DNA of 64,000 nt from Sphingobium baderi (GTDB taxonomy: Bacteria; Pseudomonadota; Alphaproteobacteria; Sphingomonadales; Sphingomonadaceae): positions 1,630,501-1,694,500 of the forward strand of contig NZ_CP013264.1 in the NCBI RefSeq assembly GCF_001456115.1, in the 5' to 3' direction. This document shows positions 1-64,000 of this stretch, piece by piece; positions within the stretch are counted from its first letter, which is position 1; every line of letters begins with the position of its first letter. The position numbers and the translations under genes were made by a program. The notes below the pieces were generated by a model. It was not told the DNA's origin. It did no database searches and saw only the letters and a list, made by a program, of their open reading frames with translations.

Positions 1-103
1 CGTTCCTGTATCCTGGCCTGTGCGACGACCGTGCAAGACTTTTATTGAATTTTGATGTCGAAAGGAACGATGTCGGCTCGTCGCCGCCATCGTTCCCATC
101 CGG

Positions 104-2479
104 TCAGAAACGCAGATTGATTTCGCCGCCGAAAGTGCGCGGCTCATTGAAGAAGCCACTCAGGCCGGAAGTAGGGCTAAGCGATTTGTAGAACAGATGC
201 TGTTCGTTGAAGAGGTTGCGGGCCCACAGCGCGAAGCTCATCCTGGCGTCCATGCTGCCCATGTCCACATCCGCGATGGCGAGGCGACCGTTGACGATGA
301 ACGCTTTTTCGGTGCGCGGCTGGTAGATGTTCGCTGCATTATCCGGGCCGACATAGACGGGATCGGTCGCGTTGGAATAGAAGCCGCCATCATAATTGCC
401 GTCCAGATGCGCCCGGATGGTGAAGCCATTGAATGGCAATTCATAGTCGATCGAGCCGCTCGCCGAATGCTTGGGCGTGTAGGTCTGGTAGATCGGCACC
501 GCGACGGTGCTGATGACGCCCAGCGCATTGGGGTAGGGGTTCACGGTCGCGGGGATGCGGACATATTGATAGGAATAGGCGGCGGACAGCGTCAGACCCT
601 CCAGCGGGTTGACGGTCAGTTCCGCTTCCACGCCGTGCAGGCCGCCCTTGCCCGGTGCGTTCACCGTGGACAGCGTCGTGCGCGTCTGTCGCACGCCGCC
701 CGTTTCATAGGGGCGGCTGAAGTCTACCTGGATATTCTTGTAGGTGCCGGCATAGGCAGCGATGTTGAAGCGCGCATGATTGTCAAAAAACTCGGTCTTC
801 GCGCCGATTTCGAAGATCGAAACCGACTCCGGGTTGAACGGATCATATTCCTGTGATCGGGAGTTGGCGCCGCCGGACTTATAGCCGGTGGACCATTTGC
901 CGTAGACATGAACATCCTTCGTCAGGTCGATCGAAAGATTGACCATCGGATCGACGCGCGACCAGCTGGCGTCCAGCCCGATTTCGCCCGCCACGCCGTT
1001 CCGGTCGACCGGCAGCGCGCCGTTCACAATCTCCAGCGCGCCGTGCTTGCTGTCCTTGGTCCAGCGCAGGCCGCCGGTGAGATGCACGGCGTCGTCGAGA
1101 ATGTCGGGCGTCCATGTCGCCTGACCGAAGGCGCCGATGCTCTTTGTCGTGACATGGCTGGACCGGTCGATCCGCTGGGCAGCCGGATCGAGCGAGAGGA
1201 TGGTATAGGCCGATCCTTCGGCATTGGTGAACATGTTGGTGTTGTAGGCCTGTGCATTGTCACGCACGCGCTCGCGATAATAGAGCGCGCCTGCGACGAA
1301 TTTCACGCGACCGATATCGCCGATGGCCTGGATTTCCTGGCTCCACTGGTTTTGCCAGAAACCGGCGAGGCTGGCGCGGGCGAACTGGAAACCGGTAAAG
1401 CCGGTGGCGGGGTTCAGCGCGGACGCAGGGGTCGACATCGCCGTCGCGGCGGAGCCGTTGTCGAACTGGCTCTGCTCAAGCTTGCGGTAGGAGGTGATCG
1501 ACTTGAGCGTGAGTTCGGGCGCGGTGTCCCATTCCAGCGTCAGGCGATGGCCATGCACCCGGCCGACGCTCGGCAATTGCGTCACACCCACATTGGCGGT
1601 GCGGACGCGATCCGGCTGGACCGTGGCGGCGTCGGCCAGTACGTTGGTGCCGGGCCGGATCATATTCAGATAGAGCGAGGTCGACTCGTCCTTTGAAATG
1701 TCGAAGCTGTAGTCGGCGCTGAAGTCGGACGACGGCTTCCAAAGGGCTTCGACATGCAGACCGCGCTTGTCATACTGGTTGAAGCCTTCGGCGCCCGCGA
1801 GCGGGTTTTTCACCAGCGGGTTGCGATGGGCCACCACGCCGTCGATCTTGAGCGCGATATTGTTGAACGACGGCAGGTCCAGATGCACCTCGCCCTTGTA
1901 CATGCCGAAATTGCCGATGCCGCCGGTGGCGTTCATGTGCAATTCGCCGGTCGGCTTTTTCGTGACGATATTGACGGCGCCGCCTTCGGTATTGCGGCCG
2001 AACAGGGTGCCCTGCGGTCCTTTCAGGACTTCGATATTCTCGATGTCGAACAGGGCGGTGCCCAGACCCTGAGCGCGGCCCAGATAGACGCCATCGATAT
2101 AGACGCCCACGCCCTGATCGCGGGCGGGCTGGTTGCCGTCCGACAGAACGCCGATACCGCGGATGTTCACGATCAGCGCGGAATTACGCGAGTAAAAGGG
2201 CGCGATCTTCAAGGACGGAATGGCGCCGTCGCCCAAGTCGACGAGCGATGTGACATGGCGATTGGTGAGGTCGTCGCTTCCCATCACCGAGATCGAGATC
2301 GGCGTGGCCTGGAGATTTTCGGGACGTTTCTGGGCCGTGACGACGATCTCCCGAAGACCGCCGCCATCCAGAGCCGCATCGGGTGCGACGGGTTCGGCCG
2401 CCAATGCGGGCATTGTGCTCAAGGCAGCGAAAATGAAGCTGGAGGCCGTGGCGGCCATCCGTGCGCGTATGCTGATCAT
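104..2479 (-). CDS. TonB-dependent outer-membrane receptor
   Basis: A 791-residue TonB-dependent receptor, which uses TonB-transmitted energy to import a large or scarce ligand across the outer membrane. It has an N-terminal signal peptide ending in ALAAEP, a plug domain opening with EIVVTAQKR near residue 44, the plug motif VLKGPQGTLFGRNTEGGAV near residue 155, and a beta-barrel ending in a terminal aromatic (NLRF), as outer-membrane proteins do. The plug and barrel resemble the sphingomonad receptors for plant aromatics and complex organic compounds rather than classic siderophore receptors, but the ligand cannot be read from the sequence. It is transcribed alone; the roughly 260 bases upstream hold its promoter region and then an integrase relic. 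Confidence 0.93.
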   Translation of the reverse strand: MISIRARMAATASSFIFAALSTMPALAAEPVAPDAALDGGGLREIVVTAQKRPENLQATPISISVMGSDDLTNRHVTSLVDLGDGAIPSLKIAPFYSRNSALIVNIRGIGVLSDGNQPARDQGVGVYIDGVYLGRAQGLGTALFDIENIEVLKGPQGTLFGRNTEGGAVNIVTKKPTGELHMNATGGIGNFGMYKGEVHLDLPSFNNIALKIDGVVAHRNPLVKNPLAGAEGFNQYDKRGLHVEALWKPSSDFSADYSFDISKDESTSLYLNMIRPGTNVLADAATVQPDRVRTANVGVTQLPSVGRVHGHRLTLEWDTAPELTLKSITSYRKLEQSQFDNGSAATAMSTPASALNPATGFTGFQFARASLAGFWQNQWSQEIQAIGDIGRVKFVAGALYYRERVRDNAQAYNTNMFTNAEGSAYTILSLDPAAQRIDRSSHVTTKSIGAFGQATWTPDILDDAVHLTGGLRWTKDSKHGALEIVNGALPVDRNGVAGEIGLDASWSRVDPMVNLSIDLTKDVHVYGKWSTGYKSGGANSRSQEYDPFNPESVSIFEIGAKTEFFDNHARFNIAAYAGTYKNIQVDFSRPYETGGVRQTRTTLSTVNAPGKGGLHGVEAELTVNPLEGLTLSAAYSYQYVRIPATVNPYPNALGVISTVAVPIYQTYTPKHSASGSIDYELPFNGFTIRAHLDGNYDGGFYSNATDPVYVGPDNAANIYQPRTEKAFIVNGRLAIADVDMGSMDARMSFALWARNLFNEQHLFYKSLSPTSGLSGFFNEPRTFGGEINLRF

Positions 2480-2740
2480 GATTTCCCCTTGGATCGAACC
2501 TGCCTGTTTCGGCGGGTCTTGCCGTGTCCCTTAGGGAAGCGATGTTTCGGCTGCGCGACGGATCAATTGCCGATTTGCGACTGTTTGGCGGAGCTTTTGA
2601 GACAGGCGGCAAGGGAAAGCATGCTTTCAGCGCGTCGAGGTTCCGATCATCAGGGCGTAGTGAGATTTGGTATATTTTTCAGATATTCGGGCGGGGAAGG
2701 CGATAACTTCCCATCACAGAGAGAGGACGTCATGCACGAG
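2480..2740. other. Intergenic region upstream of the TonB receptor
   Basis: No convincing gene was found. This stretch must hold the promoter and leader of the minus-strand TonB receptor. No clear operator or riboswitch could be recognised by eye. Confidence 0.5.
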
Positions 2741-2853
2741 CTACGCCTTCATGCCATCACTAAAAGCCAGAAGAAAAGCCCCTGCGCGTCCGTGGCCTTG
2801 TAGGGCTTTTCCTTGGGCTTGGCGTTTTGGATTGCGATGTCGGTCAGCACCAT
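2741..2853 (-). pseudogene. Relic of a tyrosine integrase N-terminus
   Basis: Reading minus-strand from the ATG at 2853 gives MVLTDIAIQNAKPKEKPYKA and then TDAQGLFF, the characteristic arm-type DNA-binding N-terminus (DUF4102) of phage and island tyrosine integrases. The frame then breaks: this frame stops at 2749 after 34 residues, while the adjacent frame continues briefly as FLLAFSDGMKA and stops at 2741. No catalytic domain follows. The relic lies about 165 bases beyond the 3' end of tRNA-Cys and points away from it, the usual layout of an integrase beside its tRNA attachment site. I infer a decayed island or prophage. Confidence 0.7.
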
Positions 2854-2873
2854 TCGGGAGCCTCGCTTCTACA

Positions 2874-2891
2874 GGGGCCTCGCGAGGCCCC
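2874..2891. repeat. Perfect GC palindrome
   Basis: GGGGCCT and AGGCCCC flank a CGCG centre, giving a fully self-complementary 18-base sequence between the integrase relic and tRNA-Cys. It is followed on the plus strand by a run of A, so on the minus strand the T-run precedes the stem and it is not a standard terminator for the tRNA transcript. Confidence 0.5.
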
Positions 2892-3017
2892 CAAAAAAGG
2901 CCTCCATCATCCGCGGCTATAAGCAAACAGAGGCCATCACTGACAACCAGAGGATGACATTATGATAATGGAAATAAAGAATTTTTTACCATCAGCATGC
3001 GTGGGCTGACAGGTTTA

Positions 3018-3091
3018 TGGAGGCCCGAGCCGGAATCGAACCGGCGTGCAAGGATTTGCAGTCCTCTGCGTAACCACTCCGCCATCGGGCC
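3018..3091 (-). tRNA. tRNA-Cys (anticodon GCA)
   Basis: On the minus strand the acceptor GGCCCGA pairs with TCGGGCC, followed by discriminator T and an encoded CCA. The anticodon loop is CTGCAAA with anticodon GCA, and the T-arm GTTCGATTC is canonical. The gene is 74 bases long including CCA. It is a likely integration target, because an integrase relic lies just beyond its 3' end. Confidence 0.96.
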
Positions 3092-3239
3092 ATCCCAAGT
3101 GGTGGAGGCCGCAAATGTGCGGCTTTGGGAGCAAAGTCAAGCGCGCTCGCGGTCATGGGCTGCAAGAATCTGGCCTGGCATCGCGTAAAGCTGCTTGGCG
3201 TGGGCTCTGTGCTGATTTAGAGGTCCGGTGAACGTCTTG

Positions 3240-3261
3240 CTGTATTGCATTGTCAATACAG
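3240..3261. promoter_or_regulatory. Perfect inverted repeat upstream of the pcm-tolC genes
   Basis: CTGTATTG and CAATACAG are perfect 8-base arms separated by six bases, ending 22 bases before the GTG start at 3284. The position suits a repressor operator or an mRNA hairpin. The regulator is unknown. Confidence 0.5.
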
Positions 3262-3283
3262 TTGTGCCAAGCGAGGAACTGTC

Positions 3284-3916
3284 GTGACCGAGCAGAATTT
3301 TTCATCAATGCGGGCCGCCATGGTCGAAAGCCAGCTTCGCACCAGCGATGTGGATGACCAGCGCGTGATCGCCGTGATGGCCCGGGTGCCGCGGGAAGAT
3401 TTTCTGCCTGTGGAGCGCCGCGCCATGGCCTATATCGACCGGCCCGTGCCGCTGTCGGGTGGCCGCGCGCTCAATCCTCCGCTGGTGACGGGCCGGCTGC
3501 TCAAGGAAGCCCAGGTCGAGCCGGGTGATAAGGTGCTGCTGATCGGTGCGGCCACGGGCTATAGCGCGGCGCTGCTGGCCGGATTGGGCGCTCTCGTCAC
3601 CGCCGTCGAGGAAGAAGGCGGGCCGGAGATCACGGTGCAGGGCGTGACTGTCGTGCGCGGTCCCCTCCATGCGGGAGCGGCGCGGGGTGCGCCCTATGAC
3701 GTGCTGTTCATCGACGGGGCGGTGCAGGATGTGCCGGCGGCGCTTGTTGCCCAGCTTGCCGAAAGCGGGAGAGTCGTGACCGGCCTTGTCGAGCGCGGCG
3801 TCACGCGTTTGTGTAGCGGTCGCGTCGTGGCGGGTACGCTGGGGCTTTCGCGGCTGGCGGATATCGAAATGGTGGTGCTGCCGGGCTTTGCTGCGCCGGA
3901 GCGTTTCACCTTCTGA
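3284..3916 (+). CDS. Protein-L-isoaspartate methyltransferase family protein, altered active site
   Basis: A 210-residue member of the PIMT (Pcm) family, whose classical members methylate isoaspartyl residues using S-adenosylmethionine. The AdoMet-binding motif I, VLLIGAATGYSAALL, lies at residues 84-98. The region that in E. coli Pcm reads GQTISQP, with the conserved active-site serine, here reads GGRALNPP (residues 59-66), so that serine is missing. Repair activity is therefore doubtful. The GTG start at 3284 is chosen because GAGGAAC lies 8 bases upstream; the TTG at 3245 falls inside a palindrome. It sits 13 bases before tolC, with which it probably forms an operon. Confidence 0.85.
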   Translation: MTEQNFSSMRAAMVESQLRTSDVDDQRVIAVMARVPREDFLPVERRAMAYIDRPVPLSGGRALNPPLVTGRLLKEAQVEPGDKVLLIGAATGYSAALLAGLGALVTAVEEEGGPEITVQGVTVVRGPLHAGAARGAPYDVLFIDGAVQDVPAALVAQLAESGRVVTGLVERGVTRLCSGRVVAGTLGLSRLADIEMVVLPGFAAPERFTF

Positions 3917-3929
3917 AAGACGGGAATAG

Positions 3930-5411
3930 ATGACGGCAAGGCGACATTCCCTCCGGCTCTGCGCCGCCACGGCCTTGCTGGTTTCTTCCGCAATGACGGG
4001 TCAGGCCTGGGGCGAGACGCTGCAGGGCGCGCTCGTCAAGGCCTATCGCTCCAACCCGACGCTGACCGGCGCGCGAGCGGGGCAGCGGGCGACGGATGAG
4101 AATGTGCCGATCCAGAAGGCGGCCGGGCGGCCCGCGCTGGATGCGACAGGCAGCTATTCCGAAAGCATATTGAAGCCGACGATCAGCTTCACCTCGCCCC
4201 AGCGGACGATTGACGCCAACGCGCAACTGAGCGTGCCGATCTATTCGGGCGGCGCCGTCCGCAACGGCGTCAAGGCTGCGAAGGTCCGGGTCGAGGCCGG
4301 GCAGGCGAACCTGCGAGGTACGGAAGCCAGCATCTTTTCCCAGGTGGTCGCCGCTTATATGGACGTGATCCGCGACGGCGCGATCGTGTCGCTGAACCGC
4401 GCCAATGTGAATGTGCTGGAAGTCAATCTTCAGGCGACGAACGACCGGTTCGAGGTGGGCGACGTAACGCGCACCGATGTCGCGCAGTCCGAATCGCGTC
4501 TGGCGCTGGCCCGATCCGATTTGCAGACGGCCGAAGCGAATCTGATCACCAGCCGGGAAAATTATGTCGCGCTGGTGGGGGAAGCCCCGGACAATCTGGA
4601 GCCGCCGCCCGCCTTGCCGGGGCTGCCGGACTCGCCTGCCGCGGCGGTGCAGGTGGCGCTTAACGATAATCCCGATATTCTCGCCGCGAAAAAGGCCAGC
4701 GACGCCGCGCGCTATGATGTGAAGGTGGCCAAGGCGGGCACGTCGCCGCGCCTGTCGGCCTTCACGCAGGCGGGTTACACCAATTATCTGGACACGCTGC
4801 CCAATGGGGGGGCGAATGGCGAGATCGGTGCCGGTCCGCAGATCAACAAGCAGGCCGCTGCGGGCGTTCAACTCAACATCCCGCTTTATCAGGGCGGCGG
4901 GCCGGGTGCGCGGGTGCGGCAGAGCCAGGCATTCGAATCGCAGGCGATGGAGCAGCAGATCGAGGTCGAACGCGGCGTCATCGCGCAGACGCGTGCTTCT
5001 TACGCCAGCTGGCAGGCGTCGCTCCAGACCATCGCATCCAGCCAGAAGGCGGTGGACGCCGCCAGCCTGTCGCTGGAAGGCGTGCGGGCGGAAAATTCGG
5101 TCGGCAGCCGGACGATCCTCGACATCCTCAATGCCGAGCAGGAAGCGCTGAACGCGCGTGTGGAGCTGGTGTCCGCGCGCCGCAATGCCTATGTCGCGGG
5201 CTTCAGCCTGCTGGCCGCCATGGGGCATGCCGAAGCGCGCGACCTGGGGCTGGAAGGCGGGACACTCTATGATCCCATGGTCAATTATGACCGTGTGAAG
5301 GGCAAATGGTTCGATTGGGACTATGATCGCGCGCCCACCCCGCAGGCGACGCGCACCGTTGACACGCCCGCACAAAACGCCAATGTGGAGGCTGGAGCCG
5401 CACAGCCTTGA
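3930..5411 (+). CDS. tolC: TolC family outer-membrane channel protein
   Basis: A 493-residue TolC-type protein that forms the trimeric outer-membrane exit duct of type I secretion and multidrug efflux machines. It carries a signal peptide (about residues 1-30, ending near QAWGE) and two homologous halves of long alpha-helix, visible as repeated patterns such as LRGTEASIFSQVVAAYMDV and IEVERGVIAQTRASYASWQA, with strand segments SYSESILKPTISF and PIYQGGGPGAR marking the barrel parts. The C-terminal tail is rich in Pro, Ala and Thr. It follows the PIMT-family gene by 13 bases and precedes the popZ-like gene, an order I recall from other alphaproteobacteria. Confidence 0.93.
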   Translation: MTARRHSLRLCAATALLVSSAMTGQAWGETLQGALVKAYRSNPTLTGARAGQRATDENVPIQKAAGRPALDATGSYSESILKPTISFTSPQRTIDANAQLSVPIYSGGAVRNGVKAAKVRVEAGQANLRGTEASIFSQVVAAYMDVIRDGAIVSLNRANVNVLEVNLQATNDRFEVGDVTRTDVAQSESRLALARSDLQTAEANLITSRENYVALVGEAPDNLEPPPALPGLPDSPAAAVQVALNDNPDILAAKKASDAARYDVKVAKAGTSPRLSAFTQAGYTNYLDTLPNGGANGEIGAGPQINKQAAAGVQLNIPLYQGGGPGARVRQSQAFESQAMEQQIEVERGVIAQTRASYASWQASLQTIASSQKAVDAASLSLEGVRAENSVGSRTILDILNAEQEALNARVELVSARRNAYVAGFSLLAAMGHAEARDLGLEGGTLYDPMVNYDRVKGKWFDWDYDRAPTPQATRTVDTPAQNANVEAGAAQP

Positions 5412-5477
5412 GCTGGCGGGATTATTTGCACGGTCTTGAGAACGGGCAGGGCTGAAACAAGCCGTTAGGGAACGTCC

Positions 5478-5984
5478 ATGGGTGACATGAGCAAGGAACC
5501 CTCGATGGAAGAGATCCTCTCATCCATCAAGCGCATCATCGCCGAGGAAGGCGAAGAGGCCGTGCAGCAGGCCGCGCCGCGCCGCGGTCGTGGCGAATCG
5601 GCGAAGGCCCCGGTGGAGTTGGGCGTGCCCGCTCCGGCGGTTGAATCCGCTATAGAGCCCGCTATAGAGGAAGTGCTGGAACTGACCGATGAGGTCGGGA
5701 TGGAGGATGAACCCATGCCCGTTTCCAAATCTGCCGCCGCTGCCGGGCCGGAAGCGGCGGGAAGCGACGGCATCCTGTCGGTTGAAAGCGAGGTTGCCGC
5801 ACGCCATTCGCTCTCGGCGCTGTCCTCCATGCTGGTGACGCCCAAGGATGGCGGCGACAATACGCTGGAGGGGCTGGTCCGGACTATGTTGCGGCCCATG
5901 CTGAAGGACTGGCTGGATGCCCGCCTGCCCGCGCTGGTCGAGGATATGGTGGCGAAGGAAATCCAGCGCATCACCGGACGCTGA
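5478..5984 (+). CDS. DUF2497 / PopZ-like polar organising protein
   Basis: A 168-residue protein of the DUF2497 family, to which the Caulobacter pole organiser PopZ belongs. The conserved N-terminal helix, PSMEEILSSIKRIIAEEGE, is at about residues 8-26. The C-terminal helical block (LEGLVRTMLRPMLKDWLDAR onward) fills the last 50 residues; in PopZ this region drives oligomerisation. The middle is Ala-, Pro- and Glu-rich and looks disordered, as in PopZ, but is not strongly similar in sequence. The location just before valS (with an S9 peptidase inserted) matches the popZ neighbourhood. A role at the cell pole is inferred from family and context. Confidence 0.82.
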   Translation: MGDMSKEPSMEEILSSIKRIIAEEGEEAVQQAAPRRGRGESAKAPVELGVPAPAVESAIEPAIEEVLELTDEVGMEDEPMPVSKSAAAAGPEAAGSDGILSVESEVAARHSLSALSSMLVTPKDGGDNTLEGLVRTMLRPMLKDWLDARLPALVEDMVAKEIQRITGR

Positions 5985-6090
5985 GCAGGCGGCTCTCCGG
6001 TTCTTGCCGACGCTGTATTGTCGGCCTAATACCCTTCCATCATGGCGGCACGGATGAAAGCCCGCGCCGTCCGATAGCAAGGGACCATTC

Positions 6091-8130
6091 ATGAAACATA
6101 TATTGCTTGCCGGACTGGCTGTCCTGATATTGTCGCAGGCTCCAGCGGTCGCGCGGCCCTTTACGCCGAGCGACATGGTCGGTCTCAACCGCATTTCCGC
6201 GCCGGTGGCGTCGCCCGACGGCAAATGGCTGGCCTATCAGCTTCGCGTCACTGATTTGTCGGGTAATCGGGGACGCACGGACCTGTATCTGCTGGACATC
6301 AGCCGCAAGGGGCAGGCGCCGAAAATGATCGCGTCGAACCCGGACAAAAATGAGGCTTCACCTGCCTTCTCGGCGGATGGCGCATCGCTCTATTTCGTTT
6401 CGAACGCCAGCGGTGACGATCAACTCTGGCGCGTGGCCCTTGCTGGCGGACAGCCGGAACAGGTCAGCCGGGCGCCGGGCGGTGTTTCCGGCTATCTGCT
6501 CAGCCCCGATGGGCAGAAAGTGGCGCTTTGGGCCGACCGGCCGGTGGGCGCGCAGGTGCTGAACGATGTAAAGCCCGCCGGTCCGCCGAGCGCGGGAACG
6601 GGCCGCGTCTATGAGCAACTGTTCGTGCGCCATTGGGACACATGGGCGGACGGCCAGCGGTCACGGATCTTCGTCATGCCCCTGTCGGGCGGGCAGCCGG
6701 GCGGCAAGGCAGTGTCTGTGATGGGTGGCCTTGTCGGGGATAGCCCGTCCAAGCCCTTTGGCGGAGCGGAAGAAATTGCGTGGAGCAGGGATGGCAAGAC
6801 GTTGTTCTTCACCCTGCGGGAAGCAGGGCGGATCGAACCGCTTTCCACCAACCTCGATATTTTCGCCGCCCCGGCGGATGGCAGCGCCGCTCCGATCAAC
6901 CTGACCGACCCCAATGACGCGACCGACACCATGCCTGCGGTGTCGCCCGACGGTCAGTGGCTGGCCTATGCGGCGATGCAGCGTCCGGGCTATGAGGCTG
7001 ACCGGCTGGTGCTGATGCTCCGCAACATTGCGACCGGCGAGACGAAGGCGCTGACCGAAGCATGGGATCGCTCCGTGGCGACGATCGCGTGGGAGGCGGA
7101 TGGCAAGGGCATCCTCGTCACCGCTGACGATGTGCTGGATCATCCCGTCTTTCGCGTCGATGTCGCCTCCGGAAAGGTTGCGCGCCTGACGCAGGCGGGC
7201 CATGTCGGCAGCGTGACGCCGCTGCCCGATGGCGGCTTCGTTTATGCGCTCGATAGCATCCAGTCGCCTGCCGATTTCTGGAAGATGCCGGCCAAGGGCA
7301 AGGCTTTGCGCCTGACCAGCGTCAACGCCGACAAGCTGGCGGGCGTCGATGACGTGTCGGTCCAGCGGTTCAGCTTCAAGGGCGCGAATGGCGATACCGT
7401 CTGGGGTCAGATCGTGAAGCCCAAGGGGGTTGCGGGCAAGCTGCCGGTGGCTTTCCTTGTCCACGGCGGTCCGCAGGGGAGCTTCAACGACAGCTGGTCC
7501 TATCGCTGGAATCCCAAGGCTTTCGCGGCTCATGGCTATGCCGCCGTCATCGTCGATTTCCATGGGAGCACGGGTTATGGCCAGGCCTTCACCGACAGCA
7601 TCAACAAGGATTGGGGCGGAAAGCCGCTGGAAGACCTGAAGCTGGGGCTGGCGGCGGCAGCGGCAAAGGATGCCCATGTCGATGCGGGCAATGCCTGCGC
7701 GCTGGGGGCCAGCTATGGCGGCTATATGATGAACTGGATCGCGGGCATCTGGCCGGACGGCTTCAAATGCCTCGTCCAGCATGACGGCGTGTTCGACGCC
7801 CGCGCCATGGCCTATGAAACCGAGGAGCTGTGGTTCGATGAATGGGAACATGGCGGCCCCTATTATGAAAAGCCCGAAGAGTTCGAGAAGTGGAACCCGG
7901 TCAATCATGTGGCCGCATGGAAAACGCCGATGCTGGTCGTGACCGGCGAAAAGGACTTCCGCATCCCCTATACGCAGGGACTGGCGGCCTTCACCGCGCT
8001 CCAGCGGCGCGGTGTGCCGTCGAAGCTGCTGGTGTTCCCGGATGAAAATCACTGGGTGCTCAAGCCCCGCAATTCACTGCAATGGTATGATGAGGCGCTG
8101 TCCTGGCTGGACAAGTGGACGCGCAAGTAA
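6091..8130 (+). CDS. S9 family prolyl-oligopeptidase-type peptidase
   Basis: A 679-residue secreted serine peptidase of the S9 family (dipeptidyl or acylaminoacyl peptidase type). A signal peptide ending near APAVARP is followed by a beta-propeller with WD40-like (PD40) motifs such as ASPDGKWLAYQ, VSPDGQWLAYA and SADGASLYFVS, and then a C-terminal alpha/beta-hydrolase domain. The triad appears complete: Ser541 in GASYGGYMM, Asp622 in GEKDFRIPY and His654 in PDENHW. The propeller in this family restricts access to short peptides, so it probably degrades peptides in the periplasm. It lies between the popZ-like gene and valS. Confidence 0.93.
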   Translation: MKHILLAGLAVLILSQAPAVARPFTPSDMVGLNRISAPVASPDGKWLAYQLRVTDLSGNRGRTDLYLLDISRKGQAPKMIASNPDKNEASPAFSADGASLYFVSNASGDDQLWRVALAGGQPEQVSRAPGGVSGYLLSPDGQKVALWADRPVGAQVLNDVKPAGPPSAGTGRVYEQLFVRHWDTWADGQRSRIFVMPLSGGQPGGKAVSVMGGLVGDSPSKPFGGAEEIAWSRDGKTLFFTLREAGRIEPLSTNLDIFAAPADGSAAPINLTDPNDATDTMPAVSPDGQWLAYAAMQRPGYEADRLVLMLRNIATGETKALTEAWDRSVATIAWEADGKGILVTADDVLDHPVFRVDVASGKVARLTQAGHVGSVTPLPDGGFVYALDSIQSPADFWKMPAKGKALRLTSVNADKLAGVDDVSVQRFSFKGANGDTVWGQIVKPKGVAGKLPVAFLVHGGPQGSFNDSWSYRWNPKAFAAHGYAAVIVDFHGSTGYGQAFTDSINKDWGGKPLEDLKLGLAAAAAKDAHVDAGNACALGASYGGYMMNWIAGIWPDGFKCLVQHDGVFDARAMAYETEELWFDEWEHGGPYYEKPEEFEKWNPVNHVAAWKTPMLVVTGEKDFRIPYTQGLAAFTALQRRGVPSKLLVFPDENHWVLKPRNSLQWYDEALSWLDKWTRK

Positions 8131-8172
8131 AGAAGGCTTGAATGGTAAAGGGAGGGCGTTTTTTTGATTGCC

Positions 8173-8219
8173 GCATCGCGTAAAGCGAAAAACCGGTTCC
8201 CACTTTTTCGCGTGATGCT
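8173..8219. repeat. Intergenic palindromic repeat (AACCGGTTCCCAC type)
   Basis: Between the S9 peptidase and valS lies a hairpin with perfect arms GCGAAAAA and TTTTTCGC around a loop CCGGTTCCCAC, flanked by GCATC and GATGC. The core AAAACCGGTTCCCACTTTT resembles a repeat widespread between genes of alphaproteobacteria, for example Rhizobiales. It ends 15 bases before the valS start, so it lies in the valS leader. Confidence 0.65.
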
Positions 8220-8234
8220 CTAAGGCGCCTTCCC

Positions 8235-10934
8235 ATGACTGAACTGCCTAAGACCTTCGACCCCGCCGCAATCGAATCCCGCTGGTATGCCCATTGGGAG
8301 AGCAATGGCCTGTTCCGCCCGGAACGGCCCGACGCAGAACCCTTCACCATCGTGAATCCGCCGCCGAACGTGACCGGCAGCCTGCATATCGGCCATGCGC
8401 TCGACAATACGTTGCAGGACATCGTGATCCGTTACGAGCGGCTGCGCGGCAAGGATGCGCTGTGGGTCGTGGGGACCGACCATGCGGGCATTGCGACGCA
8501 GATGGTGGTGGAGCGGCAATTGAACGCCGCCGGGAGCAAGCGCACGGACTTCACCCGCGAGGATTTCGTCGCGAAGGTGTGGGAATGGAAGGCGGAGAGC
8601 GGCGGCGCGATCACCGGCCAGCTTCGGCGGCTGGGCTGCTCGATGGACTGGGCCAATGAGCGCTTCACCATGGATGAGGGCTTTTCGCGGGCCGTCATCA
8701 AGACGTTCGTGGAACTGCACAAGCGCGGCCTGCTCTATCGCGACAAGCGGCTGGTGAACTGGGACCCGCATTTCCGCTCCGCCATCTCCGACCTTGAGGT
8801 CGAGACGAAGGAAACGAATGGAGGCTTCTGGCGGTTCAGATACCCGCTGGCGGACGGAGTGACGCTGGCCGATGGGTCGGATCATATCGTTGTCGCCACC
8901 ACCCGCCCGGAAACGATGCTGGCCGACATGGCGGTGGCCGTGCATCCCGACGATCCGCGCTACAAGAATGTGATCGGCAAGGACATTCTCCAACCCATCA
9001 CCGGCCGCCGCTTCAGGGTGGTGGCGGACGAACATGCCGACCCGGAACTGGGATCTGGCGCGGTCAAGATCACGCCCGGCCATGACTTCAACGATTTCGA
9101 GGTTGGCAAGCGCGCGGGGATGAAGGCCGCCGACATGCTCAACATGTTCGATGCCGACGCCAATGTGATCCAGACGGCGGACGGCCTGATCCCGGATCGC
9201 TTCCTTGGCCTGCACCGTTTCCGCAGGGATGGCGTCGACGGCGCGCGCGAACTGGTGGTCGCGGAGATGAAGGGGCTGGGCCTGCTGGTGCCGCATGTCA
9301 CGAAGAACAAGGACGACGAACCGCAAGAGGTCGACTTCGAACCGCGCACGATCCAGACGCCCTATGGCGACCGTTCGGGCGTGGTGATCGAACCGTGGCT
9401 GACTGACCAATGGTATGTCGACGCCGAAAAGCTCGCCGTCGCGCCGATGCAGGCGGTGCGCGACGGGCGGATCGAGATCGTTCCCAAGACGTGGGAAAAA
9501 ACCTTCTTCAACTGGATGGAAAACATCCAGCCCTGGTGCGTCTCCCGCCAGCTCTGGTGGGGGCACCAGATTCCGGCATGGTATGACGAGGACGGCAATC
9601 CCTACGTCGCCGAGACGGAGGAAGAGGCGCAAACTCTTGCGGGCAACAAGAAACTGGCCCGCGATCCCGACGTGCTCGACACATGGTTTTCCTCCGCGCT
9701 CTGGCCTTTCGGCACGCTGGGCTGGCCTGAACAGACCGAAACGCTCGCCAGGCATTATCCCAACGACCTGCTGATTTCGGGCTTCGACATCCTCTTCTTC
9801 TGGGATGCGCGCATGGCGATGCAGGGGCTGGAGTTCATGGGCGACGTGCCTTGGCGCAAGCTTTATCTGCATGGACTGGTGCGCGCCGCGGACGGGCAGA
9901 AAATGTCCAAGTCCAAGGGCAATGTCGTCGATCCGCTCGGTTTGATCGACACGTTCGGTGCGGACGCGCTGCGCTTCTTCATGGCGGCCATGGAAAGCCA
10001 GGGCCGCGACGTGAAAATGGATGAGAAGCGCGTTGAGGGTTATCGCAATTTCGCGACGAAGCTGTGGAACGCCGCCCGCTTCCTGCAAGCCAATGGCGTG
10101 GGCGCATCCGCCAGCCATGAAGCGCCGTCGGCGCAGGCGCCGGTCAATCGCTGGATTGTCGCGGAGACGGTTGCGACGGTGCAGGCGATCGACGCCGCGA
10201 TGAAGGAACTGCGCTTCGACGCGGCGGCAAACGCCATCTACCACTTCATCTGGGACCAGTTCTGCGACTGGTATATCGAACTTTCCAAAGGCCAGATGGA
10301 TGAGGAAACCCGCGCCGTCGCGGGCTGGGCTTTCGACCAGATCCTCGTCATGCTGCACCCCTTCATGCCCTTCATTACCGAAGAGTTATGGCATGCGATG
10401 GGCGCCCGTCAGAATGACCTGATCGTCGCCCAATGGCCGCAGGCGCTTCACGCCGTGGACGGCGAGGCGCAGTCGGAGATCGACTGGCTGATCCGGTTGG
10501 TGAGCGCCATTCGTGCGGCGCGGACCGAACTCAACGTGCCACCCGGCGCGAAGATGAAAGCGCTGGTGCGCGATGCTTCGGAAGAAACACGGCGGCGGCT
10601 CGACCGGCAGGGCGCGGCATTGGCGCGGCTGGCACGGGTGGAAAGCCTGTCCTTCGGCGATGTCGTCGAGGGCGGCGCGGCGCAGATCGTGGTCGACGAG
10701 GCGACCTTCATCCTTCCGCTGGAAGGCGTGATCGACATTGCGGCGGAAAAGGCGCGCCTTGCCAAGGCGCTTGAGGCAGTGGAAAAAGAGCGCAACTCGC
10801 TGGCAGGGCGGCTTGGCAATGCGAGTTTCGTCGAAAAGGCGAAGCCCGAAGCCGTCGCCAAGGCGCGCGAAGATCATGCGGAAAAAAGCGCCGAAGCGGA
10901 AAAGCTGAAAGCGGCACTGGAACGGCTCGGCTGA
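8235..10934 (+). CDS. valS: Valyl-tRNA synthetase
   Basis: An 899-residue class I aminoacyl-tRNA synthetase that charges tRNA-Val in the cytoplasm. The ATP-binding signature [14 protein letters not shown] is near residues 41-54 and KMSKS is at about residues 556-560. The editing (CP1) domain is recognisable from [17 protein letters not shown] and [10 protein letters not shown]. The anticodon-binding domain and the C-terminal coiled coil of valine enzymes follow ([19 protein letters not shown]). Length and domain order are normal. An intergenic repeat immediately precedes it, and the MATE gene starts 38 bases after its stop codon. Confidence 0.97.
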
Positions 10935-10972
10935 CCGAGCTGGCCCGCCGTTATAAAAGAGGGGATGACAGG

Positions 10973-12430
10973 ATGGCGGCAGCAACCGCGGGCAAGGGTG
11001 GCAAAGACCTGATTCGGGGACCGATAGCATCGACCCTGTTGTTGTTCGCCATTCCGACGCTCGCCTCCAACGTGCTCCAGTCGCTGAACGGATCGATCAA
11101 CGCTATCTGGGTCGGCCGCTTCCTGGGCGCGCAGGCGCTGGCGGCGACGGCTAATGCGAACATCATCATGTTCCTGATGTTCTCCGTGGTGTTTGGCTTT
11201 GGCATGGCCTCCACGGTGATGGTCGCGCAGGCCATGGGTGCGGGCAATATGGACGCGGCGCGGCGAGCCTTCGGATCGGCGATCGGCTTCTGCTTCGTGC
11301 TGGCGATGGTGGTTGCGGTCGGCGGGTGGCTTGGCGGCCCCGCCTTGCTGCGCCTGCTCGCAACGCCGCCGGAGGCGTTTGACCTCGCCCTCATCTATCT
11401 TCGCGTCATCTTCGTGGCGATGCCGGCGACATTGCTCAGCGTCATGATGATGATGGGCCTGCGGGGCACGGGTGATGCGCGCACGCCGCTGATCTTCATG
11501 ATCGTCAGCGTGGCTATCGACCTGGTGCTCAATCCCGTGTTGATTCTGGGGCTGGGGCCGATTCCGGCGCTGGGCATCGGCGGATCGGCTGCGGCCACGG
11601 CGATTGCGGGCTTTGCCAGCCTGATCGGTCTTGTCTGCTATAGCTATGCCAAGGACTTGCCATTGTGTCTGAAAGGGCGCGAAATCGCCTATCTGCGTCC
11701 GGCGTGGGCGGAGGTGCGGGTGATGCTGGGCAAGGGGCTGCCCATGGGATTGCAGATGATCGTCATGTCCGCCTCCGGCCTCGTGATGATCGGTCTCGTC
11801 AATCGCGAAGGGTTCCTCATCACCGCGGCCTATGGCGCGGCCCAGCAGATCTGGACCTATCTCCAGATGCCCGCCATGGCCATAGGTGCGGCGGTCAGCG
11901 CCATGGCGGCGCAGAATATCGGCGCGGGACGGTGGGACAGGATCGGCCGGATCGCCGGTTACGGCATACTCTATCTGCTTGCGATCACCGGCGCGATGAT
12001 TGCCGTGATCCTGCTGTTCCACGAACCCTTGCTGGCCCTGTTCCTCGGCAGCAACGAAGCTGCCAGCGCTGCCGCATGGGAGATGCAGCTTCGCGCGAGC
12101 TGGAGCTTCATGCTGTTCGGGCTGGTCATGATCCTGTTCGGCGTGATGCGCGCCAATGGCGTGGTGGTGCGTCCGCTGCTGATCCTGATCTTCACCCTGT
12201 TCGGTGTTCGGCTGGGCTTCTATTATTGGGCCTATCCGCATATCGGCGCGAATGCGCTGTGGTACAGTTTCCCGGTGGGATCGAGCGTGGCGCTGGCGCT
12301 GGCGGCCGCCGTCTACCTGCACGGGGGATGGCGCAAGGCCAAGCTGATCGTGCCGCTGCACGAAGAGGAATGCCGCGAATCCGTCCATGCCGAAAGCGAA
12401 CCGGCCGGACGCATCGCGCCAGCCGGATAA
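10973..12430 (+). CDS. MATE family multidrug efflux transporter
   Basis: A 485-residue inner-membrane transporter with about twelve hydrophobic helices. The N-terminal block ASTLLLFAIPTLASNVLQSL followed by NGSINAIWVGRFLGAQALAA is the usual start of MATE (NorM/DinF-type) proteins, which expel cationic drugs in exchange for Na+ or H+. The duplicated half begins at about residue 245 with GKGLPMGLQMIVMSASGLVM. A purine-rich site (AAAAGAGGGGAT) precedes the ATG. It converges with the minus-strand HerA-like gene, whose stop is only 6 bases away. The substrate is unknown. Confidence 0.92.
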   Translation: MAAATAGKGGKDLIRGPIASTLLLFAIPTLASNVLQSLNGSINAIWVGRFLGAQALAATANANIIMFLMFSVVFGFGMASTVMVAQAMGAGNMDAARRAFGSAIGFCFVLAMVVAVGGWLGGPALLRLLATPPEAFDLALIYLRVIFVAMPATLLSVMMMMGLRGTGDARTPLIFMIVSVAIDLVLNPVLILGLGPIPALGIGGSAAATAIAGFASLIGLVCYSYAKDLPLCLKGREIAYLRPAWAEVRVMLGKGLPMGLQMIVMSASGLVMIGLVNREGFLITAAYGAAQQIWTYLQMPAMAIGAAVSAMAAQNIGAGRWDRIGRIAGYGILYLLAITGAMIAVILLFHEPLLALFLGSNEAASAAAWEMQLRASWSFMLFGLVMILFGVMRANGVVVRPLLILIFTLFGVRLGFYYWAYPHIGANALWYSFPVGSSVALALAAAVYLHGGWRKAKLIVPLHEEECRESVHAESEPAGRIAPAG

Positions 12431-12436
12431 GGCTGG

Positions 12437-14095
12437 TCAGCGTCCCTGAGAGCGCCAGCGTGTGATGGTGCGGTCGAGAATGTCGGCCTCGCCGCCTGTT
12501 TCGCGCCATTGTTCCGTGAAGCTGGGGTCGCCTGAAGCGGGCCGCCGCTCCTCCTCCAGCGTGTCGAGCGCGACGCGGATCGGTACGGCGACGCCTTCGC
12601 CACAGATGATCGCCTCGCGATTGCGGAGCGCAGGGATCGAATCGAGGAAACCGCGCGCGCCCTCCGGCATGGCGGCCTTCACGAATGCCTGGTCGCGATC
12701 ATTGTTGAGGCGCATCGAAATGATCGTGCCGCACTGCGAAAGCACGCCTTCGGCCAGGTCTGATGGGCGCTGCGTGATAAGGCCCAGCGACACGCCATAT
12801 TTGCGGCCTTCCTTGGCGATCCGCTCCAGTATGCGGCGGACGGCCTGACCCGATCCCGCCGTGGTGCTGGGGATGTATCGATGCGCTTCCTCGCAGACGA
12901 GGAGGATGGGCCGCTGGGGCTCATCCCGCGCCCAGAGCGCATAGTCGAACACCAGTCGCGACAATACCGACACGACGACGGATGTGATGTCGGAGGGCAT
13001 GGCCGACACGTCGATGATGGAGATCGGCTTGCCGCCGGAAGGCAGGCGGAAAATCTTCGCGAGGAAGTCCTGCATGGTGTCCGCCACCAGCATGCCCGAG
13101 AACATGAAGGAATAGCGCGGGTCCGACCGGATTTCGTCGATCTTGGTCTTGAGCCGCATATAGGGCAGGGTGCCGGTGCCCTTTTCCAGCTTGCCCATTT
13201 CATTCTGCAGGATGTTGGTGAGGTCCGACAGCAGATAGGGGATGGGGGAATCGACCGTCAGGCGACCGATGCTTTCGGCAAGCCGGTTCTTCGAGCGCGC
13301 GGCGAGCAGGCATTTGGCGAGGATGTCGCTGTCCACCGTCCGCTCGGACCCCTGCGACGTCACGAACACCTCGCAATGCTCTTCGAAATTCATGAGCCAA
13401 TAGGGCAGCGCCAGATTGTTGACATCGAACACGGCGCCGTTGCGGGCAAAGGCGGCGCCATATTCGCCATGGGGATCGATCATGACGATATGGCCCTGCG
13501 GCGAAAGGTCGCAGATACGGTGAAGGATCAGTGCGGCGCTGGTCGACTTGCCGGTGCCGGTGGAACCCAGCAGCGCGAAATGCTTGCCCAGCATCGAATC
13601 GACATATAGCGCGGCGCGCGTGTCTGCGGTGGGATAGACCGTGCCGATCTGCACATGCGGCTTGTCGTCGGCGGCGTAGATTTGCCGCATATCTTCGCTG
13701 GAAACCGGATGGATTTCTGCGCCAGGCCGGGGGTAGCGGGTCACGCCGCGACGGAAATGGTGGATGCAGCGGGTGACCGGTTCTTCCTCGCCCTCGCCCA
13801 GAAAGTCGATGTCGGCGATGATGGTGCCATCATTGGCGCGATCCAGCGCCATGGCGCGGATGCTGGCGATCAGCCAGCTCTGGCCGACGCGCATCTTCAC
13901 CTGGCTGCCGACCTGCCCCGCAGTTGCGATGCAGGGATCGTCATGTTCGCCCAACTGTTCCAGGCGAACGGCGTCGAGGATGATTTTGGAGCTTGATCCG
14001 GCCGTTTCGAACACCATTCCGATCGGTCCGACGAGGGAGAGGGGCACAGGCGCAGCGGCCGGTTTGAAATGAACTGCGTCTGACATGTAGTTCAT
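12437..14095 (-). CDS. HerA-like ATP-binding protein (DUF87)
   Basis: A 552-residue ATPase of the HerA/FtsK superfamily. The Walker A motif GSTGTGKSTSAALIL is near residue 180, Walker B ILLVCEEAHRYIP is in the C-terminal half, and the arginine-finger region (TQRPSDLAEGVLSQC) follows. The N-terminal beta-barrel HAS domain is present. Archaeal HerA works with the nuclease NurA in DNA end resection, and bacterial relatives also occur in defence systems with Sir2 or other effectors; neither partner is found here. The start at 14095 is chosen for the GGGGGATGGGA site upstream; the longer ORF would start at a TTG without a site. Confidence 0.85.
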   Translation of the reverse strand: MNYMSDAVHFKPAAAPVPLSLVGPIGMVFETAGSSSKIILDAVRLEQLGEHDDPCIATAGQVGSQVKMRVGQSWLIASIRAMALDRANDGTIIADIDFLGEGEEEPVTRCIHHFRRGVTRYPRPGAEIHPVSSEDMRQIYAADDKPHVQIGTVYPTADTRAALYVDSMLGKHFALLGSTGTGKSTSAALILHRICDLSPQGHIVMIDPHGEYGAAFARNGAVFDVNNLALPYWLMNFEEHCEVFVTSQGSERTVDSDILAKCLLAARSKNRLAESIGRLTVDSPIPYLLSDLTNILQNEMGKLEKGTGTLPYMRLKTKIDEIRSDPRYSFMFSGMLVADTMQDFLAKIFRLPSGGKPISIIDVSAMPSDITSVVVSVLSRLVFDYALWARDEPQRPILLVCEEAHRYIPSTTAGSGQAVRRILERIAKEGRKYGVSLGLITQRPSDLAEGVLSQCGTIISMRLNNDRDQAFVKAAMPEGARGFLDSIPALRNREAIICGEGVAVPIRVALDTLEEERRPASGDPSFTEQWRETGGEADILDRTITRWRSQGR

Positions 14096-14332
14096 GATTA
14101 TTTCCCATCCCCCCATGGCCGGTTCATCTTCCGGCAAACAGGAGGACGCTAGCGCCGATTGGTAAAAATAGGCTTATGCAGCGCAGAATGTGCGGAAGTG
14201 GGCGCATGATGACGCGCAATAGGTTAAGCGCGGCTTGTCGAAGGTCCGTTTTGGATCGGATTGGAAGCGGGACGGGCGGAGGAACATGAATCAAGTCGGG
14301 GCATTGAACATGCGTAACGATCCGGAGCTTGC

Positions 14333-15415
14333 GTGCAGACAAGATTGACGATGAACCCCGCGCGCCAGTCGGATGCCATCTCCATTGCCCGCGTCCTGTG
14401 CATATTGGGTGTGGTCTATGTGCATGCCTGGACGGGGCTGAGCGGCGCTGATCTGGCGCAGCTTCGCGGCACGCCGCAGGAAAGCCTCCGCTGGGTGCTT
14501 ATGGAGATTTTCGGCCATAGCGCCGTACCCTTGCTCGGGCTGATTTCCGGCTGGCTGGTGAGCGGTTCGTCCCGTACGCGGGACTGGAGCAGCCATATCG
14601 GCCGCAAGGCGCAAACCATATTGCTGCCCATGCTGACATGGAATGCGCTGGGCATCCTACTGGTGTCCGGCGCGGCATTCCTGTTCCACATGCTCGCGCC
14701 CGTGCCGCATTCGGCGGAATGGATCGTGCAGGAACTCTTCATCGTCAGCCGCAATCCCGACATCAATGTGCAGATGCCTTTCCTGCGCGATCTCTTCCTG
14801 TGCATGCTGGCGGCACCCCTGCTGGTGCGATTGCCGGGCTGGTTGCTGGTGACGGTGGCGGGCATGGCGCTCGCCTGCCAGATCAGCGGGCTGGGGCCGC
14901 CCGTGCTGATGCGGCCGTCGATCCTGTTCTTTTTCGTCATCGGCATGCTGGCGCGGCGCGGAACGCTGGCGGACCGGACGGCGGCGCTGCCTTTTGCGGT
15001 GGCCGCCGCGCCCTTCCTCCTGCTCATGTCGTTTCAGCTCCTGCTGATCCTGCCCCCCGGTCCCGATCCGTCCGGGGTGCCGGGCGCGACGCTCGACATG
15101 GCGGTGCGGATCGCCGCGGCCCTGTTCTTCTGGCGGCTGTCCTGGGCACTGGCCGACAGTCCGGCGCGGGGCTTGCTGCTGAAGATCGAGCCCTATGCCT
15201 TTCTGCTGTTTTGCGTGCACCTGATCCTGATTTGGCTGGGCGGCCCGTTGCTGGGCATGTTGTTCGGGAAGCTGGGTTCGCCCCTCTATCCGGTCTACCT
15301 GATCGCGCAGCCGTTCCTCGTCCTTGCGGCGGTGGTCTTGCTGGGCACGCTGCTCAGCCGGATGGCGCCGGGCGTTGCCGCGTTCCTGAGCGGCGGACGG
15401 TTGCGCGAGGCGTAA
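14333..15415 (+). CDS. Acyltransferase family 3 membrane protein
   Basis: A 360-residue polytopic membrane protein of the acyltransferase-3 family (OafA/WecH type), which transfers acyl groups such as acetyl to sugars of cell-surface polysaccharides. The family signature appears at the N-terminus: ARVLCILGVVYVHAWTGLSG, containing the conserved histidine in helix 1. About ten hydrophobic helices follow. The GTG at 14333 has GGAG six bases upstream; an ATG at 14351 is the alternative. No polysaccharide genes are adjacent, so the acceptor is unknown. Confidence 0.85.
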   Translation: MQTRLTMNPARQSDAISIARVLCILGVVYVHAWTGLSGADLAQLRGTPQESLRWVLMEIFGHSAVPLLGLISGWLVSGSSRTRDWSSHIGRKAQTILLPMLTWNALGILLVSGAAFLFHMLAPVPHSAEWIVQELFIVSRNPDINVQMPFLRDLFLCMLAAPLLVRLPGWLLVTVAGMALACQISGLGPPVLMRPSILFFFVIGMLARRGTLADRTAALPFAVAAAPFLLLMSFQLLLILPPGPDPSGVPGATLDMAVRIAAALFFWRLSWALADSPARGLLLKIEPYAFLLFCVHLILIWLGGPLLGMLFGKLGSPLYPVYLIAQPFLVLAAVVLLGTLLSRMAPGVAAFLSGGRLREA

Positions 15416-15418
15416 GGA

Positions 15419-16432
15419 TCAGGCCGGCTCGCGGGCGTTGATCGCCTGTGCGGCGGCCATGGCGATGGCGAAGCTGTGCTGGCGGGCTGCCGCGTCGAAA
15501 ATCTGTCCGCTGACGATGATTTCATCGGCGCCGGTGCGGTCGATGAAGGCGGCCAGGTCGCGCTCCACATCGGCCTGCGTGCCGATGCTGGAAGCGCTGA
15601 GCACCTTGTCCAGCATCTTGCGGGCCTGAATGGGCAGCGTTTCATAATAATCGCGCACGGGCGGCTGCAACTTGCCGGGCTGGCCGAAGCGGAGGCTGAC
15701 GAAACTCTGCTGCATCGACGTGGCGATCCACTGGGCTTCGTCCATCGTGTCCGCCGCAAAGACATTGAATCCGGCCATGACATAAGGCCGGTCAAGCTGC
15801 GCCGAGGGACGAAATTCGCTGCGGTAGAGGGCGATCGCCTCATCCAGCGCGGCGGGTGCGAAATGGGAGGCAAAGGCATAGGGCAAACCCAACGCGGCAG
15901 CCAATTGTGCCCCGAACAGGCTCGACCCCAATATCCAGAGCGGCACATCCGCGCCCGCGCCCGGCGTCGCCTGAATGCCCAGGCGCGGATCGTCCGCGAA
16001 AAAGGCCTGAAGTTCCATGACGTCGCGAGGGAACTGGTCCGGCCCGCCCGTCAATGTCCGCCGCATCGCCTGCGCGACACGCTGGTCCGATCCCGGCGCG
16101 CGGCCAAGGCCCAAATCCACCCGTCCGGGAAACAGGGCGGCTAATGTGCCAAATTGCTCGGCGATCAGGAGCGGCGCATGATTGGGCAGCATGATGCCGC
16201 CCGCGCCGATACGGATGGTCGATGTCGCATGACCGGCATGGGCCAGCACAACGGCTGTGGCCGCCGAAGCGATGCCCACCATGCCATGATGTTCAGCCAC
16301 CCAATAACGGTGATAGCCCAGCTCCTCTGCATGGGCGGCTAGTGCGGCAGCGTGGGAGAGGGCGGTGGAAGCGTCGCTGCCTTCAGTGACAGGGACGAGA
16401 TCGAGCAGGGAAAGAAGGGTCATGACCCGCAT
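15419..16432 (-). CDS. LLM-class flavin-dependent oxidoreductase
   Basis: A 337-residue bacterial luciferase-like monooxygenase (TIM barrel, FMN-dependent). The family features are [20 protein letters not shown] near residues 40-58, the strand [25 protein letters not shown], and [15 protein letters not shown]. These match the MsnO8 / 'alkanal monooxygenase-like' group, common and mostly of unknown substrate. The start at MRVMTLL (16432) is preferred because the family begins with the strand LSLLDLVPV; the ATG at 16423 is also possible. It stands next to the convergent acyltransferase with only 3 bases between stops. Confidence 0.88.
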
Positions 16433-16477
16433 ATGGGGACAAGCCCCGTTTTGTTTCAACACGAAATCTGGGCGGTT

Positions 16478-16918
16478 TCACACCGCCCGGCCAAATCCGG
16501 CTGTCGCGCTTGCCGCGCGGCGGCCGAAAGCGGCTGGTTTCCGCACGGCCAGCGGATTGGCTTCCCGGTCCAGCAGTGCGAGCGTTTCGGCGAAACATGG
16601 ACGCAGGGCGACCACGATCTCGATCAGTTCTTCCGGGCTTTCATGACATTCGACGCAGCGGCGGGCGACCATTTCGATCTGTTCCGCCATGAAGCTCAAC
16701 CGATGGGCGCCGAATTGGGCGGCTTCCCCTTTCAGCTTGTGGGCGGGAGCCACGAGGGCGGCGGCGTTGCGGTCGCGAAAGGCTTGTTCGATCAGGCCGA
16801 TCGCCTTTTCGCCATCCTCGCGAAAATAGCCCAGAATCCGCATGAACGCCGTGGCCAGTTCGGCTCGGGTCCGCTTAAATTCCTGCCAGTTCACCAATTC
16901 GGCATTGCCGTGGGGCAC
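16478..16918 (-). CDS. Hpt domain phosphotransfer protein
   Basis: A 146-residue histidine phosphotransfer (Hpt) protein, predicted to relay phosphoryl groups between a hybrid kinase and a response regulator. The signature APAHKLKGEAAQFGA places the phospho-accepting His at residue 60. The surrounding helical pattern (YFREDGEKAIGLIEQAF, HRLSFMAEQIEMVARR) fits the four-helix Hpt bundle. The GTG start at 16918 has AAGGAG eight bases upstream, which is better than any start of the longer ORF. It lies 55 bases after tusA. No partner kinase is in the window. Confidence 0.75.
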   Translation of the reverse strand: MPHGNAELVNWQEFKRTRAELATAFMRILGYFREDGEKAIGLIEQAFRDRNAAALVAPAHKLKGEAAQFGAHRLSFMAEQIEMVARRCVECHESPEELIEIVVALRPCFAETLALLDREANPLAVRKPAAFGRRAASATAGFGRAV

Positions 16919-16973
16919 CCTCGCCACTCCTTGCTCAAGCGGAACGGCATAGGGAGGCCGCGTAAATAGCAGG

Positions 16974-17213
16974 TTAAGGGCGCGAACCTGTCTCCCGGTG
17001 CCGGACGATCGAAAAGCATCCGCCATCCATCGTCGCGAAGGCCCAGCCCTGTTCCCGCGCCAACGCTTCCAGTTCGCCCGGCGCGATGGGGTCGTCGGCT
17101 TCGATGATGATCGCATCGGCGTCCCGCATGGCGCGGGCGGCGCGCAACGCGGGCCATGGGCATTTCATGCCCCGCGCGTTCACATGGGTCGGCGCGGCGC
17201 TATTTGCTGGCAT
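16974..17213 (-). CDS. TusA/SirA-family sulfurtransferase
   Basis: A 79-residue protein of the TusA family, small sulfur carriers that pass persulfide sulfur to acceptors, for example in tRNA 2-thiouridine synthesis or molybdenum cofactor work. The signature NARGMKCPWPALRAARAM shows the CPxP motif, with the sulfur-carrying Cys18. The reading frame overlaps the end of der by 14 bases, so the two are likely co-translated. The specific role (TusA, or a YedF/SirA-like paralogue) cannot be decided. Confidence 0.85.
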   Translation of the reverse strand: MPANSAAPTHVNARGMKCPWPALRAARAMRDADAIIIEADDPIAPGELEALAREQGWAFATMDGGCFSIVRHRETGSRP

Positions 17214-18567
17214 AAGGGTTCTTGGCGCTCCGCAGCGTCAAACGCACCGGCACCGCACCGAAGCCCAGTTCCTTGCGGATGCCGTTCACCAGATAGCGGC
17301 GATAGCTTTCCGGCAGTTCATCCAGCCGCGTTCCGAACAGCACGAAGGTCGGTGGCCGCGTCTTGTTCTGGGTGATGTAGCGCAGCTTGATCCGCTTGCC
17401 GCCGGGGGCAGGGGGCGGGTTGGCTTCCAGCGCCCGTTCGAACCAGCGGTTGAGGATGCCGGTCGACACGCGCTGCGACCATGAGGTGCGCGTTTCGAAG
17501 GCGACGCGGATGAGGTCGTCCAGTCCTTTGCCGGTCGCGGCGGATACGGTCATGATCGGCACGCCGCGCACCTGCGCCAGGCCATCGGACAGCGCCTGCT
17601 TGATGCCCTGATAGAGCGCCGAGCCATGTTCCACCGTGTCCCATTTATTGAGCGCGATGACGAGCGCGCGCCCTTCCTCCAGCACCTTGTCGGCGATGCG
17701 AAGATCCTGCGCTTCCAGCCCTCGCGTGGCGTCGAGCAGCAGCACGACGACCTCCGCGAAGTTGACGGCGTTGAGGCCGTCCGACACGGCGAGCTTTTCC
17801 AGCTTGTCCTGCACCTTGGCGCGTTTCCGCATCCCGGCGGTGTCGATCAGGCGGACGGGTCGCTCTTCACCATCGGCGTTGGTCCACGCCCAATCTACGG
17901 CGATACTGTCACGGGTGATCCCTGCTTCCGGGCCGGTCAGCAGGCGGTTTTCGCCCAGCAGCCGGTTGATGAGCGTGGACTTGCCCGCATTGGGACGGCC
18001 GACGATGGCGAGTTTGAGCGGTGCGCTTTCATCGTCCTCGTAAAATTCCTTCTCATGCTCCTCGCCATCCTCGCGTTCGAGATGGGGGAGGAGCGCCTGG
18101 AACAGGTCCGCAAGGCCCTGCCCATGTTCGGCGGAGAAAGGAATGGGTTCGCCCAGGCCGAGGCTGAAGGCTTCCATGACGCCCGGATCGGCCGCCTTGC
18201 CTTCCGCCTTGTTGGCCACCAGCACGACGGGCGCAGGACTTTCGCGCAGCCAGCGGGCGATTTCCTCGTCCAGCGGGGTAATGCCCGCGCGCGCGTCGAT
18301 CAGGAACAGGGCGACATCGCAATTCTGGACCGCCGCCTGCGTTTGCATCCGCATCCGGCCGGGCAGGGTCTGGGGGTCTTCTTCCTCATACCCCGCCGTG
18401 TCGATGATCGTGAAGTCGAGGCCGAGGAGATGCGCCTCCCCCTCCCGCCGGTCGCGCGTGACGCCGGGCTGGTCGTCGACCAGCGCCAGTTTCTTTCCGA
18501 CGAGCCGGTTGAAGAGGGTGGACTTGCCCACATTGGGCCGCCCGACAATAGCAACTGTGGGCAGCAT
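17200..18567 (-). CDS. der: Ribosome-assembly GTPase Der (EngA)
   Basis: A 455-residue protein with two tandem GTPase domains, needed for 50S ribosomal subunit maturation. The first P-loop, VGRPNVGKSTLFNRL, is at residues 8-22, and the second, VGRPNAGKSTLINRL, is near residue 190. Each domain has its DTAG motif (IIDTAGYEEE and LIDTAGMRKR) and NKxD (VANKAE, with Glu at the last position, and ALNKWD). The C-terminal KH-like domain follows (LRYITQNKTRPPTFVLF). It stands downstream of bamB and the yfgM-like gene, as in many proteobacteria, pointing to an outer-membrane assembly/translation operon. Confidence 0.97.
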   Translation of the reverse strand: MLPTVAIVGRPNVGKSTLFNRLVGKKLALVDDQPGVTRDRREGEAHLLGLDFTIIDTAGYEEEDPQTLPGRMRMQTQAAVQNCDVALFLIDARAGITPLDEEIARWLRESPAPVVLVANKAEGKAADPGVMEAFSLGLGEPIPFSAEHGQGLADLFQALLPHLEREDGEEHEKEFYEDDESAPLKLAIVGRPNAGKSTLINRLLGENRLLTGPEAGITRDSIAVDWAWTNADGEERPVRLIDTAGMRKRAKVQDKLEKLAVSDGLNAVNFAEVVVLLLDATRGLEAQDLRIADKVLEEGRALVIALNKWDTVEHGSALYQGIKQALSDGLAQVRGVPIMTVSAATGKGLDDLIRVAFETRTSWSQRVSTGILNRWFERALEANPPPAPGGKRIKLRYITQNKTRPPTFVLFGTRLDELPESYRRYLVNGIRKELGFGAVPVRLTLRSAKNPYASK

Positions 18568-18600
18568 GATGAGGGCCCGTTTCCTTCTTTCCGTAGCGCC

Positions 18601-19935
18601 TTACCGTAGCGCCGTCAGCTTGCCGTCATCGGCAAGAATATAGAGCGTGTTGTTGGCCACCACCGGGGGCAGCGACATGCGCTTGTCCATTTCGATATCG
18701 GCCTGCACCGCGCCGGTCGCGGGATCGGCATAGACCAGATCGCCGTGCGTCGATACCAGAACCAGGCGATTGCCCGCCAGAACCGGGCCGGTCCAGCGAA
18801 TCGCCTTGTCCTTCTTCTTTTCCTTCTGCCAGCGGCGAAGCTGGCTGATCCATCGGATCTTGCCGGTGGCGCGCGCCACGCAGAGCAGCTTGGCGTCGCT
18901 GGTGACGACGAACACCCATTCGCCCACCACCCACGGCGTCGAAATGCCGCCGATATTGATTTCCCACAGGCGCTGGCCGGTGACGAGTTCATAGGAGGCC
19001 ATGCGGCCCGCCTGTCCGATGGCGAACACGCGGCCACGGTCGATCACCGGGTCGGCGTCGATGTCCGTCAGCGATGCGACCGCCGTGGAAATGCTGGTGC
19101 GCGAAAGAGCATCGCCCCAGAGCGAGCGGCCATTTTCATAACGATAGGCGGTGAGTTCGCCGGAGCTGTATCCCGCGATCACCGTGCCTTGCGCGGCGGC
19201 GGGGGCGGCGACGCCGAACACGCCCGTCACCTGAAGCGTCCCGCTGTCGGTCCACTGGACCGCGCCATCGGTCTGATTGAGCGCGAAAATCTGGTTGTCC
19301 TGCCCCATCACATAGGCATGGCCGTTGGCGAGTGTCGGCGCGCCGCGCAGCGGGCCGCCGGGCCGCTTCTTCCAGATGATGGCGCCGTTGCTGGCATTGA
19401 GCGCGGCCACGTCGCCGATGCCGGTGCTGGCGAAGACTCGGTCGTCCACGACGCTGACGCCGCCGCCGAACAGGGCGCGGCCATTGCCTTCGGAAGGCAG
19501 GGGGGTCTGCCACAGCTTCGCGCCGCTATTGGCGTCATAGGCGATGACATGGGCGCCCGCGTCGATGACGTAGAGCTTGCCGCCCACGATGACCGGCGCT
19601 GCCGCCAGCCGCGCCTTGGGGGTGCTGCCCTCGATGGACGCGGACCAGATTTGCCGCGGCGAAGCGCCCAGCGCGAGATGTCCCATGGTCTTGGACGGTG
19701 CGCCGCCCGGCTGCGACCATTGATCGTTGGCATAGGGTTCGGGCAGCGTGACCGGCACGTCGGCCAGCGTCGGATCGACCTCCACCCCCTGTTCGGCGGT
19801 CAGGATCGATGTCCGCTTGCCGACCACGGGTGTCTTTGGCCCGCCCTTCTTGCCGCCGACGATGCCGCAACTGGCCAGCATCGCTACCATGGCGGCAACG
19901 GTCAGGGCACGGCCCATGGCCGAAAACTTGGTCAT
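18601..19935 (-). CDS. bamB: Outer-membrane assembly lipoprotein BamB
   Basis: A 444-residue lipoprotein of the PQQ-like beta-propeller family. BamB is the scaffold subunit of the BAM complex that inserts beta-barrels into the outer membrane. The signal peptide ends in the lipobox LASC, giving a lipidated Cys. Propeller repeats are seen as LYVIDAGAHVIAYDANSGAK, RVFASTGIGDVAALNASNG and the last blade NNTLYILADDGKLTALR. The ATG at 19935 is chosen for GGGGA 8 bases upstream; 19950 is possible. It lies between the yfgM-like gene (upstream) and der. Confidence 0.93.
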   Translation of the reverse strand: MTKFSAMGRALTVAAMVAMLASCGIVGGKKGGPKTPVVGKRTSILTAEQGVEVDPTLADVPVTLPEPYANDQWSQPGGAPSKTMGHLALGASPRQIWSASIEGSTPKARLAAAPVIVGGKLYVIDAGAHVIAYDANSGAKLWQTPLPSEGNGRALFGGGVSVVDDRVFASTGIGDVAALNASNGAIIWKKRPGGPLRGAPTLANGHAYVMGQDNQIFALNQTDGAVQWTDSGTLQVTGVFGVAAPAAAQGTVIAGYSSGELTAYRYENGRSLWGDALSRTSISTAVASLTDIDADPVIDRGRVFAIGQAGRMASYELVTGQRLWEINIGGISTPWVVGEWVFVVTSDAKLLCVARATGKIRWISQLRRWQKEKKKDKAIRWTGPVLAGNRLVLVSTHGDLVYADPATGAVQADIEMDKRMSLPPVVANNTLYILADDGKLTALR

Positions 19936-19958
19936 TTCCTGCATCCCCATGCGCTCGC

Positions 19959-20657
19959 TTATCCCTCAGAGCCTTCGGTCGGCGTTTCGACCGCGTCCAC
20001 CCCCAATAGCCCGGCCATCTGTCGCGCGCGTGAACGGATGGACTGCGGCACATTCTTGTCCTTGGCCATGGCCGCGAAAAGCGGCCCGGCGAGATCGCGT
20101 TTGCCCATCTTCATATAGGCGATGGCGACCATTTCCCCGGTGCTGCCGAACCACGGCGCGCCTTCGACGGCCAGCGGCTTCAGCCGATCGACGATCTGCT
20201 GGGGCTTAAGGCTTTCATATTCCAGCGCCGTCTGCCGGATCAGGGCGAGGTCGCGATAGGGCTGGTCCAGCGAGCTGTCCTGCGCCATCGCCTGATAGAT
20301 GGCGATCGCGGTCTTTGCATCGCCCTTGCCCGAAGCGGTGCCCGCCTTGATGAGCTGGGCCGAAGCGCGATAACCCGGCTGGCTTGCCTGCGCCAGCGCA
20401 TCCAGCTCCTTTGCGTCCGGCGCGCCGCCGCCCATGGCGGTGCTCAGCACCTTGTCCATCTGTTCGGACACGGCTTCCGATTGGGTCTTGCTGTGATGCT
20501 GCCAATAGAGCCAGCCCCCGAAAGCCGCGAGGCCGACGACCACCGCAACGGCGATCCAGCGCCCGAACCGCTGCCAGAAGGTCAGCAGCCGGTCCTGACG
20601 GACGGCATCGTCCACCTCGCGCATGAAGGCTTCGCTATTTTGCGGCGTCAGGGCCAC
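19959..20657 (-). CDS. YfgM-like TPR-family membrane protein
   Basis: A 232-residue protein with one N-terminal membrane helix (FGRWIAVAVVVGLAAFGGWLYW, about residues 31-52) after a short cytoplasmic segment, followed by an alpha-helical periplasmic tetratricopeptide-like region (for example ALAQASQPGYRASAQLIKAG, KTAIAIYQAMAQDSSLDQPYRDLAL). This is the architecture of YfgM, an ancillary subunit of the SecYEG translocon that helps hand over outer-membrane proteins. The order yfgM-like, bamB, der is the same as in gammaproteobacteria, which supports the call. Confidence 0.85.
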   Translation of the reverse strand: MALTPQNSEAFMREVDDAVRQDRLLTFWQRFGRWIAVAVVVGLAAFGGWLYWQHHSKTQSEAVSEQMDKVLSTAMGGGAPDAKELDALAQASQPGYRASAQLIKAGTASGKGDAKTAIAIYQAMAQDSSLDQPYRDLALIRQTALEYESLKPQQIVDRLKPLAVEGAPWFGSTGEMVAIAYMKMGKRDLAGPLFAAMAKDKNVPQSIRSRARQMAGLLGVDAVETPTEGSEG

Positions 20658-20731
20658 GCTCGTCTCCGGGAAATATGATGGTCATTATGTCGAAAGGCGC
20701 GATCATTAGCGGTCGCGGGGCAAGGCGCAAA

Positions 20732-21604
20732 TCACTTTTTGGGCCGATAGACCTGATCTTCGGTCGGAAAGGCGCGGGCGCGCACGTCGGCGGCATAGTT
20801 TTTGACCGCCCCTTCGATCGTTTCGGCCAGATTTTCATAGCGTTTCACGAAACGCGGCACCCGATCGAACATGCCCAGCATGTCGTCGATCACCAGCACC
20901 TGCCCGTCGCACCGGGCCGATGCGCCGATGCCGATGACCGGGATGTCGATGCTGCCCGTGATGGCGTCGGCCAGTTCCTCCATCACGCCTTCCAGCACGA
21001 CGGCGAAGGCCCCGGCATCCGCCACGGCGCGGGCGTCGGCCATGATCTTGGCATGTTCCTGCTGGCTCTTGCCCCGCGCGCCATAGCCGCCCAGCGCGTT
21101 CACCGCCTGCGGGGTAAGGCCGATATGCGCCATGACGGGGATGCCCCGCTGGCTCAGGAAAGCGATGGTTTCGGCCATCGCCTGCCCGCCTTCCAGCTTG
21201 ACGGCGGCGCAGCCCGTTTCGGCAAGGATGCGGCTGGCGGCGGCAAAGGCCTGCTGCGGGGAAGCTTCATAGGCGCCGAAGGGCATGTCGACGATGACGA
21301 CGCTGTGATAGCTGCCGCGCACTACCGCCGCGCCATGGGCGATCATCATGTCGAGCGTCACCGGCAGGGTGGAAGGCAGGCCGTAAATCACCTGCGCCAG
21401 CGAATCGCCCACCAGCAATATGTCGCAATGGGGATCGAGGATCTGGGCCTGCCGCGCGGTATAGGCGGTCAGCATCACCAGCGGCTCGTCCGTTTTTCCC
21501 TCGAACTTGCGCCGCTGGATGGCGGGCACGGTCAGGCGCTTCATCGGCGCCGGGGTAGGATTGGCGCGGCTGGTCGACGTGTCGAGCGTGAAGGTCGTGG
21601 ACAT
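20732..21604 (-). CDS. panB: 3-methyl-2-oxobutanoate hydroxymethyltransferase PanB
   Basis: A 290-residue PanB, which makes ketopantoate from alpha-ketoisovalerate using methylenetetrahydrofolate, the first step of pantothenate and coenzyme A synthesis. Family features: [41 protein letters not shown], the strand [21 protein letters not shown], and [12 protein letters not shown]. The start at 21604 (MSTTFTL) is chosen; the longer ORF runs into a region with no family similarity. It lies downstream of the yfgM-bamB-der group in order but reads into it (promoter upstream at about 21.6 kb). Confidence 0.96.
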
Positions 21605-21694
21605 GGGCTGTGCTCTACCCCAGCCGCTTCCCCGGCGCAAATGCCGGGCCAGCCGGATCGGCATTATGTGCCGCCCCGACTGGCCCGGATCGTA

Positions 21695-24154
21695 TCAGAA
21701 CGAGAATTTGATCGTTCCGCCCCACGTCCGGGGGTCGCCGGGCTGACCGGCGATCAGGCCGGTGTTGCCGGGCGCGACCTGAAGATTTTCGATATAGTTC
21801 ACATCGAAGGCATTCCGCACCCAACCGAAGATGTCGAAACCCTCGCCGCGGAAACCGGCGCGGAAGTTGGTCAGCGCATAGCCCTTCACCTCCGTATAGA
21901 TTGACGGCGAGGCGTTCGAATTCCAGCGCGAGCGGTAATTGCCGTCGACACCCAGATAGACCTGGCCTTCCTTCGCCAGCAGCGTAACCGGGGCGTTGAC
22001 CTCCGCGCCGTAGGAGAAGGCCCATTTCGACACGCCGGGCAGGCCCTGACCGGAAATGTCGCACTGCCGCGGGCTGAGCGCGCCAGGGACGCCGGGCTGC
22101 GAATAATCGGGCGTGGCGTCGGCGGGCTGCAACGTGCCGCCGGACAGTTCGGGCGGGCAGGGGGCGTTGGTGAACTTCTTGTACTTGGCGTCGGTATAGG
22201 CGCCGTTGGCGTAAGCGGTGAAGCGTTCGCTGGCGACGACCTTGAAGTCCGCCTCGATACCCTGCGACCGGACCTTTTCCGCATTGGCCAGATATCCGCG
22301 CACGGTGCCGAACTGACCGCCGTTCACCGTCGCCTGGAAATTCTTGATGTCGGTGCGGAAGGCGGAAAGGTTGAAGGTGGCCCGGCGATCCCAGAACTGG
22401 GTCTTGAGGCCCACTTCGAAATGGTTGACCGATTCCGGCTTCACCGTGCCCGCGTCGTAATTCACCGTATTGTCGGCGTTGAGCGGCAGGCCGTTCTGGT
22501 TGATGCCCAGCGTCTTGAAGCTCTTGGCATAGGTCGCATAGGCCAGGATGTCGCGGGCGATCTTGTAATTGACGTTGAAGTCGTAGGTGAAGTTCCAGGC
22601 GCTGTCGGACGGCGCGCTGACCTGCGGCTGGTAAACGCCGCATTGCGCGGCGAGCACGGCGGGCAGGGCCGTGCCCGGCGCCGGGGTGCAATTGAGGGTC
22701 TGGCCAGCGCCGTCGGTGACGACGCGCTGATAATAGCCGGACTTCTTGTCATAGTTGAGGCGCGCGCCCGGCTGGATCGTCAGGGCGTCCGTCACCTTCC
22801 AGCTGAGCTGACCGAACAGCGCCGCGCTGGTGCTCTTGAGATATTGCGTGTTGGTGGCGGTCAGGCCTTCGAGGACGCTGGGATCGCTCGCCAGTGCGCC
22901 GGACAGGCTCCACCGGCTGGCGTCGGAGCCTTGCTGCTCGGTGCCCTGCGTGTCGATCCGCTGCTTGAAGCCGAACAGTCCGACCACGAAGTCGATCTTC
23001 TGGCTTTCATAATTATAGCGGAATTCCTGGCTGTACTGGTCCTGCTGCGAAGGGTTTTGCGACTTGGATACGATCGACAGGCCGGTGAAATCGCGATCAT
23101 TCTCCGGCTTCCAGTCCCAGAAGCGCCAGGCGGTGACGGAGGTGAAGGTGCCGGCGCCGACATCCCACTTCACCCGGAGCGACGCGCCGCCGATCTTGTT
23201 GCCCGCATTCAGGCTGGCGTCGGTGTCGGTCAGGCGGTCATAGGGATTGGTGCTGGGCACGGCATAGTTGCGGCCGGGACTGGCGGCGTTGATCGCGTTG
23301 ACGAGTTCGTCATATTGCCGGTTGGGCGCGCGCTGGGTCTTGCCGACGCGGACATAGACGGTGCCGCAGCATTCCGGGTTCTGCTTGCTATAGTCGCCCG
23401 ACAGCGTGATGCTGAGATCCTCGTTGGGCTTGAACAGCAACTGGCCGCGAATGCCCAGATTGTCCTGTTCGTTGACCCAGCGGTCGGTGGTCGTGTTGTA
23501 AAGCGTGCCGCGCCGACTGGTCGAGGCCACGGCGATGCGCGCGGCGATGGTGTCCGACAGGGGGCCGGAGATGGCGGCCTTGGCCTGCTTGTAGTTGAGA
23601 TTACCGACGGTCAGTTCGGCGCGGCCCTCGAAATCGAAGGTCGGCTGGTTGGTCGTGATATTGATTGCGCCGGCGGTAGTGTTCTTGCCATAGAGCGTGC
23701 CTTGCGGGCCGCGCAGCACTTCGACCTGAGAGACATCGAGGAAATCGAAGGTCGCGGCGGCGACACGCGAATTATAGACGTCGTCGACATAGATGCCGAC
23801 ACCCTGCTCAAAGCCATCGCTGGTCAGGCCGAACGGCACGCCAAGGCCGCGGATGTTGACCGATGTGTTGCGCGGATTGGTGGTGTAGACTTGCAGCGTC
23901 GGCGCGAGCTGCTGGAGTTTCACGACGTTGAAGTTGCCGGTGGCTTCGATGCTGTCGCCACGGATCACGGAGATCGCCAGCGGCACTTCCTGCGCCGTTT
24001 CCTGACGGCGGCGGGCGGTGACGATGATCACCTCGCCACGGCTGCTGGCTTGTTCGGTGCTGTCCGCGGCGGGCGGAGCTTCCTGTGCAAAGGCCATGGG
24101 TGTGATGATGGATGTGCCCGCCACGCTGGCGAGCAACAGGAAACGCGCAATCAT
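21695..24154 (-). CDS. TonB-dependent receptor, putative organosulfur uptake
   Basis: An 819-residue outer-membrane receptor with a signal peptide (ending IITPMAFAQE), a plug beginning GEVIIVTARRRQETAQEVPLA, the motif VLRGPQGTLYGKNTTAGAI near residue 153 and a barrel ending KFSF. It belongs to the same broad sphingomonad group as the receptor at the window start. It follows the YezD/OscA gene by 157 bases and an RBBP9-type hydrolase, a neighbourhood that suggests import of sulfonates or other organosulfur compounds, but this is inference. The plug, barrel and signal peptide are complete. Confidence 0.93.
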   Translation of the reverse strand: MIARFLLLASVAGTSIITPMAFAQEAPPAADSTEQASSRGEVIIVTARRRQETAQEVPLAISVIRGDSIEATGNFNVVKLQQLAPTLQVYTTNPRNTSVNIRGLGVPFGLTSDGFEQGVGIYVDDVYNSRVAAATFDFLDVSQVEVLRGPQGTLYGKNTTAGAINITTNQPTFDFEGRAELTVGNLNYKQAKAAISGPLSDTIAARIAVASTSRRGTLYNTTTDRWVNEQDNLGIRGQLLFKPNEDLSITLSGDYSKQNPECCGTVYVRVGKTQRAPNRQYDELVNAINAASPGRNYAVPSTNPYDRLTDTDASLNAGNKIGGASLRVKWDVGAGTFTSVTAWRFWDWKPENDRDFTGLSIVSKSQNPSQQDQYSQEFRYNYESQKIDFVVGLFGFKQRIDTQGTEQQGSDASRWSLSGALASDPSVLEGLTATNTQYLKSTSAALFGQLSWKVTDALTIQPGARLNYDKKSGYYQRVVTDGAGQTLNCTPAPGTALPAVLAAQCGVYQPQVSAPSDSAWNFTYDFNVNYKIARDILAYATYAKSFKTLGINQNGLPLNADNTVNYDAGTVKPESVNHFEVGLKTQFWDRRATFNLSAFRTDIKNFQATVNGGQFGTVRGYLANAEKVRSQGIEADFKVVASERFTAYANGAYTDAKYKKFTNAPCPPELSGGTLQPADATPDYSQPGVPGALSPRQCDISGQGLPGVSKWAFSYGAEVNAPVTLLAKEGQVYLGVDGNYRSRWNSNASPSIYTEVKGYALTNFRAGFRGEGFDIFGWVRNAFDVNYIENLQVAPGNTGLIAGQPGDPRTWGGTIKFSF

Positions 24155-24311
24155 ATTTTTCCCCTTCCGGATGTCCGGTGAATGTTGATCGCGGCCTTTC
24201 CGGTGGTCCGGTCAAAACCGATGCTTGGGGTATTCTCATTGGTGCGGCTTACCCCCCAAAGCCGCTCGCCGCCCTTTTCGGCAGCGCAAATCATATGGCC
24301 CCCGTTCCCTG

Positions 24312-24500
24312 TCAGGCGTGGAGGCGCGTTTTTTCCGTCACGTCGATCTGCACCACGCGCGCGTCATGCACGGTCAGCGTGATGGAGCCGAAGCGCAGCG
24401 CTTCCAGAACGCCGCGCACCTTGTCGATGCTGAGCGTGATGTCGGGACGCGTTGCCGCGGCGCGGTCGTGGCGGATATCTGTCATGGTCTTTTCATTCAT
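24312..24500 (-). CDS. YezD / OscA family small protein (DUF2292)
   Basis: A 62-residue protein of the YezD (DUF2292) family. The conserved core is VLEALRFGSITLTVHDARVV followed by VQIDVTEKTRL, close to the family's 'IRYGSVTIIVQDGRVVQIEKTEK' pattern. A family member, OscA of Pseudomonas, is needed for growth on organosulfur compounds and sits beside sulfate transport genes. Here it precedes a TonB receptor and follows an RBBP9-type hydrolase on the same strand. The molecular activity is unknown; a sulfur-starvation role is inferred. Confidence 0.75.
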   Translation of the reverse strand: MNEKTMTDIRHDRAAATRPDITLSIDKVRGVLEALRFGSITLTVHDARVVQIDVTEKTRLHA

Positions 24501-24534
24501 AAGTGTTGGGCTCGCTATATCTCAACTATAATGA

Positions 24535-24541
24535 TAGACAA
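24535..24541 (-). promoter_or_regulatory. TTGTCTA element in the yezD promoter region
   Basis: The minus-strand sequence TTGTCTA, followed by AT-rich ATCATTATAGTTGAGATATA, lies 35 bases upstream of the yezD-like start at 24500. A matching TTGTCTA plus AT-rich stretch precedes the hydrolase gene (25310-25316). The repetition suggests a common promoter or activator site. Confidence 0.4.
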
Positions 24542-24561
24542 AAAAGCAAATATAGGGAGCA

Positions 24562-24578
24562 TGCAAGTTTGTCTTGCA
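24562..24578. promoter_or_regulatory. Operator-like palindrome between hydrolase and yezD
   Basis: TGCAAG and CTTGCA flank five bases, giving a 17-base inverted repeat that lies ten bases past the hydrolase stop and about 60 bases before the yezD-like start. The T-N11-A spacing inside it is of the kind LysR-type regulators bind (such as CysB-like sulfur regulators), but it could also be a weak transcript hairpin. Confidence 0.35.
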
Positions 24579-24587
24579 ACGCTCGGG

Positions 24588-25250
24588 TCAACGCGATGCG
24601 CTGATGCGATGGGCGTCCTGATGCACGGGATGGATGGCAGGGCGAATTTGCCGCATGGCGCTGGCCTGATCGTGTGCCTGATCGATCAGGTTTTCCAGCA
24701 GGCTCTGGCCAAAGGCCCAGTCGCCCAGCCGCGATTCGGCGTTGATATGGCCGCTATGGCCCGCATCCATGAACTTGCTGCCCCAATTCTTGGCGATGCT
24801 GTGGGCGCGTTCGAAGAAGATATAGGGGTCGTCCCGGCTCGCCACGACTATCGACGGAAAGGGCAGGGGCGCGCAAGGCGTCGGGCCGAACCCGCCGATG
24901 GTTTCGGGTGTTTCCATCCGGTCGCAATCGGGTGGCGCCACCAGCAGCGCGCCCGTCACCGGCCAGCCATAAGCCTGGCTTTGAAGCGCGCCCCACCATG
25001 CCACCGCCAGGCAACCCAGACTGTGCGCCGCCAGCACCACCGGCGCTTCCGCTTCGCGGATGGCCGTATCGAGTCGGGTGACCCATGCATTGCGATTCGG
25101 GCTGGCCCAGCTACCCAGATCGACTCGCTGGCAGTCGCCACGCCGTGCTTCCCACAATGTCTGCCAATGGCCTGGACCGCTATTGTTAAGGCCCGGAATC
25201 GTCAGCACGACGGGCTGGCGGGTGTCACGGGCATATCCGAAATATTCCAT
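24588..25250 (-). CDS. RBBP9/YdeN family alpha/beta hydrolase
   Basis: A 220-residue alpha/beta hydrolase of the RBBP9/YdeN (DUF1234-type) family. The oxyanion region is TIPGLNNSGPGHWQTLWE, the nucleophile Ser77 lies in AAHSLGCLAV, and an acid (SRDDPY) and His in GHSGHINAESRLGDW complete a plausible triad. The start at 25250 is chosen because AGGATGAGG precedes it; a GTG at 25271 is an alternative. In several proteobacteria such hydrolases sit in sulfur-assimilation gene groups. It is upstream of the YezD/OscA gene and the TonB receptor on the same strand. Confidence 0.85.
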   Translation of the reverse strand: MEYFGYARDTRQPVVLTIPGLNNSGPGHWQTLWEARRGDCQRVDLGSWASPNRNAWVTRLDTAIREAEAPVVLAAHSLGCLAVAWWGALQSQAYGWPVTGALLVAPPDCDRMETPETIGGFGPTPCAPLPFPSIVVASRDDPYIFFERAHSIAKNWGSKFMDAGHSGHINAESRLGDWAFGQSLLENLIDQAHDQASAMRQIRPAIHPVHQDAHRISASR

Positions 25251-25309
25251 GGTGAGCAGCCTCATCCTCACGCCTAGATCAGGCCCTCAATATAATTCTA
25301 TTTATTTAG

Positions 25310-25316
25310 TAGACAA
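25310..25316 (-). promoter_or_regulatory. TTGTCTA element in the hydrolase promoter region
   Basis: The second copy of TTGTCTA, with the AT-rich segment ACTAAATAAATAGAATTATA next to it, lies 60 bases upstream of the hydrolase start at 25250 (39 bases from the alternative start at 25271). The pair ATTCTATTTATTTAG / AATAGAAAAG also forms a partial palindrome. Confidence 0.4.
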
Positions 25317-25407
25317 TAGAAAAGCGGCAGGATGTGCCTGACGTCGGCTAACCTATCTGGAGGGGAGGGCAGGAAAAGCTGGCGGCAACCATCCTCCCCT
25401 CCGGCGC

Positions 25408-25773
25408 CTACCAGGGATAGACCAGCCCATAATATTGGTAGACGCTGCGCCCATAATTTTCGTCATAATCCGGGCGGTTCTCGGCATTGTGGCTGGGTGC
25501 TTTTTCCAGCACTTCCTTGCTGAGGTCGACCACATAGCCGCCCTTGTCCACATCATAGTCCAGCATCGACCAGGGCAGCGGATAATGATCGTTGCCGATC
25601 CCCAGAAAACCGCCGAAGGACAGCGTTGCGTAACGCACCTGCCCACCCCGCTTTTCCACCATGAAATTGGATATGTGGCCCAGTTTCTCTCCCGCCAGAT
25701 TGAATACGGCGGTGCCTTCGACGCGGTCGGATGCGATCAGGTCGCGGCCGGCTTCCACTCCTATGTCGGTCAT
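25408..25773 (-). CDS. PRC-barrel domain protein
   Basis: A 121-residue protein with a PRC-barrel fold (IASDRVEGTAVFNLAGEKLG, then HISNFMVEKRGGQVRYATLS), a beta-barrel module used in photosynthetic reaction centre H subunits, RimM and many small bacterial proteins of unknown function, often stress-related in alphaproteobacteria. The C-terminal tail is rich in Tyr and acidic residues (RPDYDENYGRSVYQYYGL). The start at 25773 has AGGAGA at a proper distance. It is divergent from the OsmC gene. No function beyond the fold is claimed. Confidence 0.8.
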   Translation of the reverse strand: MTDIGVEAGRDLIASDRVEGTAVFNLAGEKLGHISNFMVEKRGGQVRYATLSFGGFLGIGNDHYPLPWSMLDYDVDKGGYVVDLSKEVLEKAPSHNAENRPDYDENYGRSVYQYYGLVYPW

Positions 25774-25874
25774 TGCCATTCTCCTGTAAGACAAGGTGCC
25801 GAAAATCGGCGTCTCTATAATGCAACCATGAGGGCGAGATCGAGTTCCACTCGCGACAGAGCAGGAGTAAAGTC

Positions 25875-26306
25875 ATGAAGATCAATCGCAGCGGATCGGC
25901 CGTCTGGAGCGGCGGCCTGAAGGACGGCAAGGGTGCGATTTCCACCCAAAGCGGTGCACTCAATGCCTATCCCTACGGTTTTGCCGCCCGGTTCGAAGGC
26001 GTGCCCGGTTCCAACCCGGAGGAGTTGATCGGCGCAGCCCATGCCGCGTGCTTCACCATGGCGCTATCGCTGATCCTGGGTGAAGCGGGGCTTACCGCCG
26101 AAAAGATGGAAACCGCCGCCGTCGTGACGCTGGAGCAGCAGGAGGGTGGCTTTGTCATCACCGCCAGCAAGTTGACCCTCAAGGCGAAGATACCGGGCGT
26201 CGATACCGTCGCCTTTCAGGAACTGGCCGCCAAGGCGAAGGCGAATTGCCCCGTCTCCAAGCTGTTGGACACGGACATCAGTCTGGATGCCGAGCTTTTG
26301 GGATAG
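25875..26306 (+). CDS. osmC: OsmC family peroxiredoxin-like protein
   Basis: A 143-residue protein of the OsmC/Ohr family, thiol-dependent hydroperoxide reductases. The two reactive cysteines are at Cys59 (GAAHAACFTMALS) and Cys124 (KANCPVSK), with the family N-terminus SGSAVWSGGLKDGKGAISTQ. The pattern matches OsmC rather than Ohr. It acts in the cytoplasm against organic peroxides. It is transcribed divergently from the PRC-barrel gene with about 100 bases between. Confidence 0.93.
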   Translation: MKINRSGSAVWSGGLKDGKGAISTQSGALNAYPYGFAARFEGVPGSNPEELIGAAHAACFTMALSLILGEAGLTAEKMETAAVVTLEQQEGGFVITASKLTLKAKIPGVDTVAFQELAAKAKANCPVSKLLDTDISLDAELLG

Positions 26307-26392
26307 TCATATCCTGCGCGTCCGCGACCATGTTTCCGTCGGGCGATGCGAAGGCGGCTGGCCCAATCACGCTTGCGACTCCGATTATTATT

Positions 26393-27211
26393 CTATGTCG
26401 CCGGCTTGCGAAATTTGAGCGTCATGCGGTCGCTTTCGCCGATCGCCAGATATGTGTCCCGGTCGGCATCTCCCTGGCTCAGCACCGGCGGCAGGGTCCA
26501 GACACCCTTTTCCCAATCGGCCGTATCCTTGGGATTGGCGTTGATTTCCGACGCGCCGACATATTCGAAACCGGCCGCCTCCGCGATCTGGCGGACGGTC
26601 GAAACCTTGAGATAGCCGCTGGTCTTTTCCAGCGCGCTGTCGCGATCTTCCGGCAGGCGATGGTCGACGATGCCCAACGTGCCGCCGGGTTTCAGCATGA
26701 CGAACAGGGTTTTGAATGTCGCCGCCTGCGAACCGCTGGCTACCATATTGTGCACATTGCGGAAGGTCAGGACCGTATCGACCGTCCCGGCGGGAATCTG
26801 CGCGGCCTGATCGGGATAGGCGACCAGCTTCACCCGATCGTAGACATTCGGCTTGGCGGCCAGAAACGCCTTGTAGCCATCGAGATAACGTCCGCTGGGC
26901 TGCAGCGCGTAGAAGGTGCCCTGATCGTGCAGCAGCGGAGCGAGTATCTCGCTATACCATCCGCCGCCCGGCGAATATTCCACCACCGTCTGCTGGGGCG
27001 TGATCCCAAAGAAGGCGAGCGTTTCGGCCGGATGGCGGTAGCGGTCGCGCGCGACATTGGCGGGGGTGCGATTGGGATCGGCGACAGCGGCGCTGATCGG
27101 GTCGGCCGCCTTGTGCGCGGCATGATCGCCATGGCCCGCATGTTGCGCGGCGAGCGGTGCGATGGGCAGGGCGGTTGTCAGCAAAAGGCCGACGCAGGCG
27201 AGGCGGTTCAT
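26393..27211 (-). CDS. Exported methyltransferase-like protein
   Basis: A 272-residue protein that looks like a class I SAM-dependent methyltransferase but carries a signal peptide (MNRLACVGLLLTTALPIAPL, then AAQ) and a His-rich segment (HAGHGDHAAH) just after the cleavage site. The motif-I region is VVEYSPGGGWYSEIL (about residues 76-90); further on come LTFRNVHNMV and LKPGGTLGIVDHRLPE. It resembles the group of 'predicted methyltransferases' (COG4798) that are exported. Because SAM is not expected in the periplasm, its real role is unclear. The ATG at 27211 is chosen because the signal peptide starts there. Confidence 0.8.
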   Translation of the reverse strand: MNRLACVGLLLTTALPIAPLAAQHAGHGDHAAHKAADPISAAVADPNRTPANVARDRYRHPAETLAFFGITPQQTVVEYSPGGGWYSEILAPLLHDQGTFYALQPSGRYLDGYKAFLAAKPNVYDRVKLVAYPDQAAQIPAGTVDTVLTFRNVHNMVASGSQAATFKTLFVMLKPGGTLGIVDHRLPEDRDSALEKTSGYLKVSTVRQIAEAAGFEYVGASEINANPKDTADWEKGVWTLPPVLSQGDADRDTYLAIGESDRMTLKFRKPAT

Positions 27212-27350
27212 CGGACACCCTCTTCTTTTTGGGACGGGCCCTGAAGATGACGGCCTCTTCCCCTCCGCGCAAGGGGGCATGGCGAACGACGCCCGTCAGC
27301 CATGTTTCGTCACAAAAGTTCAAGCCGTTCGCGAAAAAGCGATCTGCGTC

Positions 27351-28874
27351 CTAGAGGCAGGCTTCCAGGAAAGGCTGGTCGAAACCGAACTGTCGCGCCT
27401 TGTCCAGCGTATAGGGGCGCAGGCCCATGGAGCGATATTCGCCCACGATCTTCCCGCTGTCGTCCTCATCATGATATTCGAACTTGAACAGTTCCTGCGT
27501 GACGATGACATCGCCCTCCATCCCGATCACCTCGGTGATGTTGGTGACGCGGCGGGAGCCGTCGCGCAGGCGCTTCACCTGCACGATCAGGTCGACCGAA
27601 TCGGCGATCTGCTTGGAAATCGCTTCCTTCGGAATCTTGATGTCGCCCATCAGGATCATATTCTCCATACGGCCCAGACACTCGCGCGGGCTGTTGGAGT
27701 GGAGCGTGCACATGGAGCCGTCATGGCCCGTGTTCATCGCGGCGAGCAGGTCGAAACATTCCGCGCCGCGGATTTCGCCCAGGATGATGCGGTCGGGGCG
27801 CATACGCAGGGCGTTCTTGACGAGGTCGCCGATGCTGATCGCGCCCTGACCCTCTAGGTTCGGCGGGCGGGTTTCCAGCGGCAGCCAGTGCGGCTGCTGC
27901 AGGCGCAGTTCGGCCGCGTCCTCGATGGTCAGCACGCGCTCGCCCGGATCGATCATCTTCGACAGGGCGTTGAGCATGGTGGTCTTGCCCGAACCCGTGC
28001 CGCCCGAAATCACGATATTGAACCGACAGGCGCCCGCGATCTTGAGCGCGGTCGCCATCTTCTGGCTCATCGCGCCCCACTGGGACAGCATGTCGATGGT
28101 GATCGGCTTGGCGGAGAATTTACGGATGGAGATGGCCGTGCCGCGCAGCGAGAGCGGGGGCACGATCACGTTGACGCGGGAGCCGTCGGGCAGGCGCGCG
28201 TCGGCCAGCGGCGTGGTCTGGTCGACGCGGCGGCCCACCTTGTTCACGATGCGCTGGGCGATCTGGAACAAATGCTCCTCGTCGCGGAACTTGATCGGCG
28301 CGATCTGGAGCTTGCCCTTCTTTTCGATATAGGTCTGGTCGGGGCCGTTCACCATGATGTCGGTGACGTCCGGGTCGGCCAGCAATTCCTCCAGCGGACC
28401 AAGGCCCAGCAGTTCGTCCACCAGCACCTTTTCCAGCGCGAATTGTTCGCGCCGGTTGAGGGTGAGTTTCAGTTCCGCCAGCACTTCCATGATGATCGGC
28501 CGGAATTCCTCGGCCAGCTCATCCTTGGTAAGGGTCGCGGCGGCTTCGGGATCGACGCGCTCCAGCAGGCGGGGGAGCACCTGTTCCTTGATCTTGTGGA
28601 CCGATGCCTCGAAGCCCTGCGGCCCGGTATCCGCCGTATGTTCCAGGTTCGCGCGATCGGCCAGGCGCTGCATCGCATCGGCGTTGCGCTGCATCTGGCT
28701 GGTGGGCGCGGACAGGGGGTCGAGGGGCGCTTCCCCCGGCAGGGCGATCGTTTCGAGCGGCGGGAACTGTTCCCCTCCCTGCGTCTCTTCGCGCACCGGG
28801 GCATGCATGGGTCGCGCGACGCCGAAACCCGGCTTGATGCCGGCAGGTCCATTTTTCCGTCCAAATGCGCTCAT
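27351..28874 (-). CDS. CpaF/TadA-type secretion ATPase
   Basis: A 507-residue ATPase of the VirB11/CpaF family, which power Flp (Tad) pilus assembly. Walker A is GGTGSGKTTMLNAL near residue 290, with the Asp box EDAAELRLQQPHWLPLETRP and the Walker B region DRIILGEIRGAECFDLLAAM. The N-terminal helical domain (YEKKGKLQIAPI region and KDELAEEFRPIIMEVLAELK) matches CpaF. The start at 28874 has a GGAG site. No other Flp pilus gene (cpaB, cpaC, tadB, pilin) is adjacent in the window, so it stands alone here, possibly a second copy or a separate locus. Confidence 0.92.
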   Translation of the reverse strand: MSAFGRKNGPAGIKPGFGVARPMHAPVREETQGGEQFPPLETIALPGEAPLDPLSAPTSQMQRNADAMQRLADRANLEHTADTGPQGFEASVHKIKEQVLPRLLERVDPEAAATLTKDELAEEFRPIIMEVLAELKLTLNRREQFALEKVLVDELLGLGPLEELLADPDVTDIMVNGPDQTYIEKKGKLQIAPIKFRDEEHLFQIAQRIVNKVGRRVDQTTPLADARLPDGSRVNVIVPPLSLRGTAISIRKFSAKPITIDMLSQWGAMSQKMATALKIAGACRFNIVISGGTGSGKTTMLNALSKMIDPGERVLTIEDAAELRLQQPHWLPLETRPPNLEGQGAISIGDLVKNALRMRPDRIILGEIRGAECFDLLAAMNTGHDGSMCTLHSNSPRECLGRMENMILMGDIKIPKEAISKQIADSVDLIVQVKRLRDGSRRVTNITEVIGMEGDVIVTQELFKFEYHDEDDSGKIVGEYRSMGLRPYTLDKARQFGFDQPFLEACL

Positions 28875-29052
28875 GACTCTCCGCCGCAAATTGCGTGTTC
28901 AGGCTGACCATGCAGGGCAAGGCCAACCGGATATGGCTGGGAAAGGTGAATAGGGCGGAAACTTTGACAAATGGCTAATGCGGCCGAGGGCGCGGCGGGC
29001 AAACAGCGGCGGCGCTGGCGGTTAGGGGGAGTGGCCTGTCCGCCATTCCTAT
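28875..29052. other. Intergenic region upstream of cpaF
   Basis: No convincing gene was seen. It should hold the cpaF promoter. Only short, poorly supported reading frames occur. Confidence 0.5.
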
Positions 29053-29198
29053 CTCCGTTCGCCCTGAATAGGGGCAGAGCGGAGCCGAAGGCCCGTATCG
29101 AAGGGTTTCTCGCCCGCCACTGTCCTTCGATACGCCCCTTCGACAAGCCTGTCGTCAGCCCTGTCGAACGACTCAGCCCCTATTCAGGGCGAACGGAG
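29053..29198. repeat. Long inverted repeat of the sphingomonad type
   Basis: Perfect 23-base arms, starting CTCCGTTCGCCCTGAATAGG at 29053-29075 and its complement at 29176-29198, enclose about 100 bases that contain a further perfect 11-base inverted pair (CGTATCGAAGG and its complement, 29094-29104 and 29124-29134). The RNA or DNA could form a branched cruciform. A degraded related element lies at 60372-60508. Confidence 0.7.
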
Positions 29199-29269
29199 GA
29201 AGAAGTTCGCCTCTGGCCGTAACCGGTCGTCTCGCGATACGAAGGCCCCCAAATCAGCCAGCACCCAAA

Positions 29270-29303
29270 AGAAAAACCCCGCACCATAAGGGCGCGGGGT
29301 TTA
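29270..29303 (-). terminator. Rho-independent terminator of the ATP synthase operon
   Basis: On the minus strand an AACCCCGC-type stem (arms AAACCCCGC and GCGGGGTTT) with a short loop is followed by TTTTTC. It lies 50 bases beyond the atpC stop and is placed and oriented correctly for the atp operon. Confidence 0.85.
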
Positions 29304-29350
29304 TTCTCCTATCCATACCCATCCTGCGATGGGACTGGAAAGCGGTGATT

Positions 29351-29605
29351 TCAGCCCGCGTGTTCAGCGAGAACGGTCAGGCCCTTTTCATTGACCTCCG
29401 CAAAGCCGCCCTGCACGGGAATGACTTCCGGCGCGGCGCCCGCCGCGCTGAAAATCTGGATCGCGCCGTCGCGGACGGTCGACATGAAGGGCGCATGGCC
29501 TTCCAGCACGCCGAAGTCGCCATCGGTGCCGGGCACCACGACCTGCCAGACCTCCTCCGAACGGACGAGCTTTTCCGGGGTCACGAGTTCGAAATGCAGT
29601 GCCAT
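29351..29605 (-). CDS. atpC: ATP synthase F1 epsilon subunit (short form)
   Basis: An 84-residue epsilon subunit, only the N-terminal beta-sandwich ([36 protein letters not shown]). The C-terminal helical hairpin, which in E. coli inhibits ATP hydrolysis, is missing. The reading frame is complete and flanked by an atpD stop and a terminator, so this is likely the natural form in this lineage rather than a truncation. Confidence 0.93.
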
Positions 29606-29655
29606 CTTCTTTTCCTTGGCCCCTCCCGCCGGGGGAGGGGCTTTGAGCTTGCGAC

Positions 29656-32011
<2,356 letters not shown>

Positions 32012-32066
32012 GACGAACCTTCTGGTTCGTCATCCCGGCATGGGGACCGGGATGACGGTTACAATC

Positions 32067-34153
<2,087 letters not shown>

Positions 34154-34334
34154 GCGCTTACCGTCCTCCACTCAATATGCCGGTCATGCAAAGAAAGGGG
34201 AGCAGTCACGCCCGTTCCCCTGTTGCGGGGCCGGTTAGCAGCGCGATTATGACTATGCAAGCCATGGAGCGCGATTCATTCGCATGGGGTCAGACATGGC
34301 CCCATGGCGGGGCCTCCCTCGACCGGCCAAATGG

Positions 34335-35894
34335 TCAGTTTTGGGGGTCGGCGGGGGCCAGCCGGCCCTTCTGGCACCGATAGACCAGCCGTTCATTGGG
34401 CTGGGCGGGCAGAAGGGCGGACAGATCGGATCGCAGCGCCGAAATGCGGGCGAGCAGGTCGGAATCGCTGCTGCACCCCTTGATCGGCTTGTCTTTCAGG
34501 AGCGCGCGGGCCTTGTCCATCGTGTCGCCATCAGGCAGCCAGCGCTGGACCCTGAGCAGGCCGGTCGCCGGGTCGAATTCGCTGACGCTCACGAAATTGC
34601 GGTCTTCGGGCACATGGGCGCGCTGCCATTTCGTGCCGGTGGAGACATATTGCGTCTGCCGGTCGACGCAGCCGCCTTCGGCCCAGTGGAAGGGAATGTC
34701 ATTGGCCTGCGACACCGTCAGGCGGCTGCGGCTGAGGTCGATGCGGCAGATATTGTCGCCCGCCCATGCGAATGCCCGGTTGCTGACCGTCCCTTGATCC
34801 TGGGGCAGGACGATCCGTTCGTCGATGCTGGAGAAGCTGGGCTTGAGAAAGAACAGCCCCAGCGCGGCGAACAGGGCGACGCCCCCGCCGGCAAGCCACC
34901 ATGTCGCGCGCTTTTCCCGCTTCTGCGAGTAGAACAGGCCGCCCGCGCCAAGGCACAGCACCGCGACCGCCAGCAGCACCGCCGCGCCCGCCATGGCGTT
35001 TTCGCGGGCGGAGATCACGTCGCGTTCCGCGTCGTCGCGGGCCTTTGCCATCGCCGCTTCATGGGTGTCGGCCTGCGCCCGTTCGCTTTGCTCGGTCGCC
35101 TGCGCCTCACGCTGGGTGATGGCCGCTTCGGCCGCGTCGGCTTCGGCCATGGAGCGGCACGGGACGACCGTGTGCAGCGACGACACGCCCGCCTGCCGCA
35201 GGAAGGAGGCGACCTCCCGCCAGGAAACCGCGAATCCGAACTCGGCGTCATTGCCGTCCGACACCGAACCGAAGCTGTTGACGCCCAGTACCCGTCCGCA
35301 ATCGTCCACCAGCGGCCCGCCGCTATTCCCGGCGGCGAGCGGAGCGGTGTGAAGGATCGTGTCGAAGCTTTGGGTCGATCGGCCGGAGGAGACATTGCCG
35401 CTCGTTTTCACCGTGCCCAGCGGCTCCACCATCTGCTTGAGGCCCAGCCCCTGCGCCCGGTCCACCGTGCCGGGATAGCCGATGGCGGTCACATGCTGCC
35501 CATCGCTGACCGCACCCGCATAGAAGGTGCTGACGGGCAGGCTGCCTTCTTCCAGTTGAATCAAAGCCAGGTCGTTGCCCGGCGAATAGGCGATGACGCG
35601 CCCGCCAAAGGTCTTGCGCCCTTCGGACGGGATCACGCCGATGACGAGATTCTTTTCTTCGCGCGTCAGTTCGACGACATGGGCGTTGGTCAGCACCTTG
35701 TCCGGCGCGACGGCAAGGCCGCTGCCATGGCCCACGAAATAAGCCTCGCTTCCGTCCGTCGCGACCAGCACGACGCGGACCACGCCGCGTGCGGCGGCGG
35801 CGATGTCCTGCTGTTCGGCGCGCGCCATGGCGGGCATTGCGAGGGCAAGGATCAGGCAGAGGCGGCGAAGGAAAGCGACCATAGTGGCGCGCAT
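34335..35894 (-). CDS. Membrane-anchored trypsin-like serine protease
   Basis: A 519-residue protein. The signal peptide (about residues 1-26, ending MPAMARA) is followed by a trypsin-like protease domain with the full triad: His72 in LTNAHVV, Asp108 in PGNDLAL and Ser191 in AAGNSGGPL. Residues 245-300 form a charged, Ala- and Gln-rich helix (a probable coiled coil), then come two membrane helices (about 301-323 and 332-351) and a C-terminal region of about 170 residues ending in a short Cys-containing segment. The HtrA-like protease half lacks a PDZ domain. The C-terminal region is unknown. Divergent from ada. Confidence 0.85.
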   Translation of the reverse strand: MRATMVAFLRRLCLILALAMPAMARAEQQDIAAAARGVVRVVLVATDGSEAYFVGHGSGLAVAPDKVLTNAHVVELTREEKNLVIGVIPSEGRKTFGGRVIAYSPGNDLALIQLEEGSLPVSTFYAGAVSDGQHVTAIGYPGTVDRAQGLGLKQMVEPLGTVKTSGNVSSGRSTQSFDTILHTAPLAAGNSGGPLVDDCGRVLGVNSFGSVSDGNDAEFGFAVSWREVASFLRQAGVSSLHTVVPCRSMAEADAAEAAITQREAQATEQSERAQADTHEAAMAKARDDAERDVISARENAMAGAAVLLAVAVLCLGAGGLFYSQKREKRATWWLAGGGVALFAALGLFFLKPSFSSIDERIVLPQDQGTVSNRAFAWAGDNICRIDLSRSRLTVSQANDIPFHWAEGGCVDRQTQYVSTGTKWQRAHVPEDRNFVSVSEFDPATGLLRVQRWLPDGDTMDKARALLKDKPIKGCSSDSDLLARISALRSDLSALLPAQPNERLVYRCQKGRLAPADPQN

Positions 35895-36020
35895 ACATAT
35901 GCTAAGGCCGCCATTAGGCAATCGGGAAATATGCGGAACGCCGGCGAAGCGGAAATGAATATCCGTTTTGACAGCAAGCGGCGGGAAGCGTGGCGATTCC
36001 CTTCGGCTTATCCCATATGC

Positions 36021-37082
36021 ATGAACCAGATGACTCATCCCTATGCCTCCGAGCGGACCATGCCCGATCCCGACGCCTGCTGGGACGCCTTCCTGCGCCG
36101 CGACCGCGGGGTGGACGGCCAGTTCGTCGGCGTGGTCCTGACCACCGGCATTTATTGCAAGCCAAGCTGCGCTGCGCGTCATCCGAAGCGGGAGAATATG
36201 ATCTTCCTGCCCGATCCGGCGGCTGCGCGGGCGGCGGGATTTCGCGCCTGCCTGCGTTGCCGTCCCGATGAGGTCGGGCGCGACAGGCTGGCGGTGGAAG
36301 CGGCCAAGGCCCTGATTGCCGGAGCCGAAACGCCGCCGTCGCTCGATGAGGTCGCGGCGCATGCGGGCTATGCGCCGCATCATTTCCACCGCCTGTTCAA
36401 GCGGGAAACGGGGATGACGCCCGCCGCTTATGCCCGCGCCCTGCGCGCCGAGCGGCTGAAAGCGGCGCTGGGAGAGGAGAATAGCGTGACGGAAGCGATC
36501 TATGAAGCGGGCTATAATGCGCCGAGCCGTGCCTATGCCGATGCGGAGCGTCATCTGGGCATGACGCCCAGCGCCTGGAAGAATGGTGGTGCAGGGGTGG
36601 CGATTCGTCATGCGCTCGTCCCCACCAGCCTCGGGCCCGCGCTGGTTGCAGCAACGGAAAAGGGGCTGTGCCGCATCAGCTTTGATGAGGATGAAGCCGA
36701 TCTTCGCCGCTATTTTCCCAAGGCGGAGCTATTGCCCGCCGACGCGCGCCTCGACGCATTGGCGAAGCAGGTCTCGGCTCTGGTGGATGACCCGGCAGCG
36801 GGCGCGGATCTGCCCGTCGATGTGCGCGGAACCGCGTTCCAGCAGGCGATATGGGCAGCCCTGTGCGCCATCCCGCCCGGCGAAACCCGCAGCTATGGCG
36901 AAATCGTGGCCGCCATCGGCAAGCCGGGCGCGGTGCGCGCGGCGGGAACGGCCTGTGGCGACAATAATCTGGCCGTCCTCATTCCCTGCCACCGCGTGCT
37001 GCGGAGCGATGGCGGCATGGGCGGCTACGCTTATGGGATCGAACGGAAGCGGGCCTTGTTGGAGCGGGAAAAGGAGCGTTAA
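36021..37082 (+). CDS. ada: Bifunctional methylated-DNA sensor and repair protein Ada
   Basis: A 353-residue Ada protein with three modules. The N-terminal zinc domain has its four Cys at 46, 50, 77 and 80 with the same spacing as in E. coli Ada; methyl transfer to one turns it into an activator. An AraC-type DNA-binding segment follows (SLDEVAAHAGYAPHHFHRLF). The C-terminal O6-alkylguanine transferase domain has the acceptor motif IPCHRVL. The start at 36021 is uncertain (36060 is also possible). It is divergent from the protease gene, whose intergenic region presumably holds its own operator. Confidence 0.93.
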   Translation: MNQMTHPYASERTMPDPDACWDAFLRRDRGVDGQFVGVVLTTGIYCKPSCAARHPKRENMIFLPDPAAARAAGFRACLRCRPDEVGRDRLAVEAAKALIAGAETPPSLDEVAAHAGYAPHHFHRLFKRETGMTPAAYARALRAERLKAALGEENSVTEAIYEAGYNAPSRAYADAERHLGMTPSAWKNGGAGVAIRHALVPTSLGPALVAATEKGLCRISFDEDEADLRRYFPKAELLPADARLDALAKQVSALVDDPAAGADLPVDVRGTAFQQAIWAALCAIPPGETRSYGEIVAAIGKPGAVRAAGTACGDNNLAVLIPCHRVLRSDGGMGGYAYGIERKRALLEREKER

Positions 37083-37162
37083 GGGGCGATCCTCCTTTCC
37101 TTCCAGCACCCCGCTTGTCACCATTTCGCGTGTGATTCGATGTCATTGGGGGATGACTGAAC

Positions 37163-37307
37163 ATGAGGGCGTTTCGCAGGCTGCTGGTCCTTTTCGCCGC
37201 TGCGCCATAAGACGGGGAAGGGCGATCTGGAAGCGGGCAGCCCGGCGCGCGTCTACCTGCTTGCCAATGACCGCAAGGGGAAGGCGCTCGCCCGCAATTC
37301 CAACTGA
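37163..37307 (+). pseudogene. Possible degraded small gene
   Basis: A start codon at 37163 opens MRAFRRLLVLFAAAP, a signal-peptide-like stretch that stops at 37210. An overlapping frame from 37206 then continues for 33 residues, including DLEAGSPARVYLLANDRKGK, and ends at 37307. Together this looks like a short exported protein broken by a frameshift, but no family was recognised. Low support. Confidence 0.3.
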
Positions 37308-37334
37308 TGCAGGGCCTTTCGATCACGATCCCGC

Positions 37335-39506
37335 TTACATGAAGCTGTAGGGATCGACGTCCACCGCGACCCGCGTGCCCGATTTCCATGTGAGGTTGCC
37401 CAGCCATTCGCGGATGGCCGCCTGTATATCCACCTGCCGCGTCGCATGGATCAGCAGGCGATGGCGGTGCCGTCCGCGCAGGACCGACAGCGGCGCGGGC
37501 GCGGGACCATAAACCCGCATCCCTTCGACCAGCGGCGCGGATTTTCCGATCAGGCGGGCGACCTGCGCGGCTTCGTCGGCATCCTCGCTCGACACGATGA
37601 TCGCGGCGAAGCGGCCGAAGGGCGGCGCATTGGCGTGGCGGCGATTCTCCGTCTCCACCGCATAGAATCGTTCGACATCGCCCGCGATCAGCGCCTGTAT
37701 GACCTCGCTTTCGGGCATTCGCGTCTGGATAAAGACACGCCCCGGCTTCACGCCGCGCCCCGCGCGCCCCGCCACCTGCACGATCTGCTGGAAGGTCCGC
37801 TCCGACGCGCGCAGGTCGCCGCCTTCCAGCCCCAGATCGGCGTCGATTACGCCCACCAGCGTCAGATTGGGGAAGTGATAGCCCTTGGTCACAAGCTGCG
37901 TGCCGATGATGATGTCGACCGCGCCTGCCTCCACCGACTTCACGAACTCCGCCACCTTCGCCGGGGACCAGAGCGTGTCGGATGTGACGATGGCGGTGCG
38001 CGCCTGTGGCCAGAGCGCCTTCACCTCGTCCGCGATCCGCTCGACGCCGGGGCCGCAGGCGACAAGGCTGTCCTCCTCCTTGCACTCCGGGCAGAAGCGG
38101 GGCGAGGGGATCACATGGCCGCAATGATGACAGGCCAGCCGCCGGGTCAGCCGGTGCTCGACCATCCACGCGGTGCAATTGGGGCATTGGAAGCGATAGC
38201 CGCAATGGCGGCACAGCGTCAGCGGCGCATAGCCCCGGCGGTTGAGGAACAGCAGGCTCTGGTCGCCCTTCGCCATATTCTCATCGATAGCGATCACCAG
38301 CGGCGGCGCGATCCAGCGCCCCCGTTCGGGCGGGTCGGTCAGCAGGTTGATGCCTGCAATGTCCGGCATTTCCGCCCCGCCATAGCGCCCCGGCAGCTTG
38401 ATTTCCCGATAACGGCCCAGCTCCACCTGATGCCGCGTCTCTATGGCGGGCGTGGCCGAAGCGAGCACGACGGGGAATTTCTCGATCAGCCCGCGCATCA
38501 CCGCCACGTCGCGGGCATGATAGTGGACGCCATCCTCCTGCTTGAAGCTCGCCTCATGCGCTTCATCGACGACGATCAGGCCCAGATTGGGGTAGGGCAG
38601 GAACAAGGCCGATCGCGCGCCCACGACCACCCGCGCCTCGCCCGCCGCGATGGCGCGCCAGGCCCGCCGCCGCTCGCTCTGGCGCAGACCGCTGTGCCAG
38701 TTGACCGGCACCGTGCCGAACCGCTTTTCGAACCGCTCCAGAAAAGGCTCCGTCAGCGCGATTTCGGGGAGCAGCACCAGCACCTGCCGCCCTTCGCGGA
38801 TCGCGGCGGCGATGGCCTCGAAATAGACCTCCGTCTTGCCCGATCCCGTCACGCCGTCCAGCAGGAACGGCGCGAAGTCGCGGGCATGAACCGCCTCCAC
38901 GAAGCTGTCGGCGGCGGCGCGCTGCTGGTCCGACAAAGCGGGCGGCGCATGATCGGGGTCGGGCTGCGGGAAGGGGGTGTCGACGCTCACCTCCATCGCC
39001 TCGAACGCGCCCGCCTTGATGAGGCCGCGAATCACCGCGTCGCTCACCCCGCCGATCATCGCCAGCTCGCGGATCAGCCCCTGCCGCTCGCCGATCCGTT
39101 CCATGGCCTGCGTGCGCTGCTCGGTCATGCGGTCGGGCAGGGTGCCGGTGGCGCGATATTCGATGACCGTCCGCGCGCCCTCCAGCGCCGCCATCGACGC
39201 CAGCGTCATCCGCAGCACGGCGGCGGGCGGCGCGAGATAATAATCCGCCGTCCATTCGATCAGCCGCCGCAGCGTCTCCGGCACCGGCGGCGCATCGACC
39301 AGCGCGACGATGTTCCGCAGGCGATTGTCGCCCACGCTCTCCACATCGGGGAAAGCATCCTCCTCCCACACCACGCCGACGATCTGGCGCGGGCCGAGCG
39401 GCGCGACGACGATGCTGCCGGGCCTGGCGTTCATCCCGTGCGGCACGCGATAATCGAGCGGCCCCACAGCGGCGTTCAGCAACAGGACACGGGCGCGCGA
39501 ACTCAT
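37335..39506 (-). CDS. priA: Primosomal protein N' (PriA helicase)
   Basis: A 723-residue replication restart helicase. The N-terminal DNA-binding domain begins with the conserved LNAAVGPLDYRVP. Helicase motifs include GVTGSGKTEVYFEAIAA (Walker A) and VVDEAHEASFKQ (DEAH). The zinc-binding cysteine cluster typical of PriA is present around LCRHCGYRFQCPNCTAW and ACHHCGHVIPSPRFCPEC. The C-terminal helicase part has GTQLVTKGYHFPNLTLV. It is convergent with the possible pseudogene and Ada, followed downstream by nothing on its own strand. Length is close to the family's. Confidence 0.96.
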   Translation of the reverse strand: MSSRARVLLLNAAVGPLDYRVPHGMNARPGSIVVAPLGPRQIVGVVWEEDAFPDVESVGDNRLRNIVALVDAPPVPETLRRLIEWTADYYLAPPAAVLRMTLASMAALEGARTVIEYRATGTLPDRMTEQRTQAMERIGERQGLIRELAMIGGVSDAVIRGLIKAGAFEAMEVSVDTPFPQPDPDHAPPALSDQQRAAADSFVEAVHARDFAPFLLDGVTGSGKTEVYFEAIAAAIREGRQVLVLLPEIALTEPFLERFEKRFGTVPVNWHSGLRQSERRRAWRAIAAGEARVVVGARSALFLPYPNLGLIVVDEAHEASFKQEDGVHYHARDVAVMRGLIEKFPVVLASATPAIETRHQVELGRYREIKLPGRYGGAEMPDIAGINLLTDPPERGRWIAPPLVIAIDENMAKGDQSLLFLNRRGYAPLTLCRHCGYRFQCPNCTAWMVEHRLTRRLACHHCGHVIPSPRFCPECKEEDSLVACGPGVERIADEVKALWPQARTAIVTSDTLWSPAKVAEFVKSVEAGAVDIIIGTQLVTKGYHFPNLTLVGVIDADLGLEGGDLRASERTFQQIVQVAGRAGRGVKPGRVFIQTRMPESEVIQALIAGDVERFYAVETENRRHANAPPFGRFAAIIVSSEDADEAAQVARLIGKSAPLVEGMRVYGPAPAPLSVLRGRHRHRLLIHATRQVDIQAAIREWLGNLTWKSGTRVAVDVDPYSFM

Positions 39507-39550
39507 GGCATGTCCCTACCGCGCATGGCCGTGGAGGCAAAGCCGCTGCG

Positions 39551-40216
39551 TCAGATTTTCCAGGCGAGCGTCAGCCAGGGGACGTGCGCCACCGCATCGG
39601 GCCGGTGATCGCGAAAGCTCTGCTGGCGCATATAGAGCAGTTGCACGTCCATCGCCTTGCTCACCGCATGGCGCAGGCCGATCTGGTGACGCATGGTGGC
39701 CAGCCCGCTTTTGTCCGAAGGCCTTGCCCGGTTGAGGTGGAAGAAGACTTCCACCGCCCCCACGATCGTCCAGCGCCTGTCGTCATCGACCGGCACGCTG
39801 GCCTGCACCCGTTGCCGCAATCGCCAGCTTGCGCGGTCGGCCGTGTCGAAGAAACGCTGCTCCAGCCGGGTGCGGGCCTGCCAGATGCCCCGGCTGAACG
39901 TCACCTGCTGGAACAGGCGCATCTCCTCTTCCGCCTTCCCCTCCGCATAAGCGATGCCGCCTCCAACCAGCACGCCCTGCGCGACGCGATGATCCAGCGC
40001 CACCCGGAAAAGGCCTTGCTCATCGTCCGACCGCGCGCTGCGGAAACGCTGGCTCATGTCCAGCGTCACAGTGTCGGCCTCGCTGGCCTGGATCGCCACC
40101 GATTCGCCTATCCACGCCTGATTCTCGTTCGTTTCGGCAAAGGCGGGCATGGCCGTCAGCAGGGGAGACAGGGTGAGCGCGCCCGAGAGGATATGCAGAC
40201 GCGGGGGTAACGGCAT
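39551..40216 (-). CDS. DUF2490 family exported protein
   Basis: A 221-residue protein with a signal peptide (ending AMPAFAE) and a beta-rich repeated pattern (FRVALDHRVAQGVLVGGGIA, FSRGIWQARTRLEQRFFDTA, TWRLRQRVQAS) ending in a terminal aromatic pattern TLAWKI, all as in DUF2490, a predicted outer-membrane beta-barrel family. The function is unknown. It is transcribed alone in the direction of priA. Confidence 0.8.
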   Translation of the reverse strand: MPLPPRLHILSGALTLSPLLTAMPAFAETNENQAWIGESVAIQASEADTVTLDMSQRFRSARSDDEQGLFRVALDHRVAQGVLVGGGIAYAEGKAEEEMRLFQQVTFSRGIWQARTRLEQRFFDTADRASWRLRQRVQASVPVDDDRRWTIVGAVEVFFHLNRARPSDKSGLATMRHQIGLRHAVSKAMDVQLLYMRQQSFRDHRPDAVAHVPWLTLAWKI

Positions 40217-40370
40217 GGATCGGTCCTTTGGAAAGGTGCCGCTGCCATAAAGTTGCGCTAGGCCCGATGCAAAGCCTTTGCGGTTCAGGCGATGGCGATG
40301 TGATGGCGATTCCGGCCACCAGCCGCTAAAGGGCAGGAACGATTCGTCCCTTCGCCCGGAGCCTCATACC

Positions 40371-41024
40371 ATGAAATTCTTCGTCGACACCGCCGACACC
40401 GCCGAAATCCGCGAACTGGCCGCCACCGGCCTGCTGGACGGCGTCACCACCAACCCCTCGCTGATCGCCAAGTCGGGCCGCAAGTTCATTGAAGTGGTGG
40501 AAGAGATTTGCGGCATCGTCGATGGCCCTGTGTCCGCCGAAGTCGTCGCGCTCGACCATGAAACGATGATGAAGGAAGCCGCCATCCTGCGGAAGATCGC
40601 GGACAATGTCTGCATCAAGGTGCCGCTCACCATCGATGGCCTGAAAACCTGCAAGGCGCTCAGCGACGATGGCTGCATGGTCAATGTGACGCTGTGCTTT
40701 TCGGCCAATCAGGCGCTGCTGGCGGCGAAGGCGGGCGCGACTTTCATCTCGCCCTTCGTCGGCCGTCACGACGACAATGGCTTTGACGGCATGAAGCTGA
40801 TCGAGGACATCCGCCTGATCTACGATAATTATGGCTTCACAACGGAAATTCTGGTCGCCTCGGTCCGTCACCCGATCCATGTCCTGGAAGCCGCGAAGAT
40901 CGGCGCGGACGTCATGACCGCCCCGCCAGCCGTCATCAAGGCGCTGTTCAACCATGTCCTGACCGACAAGGGCATCGCCGGGTTCCTGGCGGATTGGGAA
41001 AAAACCGGCCAGTCGCTTCTCTGA
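40371..41024 (+). CDS. fsa: Transaldolase-like fructose-6-phosphate aldolase
   Basis: A 217-residue short transaldolase of the TalC/Fsa subfamily. Schiff-base Lys83 lies in VCIKVPLT, with the N-terminal [20 protein letters not shown] and [10 protein letters not shown] and the C-terminal signature [20 protein letters not shown]. Such proteins act as transaldolase in the pentose phosphate pathway or as fructose-6-phosphate aldolase; the sequence alone does not separate these. The gene is complete. Confidence 0.92.
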
Positions 41025-41063
41025 TTATAGGGCGGGGCTGGAAACATCTCCGGCTTCCGGTCA

Positions 41064-41086
41064 TTCTCCCTTGAAACAAGGGAGAG
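41064..41086 (+). promoter_or_regulatory. Hairpin covering the ribosome-binding site of the ABM gene
   Basis: TTCTCCCTTG and CAAGGGAGAA are perfect 10-base arms around a three-base loop AAA. The 3' arm contains the GGGAGA Shine-Dalgarno site of the gene starting at 41093, six bases later. In RNA this would hide the site. It could also be a stem left from a terminator of fsa, though no T-run follows. Confidence 0.55.
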
Positions 41087-41092
41087 AAAGCC

Positions 41093-41434
41093 ATGTTCGT
41101 CGCGGTTTACTGGTGGCGCGTCCACCCCGGCAAGGAAGACCAGTTCCGCGCGGCATGGCGCCGGGGCACGGACCTCATCCGTGAAAAATATGGCAGTTAT
41201 GGTTCGCGCTTGCATCGCGACGGGGACGGGCGTTTCGTCGGCTATGCCGAATGGCCGGACGAGGCCACATGGCGCGCGGCCTTCGACCGGAAGATGGTCT
41301 ATGACGATCCCGAAACCCGCGCCGCCTTCAGCGACGCGGTGGCCGAAGTGCCGCCCGATGCCGATCCCATTTTCACCATGACCGTCACGGACGACCTGCT
41401 GCTGCGGTCGCGGGGCTTTCCGGCGGAAGGCTGA
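41093..41434 (+). CDS. Antibiotic biosynthesis monooxygenase (ABM) family protein
   Basis: A 113-residue protein of the ABM/dimeric ferredoxin-like fold (FVAVYWWRVHPGKEDQFRAA then WRRGTDLIREKYGSYGSRLH). Members are small dimers, some monooxygenases, most of unknown function. No catalytic residues can be assigned. A hairpin covers its ribosome-binding site. It overlaps no neighbour and is convergent with the methyltransferase gene. Confidence 0.75.
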   Translation: MFVAVYWWRVHPGKEDQFRAAWRRGTDLIREKYGSYGSRLHRDGDGRFVGYAEWPDEATWRAAFDRKMVYDDPETRAAFSDAVAEVPPDADPIFTMTVTDDLLLRSRGFPAEG

Positions 41435-41446
41435 CGGCCGGGGCGT

Positions 41447-42124
41447 TCAGCGCGCGGCCTTTTGCGCGAACCAGATGATATGTTGCGGGCCCTTGCCGTT
41501 GCTGCGGGCCCGAACCCTGACTTCATCGACGACAAGGCCGGTTTGGGACAGGCGGCGCGCAAAGGCGGCATCCGGTGCCGCCGACCATATTGCCAGCACG
41601 CCGCCCGGTCTGAGCGCGGCGATGGCTGCCGCCAGACCTTGCGGTGAATAGAGACGATCATTGGCCTGGCGGACCAGCCCATCGGGACCATTATCCACAT
41701 CGAGGAGTATCGCATCGTAACGGCTGCTGGCGGCAGCGATCACGTTCGCGACATCATCCTCGATCAGGCGCACGCGCGGATCGTCGAGGCAACCGGCCGC
41801 CAGTTCGATCATCGGCCCGCGCGCCCAGGCGATGATCTCGGGCACCAGTTCGGCCACGGTGATCTGCGCCGATCCGTCCAGCGCGGCGAGCGCGGCGCGC
41901 AGGGTGAATCCCATGCCATAGCCGCCAATCAGGAAATGCGGGGATTTGCGGCCATGCAGCCGTTCGCAGGTCATATGGGCGAGCGCCTCTTCCGATCCGC
42001 TCATCCGGCTGCTCATCAACTCATTGCGGTCGAGCACGATCATGAAATCCCCGCCGCGCCGATAGAGCGTCAGTTTTTCGCCACCGGGGACAGTGGCCGA
42101 TCCGATATATTCCCGTGGCTGCAT
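41447..42124 (-). CDS. Spermidine synthase-like SAM-dependent methyltransferase
   Basis: A 225-residue protein of the spermidine synthase / class I methyltransferase fold. HFLIGGYGMGFTLRAALAAL is the glycine-rich motif I, then VAELVPEIIAWARG and RVRLIEDDVANVIAAA and the acidic segment YDAILLDVDNGPDGLV. It lacks the residues to be confidently a polyamine synthase and no speE neighbour is present, so the substrate is unknown. It is convergent with the ABM gene. Confidence 0.8.
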   Translation of the reverse strand: MQPREYIGSATVPGGEKLTLYRRGGDFMIVLDRNELMSSRMSGSEEALAHMTCERLHGRKSPHFLIGGYGMGFTLRAALAALDGSAQITVAELVPEIIAWARGPMIELAAGCLDDPRVRLIEDDVANVIAAASSRYDAILLDVDNGPDGLVRQANDRLYSPQGLAAAIAALRPGGVLAIWSAAPDAAFARRLSQTGLVVDEVRVRARSNGKGPQHIIWFAQKAAR

Positions 42125-42285
42125 GACGTCTTTCTCTTATGGGGCGGTGGTTTGGCTTCGCCTCCTCCTATGGCATGTCACGGTCATGCGCCAAGCAAAG
42201 CTGCGATGGAGGGTTTACGGACAGGAGGCGCGGCGGCATAGCGGCCGGACATTGTTGGCTCCCCACTTTGAAAAGCGTTCCTCCA

Positions 42286-42738
42286 TTGCGATACTTTCTT
42301 GATACCGAATTCAATGGCTTCGGCGGAGATTTGATCAGTCTGGCGCTCGTCCCGGAATATGGCGATCAGGATTTCTACGTGTCGTTGCCGCTTCCCGCGA
42401 AAGTCCATTCATGGGTGCAGCAGAACGTCATTCCCTATCTCCGGTCCGTTCCGCTGGGGGTCGATCATATGTTGAGCCGCGAACAGGCGGCGCGGCATAT
42501 CGAAGTCTATCTGGCGAACGACCCGGACCCGGTGATCGTGGCGGACTGGCCGGACGATCTGGGCTATTTCTGTCATCTGCTGGTGACTGGACCGGGCGAG
42601 ATGATCACCATCGACGGGCTGCGTCTGGAATTGATCAACGCGGCGGGTTTCAGCGCGGCCGCGAACAGCAGGATGCCCCACAACGCCCTATATGATGCCC
42701 GCGCGCTCAAGGACTTCTGCCTGGGTTCGGCTTATTGA
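42286..42738 (+). CDS. 3'-5' exoribonuclease-like DEDD protein
   Basis: A 150-residue protein that starts LRYFLDTEFNGFGGDLISLA, giving the first acidic pair (DTE) of the DEDD exonuclease fold. The C-terminal NALYDARALKDFC has the last motif His/Asp pattern. It resembles small bacterial exoribonucleases (RNase T/oligoribonuclease superfamily). The TTG at 42286 matches the family N-terminus; the longer ORF upstream has no support. The tRNA-Arg gene lies 53 bases after its stop on the other strand. Confidence 0.7.
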   Translation: MRYFLDTEFNGFGGDLISLALVPEYGDQDFYVSLPLPAKVHSWVQQNVIPYLRSVPLGVDHMLSREQAARHIEVYLANDPDPVIVADWPDDLGYFCHLLVTGPGEMITIDGLRLELINAAGFSAAANSRMPHNALYDARALKDFCLGSAY

Positions 42739-42790
42739 CCGCTCGCGCGGCTGCCTCAGCGTTCACCGCGCTATCCCGGCTGGGCAGGAA

Positions 42791-42867
42791 TGGCGACCCC
42801 GGCAGGATTCGAACCTGCGACCATTCGCTTAGAAGGCGAATGCTCTATCCAGCTGAGCTACGGGGCC
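42791..42867 (-). tRNA. tRNA-Arg (anticodon TCT)
   Basis: On the minus strand the acceptor GGCCCCG pairs with CGGGGTC, the anticodon loop is CTTCTAA with anticodon TCT, and the T-arm GGTTCGAATCC is canonical. Discriminator G and an encoded CCA follow. The total is 77 bases. No integrase or repeat lies beside it. Confidence 0.96.
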
Positions 42868-42953
42868 ATCGTTGCGCTCGATAGCGGCGCTTGGGGCGGT
42901 GTGCAATCATCAGCGGCATTTGCAATCCTGCACGCACAGGATATGCAACATGC

Positions 42954-43673
42954 ATGAACGACGCGGGGGTCCGGAAAATCGATGCGGCGACGCTGGGGGC
43001 ACGCCCGCTGCGCTATTTCGATTTCTTCATGGCGGCCTTCGTCGCGATCCTGCTGCTGTCCAACCTGATCGGCGCGGCCAAGCTGTCCTCGCTGGGCGGC
43101 GTCACGTTTGGCGCGGGCATATTGTTCTTTCCGCTGGGCTATGTGATCGGCGACGTCCTGACCGAAGTCTATGGCTATGCCCGCGCGCGGCGCTGCGTCT
43201 GGGCGGGGTTCGTCGCGATGCTGTTCATGGCGCTGATGAGCTGGGTCGTGGTGGGGCTCCCCCCGGCGCAGGGCTGGCCCGACCAGAAAGCCTATGAAGC
43301 CGTGTTCGGCAGCACCTGGCGCATCGTCTTTGCCTCGCTCGTCGCCTTCTGGGCGGGGGAACTGGCGAACAGCTTCGTCCTGGCGAAGATGAAGCTGCTG
43401 ACCAAAGGCAAGCATCTGTGGACCCGCACCATCGGCTCGACGATCGTGGGGCAGGGGGTGGACAGCCTGCTTTTCTATCCGCTGGCCTTTTACGGCAACT
43501 GGACCACCGCGCAGGTTCTGACCGTGATGGTCACCAACTGGGCGATGAAGGTGGCATGGGAAGCGGTGCTGACGCCCGTCACCTACCTCGCCGTCAACAC
43601 GCTCAAGCGCCGCGAAGGGCTGGACGTCTATGACGAGGGCACGAACTTCACGCCCTTCCGCACCCGCATCTGA
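42954..43673 (+). CDS. yhhQ: Queuosine precursor transporter (YhhQ/DUF165)
   Basis: A 239-residue membrane protein of the YhhQ family, which imports queuosine precursors (preQ0/preQ1) for tRNA modification. Several hydrophobic helices are visible, and the family features include FFPLGYVIGDVLTEVYGYAR and TIGSTIVGQGVDSLLFYPLA. The ATG at 42954 is the likely start (MNDAGVRKID), after two close ATG-like sites. No riboswitch was recognised upstream. It stands before the convergent truA. Confidence 0.9.
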   Translation: MNDAGVRKIDAATLGARPLRYFDFFMAAFVAILLLSNLIGAAKLSSLGGVTFGAGILFFPLGYVIGDVLTEVYGYARARRCVWAGFVAMLFMALMSWVVVGLPPAQGWPDQKAYEAVFGSTWRIVFASLVAFWAGELANSFVLAKMKLLTKGKHLWTRTIGSTIVGQGVDSLLFYPLAFYGNWTTAQVLTVMVTNWAMKVAWEAVLTPVTYLAVNTLKRREGLDVYDEGTNFTPFRTRI

Positions 43674-43676
43674 TCC

Positions 43677-44420
43677 TCAAGCCGGATAGTCCGCCCGCAC
43701 GAAATACAGCCCGTCCGGCGGCGCGTTGAGCGCCAGCGCCGCCCGGTCCCGCGCCTCCAGCGCCCTTTGCATGTCCGTCGCGCTCCACCGTCCCATGCCC
43801 ACCATGGCGAGGCAGCCCACCATCGAGCGCACCTGATGATGGAGGAACGACCGCGCCGCCGCATGGATCGCGATCCGGTCGCCCGCCCGCTCCACGTCCA
43901 GCCGGTCGAGCGTCTTTATGGGGCTTGTCGACTGGCAATGGGCCGAACGGAACGTCGTGAAGTCATGCAACCCGACGAGCACTTGCGCCGCTTCCTGCAT
44001 CGCCTTTTCATCGAGCGGCTGGATCACCCGCCACGCCAGCCCGCTTTCCCATGTCAGCGGCGCGCGCCGGTTGACGATGCGATAGACATAGGACCGCCCC
44101 ACGCAGGAAAAGCGCGCATGCCAGTCATCCGGTACCGCCTCGCACGCCAGCACCGCGACGGGATGGGGCCGCAGCCGCGCATTGACCGCCTCCATCAGCC
44201 GGAAGGGCGGCATGTCCTTTTCGACATCGGCATGGCACCGCATCGCCAGCCCATGCACCCCCGCGTCGGTCCGCCCCGCCGCATGGATCACGGCGCGCTC
44301 GCCCGTGACAGCGAAGATCGCGTCCTCCATGGCCTGCTGCACGCTTGGCCCATGCGCCTGCCGCTGCCAGCCCATGAAGGGCCGCCCGTCAAATTCCACG
44401 GTGAAAGCGAAGCGGGTCAT
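43677..44420 (-). CDS. truA: tRNA pseudouridine38-40 synthase TruA
   Basis: A 247-residue pseudouridine synthase for tRNA positions 38-40. The catalytic Asp52 lies in [15 protein letters not shown], with [12 protein letters not shown] near the N-terminus and [17 protein letters not shown] near the C-terminus. It is followed in the same direction as fmt (truA downstream of fmt), 25 bases apart, so the two form an operon. Confidence 0.96.
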
Positions 44421-44445
44421 GGATTATCGAACGGCCATGTAGGGC

Positions 44446-45354
44446 TCAGCCATCGACCCGGCTGCCCGCGGGCATGTCGAACCCGCGCAGCAATTCCCCC
44501 GCCGACATCGCGCCCTTGCCCGCCCGCTGGATCAGCGTGGGCCGGATCGCGCCATGCCCGCACCCGATCAGCAGGCTGTTGTCGAGCAGTTCGCCCGCCG
44601 CTCCGCCATGCTCCTCCACCTGCGCCGCGAGCACCCGGAACCGCTCGCCGCGATATTCGAAGAACGCGCCGGGAAAGGGGTTGAAGGCGCGCACTTGCCG
44701 CTCGACCTGATGCGCGTCCCGCGAAAAGTCGATCCGCGCTTCCGCCTTGTCGATCTTCGCGGCGTAGGTGACGCCCTCTTCCGGCTGCGGCACCGGCGGA
44801 TGCAGCGACAGGTCATCGAGCACCTCCACCATCAACGCGCCGCCCGCCTCCGCCAGTTCCTGCGTCAATTCACCTGCCGTCTTGTCCTCGATCGGCGTCA
44901 CATGCTTGGCGCGCATCGGACCGGTGTCCAACCCCGCTTCCATGTCCATGATCGTGACGCCGCTCAGATTATCGCCCGACAGGATCGCCCGCTGGATCGG
45001 CGCGGCGCCCCGCCAGCGCGGCAGCAGCGAGGCATGGATATTGAGGCACCCGAAACGCGGCGCATCCAATATCGCCCTGGGCAGGATCAGCCCATAGGCC
45101 GCCACGACCGCCGCATCGGCCTTGAGCGCCGCGAAATCGGCCTGCACCGCCGCGTCCTTCAGCGTCAGCGGCGTCCGCACTTCGACCCCCCTTTCTTCGG
45201 CGCGGCTGTGCACGGGGGAGGGGCGCAGCGCCTTGCCCCGGCCCGCCGGACGCGGCGGCTGGCTATAGACCGCGACGATCTCATGCCCGGCCCGCGCCAG
45301 CGCGTCGAGCGCCGGAACGGCGAAATCGGGGGTGCCCATATAGACGATACGCAT
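44446..45354 (-). CDS. fmt: Methionyl-tRNA formyltransferase
   Basis: A 302-residue enzyme that formylates initiator Met-tRNA. The N-terminal domain starts [20 protein letters not shown], and the catalytic motif is in [20 protein letters not shown] (the Asn/His pair), with [12 protein letters not shown]. The C-terminal OB-like domain follows ([19 protein letters not shown]). The start at 45354 matches the family; the longer ORF is divergent from recR and lacks support. Its usual partner, def, is nearby on the other strand (46100). Confidence 0.96.
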
Positions 45355-45471
45355 AACGGCCTTCTTGCTTGGTTCCCTGGCACCGCATCCGAAATGCGCT
45401 TGCCGGCGCATTTCCGAGGAAGCCTCTCAAACTCTTTTGACCCTCAGCTTGCAAGCCCTTATCTCGGTTCC

Positions 45472-46068
45472 ATGGCTTCTCCAGAAATCGACGCGCTGAC
45501 GCAGGCGCTTTCCCGCCTGCCGGGCCTTGGCCCCCGTTCGGCGCGGCGGGCCGTGCTGCACCTGCTCAAGAAGCGCGAAACCGCGCTCGAACCGCTCTTG
45601 CGCGCATTGGAGGCCGTGAACGAACGGCTCGTCACCTGCGGCATATGCGGCAATGTCGACACGGTCGATCCCTGCGGCATCTGCGCCGATCCGCGCCGCG
45701 ACGCCCGCGCGCTCTGCGTGGTGGAGGATGTGCCGGACCTGTGGGCGCTCGACAAGTCGCGCCTTTTCCCCGGCCGTTTCCATGTGCTGGGCGGCCGCCT
45801 GTCCGCGCTGGAGGGCGTGCGGCCTGAAGACCTCGGCATCGACACGCTGGTCGCGCGCGTGGAGGCGGGCGGCATAGACGAAGTCGTCCTCGCCATGAAC
45901 GCCACGCTGGAGGGGCAGACGACCGCCCATTATCTCGCCGAAAGGCTGGAGCGTTTCCCCATCCGCCTCACCCAGTTGGCCCATGGCGTGCCGGTCGGCG
46001 GAGAGCTGGATTATCTGGACGAAGGCACTTTGGCGCAGGCGTTGCGCGCCCGCCGTCCGGTCGCTTGA
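45472..46068 (+). CDS. recR: Recombination mediator RecR
   Basis: A 198-residue RecR of the RecF pathway, which helps load RecA at gapped DNA. An HhH motif ([20 protein letters not shown]), a four-Cys zinc finger (Cys56, 59, 68, 71 in [17 protein letters not shown]) and a Toprim domain ([15 protein letters not shown]) are all in place. It is divergent from fmt with 117 bases between the starts. Confidence 0.96.
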
Positions 46069-46099
46069 AAAAAGCGGCTAATCCGCTTATTTTGCGATC

Positions 46100-46633
46100 A
46101 TGGCCATTCTTCCCATCCTTGAGGCGCCCGATCCGCGCCTGCGTACCATTTCGACGCCCGTTGAGGCGATCGACGACGATTTGCAGCGCCTGATCGACGA
46201 CATGTTCGAAACGATGTATGACGCGCCCGGCATCGGCCTCGCCGCGATTCAGGTCGGCGTGCCCAGGCGCGTGCTGGTGATCGACCTCCAGGAACCCGAA
46301 TCGGACGAAGAAGGCGCGCCGTCGGTCAAGAAGCCGCTGGTCTTCATCAACCCCGAAATCCTCGAAGGATCGGACGACCTGTCGGTCTACAATGAAGGCT
46401 GTCTCTCCGTCCCCGACCAATATGCCGAGGTGGAGCGCCCCGCGACCATCCGCGCAAGCTGGATGGACCGCGACGGCCGCATCCATGAGGAACAGCTGGA
46501 AGGCCTCCTTGCCACCTGCCTCCAGCATGAGATGGACCATTTGCAGGGCGTCCTCTTCATCGACCACCTCTCACGCCTGAAGCGCGACATGCTGCTGAAG
46601 AAACTCGACAAGGCGCGGAAGGCGGCGGCCTGA
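46100..46633 (+). CDS. def: Peptide deformylase
   Basis: A 177-residue zinc or iron enzyme that removes the formyl group from nascent proteins. The three motifs are [10 protein letters not shown] (residues 44-53), EGCLSVP with metal ligand Cys101, and [10 protein letters not shown] with His143, Glu144 and His147. It follows recR by 31 bases and is followed by a terminator. Its partner fmt is on the opposite strand in the same neighbourhood. Confidence 0.97.
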
Positions 46634-46657
46634 ATTTGGCGTGACGTCCAAACACAA

Positions 46658-46687
46658 AAGCGCCCCAGCTGAAAGGCCGGGGCGCTT
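46658..46687 (+). terminator. Rho-independent terminator after def
   Basis: A strong stem with arms AAGCGCCCC and GGGGCGCTT, followed by CTGTTTTGG. It stands 25 bases after the def stop. The reverse side may also end the minus-strand gene at 46716, which is convergent. Confidence 0.85.
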
Positions 46688-46715
46688 CTGTTTTGGTAGA
46701 ATGGGCTTACGATCA

Positions 46716-47042
46716 TTAGCGGCCGCCTAGCGGTCCATCCGGCAACGTTTTGAGATAGTCCAAAATCGCTTCGACAGTGGCAATGGATGCGCGGTGAGCT
46801 TCGTCCGTAATCGGACCAAGGCCCATGTGCTCTGAACCGATCCGGTCTAAGTAAGCAACAGCCTCTTCAGTCGTCTCGCCGCGATGCAGTTTACTGACAA
46901 CCTGTAACAGATAGCTGTCGTACTCATCCGCAGCGTTTTCTTTCCAATCATCTGTGTCGAACGATCGGATGCCGATTGGGTCCCAATGGTCCCAACCAAT
47001 CTGCCGAAGGTGGCTGAGCTGGATTTTTGGATAAGGGTTCAT
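46716..47042 (-). CDS. Hypothetical protein with DUF1871-like features
   Basis: A 108-residue acidic protein; WDHWDPIGIRSFDTDDWKEN and then AADEYDSYLL resemble DUF1871-like small proteins (WDP...DEYD). The 5' half (46872-47042) and the 55 bases upstream lie inside the first copy of an exact 226-base tandem duplication. The region seems less GC-rich than its neighbours, so lateral origin is possible. No role is known. Confidence 0.6.
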   Translation of the reverse strand: MNPYPKIQLSHLRQIGWDHWDPIGIRSFDTDDWKENAADEYDSYLLQVVSKLHRGETTEEAVAYLDRIGSEHMGLGPITDEAHRASIATVEAILDYLKTLPDGPLGGR

Positions 47043-47323
47043 GGCTCCATCATTACACGGGCAATCTCAGCTTCCCACCCAAATCGGATAGCGCCGCCGT
47101 CTCGCCGCGATGCAGTTTACTGACAACCTGTAACAGATAGCTGTCGTACTCATCCGCAGCGTTTTCTTTCCAATCATCTGTGTCGAACGATCGGATGCCG
47201 ATTGGGTCCCAATGGTCCCAACCAATCTGCCGAAGGTGGCTGAGCTGGATTTTTGGATAAGGGTTCATGGCTCCATCATTACACGGGCAATCTCAGCTTC
47301 CCACCCAAATCGGATAGCGCCGC
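46872..47323. repeat. Exact 226-base tandem duplication
   Basis: Bases 46872-47097 are repeated without a difference I can find at 47098-47323. The unit contains the first 57 codons of the hypothetical gene and its upstream region up to the phoB stop codon; the last base of the second copy is the first base of the phoB stop on the plus strand. The identity implies a recent event. Confidence 0.93.
47053..47268 (-). pseudogene. Truncated duplicate of the hypothetical gene
   Basis: The second copy of the tandem duplication carries the same first 57 codons (WDHWDPIGIRSFDTDD...RGET). Its frame then runs through the junction into the first copy's upstream sequence, adding AALSDLGGKLRLPV and stopping at 47053. 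The result is a 71-residue chimeric ORF that lacks the last 51 residues of the intact protein. It has the same upstream sequence, so it might still be expressed. Confidence 0.75.
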
Positions 47324-48024
47324 TACGCCACCCCATCCGTATCCAGCGCATAGCCCGCCGAGCGCACCGTCCGGATGATGTCCTGATATTTGCCGTCCGC
47401 GTTGATCGCCTTGCGGAGGCGGCGGATATGCACGTCCACGGTCCGCAGCTCGATGTCGCTGTCCTGCCCCCACACGCTGTCGAGCAGCCGCTCGCGTGAA
47501 AAGACCCAGCCCGGATGCTCCAGAAAGTGCTTCAACAAGCGGAACTCGGTCGGCCCCAGCGGAACCACCTGTCCGCCGCGCCGGACCTTGTGACCCACCG
47601 TGTCCATCTCGACATCGGCGAAGCTCAGCGTCTCTCCGGCCAGCGCGGGCCGCACCCGCCGCAGCACCGCACCCACGCGCGCCACCAGCTCGCGCGGCGA
47701 AAAGGGCTTGGTCACATAATCGTCCGCGCCCGTCTCCAGGCCGCGCACGCGGTCCTCTTCCTCGCCCCGCGCGGTCAGCATGATGATCGGCACGTTGGCC
47801 GTCCCGTTCATGCGGCGCAGGCGGCGGCACACCTCGATCCCCGACAGGCTCTCCACCATCCAGTCGAGCAGCACGATGTCCGGCGCGTTCTCCTGCGCCA
47901 GCAGCAGCGCCTCCTCGCCGTCGACCGTGTGGGCGACCTCGAAATCCTCCCGCTTGAAATGCCAGATCAGCAGTTCGGCGAGCGCCGCGTCATCCTCGAC
48001 CAGCAGCATCTTGGCACGGGCCAC
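47323..48024 (-). CDS. phoB: Phosphate regulon response regulator PhoB
   Basis: A 233-residue OmpR-type response regulator that binds Pho boxes. Its receiver domain has phospho-acceptor Asp54 in DIVLLDWMVESL and the conserved Lys in VTKPFSP, and the C-terminal winged helix has FRLLKHFLEHPGWVFSRERL and VDVHIRRLRKAI. The GTG start at 48024 has GGAGG seven bases upstream; the longer ORF overlaps phoU. It is the last gene of the pst-pho set. Confidence 0.96.
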   Translation of the reverse strand: MARAKMLLVEDDAALAELLIWHFKREDFEVAHTVDGEEALLLAQENAPDIVLLDWMVESLSGIEVCRRLRRMNGTANVPIIMLTARGEEEDRVRGLETGADDYVTKPFSPRELVARVGAVLRRVRPALAGETLSFADVEMDTVGHKVRRGGQVVPLGPTEFRLLKHFLEHPGWVFSRERLLDSVWGQDSDIELRTVDVHIRRLRKAINADGKYQDIIRTVRSAGYALDTDGVA

Positions 48025-48026
48025 GC

Positions 48027-48722
48027 TCAATCCTCCGCCTGGCCGCTGCCGCCGCGTTCGCGGTCGGGCGCCGTCTGGCCGGTCGCGGCATAATAGACCA
48101 TCTCGGCCACATTGGTCGCATGGTCGCCGATCCGCTCGATATTCTTGGCGACGAACAGCAGATGCGCGCATTCGCTGATCGTCTTGGGATTTTCGACCAT
48201 GTAGGTGACCAGCGAGCGGAAGACGCTGTCATAGAAATCGTCCACCACCGTGTCCCGCTCGATCACCGCCACGGCCAGGTCCGCGTCCCGCGCGGCGAAG
48301 GCGTTGAGCGCATCATGCACCATCTCGCCCGCCACCTGCCCCATGGACGGCAGCATCGACATCGGCTCCAGCGTCCGCTTGTTGGTGGCGATGGAGGGCA
48401 CGCGCTTGGCGATGTTCTTGGCATAGTCGCCGATCCGCTCCACCACGCTCACGATCCGCAATGCGGCGATCACGTCGCGCAGGTCGTTCGCCATCGGGGC
48501 GCGCAGGGCGATGATCTGGATCACCAGCTTCTCGACCTCCGATTCCAGCGCGTCGATGCGCTTGTCCTCGGCCACCACTTGCGCGGCCAGTTTCTTGTCA
48601 TGCCGTTGCAGCGACAGCATCGCATTTTCTATCGCCGCCTCCGCGCGCCCGCCCATCTCGGCGATAAGGCCGCGCAGCTTGTCGATTTCCTCGTCGAACG
48701 CCTTGATCGTATGTTCAGCCAT
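48027..48722 (-). CDS. phoU: Phosphate signalling protein PhoU
   Basis: A 231-residue protein with two PhoU-type helical repeats. Each has the metal-binding pattern: RIGDYAKNIAKRV and RIGDHATNVAEMV. PhoU tells PhoR through the Pst transporter when phosphate is plentiful, shutting down PhoR autophosphorylation. The start at 48722 (MAEHTIKAF) is chosen. It is between pstB and phoB with only 2 bases before phoB's start. Confidence 0.96.
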   Translation of the reverse strand: MAEHTIKAFDEEIDKLRGLIAEMGGRAEAAIENAMLSLQRHDKKLAAQVVAEDKRIDALESEVEKLVIQIIALRAPMANDLRDVIAALRIVSVVERIGDYAKNIAKRVPSIATNKRTLEPMSMLPSMGQVAGEMVHDALNAFAARDADLAVAVIERDTVVDDFYDSVFRSLVTYMVENPKTISECAHLLFVAKNIERIGDHATNVAEMVYYAATGQTAPDRERGGSGQAED

Positions 48723-48757
48723 GTCTTGTCTCTCTCCCGCGCCGGTCGGCCCCAAAG

Positions 48758-49549
48758 TCAGCCGTAGCGCCCGGTGATGTAATCCTTGGTCCGTTCCTGC
48801 CGCGGATTGGTGAAGATGTCGGACGTCACGCCATATTCCACCAGCTCGCCCAGGTGGAAAAAGGCCGTCCGCTGCGACACGCGCGCCGCTTGCTGCATAT
48901 TGTGCGTGACGATGACGATGGCGTAACGCCCGCGCAATTCGTGGATCAGTTCCTCGATCTTCGCCGTCGCGATGGGATCGAGCGCGGAACAGGGTTCGTC
49001 CATCAGGATCACTTCGGGTTCCACCGCGATGGCCCGCCCGATGCAAAGCCGCTGCTGCTGCCCGCCCGAAAGCGCCGTGCCGCTGTCGTGCAGCCGGTCC
49101 TTCACCTCGTCCCACAGCCCCGCGCGGCGCAGCGACTTTTCGACGATCACGTCCAGATCGGCCTTGCCCGCCGCCAGCCCGTGGATGCGCGGCCCGTAAG
49201 CGATATTCTCGTAGATCGACTTGGGGAAGGGATTGGGCTTCTGGAACACCATGCCCACCCGTGCGCGCAACTGCACCACATCCATGGAAGGGGCATAGAT
49301 ATCCTCCCCGTCCAGCGTGATCGCGCCTTCGACGCGGGCGCTCGCCACCGTGTCGTTCATGCGGTTGAGCGTCCGCAGGAAAGTCGACTTGCCGCAGCCC
49401 GAAGGACCGATGAAGGCCGTCACATTGTCCATGTCGACGTCGATCGACACGCCCTTGATCGCCTGCTTGTCGCCATAGAACACCTTGACGTCGCGCGCGG
49501 TCATCTTGGTTTCGGTGGCGGGGGTCAGCGTTTGCGGTTCATGCATCAT
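48758..49549 (-). CDS. pstB: Phosphate ABC transporter ATP-binding protein PstB
   Basis: A 263-residue ABC ATPase of the Pst complex at the cytoplasmic face. Walker [18 protein letters not shown], signature [16 protein letters not shown] and Walker [14 protein letters not shown] are all present. The ATG at 49549 (or 49546) starts two bases after the pstA stop; a longer GTG start would overlap pstA. Phosphate import depends on it and it also takes part in PhoR signalling. Confidence 0.97.
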
Positions 49550-49551
49550 AT

Positions 49552-50796
49552 TTACCACCGTTTTTCAAACTTGTTACGCAGGTATATGGCGAGGCCGTTC
49601 ATCGCGAGCAGGAAGACCAGCAGCACGATGATGGCGGCGGACGTTTTTTCGACAAAGCCCTTCGACACTTCGTCGGACCACAGGAATATCTGCACCGGTA
49701 GCACGGTCGCGGGGTCGGTGATCCCGCCCGGCGGCGTCGCGATGAAGGCGCGCATCCCGATCATCAGCAGCGGCGCGGTTTCGCCCAAAGCGCGCGCCAT
49801 GCCGATGATCGTGCCGGTGAGGATGCCGGGCAGCGCCAGCGGCAGCACATGCTGGAACACCACCTGAACCGGGGAAGCGCCGATGCCGAGCGCCGCGTCG
49901 CGGATGCTGGGCGGCACGGACTTGATCGCGTTGCGCCCGGCGATGACGATGACCGGCATGGTCATCAGCGCCAGCGTCATGCCCCCCACCAGCGCGGCCG
50001 AACGCGGCAGGTGCATAAAGTTGAGGAAGATCGACAGCCCCAGCAGGCCGAAGATGATCGAAGGCACCGCCGCCAGATTGTTGATCGACACTTCGATAAT
50101 GTCGGTCCACCAGCTCTTGCGCGCATATTCCTCCAGATAGAGCGCGGTCGCCACGCCCACGGGAAAACTCAGCAGCAGCGTCACCAGCATGGTGAGCAGC
50201 GATCCCTTGAACGCCCCCCAGATGCCGACCTGCGTCGGATCGGTGCCGTCGCTCCCGGTCAGGAAGCTCGCGTTGAACCCGGTCGACAACACGCCCTGCT
50301 GCTTCAGCCGCGCGACGGCGGCTTCGGCCTGCGGCGATCCCTTGCCCTTGGCGGCCAGGTCGATCACGGTCGAGGCGGGCACGCTGATGGTTTCGGTGCG
50401 GCTGAGAATCTTCGGGTCGGCTTTGATCGCGTCGCGGATGCTGGTCCAGGCGGTCGGCGACAGCAGCGCGTCGGCGTCCGGCCCCAGCGCCTTCTTCGCG
50501 ACCTCGCTCGTCACCATGGGCAGGTTCGCGCCGACCAGCCCCTGATCGGTGATATTGGCCGGGTCGAGCAGCAGCGGCGAGGCCGGGAAATCGACTTGCA
50601 GCGCGATCTCCGTCCGGGTGAAGCCGCGCAGCCCGTTGCCCAGCATGGTGAACAGCAGGAAGGCGAGGAAAGCGGCGGAAAGCATCACCGCGAACAGGCC
50701 CATGAGCTTGAAGCGCCGTTCGGCCGCATAACGCCGCGCGATCCGCTTCTGCATCACGTCCGACTTCCAGTCGGTGGGGTTGCGCGTCGCACTCAT
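49552..50796 (-). CDS. pstA: Phosphate ABC transporter permease PstA
   Basis: A 414-residue inner-membrane permease. The conserved C-terminal permease core is [20 protein letters not shown] / [20 protein letters not shown] and ends with LRNKFEKRW. The N-terminal half carries an extra segment (about residues 60-190) with a large periplasmic insertion, longer than in E. coli PstA (about 296). The start overlaps the end of pstC by four bases. Confidence 0.96.
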
Positions 50797-52187
50797 TCGT
50801 AAGCCTCGCGATATTTCTTCACGACCCGCAGGGCCACGATGTTGAGCAGCAGGGTGACGATGAACAGCACCAGCCCCAGCGCGAAGGCCGCCAGCGTCTT
50901 GGCGCTGTCGAACTCCTGATCGCCGGTCAGAAGCTGGACGATCTGCGTCGTCACTGTCGTCACGCTGGAAAAGGGATTGAGCGTCAGGTTCGCGGCAAGG
51001 CCCGCCGCCATCACCACGATCATCGTTTCGCCGATGGCGCGGCTGACGGCCAGCAGCACGCCGCCGACCACGCCGGGGAGCGCCGCGGGGATCAACACCT
51101 TGCGGATCGTCTCGCTGGTCGTCGCGCCCATGGCGAGGCTGCCGTCGCGCATCGACTGCGGCACGGCGGCGATGCTGTCGTCTGCCATGGACGACACGAA
51201 GGGGATGATCATCACCCCCATCACCAGTCCCGCCGCCAGCGCGCTTTCCGAACTCGCGCCATGAATGCCGACGCTCACCGCGAAATCGCGGAGCGCAGGC
51301 GCGATGGTGAGCGCCGCGAAATAGCCGTAAACCACAGTCGGGACGCCGGCCAGCACCTCAAGGATGGGCTTCATCCACTTGCGGACCTGCGGCCGCGCAT
51401 ATTGGGTCAGGTAGATGGCGCTCATCAGGCCCAGCGGGATGGCGACCACCATGGCGATGATCGCGCCGATGAAGATCGTGCCCCAGAATAGCGGCACCGC
51501 GCCAAAGGCGTCCTTATTGCCATAACCCATCGCCGCCGACTGCGGGCTCCATTTGGTCCCGAACAGGAAGTCGACCGGGTTCACCATCGAAAAGAAGCGG
51601 ATCGATTCCCACAGCAGCGACACGACGATACCCAGCGTGGTCACGATCGCCAGCAGCGACGCGATCAGCAGCGACGCCATCACCAGCCGCTCGACCCGCG
51701 TGCGCGCCCGGAAATCGGGCCGGACGCGGGTGAAGGCATAGGCTCCGCCCGCAAAGGCGAGCACCAGCGCCAGCGCCGCGCCTGCTATGCCATATTCGTT
51801 CATGGCCGTGCGATAGGGTTCGACCAGCGCCCGCGCGGCGGGGTTGAAGGCGGCGGCCTGCGCGCCCGACGCGATGTTGCGCGCCTCGCCCAATATGGCG
51901 GATCGGGAGAAGGCATCGGCGGGCAGGCTCTGCGCCGCCGGGTCGCTCAGCACCGTCTGGGTGATCAGGCCGGGCGACACATTGGCCCATATGGCGAGGA
52001 AAATGGCGGCGGGGATCAGTGTCCACAGCGCCACATACCAGCCATGATAGCCCGGCAGGCTATGCACGGCATCACGCCGCCCCGACGTCCGCGCCACGGT
52101 TTGCAACCGCAGCGCGCGCGCGCGCGCGCTGACCCAGGCGATCGCGCCAAGGCCAGCCAGCAGCAGGAAGATTGCAGGTCCGGTCAT
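50793..52187 (-). CDS. pstC: Phosphate ABC transporter permease PstC
   Basis: A 464-residue permease that pairs with PstA. The permease motif VLAGVPTVVYGYFAALTIAP and AMGATTSETIRKVLIPAALP are seen in the C-terminal half, with an extended N-terminal region (residues 1-200) containing extra helices, longer than the E. coli protein (about 319). It lies between pstS, 10 bases upstream, and pstA, with which it overlaps. Confidence 0.96.
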   Translation of the reverse strand: MTGPAIFLLLAGLGAIAWVSARARALRLQTVARTSGRRDAVHSLPGYHGWYVALWTLIPAAIFLAIWANVSPGLITQTVLSDPAAQSLPADAFSRSAILGEARNIASGAQAAAFNPAARALVEPYRTAMNEYGIAGAALALVLAFAGGAYAFTRVRPDFRARTRVERLVMASLLIASLLAIVTTLGIVVSLLWESIRFFSMVNPVDFLFGTKWSPQSAAMGYGNKDAFGAVPLFWGTIFIGAIIAMVVAIPLGLMSAIYLTQYARPQVRKWMKPILEVLAGVPTVVYGYFAALTIAPALRDFAVSVGIHGASSESALAAGLVMGVMIIPFVSSMADDSIAAVPQSMRDGSLAMGATTSETIRKVLIPAALPGVVGGVLLAVSRAIGETMIVVMAAGLAANLTLNPFSSVTTVTTQIVQLLTGDQEFDSAKTLAAFALGLVLFIVTLLLNIVALRVVKKYREAYE

Positions 52188-52196
52188 CGCTGTCGC

Positions 52197-53252
52197 TTAT
52201 TTCAGGACCGAACCATCCAGCACGGTCAGCGATTTCACCGCTTCCGCGCTCGCCTTCCGCACATCGTCGGGCGCTGCGACCATGCCGCGCTTGGTCAGCG
52301 GGCCGTCCGGGGCCCAATTGGCGGCGAAGGCGTTCAGATAGGCCTGAAGCCCCGGAACCGCCTGCATATGCGCCTTCTTGACGTAGATGTAGAGCGGACG
52401 CGCGCCCGGATACTGGCCGGTCGACACCGTTTCATAGGTCGCCTCGACGCCGTTGATCGGCACGTCCTTCAGCGTATCCTTGTTTTCTTCCAGGAAGCTG
52501 AAGCCGAAGATGCCCAGCGCGTTGGGATTGGCGCCCAGCTTCTGCACGATCAGATTGTCGTTTTCGCCTGAGTCCACATATTTGCCGTCCTCGCGGATGC
52601 GGGTGCAGGTGGCCTTATATTCGTCCTCATTCTTTTCCTTGAGCGCCTTCATCGCCTCGTCGCTCTGGCAGCCCTTCTCCAGGATCAGCTCGGCCAGCGA
52701 ATCGCGCGTGCCGCTGGTCGACGGCGGGCCAAAGACGGAAATGGGAATGGCGGGCAGGCTGGGGTCCACATCCTTCCAGCTCTGCGCCTTGTTCGGGCCC
52801 TTGCCATAGGGGTTGGCGGCCAGCGCCTCATAGACGATCTTGGGGGTCAGCTTGAAACCCGGTCCCTTGCTCGATTCGGCGAAGGCGAGGCCATCGACGC
52901 CGATCTGGATCTCCACGATGTCCTTGACGCCATTTTGCTGGCACATCTCGAACTCGGCCTTCTTCATGCGGCGCGATGCGTCGGCGATGTCGGGATATTG
53001 CGCGCCTACGCCCGCGCAGAACAGCTTCATGCCGCCGCCCGTGCCGGTCGATTCGATGATCGGCGACTTCATGCCCGGATTGCCCTGCACGAACAGTTCG
53101 GCGACCGCCGTGGCGAAGGGATAGACGGTGGAGGAACCGACCGCGCGGATCTGGTCACGGGTTCCGCCCGCGCCGCCGCCGCTTTGATCGCCGCAGCCGG
53201 CAAGGGTGAGCGCGGCCACGGCCGTCGCGGCAAAGAGAGCGAAATGCTTCAC
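52197..53252 (-). CDS. pstS: Phosphate-binding lipoprotein PstS
   Basis: A 351-residue periplasmic phosphate receptor. The signal peptide ends in the lipobox LAGC, so it is lipid-anchored; RAVGSSTVYPFATAVAELFV and IESTGTGGGMKLFC contain the phosphate-binding Ser/Thr/Gly loops, with FGPPSTSGTRDSLAE as the third. The GTG at 53252 is chosen with GGAGG five bases upstream. The Pho box at 53339-53367 lies upstream and drives the operon. Confidence 0.96.
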   Translation of the reverse strand: MKHFALFAATAVAALTLAGCGDQSGGGAGGTRDQIRAVGSSTVYPFATAVAELFVQGNPGMKSPIIESTGTGGGMKLFCAGVGAQYPDIADASRRMKKAEFEMCQQNGVKDIVEIQIGVDGLAFAESSKGPGFKLTPKIVYEALAANPYGKGPNKAQSWKDVDPSLPAIPISVFGPPSTSGTRDSLAELILEKGCQSDEAMKALKEKNEDEYKATCTRIREDGKYVDSGENDNLIVQKLGANPNALGIFGFSFLEENKDTLKDVPINGVEATYETVSTGQYPGARPLYIYVKKAHMQAVPGLQAYLNAFAANWAPDGPLTKRGMVAAPDDVRKASAEAVKSLTVLDGSVLK

Positions 53253-53338
53253 GGAAACCTCCATCATTGCAAAGGCCGCGATTCGCTGGTCGCTGCCCCC
53301 CGATGGGTCTGCGCCTAGCTGCGGTTCATCGCGCCTTT

Positions 53339-53367
53339 GTGACACTCAGGTTTCAGTTTCATGACAA
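53339..53367 (-). promoter_or_regulatory. Pho box (PhoB binding site) of pstS
   Basis: On the minus strand three 7-base units are spaced by four bases: TTGTCAT, CTGAAAC, GTGTCAC. This 11-base periodicity is typical of the Pho box consensus (C/T)TGTCAT. It lies about 90 to 115 bases upstream of the pstS start and just after the phoR stop codon, so pst-pho genes are probably induced by phosphate starvation. Confidence 0.85.
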
Positions 53368-53391
53368 TAGGATAGGAACGCCGCAAAAACG

Positions 53392-54654
53392 CTATCCCTT
53401 CGCCATCTCATTCATGATTTCGCCGGCAGGCATCTTCGGCAGCAGCACGACTATGGTCGTCCCCTTGCCCACGATGCTGCTGATGTCCATCCGCCCCCGA
53501 TGGCGCTCCACGATATGCTTGACGATGGCCAGACCCAGCCCGGTGCCGCCCATGGCCCGGCTCCGGCCCGAATCCACGCGATAGAAACGCTCCGTCAGGC
53601 GCGGCAGGTGATCGGGCGCGATCCCTTCGCCCTCGTCCGCCACGGTCAGCCGCGTCATGCCGCTCGGGCCTTCCGTCAGGGTCACGCGGATCGGCGTGCC
53701 GGGGCGGCCATATTTGGCGGAATTGCCGATCAGATTATGCAGCAACTGGGAAAGCTGCGCGCGATCGCCCCGGACGGGCGGCAGACCGGCGTCGATACTG
53801 ATTTCCACCTCCGCCCCACGCTCGCCATGGCTGGTGCGGAACACGCCCGCGACTTCCGCCACCAGGCCGGAAAGATCGACCGCGCTGTCGGGCGCGCGGT
53901 ATTTGTCGGCTTCGATCCGCGACAGGGAGATAAGGTCGTCGATCAGACGCTGCATCCGCCGCGCTTCACCGTCCATGATCTTCAGGAAGCGTTGCCGCGT
54001 TTCGGTGTCCTTGCCCAGTTCCGGGTCGGCCAGCGTTTCGATGAAGCCCAATATCCCAGCCAGCGGAGTCCGCAGTTCATGGCTGGCATTGGCCACAAAA
54101 TCGACCCGCATCCGCTCCGCCGCATAAGCGCCGCTATGATCGACCAGATGGACTAGCCGCCACATTTCTTCCGCCGCGCCAAAGGGAGCGATCCGCATTT
54201 GCCAGCGCTGGTCCCGCGCGCCTAGCCCCACCAGTTCAACCATATCCGCTTCGGTCATCGCCGCCATGTTCGTCAACCTTTCGGCGGCTGCCGGATGGCG
54301 GATGGCGATGCGGGCATCCTCACCCTCGATATATGCGCCCAGCAACAGTCGCGCCGCGCGATTGGCGCGCAGAATGCGTCCTTTCTCGATCAGCAGAAGC
54401 GGGTCGGCTATGCCCTCCAAAAGATCGGCAAAGCCGGGCTGGTCGATCAGCCTGGGGGATAGTGGCGCATCCTCCACGCGTTCCTGGACAATGCCACGCT
54501 GGCCTCCTTGCGTCGAGATCAGAAGGACGAGCACACCCGCCAGCACCGGCAGCACGATGGCCAGCGGCGACGCGCCGAGCAAAAGTGCGCCTCCTGTGCC
54601 CAGCAACAGCATGGCGATGGAAGCCGTGATCTGCGATACGCTCAGTCGATTCAT
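53392..54654 (-). CDS. phoR: Phosphate regulon sensor kinase PhoR
   Basis: A 420-residue histidine kinase. Two N-terminal membrane helices (about residues 10-27 and 30-47), a PAS-like region (GIADPLLLIEKGRILRANRAA), H-box with His192 in FVANASHELRTPLAG, and ATP-binding boxes (LLHNLIGNSAKYG, VADEGEGIA, GGTGLGLAIVKHIVERH) are all present. It is upstream of pstS but without the Pho box; whether it shares a transcript with pst or has its own promoter near 54700 is unclear. Its partner PhoB is at the far end of the set. Confidence 0.96.
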   Translation of the reverse strand: MNRLSVSQITASIAMLLLGTGGALLLGASPLAIVLPVLAGVLVLLISTQGGQRGIVQERVEDAPLSPRLIDQPGFADLLEGIADPLLLIEKGRILRANRAARLLLGAYIEGEDARIAIRHPAAAERLTNMAAMTEADMVELVGLGARDQRWQMRIAPFGAAEEMWRLVHLVDHSGAYAAERMRVDFVANASHELRTPLAGILGFIETLADPELGKDTETRQRFLKIMDGEARRMQRLIDDLISLSRIEADKYRAPDSAVDLSGLVAEVAGVFRTSHGERGAEVEISIDAGLPPVRGDRAQLSQLLHNLIGNSAKYGRPGTPIRVTLTEGPSGMTRLTVADEGEGIAPDHLPRLTERFYRVDSGRSRAMGGTGLGLAIVKHIVERHRGRMDISSIVGKGTTIVVLLPKMPAGEIMNEMAKG

Positions 54655-54706
54655 GGTTACCGCGCTGGATTCTTCCGGCTTTTACTGCGATGGCTAGAGG
54701 TATAGC

Positions 54707-54721
54707 GCGTAAAATTTACGC
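54707..54721. promoter_or_regulatory. Palindrome between phoR and the Tat-protein gene
   Basis: GCGTAAAATTTACGC is a perfect palindrome about a central A. It lies between the divergent starts of phoR (54654) and the Tat protein (54753), in the place of a shared operator. No regulator is known. Confidence 0.45.
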
Positions 54722-54752
54722 TTTGGCAAGCGCGATAGCGGATCATGACGAA

Positions 54753-55193
54753 ATGAGCGAGCCCATGACCGGACAGGATGATCCTCAGCAACCCTCCGCG
54801 CAGGAAGGGCAAGAGACGGCGCACGAGCCGGTGTCGTCGCGTCGGCAATTGCTGATGGGTGGCGCGATCGCCGCGTCAGCCATCGTATCGATACGTCCCG
54901 CGCTCGCCAATACCGCTGCGTCCGTCCTCAACTGTACCATCCCCGTGCCCGATCAGGCGCGGGCGGGCAACTATATCGCGCCCAACGGACAGGTCGTGCC
55001 CGCCGGAACGCCCGGCGCCTTTCCCGCGGCGGGACGGAGCTATACCGGCGAACAGGTGAAGCAGGCTTTGCGGGGAAGGCCGCTGCCGGGGACCGGCTAT
55101 GAGCAGAATCAGGCCTATCTGAACTATATTCGTCGCCTTCAATCGGGCACCAGCGGCTTTACCTGCTACGCCTCACTTCAGATGCCGCGTTGA
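54753..55193 (+). CDS. Tat-exported small protein beside the HPr-rel-A genes
   Basis: A 146-residue protein. After an acidic, Gln/Pro-rich N-terminus of about 28 residues comes a twin-arginine signal, SSRRQLLMGGAIAASAIVSI, with Arg30-Arg31 and cleavage near ALAN (residues 50-53). The mature part of about 94 residues has two cysteines (Cys61 and Cys138), a Gly/Pro-rich segment (APNGQVVPAGTPGAFPAAG) and a Tyr- and Arg-containing C-terminal region ending in MPR. No family was recognised. It is 71 bases before the glycosyltransferase and in the same direction as the PqqD, kinase and nucleotidyltransferase genes, so it is a candidate substrate of that set. Start 54690 would place the operator-like palindrome inside the gene. 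Confidence 0.6.
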   Translation: MSEPMTGQDDPQQPSAQEGQETAHEPVSSRRQLLMGGAIAASAIVSIRPALANTAASVLNCTIPVPDQARAGNYIAPNGQVVPAGTPGAFPAAGRSYTGEQVKQALRGRPLPGTGYEQNQAYLNYIRRLQSGTSGFTCYASLQMPR

Positions 55194-55264
55194 TTTTCCA
55201 GGGAGCGCATATGGCTTTTTAGCGTTGATGCCGTTGCATTACGGCGCAGTGTTTAGAGGCCTCC

Positions 55265-56431
55265 ATGTTTCATACCCGTCCGCCGGTGGCGGAATCTTTT
55301 TCCATTGCGATCTATCTTTATGAGCCGAGCGACGGCGGGCTGGATCGGATTGCCATTCTGTTTGCCAGCCATCTTGCGCGGCGCGGCGTGCGGGCTGAAT
55401 TGTGGATGGCGCGAAGGGAAGGACCAGTGGCAGGGCTGATCGATCCGGCGGTCACGGTGCGTCGCGTGCCGTCGCCGCCTTTGCCCCGACGTCTGGCGAT
55501 GATCGCGCAATTTCCCGCCTTGGCGGCCATGATAAGACGGCATCGTCCCGCAATCCTCTGTTCTGCCGGAAATCAAAGCAATATGCTGGTTGCTCTGGCA
55601 GCGTTGGGTACTGGCACGCGCGCGGTCGGGCGTATTTCCAATCCTCTGATTTATGCTCATCAAAGGCGTCTGGCCGCTTATTTCCGACTCCGCCGTTTTC
55701 GCGCCATAGCTCGCGCCTGTGCGATGACCATAGTGATGGGAGAGCAGGATCGCCGCATGCTGATGGCGCCGGGACCGTTGGCGGCACATGACGTCCGCCT
55801 GTTGCCGCGTCCTAGCGTAACGCCAGCGATGGAGGCCGCGTTCGCGGCACGGCAACGCCGCCATCTGGACGATCCCTTCCGCTTGCTCATGGCCGGTCGT
55901 CTTACCGTGCAGAAGGATCACGCGCTGGCGCTGCGAGCGCTGGCTCGCTTGCCGCATATCGACTGGCGCTTGAAAATTGCGGGCGATGGCCCGTTGCGCG
56001 AAGAACTTGGCCAGCTATGCGAGGAACTGGGTATCAGCGACAGGGTCGATTTCCTTGGTTTCGTCATTGATCCCCAGCAACTCGCAGCCATGATGGGGCA
56101 GGTCGACCTGCTGCTTCAGCCTTCCCGATGGGAAGGATTGGCCGGCACCGTCATCGAAGCACTGGGTTGCGGCGCGGGCGTGGTGGCGACCGATAGCACG
56201 GCTAATATCCGGCCTGTGTTGCAGGCGGCAGGACAGCATGATCCGGTTCCGGTCGGGGATGAGGCAGCCTTCGCACGCGCCATTGAATGGGCGTTGGCCC
56301 ATCCCGCCTCTCCGGAACAACTGGCCGCTGCGACCAGTCCGTATCGGCTGTCTCATGCGCTGGATGAATATTTTCGTGCCTGTCAAAGCCTGAGTGTGCA
56401 GCATTATTCCAGGGCGACATCGCCAGTGTGA
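55265..56431 (+). CDS. GT4-type glycosyltransferase
   Basis: A 388-residue glycosyltransferase of the GT-B fold. The C-terminal domain shows RLLMAGRLTVQKDHALALRA, GDGPLREELGQLCEELGI, and the donor-sugar signature LLLQPSRWEGLAGTVIEALG, with Glu and a second Glu as in GT4 (EX7E). The N-terminal domain starts EPSDGGLDRIAILFASHLAR. It likely adds a sugar to an unknown acceptor. It stands in a cluster that also has the PqqD, HprK-like kinase and nucleotidyltransferase genes. Codon use looks less GC-biased than in the flanking pho genes. Confidence 0.85.
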   Translation: MFHTRPPVAESFSIAIYLYEPSDGGLDRIAILFASHLARRGVRAELWMARREGPVAGLIDPAVTVRRVPSPPLPRRLAMIAQFPALAAMIRRHRPAILCSAGNQSNMLVALAALGTGTRAVGRISNPLIYAHQRRLAAYFRLRRFRAIARACAMTIVMGEQDRRMLMAPGPLAAHDVRLLPRPSVTPAMEAAFAARQRRHLDDPFRLLMAGRLTVQKDHALALRALARLPHIDWRLKIAGDGPLREELGQLCEELGISDRVDFLGFVIDPQQLAAMMGQVDLLLQPSRWEGLAGTVIEALGCGAGVVATDSTANIRPVLQAAGQHDPVPVGDEAAFARAIEWALAHPASPEQLAAATSPYRLSHALDEYFRACQSLSVQHYSRATSPV

Positions 56432-56501
56432 TCGGGATGCGTTAGTCACCTGCTTACCCCTTTGCGTTATGGCGGAGGCGGCAATTAAACGGGGTAGGGC
56501 T

Positions 56502-56792
56502 GTGACAGTCGATCAATGCTATCATGAGGAGGCGCAGGGAAGCATTATTTCCCGAATCCTTGATGACATGGTGCTGCTCTATCACCGCCCCTCCGGCCAG
56601 ACGCATATGGTTATCAGTCCCGTGCCGGAAATCCTGGCCGCGCTGAAGGATAGCGCCCCGGCGTCGGCGCAAATCCTGTATGAACGGTTATCGCGCCTCT
56701 ACGACCTGGGACCGGCTGGCACCGCGCTGGCGGAGATAGAGGGACATCTGGTGAACATGACGGCGCTGGGGTTAATCCGCACAGCCGCATGA
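56502..56792 (+). CDS. PqqD-family peptide chaperone of the HPr-rel-A system
   Basis: A 96-residue PqqD-like protein, the RiPP recognition element (RRE) fold, which binds the leader of a precursor peptide. SRILDDMVLLYHRPSGQTHM and HLVNMTALGLI give the family's beta-hairpin plus helices. The stop overlaps the kinase start by four bases (ATGA). The GTG at 56502 follows a G-rich segment; the ATG at 56469 would add 11 residues. It resembles the PqqD-type proteins called 'HPr-rel-A system' in family databases. The precursor it would recognise is not known. Confidence 0.72.
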   Translation: MTVDQCYHEEAQGSIISRILDDMVLLYHRPSGQTHMVISPVPEILAALKDSAPASAQILYERLSRLYDLGPAGTALAEIEGHLVNMTALGLIRTAA

Positions 56793-57652
56793 AGCATCGT
56801 ATCACCCTTTCCATTGGCCCGGCGACCTTTCGCATCGGGTCGGCATGGCCAGACCCGATCCGGGAATTGAAGCGCCTCTATGCCGACTATCCCGCGCCTG
56901 CGGGCGATTTCGCCGATTTCACCGTCCGGCTCGAGCCGGCCGGGGCGTTGCGCCGCTGGCTGCGCCCATCCATCTTCATTACCGGTGATCACGGCCTGGC
57001 CGATGCCGCGCCCATGAGCCTGCCGCATGGCCTGCTCGCCGCAGAGATGGGGATGAACCTGCAAATGGCGCTAGGCTGGCGGCGGCACTTGCTCCTCCAT
57101 GCCTCCAGCGTGGAAAAGAACGGGCGCGTGTTGGTCATGACCGGCGAGTCCGGGTCAGGCAAATCCACGTTGGCGGCGCAACTGGGCGAGCGTGGCTGGC
57201 GGTTAATGGGGGATGAATTTGCGTTGCTCGATCTGGCGACGGGAGTCGTGCTGCCCTTTCCTCGCCTCGTCTCGCTCAAGAACCGGGCGATCGGCGTGAT
57301 GGCGGCTGAAGTGCCTGCGGAGCGGATGGGGCCGCTGATGGCCGGCACGGCCAAGGGCGACATTCGCCATATGGTGCCCCGTGCCGAGGCCGTGGCGCGC
57401 ATGGATGAAGGCGCTTCCCCTGCACTGCTGTTGTTTCCCCGATTCGGCCATGCGCCGGATATCCGTTCCGTTGGACATGGAGAGACGTTCATGCGGTTGA
57501 CACAGGCGTCGACCAATTATGTGGCGCTGGGCGAGCCGGGTTTTGCGGCGCTGACCCGCTTTGTGAAAACCGTGCCGGCCAAGGCTATCGATTTCCCATC
57601 GGGCAACGAGGCCATCGCCATGGTCGAACGACTGTGGGAACAACGCGCGTGA
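56789..57652 (+). CDS. HprK-related kinase A
   Basis: A 287-residue kinase of the HprK family, not a normal HPr kinase. The P-loop GESGSGKST is at residues 119-127, followed by MGDEFALLDL (140-149), which resembles the HprK active-site segment. The N-terminal 100 residues differ from the HPr-binding part of HprK. HprK-like kinases of lasso peptide clusters phosphorylate a peptide serine; this one may do likewise. It overlaps the PqqD gene at ATGA and the nucleotidyltransferase gene at GTGA, so the three are translationally coupled. Confidence 0.8.
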   Translation: MKHRITLSIGPATFRIGSAWPDPIRELKRLYADYPAPAGDFADFTVRLEPAGALRRWLRPSIFITGDHGLADAAPMSLPHGLLAAEMGMNLQMALGWRRHLLLHASSVEKNGRVLVMTGESGSGKSTLAAQLGERGWRLMGDEFALLDLATGVVLPFPRLVSLKNRAIGVMAAEVPAERMGPLMAGTAKGDIRHMVPRAEAVARMDEGASPALLLFPRFGHAPDIRSVGHGETFMRLTQASTNYVALGEPGFAALTRFVKTVPAKAIDFPSGNEAIAMVERLWEQRA

Positions 57653-58641
57653 ATGCGTTGCCGCTTGTCTGCGCTTTGCGGGAGCCCGGCACCGTCGCGG
57701 CGTTCGGGGCGGAGCAATGGAATATGCTGATCGCCATGGCGCGGGCGGAGCGGTTGATTGGTACACTCGCCGTGCGGATCGGCGACATGCCAGTGCCGGA
57801 AGCAGTGCGCTTCGTGCTGGCCGACGCACGGTTGGATGCCGAGTGGGAGGCACGGCAGGCGCTATGGGAGGCGGATCGTGCGGCGGTCGCGCTGAAGCCG
57901 CTGGGGTTGCGGGTCGTGTTGCTCAAGGGCACCGCTTATGCGGCTGCGAGGTTGAAGGCTGGGGAGGGGCGGTTCATTGGCGATCTCGATATCCTCGTGC
58001 CGCGCAATGCGATGGCGGAGGTGGAGAAATATTTGATGGCGGCGGGATGGGAGTGGGTGAAGCCCGATCCATATGACGACGCCTATTACCGTCAGTGGAT
58101 GCATGAACTGCCGCCGATGATCCATCAGGAGCGGGACCGGATGATCGACGTGCATCACACCATCCTGCCGCTGACGGCAAGGCAAACGCCGGATGCGGGG
58201 GCGATGATCGCGGACGCCATTTCCGTAACCGGCGGATTATATGTCCTGTCGCCGGAAGACCGGATCTGCCACGCGGTCGCGCATCTGCTGGCGGATGGCG
58301 ATCTGGCGGGCGGTCTGCGGAACTTGTGGGACATATATTGCCTGCTGGGGGAGGTGGACGCCGGAGCGCTGGAAACGCGCGCCGGGCGGCATGGCCTGTC
58401 GCGCCATGTGCGGCAGGCGCGGCGGCTGGCCGATGCGCTTTATGGAGAAGGGCGGAGGCGGCTCACGCCGTGGGATCGGATCGTCATCGCCCGTCTGCTG
58501 GCCCGCGACGGCTGGGGCAGGGAAACGCGCAAAGGGCTGCGCTTTGCCTTCTATCTCCGCTCGCACTGGCTGCGGATGCCCCCGATGATGCTGGCGCGGC
58601 ATTTGTTCACCAAATGGCGCAAGGGGCATCGGCCGGTTTAG
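57649..58641 (+). CDS. Minimal nucleotidyltransferase (NTP_transf_5 type)
   Basis: A 330-residue protein of the 'uncharacterised nucleotidyltransferase' family. The conserved pattern is LLKGTAYAA (Lys93-Gly94), the metal-binding GDLDILV with Asp112 and Asp114, and MIDVHHTIL with Asp167 and His169. C-terminal about 150 residues are helical. In lasso peptide clusters such proteins co-occur with HprK-like kinases. The GTG at 57649 overlaps the kinase stop. It likely transfers a nucleotide to a phosphorylated or other acceptor, by inference. Confidence 0.75.
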   Translation: MNALPLVCALREPGTVAAFGAEQWNMLIAMARAERLIGTLAVRIGDMPVPEAVRFVLADARLDAEWEARQALWEADRAAVALKPLGLRVVLLKGTAYAAARLKAGEGRFIGDLDILVPRNAMAEVEKYLMAAGWEWVKPDPYDDAYYRQWMHELPPMIHQERDRMIDVHHTILPLTARQTPDAGAMIADAISVTGGLYVLSPEDRICHAVAHLLADGDLAGGLRNLWDIYCLLGEVDAGALETRAGRHGLSRHVRQARRLADALYGEGRRRLTPWDRIVIARLLARDGWGRETRKGLRFAFYLRSHWLRMPPMMLARHLFTKWRKGHRPV

Positions 58642-58901
58642 ATGACGATGGCAGGTTGGGTGGTTTTCAGACAGGCAGCTTGCGGGAAAGTGTGGCCTGA
58701 TGGAAGTCATTCCACGGCGCCGGAAAACCCCTCGACTCGCATTGTCGGACAGTTTCTCAATCCGACAGTGATTCTCGGACAACCCAATGCACGACACGGC
58801 CGCACAACACCGACAAGCAGGTGTTTTCCGTCAGTGTCGGCTTTAGAGTGCGGTGCAAGGCTTGATAAATGACCGGCAATTGGTCGTTTCCCGTCCTGCC
58901 A
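58642..58901. other. Intergenic region with four TGTCGG hexamers
   Basis: No convincing gene. TGTCGG occurs at 58743 and 58835, and its complement CCGACA at 58762 and 58810, forming two inverted pairs (58743-58767 and 58810-58840). This may be a regulatory or repeated structural element at the end of the HPr-rel-A cluster. A possible 76-residue frame here has no support. Confidence 0.4.
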
Positions 58902-60263
58902 TCAATCGCGCTTCAATATGTCCAGCGCCAGCACGGTCAGGGCTTCGCTTGCGGTGGCGACGACCTTGTCGGCTTCCGGCGCCCAAAAGGGGCTGTGGAG
59001 CGAGGGGAGGGAGAGCTGACCCGCCGCTGCCTTCGCCATCTGGTCTGCGGGAACGCCGCCGACCCAGAAGATGAAACTGTTGATATTCTTGTCCGCGCGG
59101 TAATAGCGGCCGAAATCCTCGCCGCCCATGACTGGCGGAGTTTTCACCACCTGGTCTTGTGCAAAATGACCACGCAGCAGGGTCGCCATCTGTTCGGCAA
59201 ATTCCGGCGGGTTGTAGGTGGAGGGCGTGAATTCATCCTTTACCGATACCACCGGCATCCGGTCTTCGGAAATGCCCGCCGCTATGGCCTCCCCCCGGGC
59301 GATCCGCTCAATCCCCTTGATGAGCTTTGCTCGCGTCTCGTCGGAATAGCTGCGGACAGTCAGTTGCAGCTTCGCCTCGTCGGGGATGATGTTGTGCTTG
59401 GTCCCGCTCTGAAAGCTACCGACGGTGACGACCGCGGGGTCTTGGGGATCTTGCTCCCGGCTCACCAGCGTCTGGAGAGTGGTGACGATGCGCGCGCCCA
59501 GGACGATGGGGTCCTTGGTCGCCTGCGGATAGGCGCCATGGCCGCCTATCCCCTTCACCACGATATCGACGCTGTCCACATTGGCGAGCGCATAGCCGGG
59601 CGTATAGCCGATCTTCCCCGCCTCCAGATTGGCGGCGTCGTGGAAGGCGATGGCATGGGTCGGGCGCGGGAAGCGGTTGTAGAGCCCGTCCTCCAGCATC
59701 GCCCGCGCGCCCTTGCCGGTTTCCTCGGCGGGCTGCAGGATCATGACCAGCGTGCCTTTCCACTGGTCTTTGCGGGCGGAAAGCAACTTCGCCGTTTCGA
59801 TAAAGGCAGTCATGTGCGTGTCATGACCACAGGCGTGCATGACGCCGGTGTCCACGCCCTCCGCCGTCTTGGCGCGGACCTTGGAGGCGAAGGGGAGGCC
59901 GGTCTGCTCCGTCACCGGCAGGCCGTCCATGTCGGCGCGGATCAGCAGCACGGGGCCGGAGCCGTTCTTCATCACCGCCACGACGCCGGTGCCGCCGACT
60001 TTTTCGGTGACGTCGAACTTCATCGTCTTGAGCCGTTTGGCGAGCTTGACGCCGGTTTCGCTTTCCTGGCCTGACAGTTCGGGGTTGGCGTGCAGATCGC
60101 GGTAGAGCGTCATGAGGTCGTCCATGTCGCCTGCGATGGCCGCGCCGATCTCGCTTTGCCGGGGCGCGGGTGCGGGCGGGGCCGCCGGGGAAGGCGGCGT
60201 TTGGGCGCTGGCGATGGAGGACAGGCTCACCGCGGCCAGAACAGCCGTCAGCATATGACGCAT
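58902..60263 (-). CDS. M20 family metallopeptidase / amidohydrolase
   Basis: A 453-residue secreted amidohydrolase of the M20D type (hippurate hydrolase / IAA-amino acid hydrolase-like). A signal peptide (MRHMLTAVLAAVSLSSIASA) precedes a Pro/Ala-rich linker. Metal-binding segments are HACGHDTHMTAF, the catalytic glutamates in PAEETGKGA, HDAANLEAG, and GGEDFGRYY. It is preceded by AACGGAG at a proper distance. It cleaves N-acyl amino acids or peptides in the periplasm. It is transcribed toward the HPr-rel-A cluster but on the opposite strand. Confidence 0.9.
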   Translation of the reverse strand: MRHMLTAVLAAVSLSSIASAQTPPSPAAPPAPAPRQSEIGAAIAGDMDDLMTLYRDLHANPELSGQESETGVKLAKRLKTMKFDVTEKVGGTGVVAVMKNGSGPVLLIRADMDGLPVTEQTGLPFASKVRAKTAEGVDTGVMHACGHDTHMTAFIETAKLLSARKDQWKGTLVMILQPAEETGKGARAMLEDGLYNRFPRPTHAIAFHDAANLEAGKIGYTPGYALANVDSVDIVVKGIGGHGAYPQATKDPIVLGARIVTTLQTLVSREQDPQDPAVVTVGSFQSGTKHNIIPDEAKLQLTVRSYSDETRAKLIKGIERIARGEAIAAGISEDRMPVVSVKDEFTPSTYNPPEFAEQMATLLRGHFAQDQVVKTPPVMGGEDFGRYYRADKNINSFIFWVGGVPADQMAKAAAGQLSLPSLHSPFWAPEADKVVATASEALTVLALDILKRD

Positions 60264-60371
60264 GAATGAAACTCCGTTGCGGGGCGGACAGCATAAGAGC
60301 AAGGCGAAGGGATGGGAAAGGGGGTTTGTTATGTTTACAGGACCGGTTTCGGCCAGAAGCGGACAACCCAC

Positions 60372-60508
60372 CTCCGTTCGGGCTGAGCCTGTCGAAGCCT
60401 GTCCTGAGCGACGCCGCGGGCGGCGTTGAAGGGCCTTCCACTGAGCGAAGCGAAGAGGCCTCCCTTACGATCGGCCTAGCCCTTCGACTTTGCTCAGGGC
60501 GAACGGAG
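60372..60508. repeat. Intergenic inverted repeat of the sphingomonad type (degraded)
   Basis: The ends CTCCGTTCGGGCTGAG (60372-60387) and CTCAGGGCGAACGGAG (60493-60508) are inverted with two mismatches, and inside are TGTCGAAG, AAGGGCC and related segments. It is the same class as the element at 29053-29198. It lies in the 306-base gap before the diacylglycerol-kinase-type gene, which otherwise holds nothing recognised. Confidence 0.6.
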
Positions 60509-60569
60509 ATAAGGGAATGTCCACCTTCCACCCCAACCCGCTATTGATCGAGTGTCGACGAAGGCGCGT

Positions 60570-61538
60570 TCAAGCCGCCAGGCGCAGGAACGGCACCGGT
60601 TGGGTTGAGCGCAGGACGATAGGGTGGCCCTCCGACGCTTCGAACAGTTCGCCGTCCAGGATGACGCTGCTGCGGTCGCCTTCGATGCGGATGGTGTCGC
60701 CCTGTTCCAGATGGATGCCTTGCATATGCGCCTTGCCCACGCGCTTGAAGATGCTGGCCCAGGCGAGCCGCACCAGCGCGGGAACGCTTTGGTCCACCGC
60801 CATCAGCTTCATGTTGCCGCGCTGGCTTTCGCCCGGGCGGGTGCCGAGCAGCAGCCGCTCCAGCGTAGTGACGATCAGCACGGAAAAGCGCCCCACCAGC
60901 TCGCCCTCGCGGATAAGTGAGATGCGGACCGGGCGGCTCGACGGCGGCAGGAAGCGCGCGCGGACGCCGAACAGCAGCGACACCAGCACGGCGATGGCCG
61001 TCAGGAAATGGCTGAGGCCATTGGACAGGCCCAGCGGATAGATCTGATTGCGGCAATAGAGGATCGAATCGGCAAGGCCCGCGCCGCCAAGGAACATGCC
61101 CAGCACCGGCCGTGTTTCCGCCCGCCCGTCAGACAGCGCGATCAGCTCGCGCGCGACGACATGATCATCCACGCCCGACTTGGCGATGGCCACGATCCGC
61201 TCCAGCGCCTTGATCGGATCGCCATGGATGCCAAGGTCCAGCGCGATGAGATTGGTCTTGCCGTTGGGCAGCACCGCGATAGGCGGCACGCGGCCCTGGA
61301 AATGCTCACCCTGATAGAGTTCCGTCAGCGCCGCCTGCACCGTGCCATCGCCACCATTGATGACGATCACGGTAGGGTCGATGCGGGCGAAGATCTGAAG
61401 CGCCCGGCCGATCTGGTCGACATGCTCCACTTCATAATGGAAGATGTCAGGGTTGCTGGCGCAATAGCTCCGCACCCGCGGCAGGGTCTGCCGGTTGCCC
61501 GTGGATTTGGGATTGGACAGGAGCGCGACGCGGACCAT
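60570..61538 (-). CDS. Diacylglycerol kinase catalytic domain protein
   Basis: A 322-residue protein of the DagK / sphingosine kinase family (DGKc). The P-loop-like signature is VINGGDGTVQAAL near residue 58, and the N-terminal VALLSNPKSTGNRQTLPRV is the family start. The region with LPNGKTNLIALDLGIHGDP also fits. In sphingomonads such kinases may phosphorylate sphingoid bases or diacylglycerol; the substrate is not clear. It is 10 bases after the DUF2141 gene and probably shares its operon. Confidence 0.85.
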   Translation of the reverse strand: MVRVALLSNPKSTGNRQTLPRVRSYCASNPDIFHYEVEHVDQIGRALQIFARIDPTVIVINGGDGTVQAALTELYQGEHFQGRVPPIAVLPNGKTNLIALDLGIHGDPIKALERIVAIAKSGVDDHVVARELIALSDGRAETRPVLGMFLGGAGLADSILYCRNQIYPLGLSNGLSHFLTAIAVLVSLLFGVRARFLPPSSRPVRISLIREGELVGRFSVLIVTTLERLLLGTRPGESQRGNMKLMAVDQSVPALVRLAWASIFKRVGKAHMQGIHLEQGDTIRIEGDRSSVILDGELFEASEGHPIVLRSTQPVPFLRLAA

Positions 61539-61548
61539 GGCTATATCG

Positions 61549-62043
61549 TCACATATATTTGAGGTTGATTGTGATCCGGGTCACGCCCGGCCCGGCATAA
61601 AATGCTGCCTTGTCGACCGAGGGCTTGCCCAGGTTGAAGATGCTGATGCTCGGATTGTTGGAAAAGCCGCCACCGTCGCGGGAAATATCGGTTTTCCCGT
61701 TTCCGTCGCGATCATGGCGCACGGCGATGCCATATTTGCCCGGCTCCGGCACCGGCATACAGAAACGCATGGTGCCGTTGCTGGGACGAGCCGTGGTTTC
61801 GATGCGGTTGAGCCAGGCGCCCTTGGCCAGCCAGGCGCTCCGCGTGGCAGGATAGGACTGAAGCCGCACGCTGCCCGTCGAGGCGACGAAACCGCGCACG
61901 TCCACCAGCACCGCCGGCCCCTTGGCTGACGCGGTGCACAGATCCATGTCGTTTCCGACCTCGCGATGCTGGGCCCATGCCGGGGCAGCGGCGAACAAAG
62001 CCCCCACCGACATCAGTCCTGCAACAACTTTCAACATGACCAT
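61549..62043 (-). CDS. DUF2141 exported protein
   Basis: A 164-residue exported protein. A signal peptide (ending in APAWAQ) precedes a DUF2141 domain with KYGIAVRHDRDGNGKTDIS and FSNNPSISIFNLGKPSVDKA, a beta-sandwich with a calcium-type acidic loop. The family is of unknown function. The ATG at 62043 has AGGAG four bases upstream; 62037 is possible. It lies upstream of the lipid-kinase-like gene, which suggests a role in the envelope. Confidence 0.8.
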   Translation of the reverse strand: MVMLKVVAGLMSVGALFAAAPAWAQHREVGNDMDLCTASAKGPAVLVDVRGFVASTGSVRLQSYPATRSAWLAKGAWLNRIETTARPSNGTMRFCMPVPEPGKYGIAVRHDRDGNGKTDISRDGGGFSNNPSISIFNLGKPSVDKAAFYAGPGVTRITINLKYM

Positions 62044-62172
62044 TACACTCCTGGAAGCTATAGCCGCCCGAACGGATCGGACGGCGGCCCTGTTCGCCCC
62101 ACTTTTTCCGTAGAATCGCATATGGTCCGGCTTTGCGGCCAAAACATGGTGATGGGACGACGACATATTGAA

Positions 62173-63396
62173 ATGCTGACCGCCATCGATCGATACCTCG
62201 CCCGTCTGATTGCCTTGCCCATGCTGGGCACGCTGGTGATCGCCGCCATGCTGCTGGTGCTGGACAAGATGCTGAGCCTGTTCGATTTCGTCGCGGCCGA
62301 GGGCGGACCGGTCAGCGTCGTCTGGCGGATGCTGGCCAATATGCTGCCCGAATATCTCTCGCTCGGCATTCCGATCGGGCTGATGCTGGGCATATTGCTC
62401 GCCTTCCGCAAGCTGGCGCAGACGTCGGAGCTGGACGTGATGCGGGCGGTGGGCCTGTCCTATGGGCGGCTCTTGCGGGTGCCCTATATGTTCGCGATCG
62501 GTATGGCGGTCCTCAATCTGGGCATTGTCGGTTTCGTTCAGCCGCTGTCCCGCCATGCCTATGAAGCGTTGCGCTTCGAACTGCGCTCCGGCGCGCTGGG
62601 CGCGTCGATCAAGGTGGGCGAGTTCACCAGCCTGGGTAAGCGCATGACCATGCGGATCGAGCGCAGCTTGGATGAGGGACGCAATCTTCAAGGCATTTTC
62701 GTGCGCGCGGAGGGCAAGAACGGCCAGTCGCTTGCTGTCACCGCGGCGCAGGGCAGCTTTCTGGCGACGGACGATCCCGACACGATCATCTTCCGCCTGC
62801 GCGATGGTGTGCTGGTGAACAATGCGCCCAAATATAAAACGCCGCGGATACTGTCCTTTTCCAGCCACGATCTGCCCATCGACCTGCCGCAGATCGAGAG
62901 CTTTCGCGGGCGCGACGTGGACCGGGAAAAGACAATCAACGAACTTGTCACCATAGCCCATGATCCCGCCACACCAAAAAAGTTGCGGAACGAAGTGCGC
63001 GCCAATTTCCATTTCCGCGTGGTGGAAGTGGTGATGATGCTGCTGCTGCCGCTGGCGGCGCTGGCCTTTGCTATTCCGCCCAAGCGATCCACATCGGCGC
63101 TGGGCGTATTCCTCTCCATCGTGTTCATCGTGACCTATCACAAGATCAATCAATATGGCGAAAGCGTCGGCGCGCTGGGGCGGGTCGATCCGATCATTGC
63201 GCTATGGGGGCCATTCCTGCTGACGTCGGTGCTCATCTTCTGGATGTATCATGTGGTCGCGCATCGTCCCGGCGGCCAGCCAATTGGCGCGCTGGAATAT
63301 GCCTTTGCGAAGATCGGCAAGCAGGTGAGCCGTATCCTGCCGCTGAGCAACCGGCGTAACGGCAGTTCTACGCAAGAACCGCAGGGAGCGGCGTGA
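62173..63396 (+). CDS. lptF: LPS export ABC transporter permease LptF
   Basis: A 407-residue permease of the Lpt machine, which extracts LPS (in sphingomonads, the glycosphingolipids may use the same route) from the inner membrane. Six hydrophobic helices, the N-terminal DRYLARLIALPMLGTLVIAA, the coupling-helix region RKLAQTSELDVMRAVGLSYG, a large periplasmic beta-jellyroll (residues 130-270) and C-terminal helices are seen. The start at 62173 is chosen; an ATG at 62122 is possible. It overlaps lptG by one base (TGATG). Confidence 0.9.
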   Translation: MLTAIDRYLARLIALPMLGTLVIAAMLLVLDKMLSLFDFVAAEGGPVSVVWRMLANMLPEYLSLGIPIGLMLGILLAFRKLAQTSELDVMRAVGLSYGRLLRVPYMFAIGMAVLNLGIVGFVQPLSRHAYEALRFELRSGALGASIKVGEFTSLGKRMTMRIERSLDEGRNLQGIFVRAEGKNGQSLAVTAAQGSFLATDDPDTIIFRLRDGVLVNNAPKYKTPRILSFSSHDLPIDLPQIESFRGRDVDREKTINELVTIAHDPATPKKLRNEVRANFHFRVVEVVMMLLLPLAALAFAIPPKRSTSALGVFLSIVFIVTYHKINQYGESVGALGRVDPIIALWGPFLLTSVLIFWMYHVVAHRPGGQPIGALEYAFAKIGKQVSRILPLSNRRNGSSTQEPQGAA

Positions 63397-64000
63397 TGTT
63401 CGATTTCTTCCCGTCGCGCCAGATCAGCTTCTACATGGCGCGGCTGTTCTTCACCCGGACCTTCGCCGTGCTGGCGATGCTGGTGGTGGTGCTCCAGATG
63501 CTCGACTTGTTGGGCGAATCGGGCGACATCCTGGCTTATGCGGGCAATGGCGACGCGCAATTATGGCATTATGTCGGCCTGCGCGCGCCGCAGATCGTTG
63601 CCCGTTTTCTGCCATTTTCCGTGCTGCTGGGCACGCTCATCATGCTGGCGACGCTCAACCAGAACAGCGAGATCATCTCGATGAAGGCGGCGGGGCTGTC
63701 CGCGCATCAGATATTGGCGCCGCTCATCGCTTCGGCGCTGGGCGTGGCCCTCATCAGCTATGCCTTCAACGAGCGGGTCGTGGCGCGCTCGACAGCCGCG
63801 CTCAGCGCCTGGCAGGCGGTCGATTACGGCCCGATCCCGCAGGATAGCGGAGTCAAGGTCAATCCCTGGGTGCTGGATGGCAACAATCTCGTCAACGCCA
63901 CCATCGTTGCGGGCCGGGGCACGGCGACGCAGTTGCGGAAAGTGCATATCTACAATCGCGTCAACAACAGCCTGACGACCATCGTGCGTGCGCCCAAGGG
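63396..64000 (+). CDS. lptG: LPS export ABC transporter permease LptG (partial)
   Basis: The first 201 residues of the LptF partner; the frame runs off the window end. ISFYMARLFFTRTFAVLAML is the first helix, and NQNSEIISMKAAGLSAHQIL is the coupling segment. The ATG overlaps the lptF stop (TGATG), showing translational coupling. The missing part should contain the rest of the jellyroll and the last helices. Confidence 0.92.
   Translation, partial: MFDFFPSRQISFYMARLFFTRTFAVLAMLVVVLQMLDLLGESGDILAYAGNGDAQLWHYVGLRAPQIVARFLPFSVLLGTLIMLATLNQNSEIISMKAAGLSAHQILAPLIASALGVALISYAFNERVVARSTAALSAWQAVDYGPIPQDSGVKVNPWVLDGNNLVNATIVAGRGTATQLRKVHIYNRVNNSLTTIVRAPK

Follow-up and report, generated by a model that had tools for sequence, protein, structure and literature searches.

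A probable Tat-exported protein substrate for the HPr-rel-A kinase, PqqD-like protein and nucleotidyltransferase gene set of Sphingobium baderi

All five open reading frames that a first-pass annotation had described in the 64,000-nucleotide stretch of Sphingobium baderi DNA analysed here (the window) were found at 54753-58641 on the plus strand. These genes, their divergent neighbour and the features discussed below are:

53392..54654, minus strand: PhoR-like histidine kinase, a divergent, conserved neighbour that lies outside the proposed system
54753..55193, plus strand: Tat-signal protein, 146 aa, the proposed substrate, present on inspection in all 61 genomes that hold the kinase
54753..54908, plus strand: N-terminal extension and Tat signal, with RR at residues 30-31 (54840-54845)
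54921..54923, plus strand: Ser57 codon, second candidate phosphate acceptor, invariant in 80/80 sphingomonad sequences (window included)
55161..55178, plus strand: C-terminal motif T-C-Y-A-S-L, residues 137-142, with the Ser141 codon at 55173-55175
55265..56431, plus strand: GT4-family glycosyltransferase, an optional insertion (PF00534, 94.9 bits)
56469..56792, plus strand: PqqD_rel_X protein (RRE), 107 aa (TIGR04353, 58.9 bits, cut-off 35)
56789..57652, plus strand: HprK_rel_A kinase, 287 aa (TIGR04352, 229.1 bits, cut-off 200)
57649..58641, plus strand: PF14907 nucleotidyltransferase (NT), 330 aa, GTG start (PF14907, 173.9 bits, cut-off 31.2)

The gene overlaps reported by the annotation can be read directly in the sequence: ATGA at 56789-56792 is common to the PqqD stop and the HprK start, and GTGA at 57649-57652 to the HprK stop and the NT start (a GTG at 56502 is a possible alternative start of the PqqD gene). 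Its assignment to HPr-rel-A was likewise correct, as the adjacent genes for the kinase and the PqqD protein both exceed the curated NCBIfam cut-offs (TIGR04352 and TIGR04353). In contrast, no NCBIfam model matched the NT, and the Tat protein matched nothing in Pfam or NCBIfam at E <= 1; as a partner of HPr-rel-A it is an addition. The flanking genes scanned encode PhoR, PhoU, four Pst proteins, an M20 peptidase, a DAGK-domain protein and LptF/G, and neither among these nor in the five genes was there a lasso cyclase or a B2 protease, so the absence noted earlier holds across the genes scanned. A palindrome, GCGTAAAATTTACGC, located 5' of the Tat gene was considered as a conserved operator and rejected, being present in 1 of 79 upstream regions.

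Among the best 80 of the 224 relatives found, the gene order Tat-HprK-NT was kept in 79, the sole exception (L009) being a sequence that starts ca. 430 bp before the kinase gene, and phoR lay divergently beside the Tat gene in 78. Given that the order is kept in 79 of these 80 relatives, the grouping is not due to chance, and on this comparison we regard the Tat protein, the PqqD-like protein, the HprK-related kinase and the PF14907 NT as a real four-gene unit. The glycosyltransferase is different: it lies between the Tat and PqqD genes in 23 of the same 80 loci and was rejected as a core member. Co-conservation of all five genes, which had been named as the test of the original proposal, thus applies to four of them and fails for the glycosyltransferase, which is optional.

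The kinase was present in 61 of 199 family genomes, every one of which also encoded the Tat protein after inspection, and no true copy of the latter was found in the 138 kinase-negative family genomes. The pairing is kept even where the two genes are 164 or 280 kb apart, and the Tat gene is sometimes unlinked from the other three. Outside the sphingomonads, an upstream Tat-signal protein was seen in 59 of 65 loci by a relaxed test, including six loci added by eye. This census leaves out 15 loci that duplicate others from the same genomes, one locus (L129) from a sphingomonad-family genome (G268), and the 15 lower-scoring of the 80 kinase-positive non-sphingomonad genomes. A stricter test, counted with duplicates, recovered the upstream protein in 91 of 98 locus rows from sphingomonads and in 44 of 81 from elsewhere; the relaxed test was adopted because loci missed by the stricter one carried plain Tat signals on reading. 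The relaxed test had its own background, with a small asymmetry in that background ORFs were limited to 330 aa and test ORFs had no length limit. The earlier suggestion that the Tat protein is a likely substrate is now backed by this co-occurrence across genomes. Relative to HPr-rel-A as named, what is new in these comparisons is that the Tat protein is a constant partner, and no link between the two was found in the open-access literature searched.

In the window protein, the twin arginines are followed by a hydrophobic stretch and by ALA, after which (residue 52) the signal is likely cleaved; R31 and P49 were invariant in an alignment of 36 Tat proteins. With a twin-arginine signal, hydrophobic stretch and AxA, and with TatC encoded in the same genome (221.5 bits), it is predicted to be a Tat substrate. 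We propose that the N-terminal extension and signal may double as a leader. A leader-profile test within the window genome was negative. The AF2 model of the PqqD protein (mean pLDDT 88.5) has lasso-peptide RREs as its best PDB matches, and this predicted PqqD/RRE fold agrees with the role of RiPP-type recognition domain first suggested for it. The model of the Tat protein is less confident (mean pLDDT 65.8, with block pLDDT values of 71-91 over residues 61-130) and had no convincing match in the PDB (best E 3.1).

All 80 sphingomonad sequences, that of the window among them, have T137, C138 and S141. A motif of the form [S/T]-C-x-x-S-[LIF] ends both the sphingomonad and the Magnetococcales-type Tat proteins, including forms with no more than about 20 residues behind the signal; it is missing from most gammaproteobacterial ones. 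The strict form occurs in 26 of the 59 Tat proteins from outside the sphingomonads, compared with 1 of 1666 background ORFs. The motif recurs in Magnetococcales-type and other proteins whose middles are dissimilar. It is also kept in the shortest forms, in which about 12-20 residues follow the signal and a hydroxyl repeatedly takes the fifth place of S-C-x-x-[S/T]. On this pattern, Ser141 is the leading candidate for the phosphate acceptor.

H104, the P-loop K125, D142 and E143 of the kinase have a frequency of 1.00 in a 178-row alignment (some duplicate loci), as do K92, D111 and D113 of the NT (counted from the second residue) in a 127-row alignment. Neither enzyme has a close relative among the sequences of solved structures (best HPr-kinase match for the kinase, E 0.015). 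Of 81 non-sphingomonad locus rows, all defined by the kinase, 24 yielded no NT, many of them having short flanks.

The nearest kind of system is that of the linear polyphosphorylated peptides (LPPs) described from Bacillota in 2026, where, in the passages of PMC13381572 considered here, a discrete RRE, an HprK-like kinase and an NTP-transferase likewise work without a lasso cyclase. According to these passages, LPPs are restricted to Bacillota; their clusters include a dedicated SpI-like peptidase and an MsbA-like transporter, the leader has a YxxP motif, Ser3 is the acceptor, and capsular polysaccharide loci often lie nearby, an arrangement to which the position of two examined HPr-rel-A loci in or beside XrtA loci (see below) may be compared. 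The window set differs in its Tat signal and mostly protein-sized substrates. Neither an SpI-like peptidase nor an MsbA-like transporter was found in the scanned flanking genes, and residues 1-52 of the window Tat protein hold no Tyr or Trp that could form the leader motif (over the first 75 aa, which take in some mature sequence, [YW]xxP occurs in 22 of the 80 sphingomonad proteins and in 2 of the 59 others). The claim of an undescribed system is tempered accordingly: the Tat partner is new, but the cyclase-free logic of RRE, HprK-like kinase and NTP-transferase was already published for Bacillota (PMC13381572, as far as those passages go). Paeninodin/pseudomycoidin-type lasso peptides also share an HprK-like kinase, a nucleotidyltransferase and the RRE fold; from the parts of PMC9266682 used here, their kinase, with an HKDD motif, acts on a C-terminal Ser and a nucleotidyltransferase-like enzyme adds hexoses to the phosphate. 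In contrast to these, the window genes scanned include neither a macrolactam cyclase nor a B2 protease, the candidate acceptor stands short of the C terminus and the kinase has D-E instead of D-D. A third parallel comes from DUF2063-associated RREs, paired with DUF2282 precursors that bear an export signal and not a classical leader motif; these signals are Sec-dependent, the relevant passage of PMC12710340 mentions no kinase, and the window PqqD protein matches only TIGR04353 in NCBIfam.

We consider it probable that the four genes form a system that phosphorylates the Tat-signal protein at a Ser, adds a group to that phosphate through the NT and exports the product by Tat. The PqqD-like RRE would bind the N-terminal extension/signal region of the substrate and deliver it to the HprK_rel_A kinase. 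The kinase would phosphorylate, perhaps polyphosphorylate, a Ser, for which Ser141 of the C-terminal motif is the likeliest candidate. The PF14907 enzyme would then place a nucleotidyl or sugar group onto the Ser phosphate, after which Tat would export the modified protein and signal peptidase would cut it. Since Tat export and signal peptidase cleavage would suffice, such a system could do without a peptidase or transporter of its own. It may act at the cell surface, alongside exosortase/polysaccharide systems. The gene families, the co-occurrence, the conserved motif and the predicted RRE fold come directly from the sequences, and the substrate, its binding site, the acceptor residue, the succession of steps, the donor in the last one and the surface role are inferences.

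The acceptor might instead lie near the mature N terminus, at Ser57 or, in gammaproteobacterial-type proteins, within SGNLS. Ser57 is as invariant as Ser141, an SGNLS-type motif occurs in 15 of 59 non-sphingomonad substrate candidates (near the signal in those read) and core Ser3 is modified in LPPs (PMC13381572, same passages); given that it is the C-terminal motif that recurs, both in proteins with otherwise dissimilar middles and, with its repeated hydroxyl at the fifth position, in the shortest precursors, we think this placement rather unlikely. The Tat protein could also be an effector or carrier, binding outside the cytoplasmic membrane a small phosphorylated molecule made by the kinase and NT. 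A strict genomic partner may be a functional one without being modified, its gene need not be linked to the other three, and residues 61-130, modelled at block pLDDT 71-91, may therefore be a folded domain. However, proteins with an RRE fold are adaptors that bind peptides, and about 12-20 residues after the signal look too few for a binding protein and natural as a modified core, so that we consider this role distinctly unlikely.

It is more doubtful still that the NT alone modifies the substrate (e.g., by AMPylation) while the kinase is regulatory, in the manner of an HPr kinase/phosphatase acting on an unknown partner. The invariance of K92, D111 and D113 over 127 rows speaks for this, but the kinase gene overlaps both neighbours (ATGA with PqqD, GTGA with NT), it is the NT that was not found in 24 of 81 rows (many short-flanked) and not the kinase, and the precursor peptide itself is the target of related kinases in the parts of PMC9266682 and PMC13381572 used here. 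The role of an ordinary HPr kinase in a sugar PTS or in carbon regulation, the other outcome named as fatal to the original proposal, is largely refuted. The window kinase shares its P-loop and His/Lys/Asp residues with HPr kinases and matches PF07475 weakly (20.9 bits, cut-off 33.3), yet it passes HprK_rel_A and falls far below TIGR00679 (21.3 versus 240). The same genome encodes a separate HprK (PF07475, 72.4 bits) ca. 0.5 Mb off in a ChvG-HprK-RapZ-EIIA-HPr cluster, where it adjoins EIIA and HPr, and the window kinase is therefore not taken for the PTS enzyme.

Our preferred reading, phosphorylation of the Tat protein before export, supplies a probable substrate to a kinase/adaptor/transferase set for which databases give none, and the gene set ranges over sphingomonads, Magnetococcales and gammaproteobacteria. 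It would mean that Tat-exported proteins of Proteobacteria follow the same phosphate-first logic as phosphorylated lasso peptides and the LPPs of Bacillota. The short natural candidate substrates (74-aa and 82-aa precursors) suit tests of what PF14907 enzymes transfer. More tentatively, and with somewhat less than even confidence, we postulate that in Proteobacteria the Tat signal region serves as a RiPP leader, through which an RRE brings complete exported proteins, unlike one another in their mature parts, to an HprK-like kinase and a PF14907 enzyme; a phosphate-linked (glycosyl/nucleotidyl) group would be added before Tat export, possibly tying surface proteins to exosortase/EPS-type polymers.

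An exosortase was found in 59 of 61 kinase-positive versus 107 of 138 other family genomes (P 2.8e-4, ignoring relatedness). For the two kinase-positive genomes without one, the listed assembly completeness is 91% and 87%. In the window genome, the single exosortase match (C1:3259734) is ca. 1.57 Mb from the window genes, and the Tat protein, read directly, has no PEP-CTERM tail. By contrast, two loci elsewhere resemble XrtA/PEP-CTERM systems in their setting: in one (L119) the HPr-rel-A genes have TIGR03087/TIGR03088 genes on one side and a TIGR03108 gene on the other, and in the other (L115) they lie beside PrsT, PrsK and the PEP-CTERM response regulator.

Read directly, the five open reading frames that the first-pass annotation had proposed are as described, including their shared strand and their overlaps. 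The kinase scores above the NCBIfam cut-off for HprK_rel_A and the PqqD protein above that for PqqD_rel_X, the second gene encodes a GT4 glycosyltransferase and the last a PF14907 nucleotidyltransferase, and the Tat-signal protein, the proposed substrate, matches no Pfam or NCBIfam family. On one side the set is flanked by a divergent phoR-like gene and pst-phoU genes; on the other lie genes for an M20 peptidase, a DAGK-domain protein and LptF/G. The perfect palindrome GCGTAAAATTTACGC (window 54708-54722), 5' of the Tat gene, was set aside as unconserved (1 of 79 upstream regions). At about 1.168 Mb (G000:C1; L149:7944-12372) this genome carries a ChvG-HprK-RapZ-EIIA-HPr cluster that is distinct from the window kinase.

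Matching the kinase against genome contigs gave 224 relatives, and among the best 80 of these, which were analysed, the Tat-kinase-nucleotidyltransferase order is kept in 79 loci, the single exception being a sequence that starts about 430 bp 5' of its kinase gene, and the divergent phoR in 78. PqqD was found by tblastn in every one of the 80 but L052, and identities across the relatives are generally higher for the Tat protein than for PqqD. Of these 80 loci, 23 have a glycosyltransferase gene placed between those for Tat and PqqD, so we regard it as an optional insertion and not a constant member. The kinase match in one genome (G305:C1:1125679-1126504, within L164) consists of two overlapping pieces, which suggests a frameshift or assembly error.

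Across 199 genomes of the same family, with the kinase scored by cut-off and the Tat protein by alignment search, the former was detected in 61 and the latter in 62; before the discordant cases were read, 60 genomes had both, one the kinase only, two the Tat protein only and 136 neither. On reading, the kinase-only genome proved to hold a divergent Tat protein, and both Tat-only matches fall in long ORFs that are, by eye, other proteins. Because the search overlooked one divergent copy, absence of the Tat protein from the remaining genomes is not absolute. By eye, six genera (g174, g188, g193, g200, g203 and g218) are mixed, some of their members having both genes and others lacking both. Two family genomes have the Tat gene 164 and 280 kb away from the kinase and a third has it on a different contig, still adjoining phoR in all three, and a pairing that persists despite distance speaks for function, not mere adjacency.

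Beyond the sphingomonads, the kinase exceeded the cut-off in 51 of 299 genomes sampled phylum-wide, in 36 of 48 from the class of G006 (Magnetococcales-type, the name borne by relatives of the L119 substrate) and in 41 of 369 from the class of G294, which we infer to be gammaproteobacteria. Loci were fetched from 65 of the 80 kinase-positive non-sphingomonad genomes. A fixed test placed a Tat-like protein upstream in 53 of these 65 (background, 25 of 203 windows) and inspection added six (L131, L086, L184, L108, L116, L197); none was found upstream in L098, L100, L107, L123, L172 and L202. PqqD (67 of 81 locus rows) and the nucleotidyltransferase (57 of 81; duplicates and short flanks included in both counts) are less regular here than within sphingomonads. 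One Magnetococcales-type locus has a TPR-sulfotransferase gene (PF13469; L119:7789-9504, - strand) between kinase and nucleotidyltransferase.

Ser57, Cys61, Thr137, Cys138 and Ser141 are invariant in the 80 sphingomonad Tat sequences. The strict C-terminal motif, [S/T]-C-x-x-S-[LIF], occurs in 26 of 59 non-sphingomonad Tat proteins versus 1 of 1666 background ORFs, its carriers being all 25 of Magnetococcales-type and one (L199) of 34 of gammaproteobacterial-type. A relaxed form adds five of these 34 and, matching 147 of 1666 background ORFs, is weak alone; an SGNLS-type motif is present in 15 of the 34 (L187 counted in both groups), and 14 match none of the three. By eye, many gammaproteobacterial-type substrates (L175-L201, 5' of PqqD) have another common mature domain, with SGNLS, GYWK-type and LNA motifs; the four such substrates scanned (L113, L115, L122, L127) gave no Pfam match above cut-off. 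The shortest precursors, both with S-C-x-x-S, are nearly all signal, the inferred cleavage leaving about 12 (L197) and 20 (L108) residues. The former is:

L197:787-1011, + strand, 74-aa Tat-signal precursor directly 5' of PqqD and HprK_rel_A

A protein search with it returned one identical match and four relatives, in which the leader is kept and the tail varies around SCW[GAT][ST][LI]. Judged by sequence, this combination of a constant front and a short variable core with one fixed hydroxyl residue resembles a RiPP precursor. In the predicted structure of the window Tat protein, confidence is low over the C-terminal tail, as would fit a flexible end.

Since the Tat pathway carries proteins that have already folded in the cytoplasm, a modified protein could leave without a dedicated transporter or peptidase. 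We place the set among systems built on an RRE, an HprK-like kinase and an NTP-transferase, its probable substrate being a Tat-exported protein. PMC9266682 describes phosphorylation of a C-terminal Ser by PadeK, ThcoK and SyanK and addition of hexoses to that phosphate by PsmN, and in the linear polyphosphorylated peptides (LPPs) of Bacillota, core Ser3 is given as the target of LppK (PMC13381572). By analogy, the window kinase would phosphorylate Ser141, less likely Ser57, and the nucleotidyltransferase would extend the phosphate left by it. For DUF2063 proteins, RREs whose partner precursors bear Sec export signals are described (PMC12710340). The signal region of the Tat protein may act as leader, a role that a leader-profile test in its own genome did not support.

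As to purpose, the leads are weak. The HPr-rel-A genes lie inside an XrtA/PEP-CTERM cluster at L119 and beside one at L115, and in G346 and G350 the kinase has an exosortase gene about 13 kb away. LPP clusters are described as often near capsule genes (PMC13381572), similar to the HPr-rel-A loci near XrtA genes, and a role in surface polymers is our guess; the phoR/pst neighbourhood might suggest phosphate regulation. Within the family, exosortase is found in 59 of 61 kinase-positive versus 107 of 138 other genomes, uncorrected for relatedness. The sole exosortase match in the window genome (G000:C1:3259734-3260480, L203) is in a 568-aa open frame and lies about 1.57 Mb away from the set.
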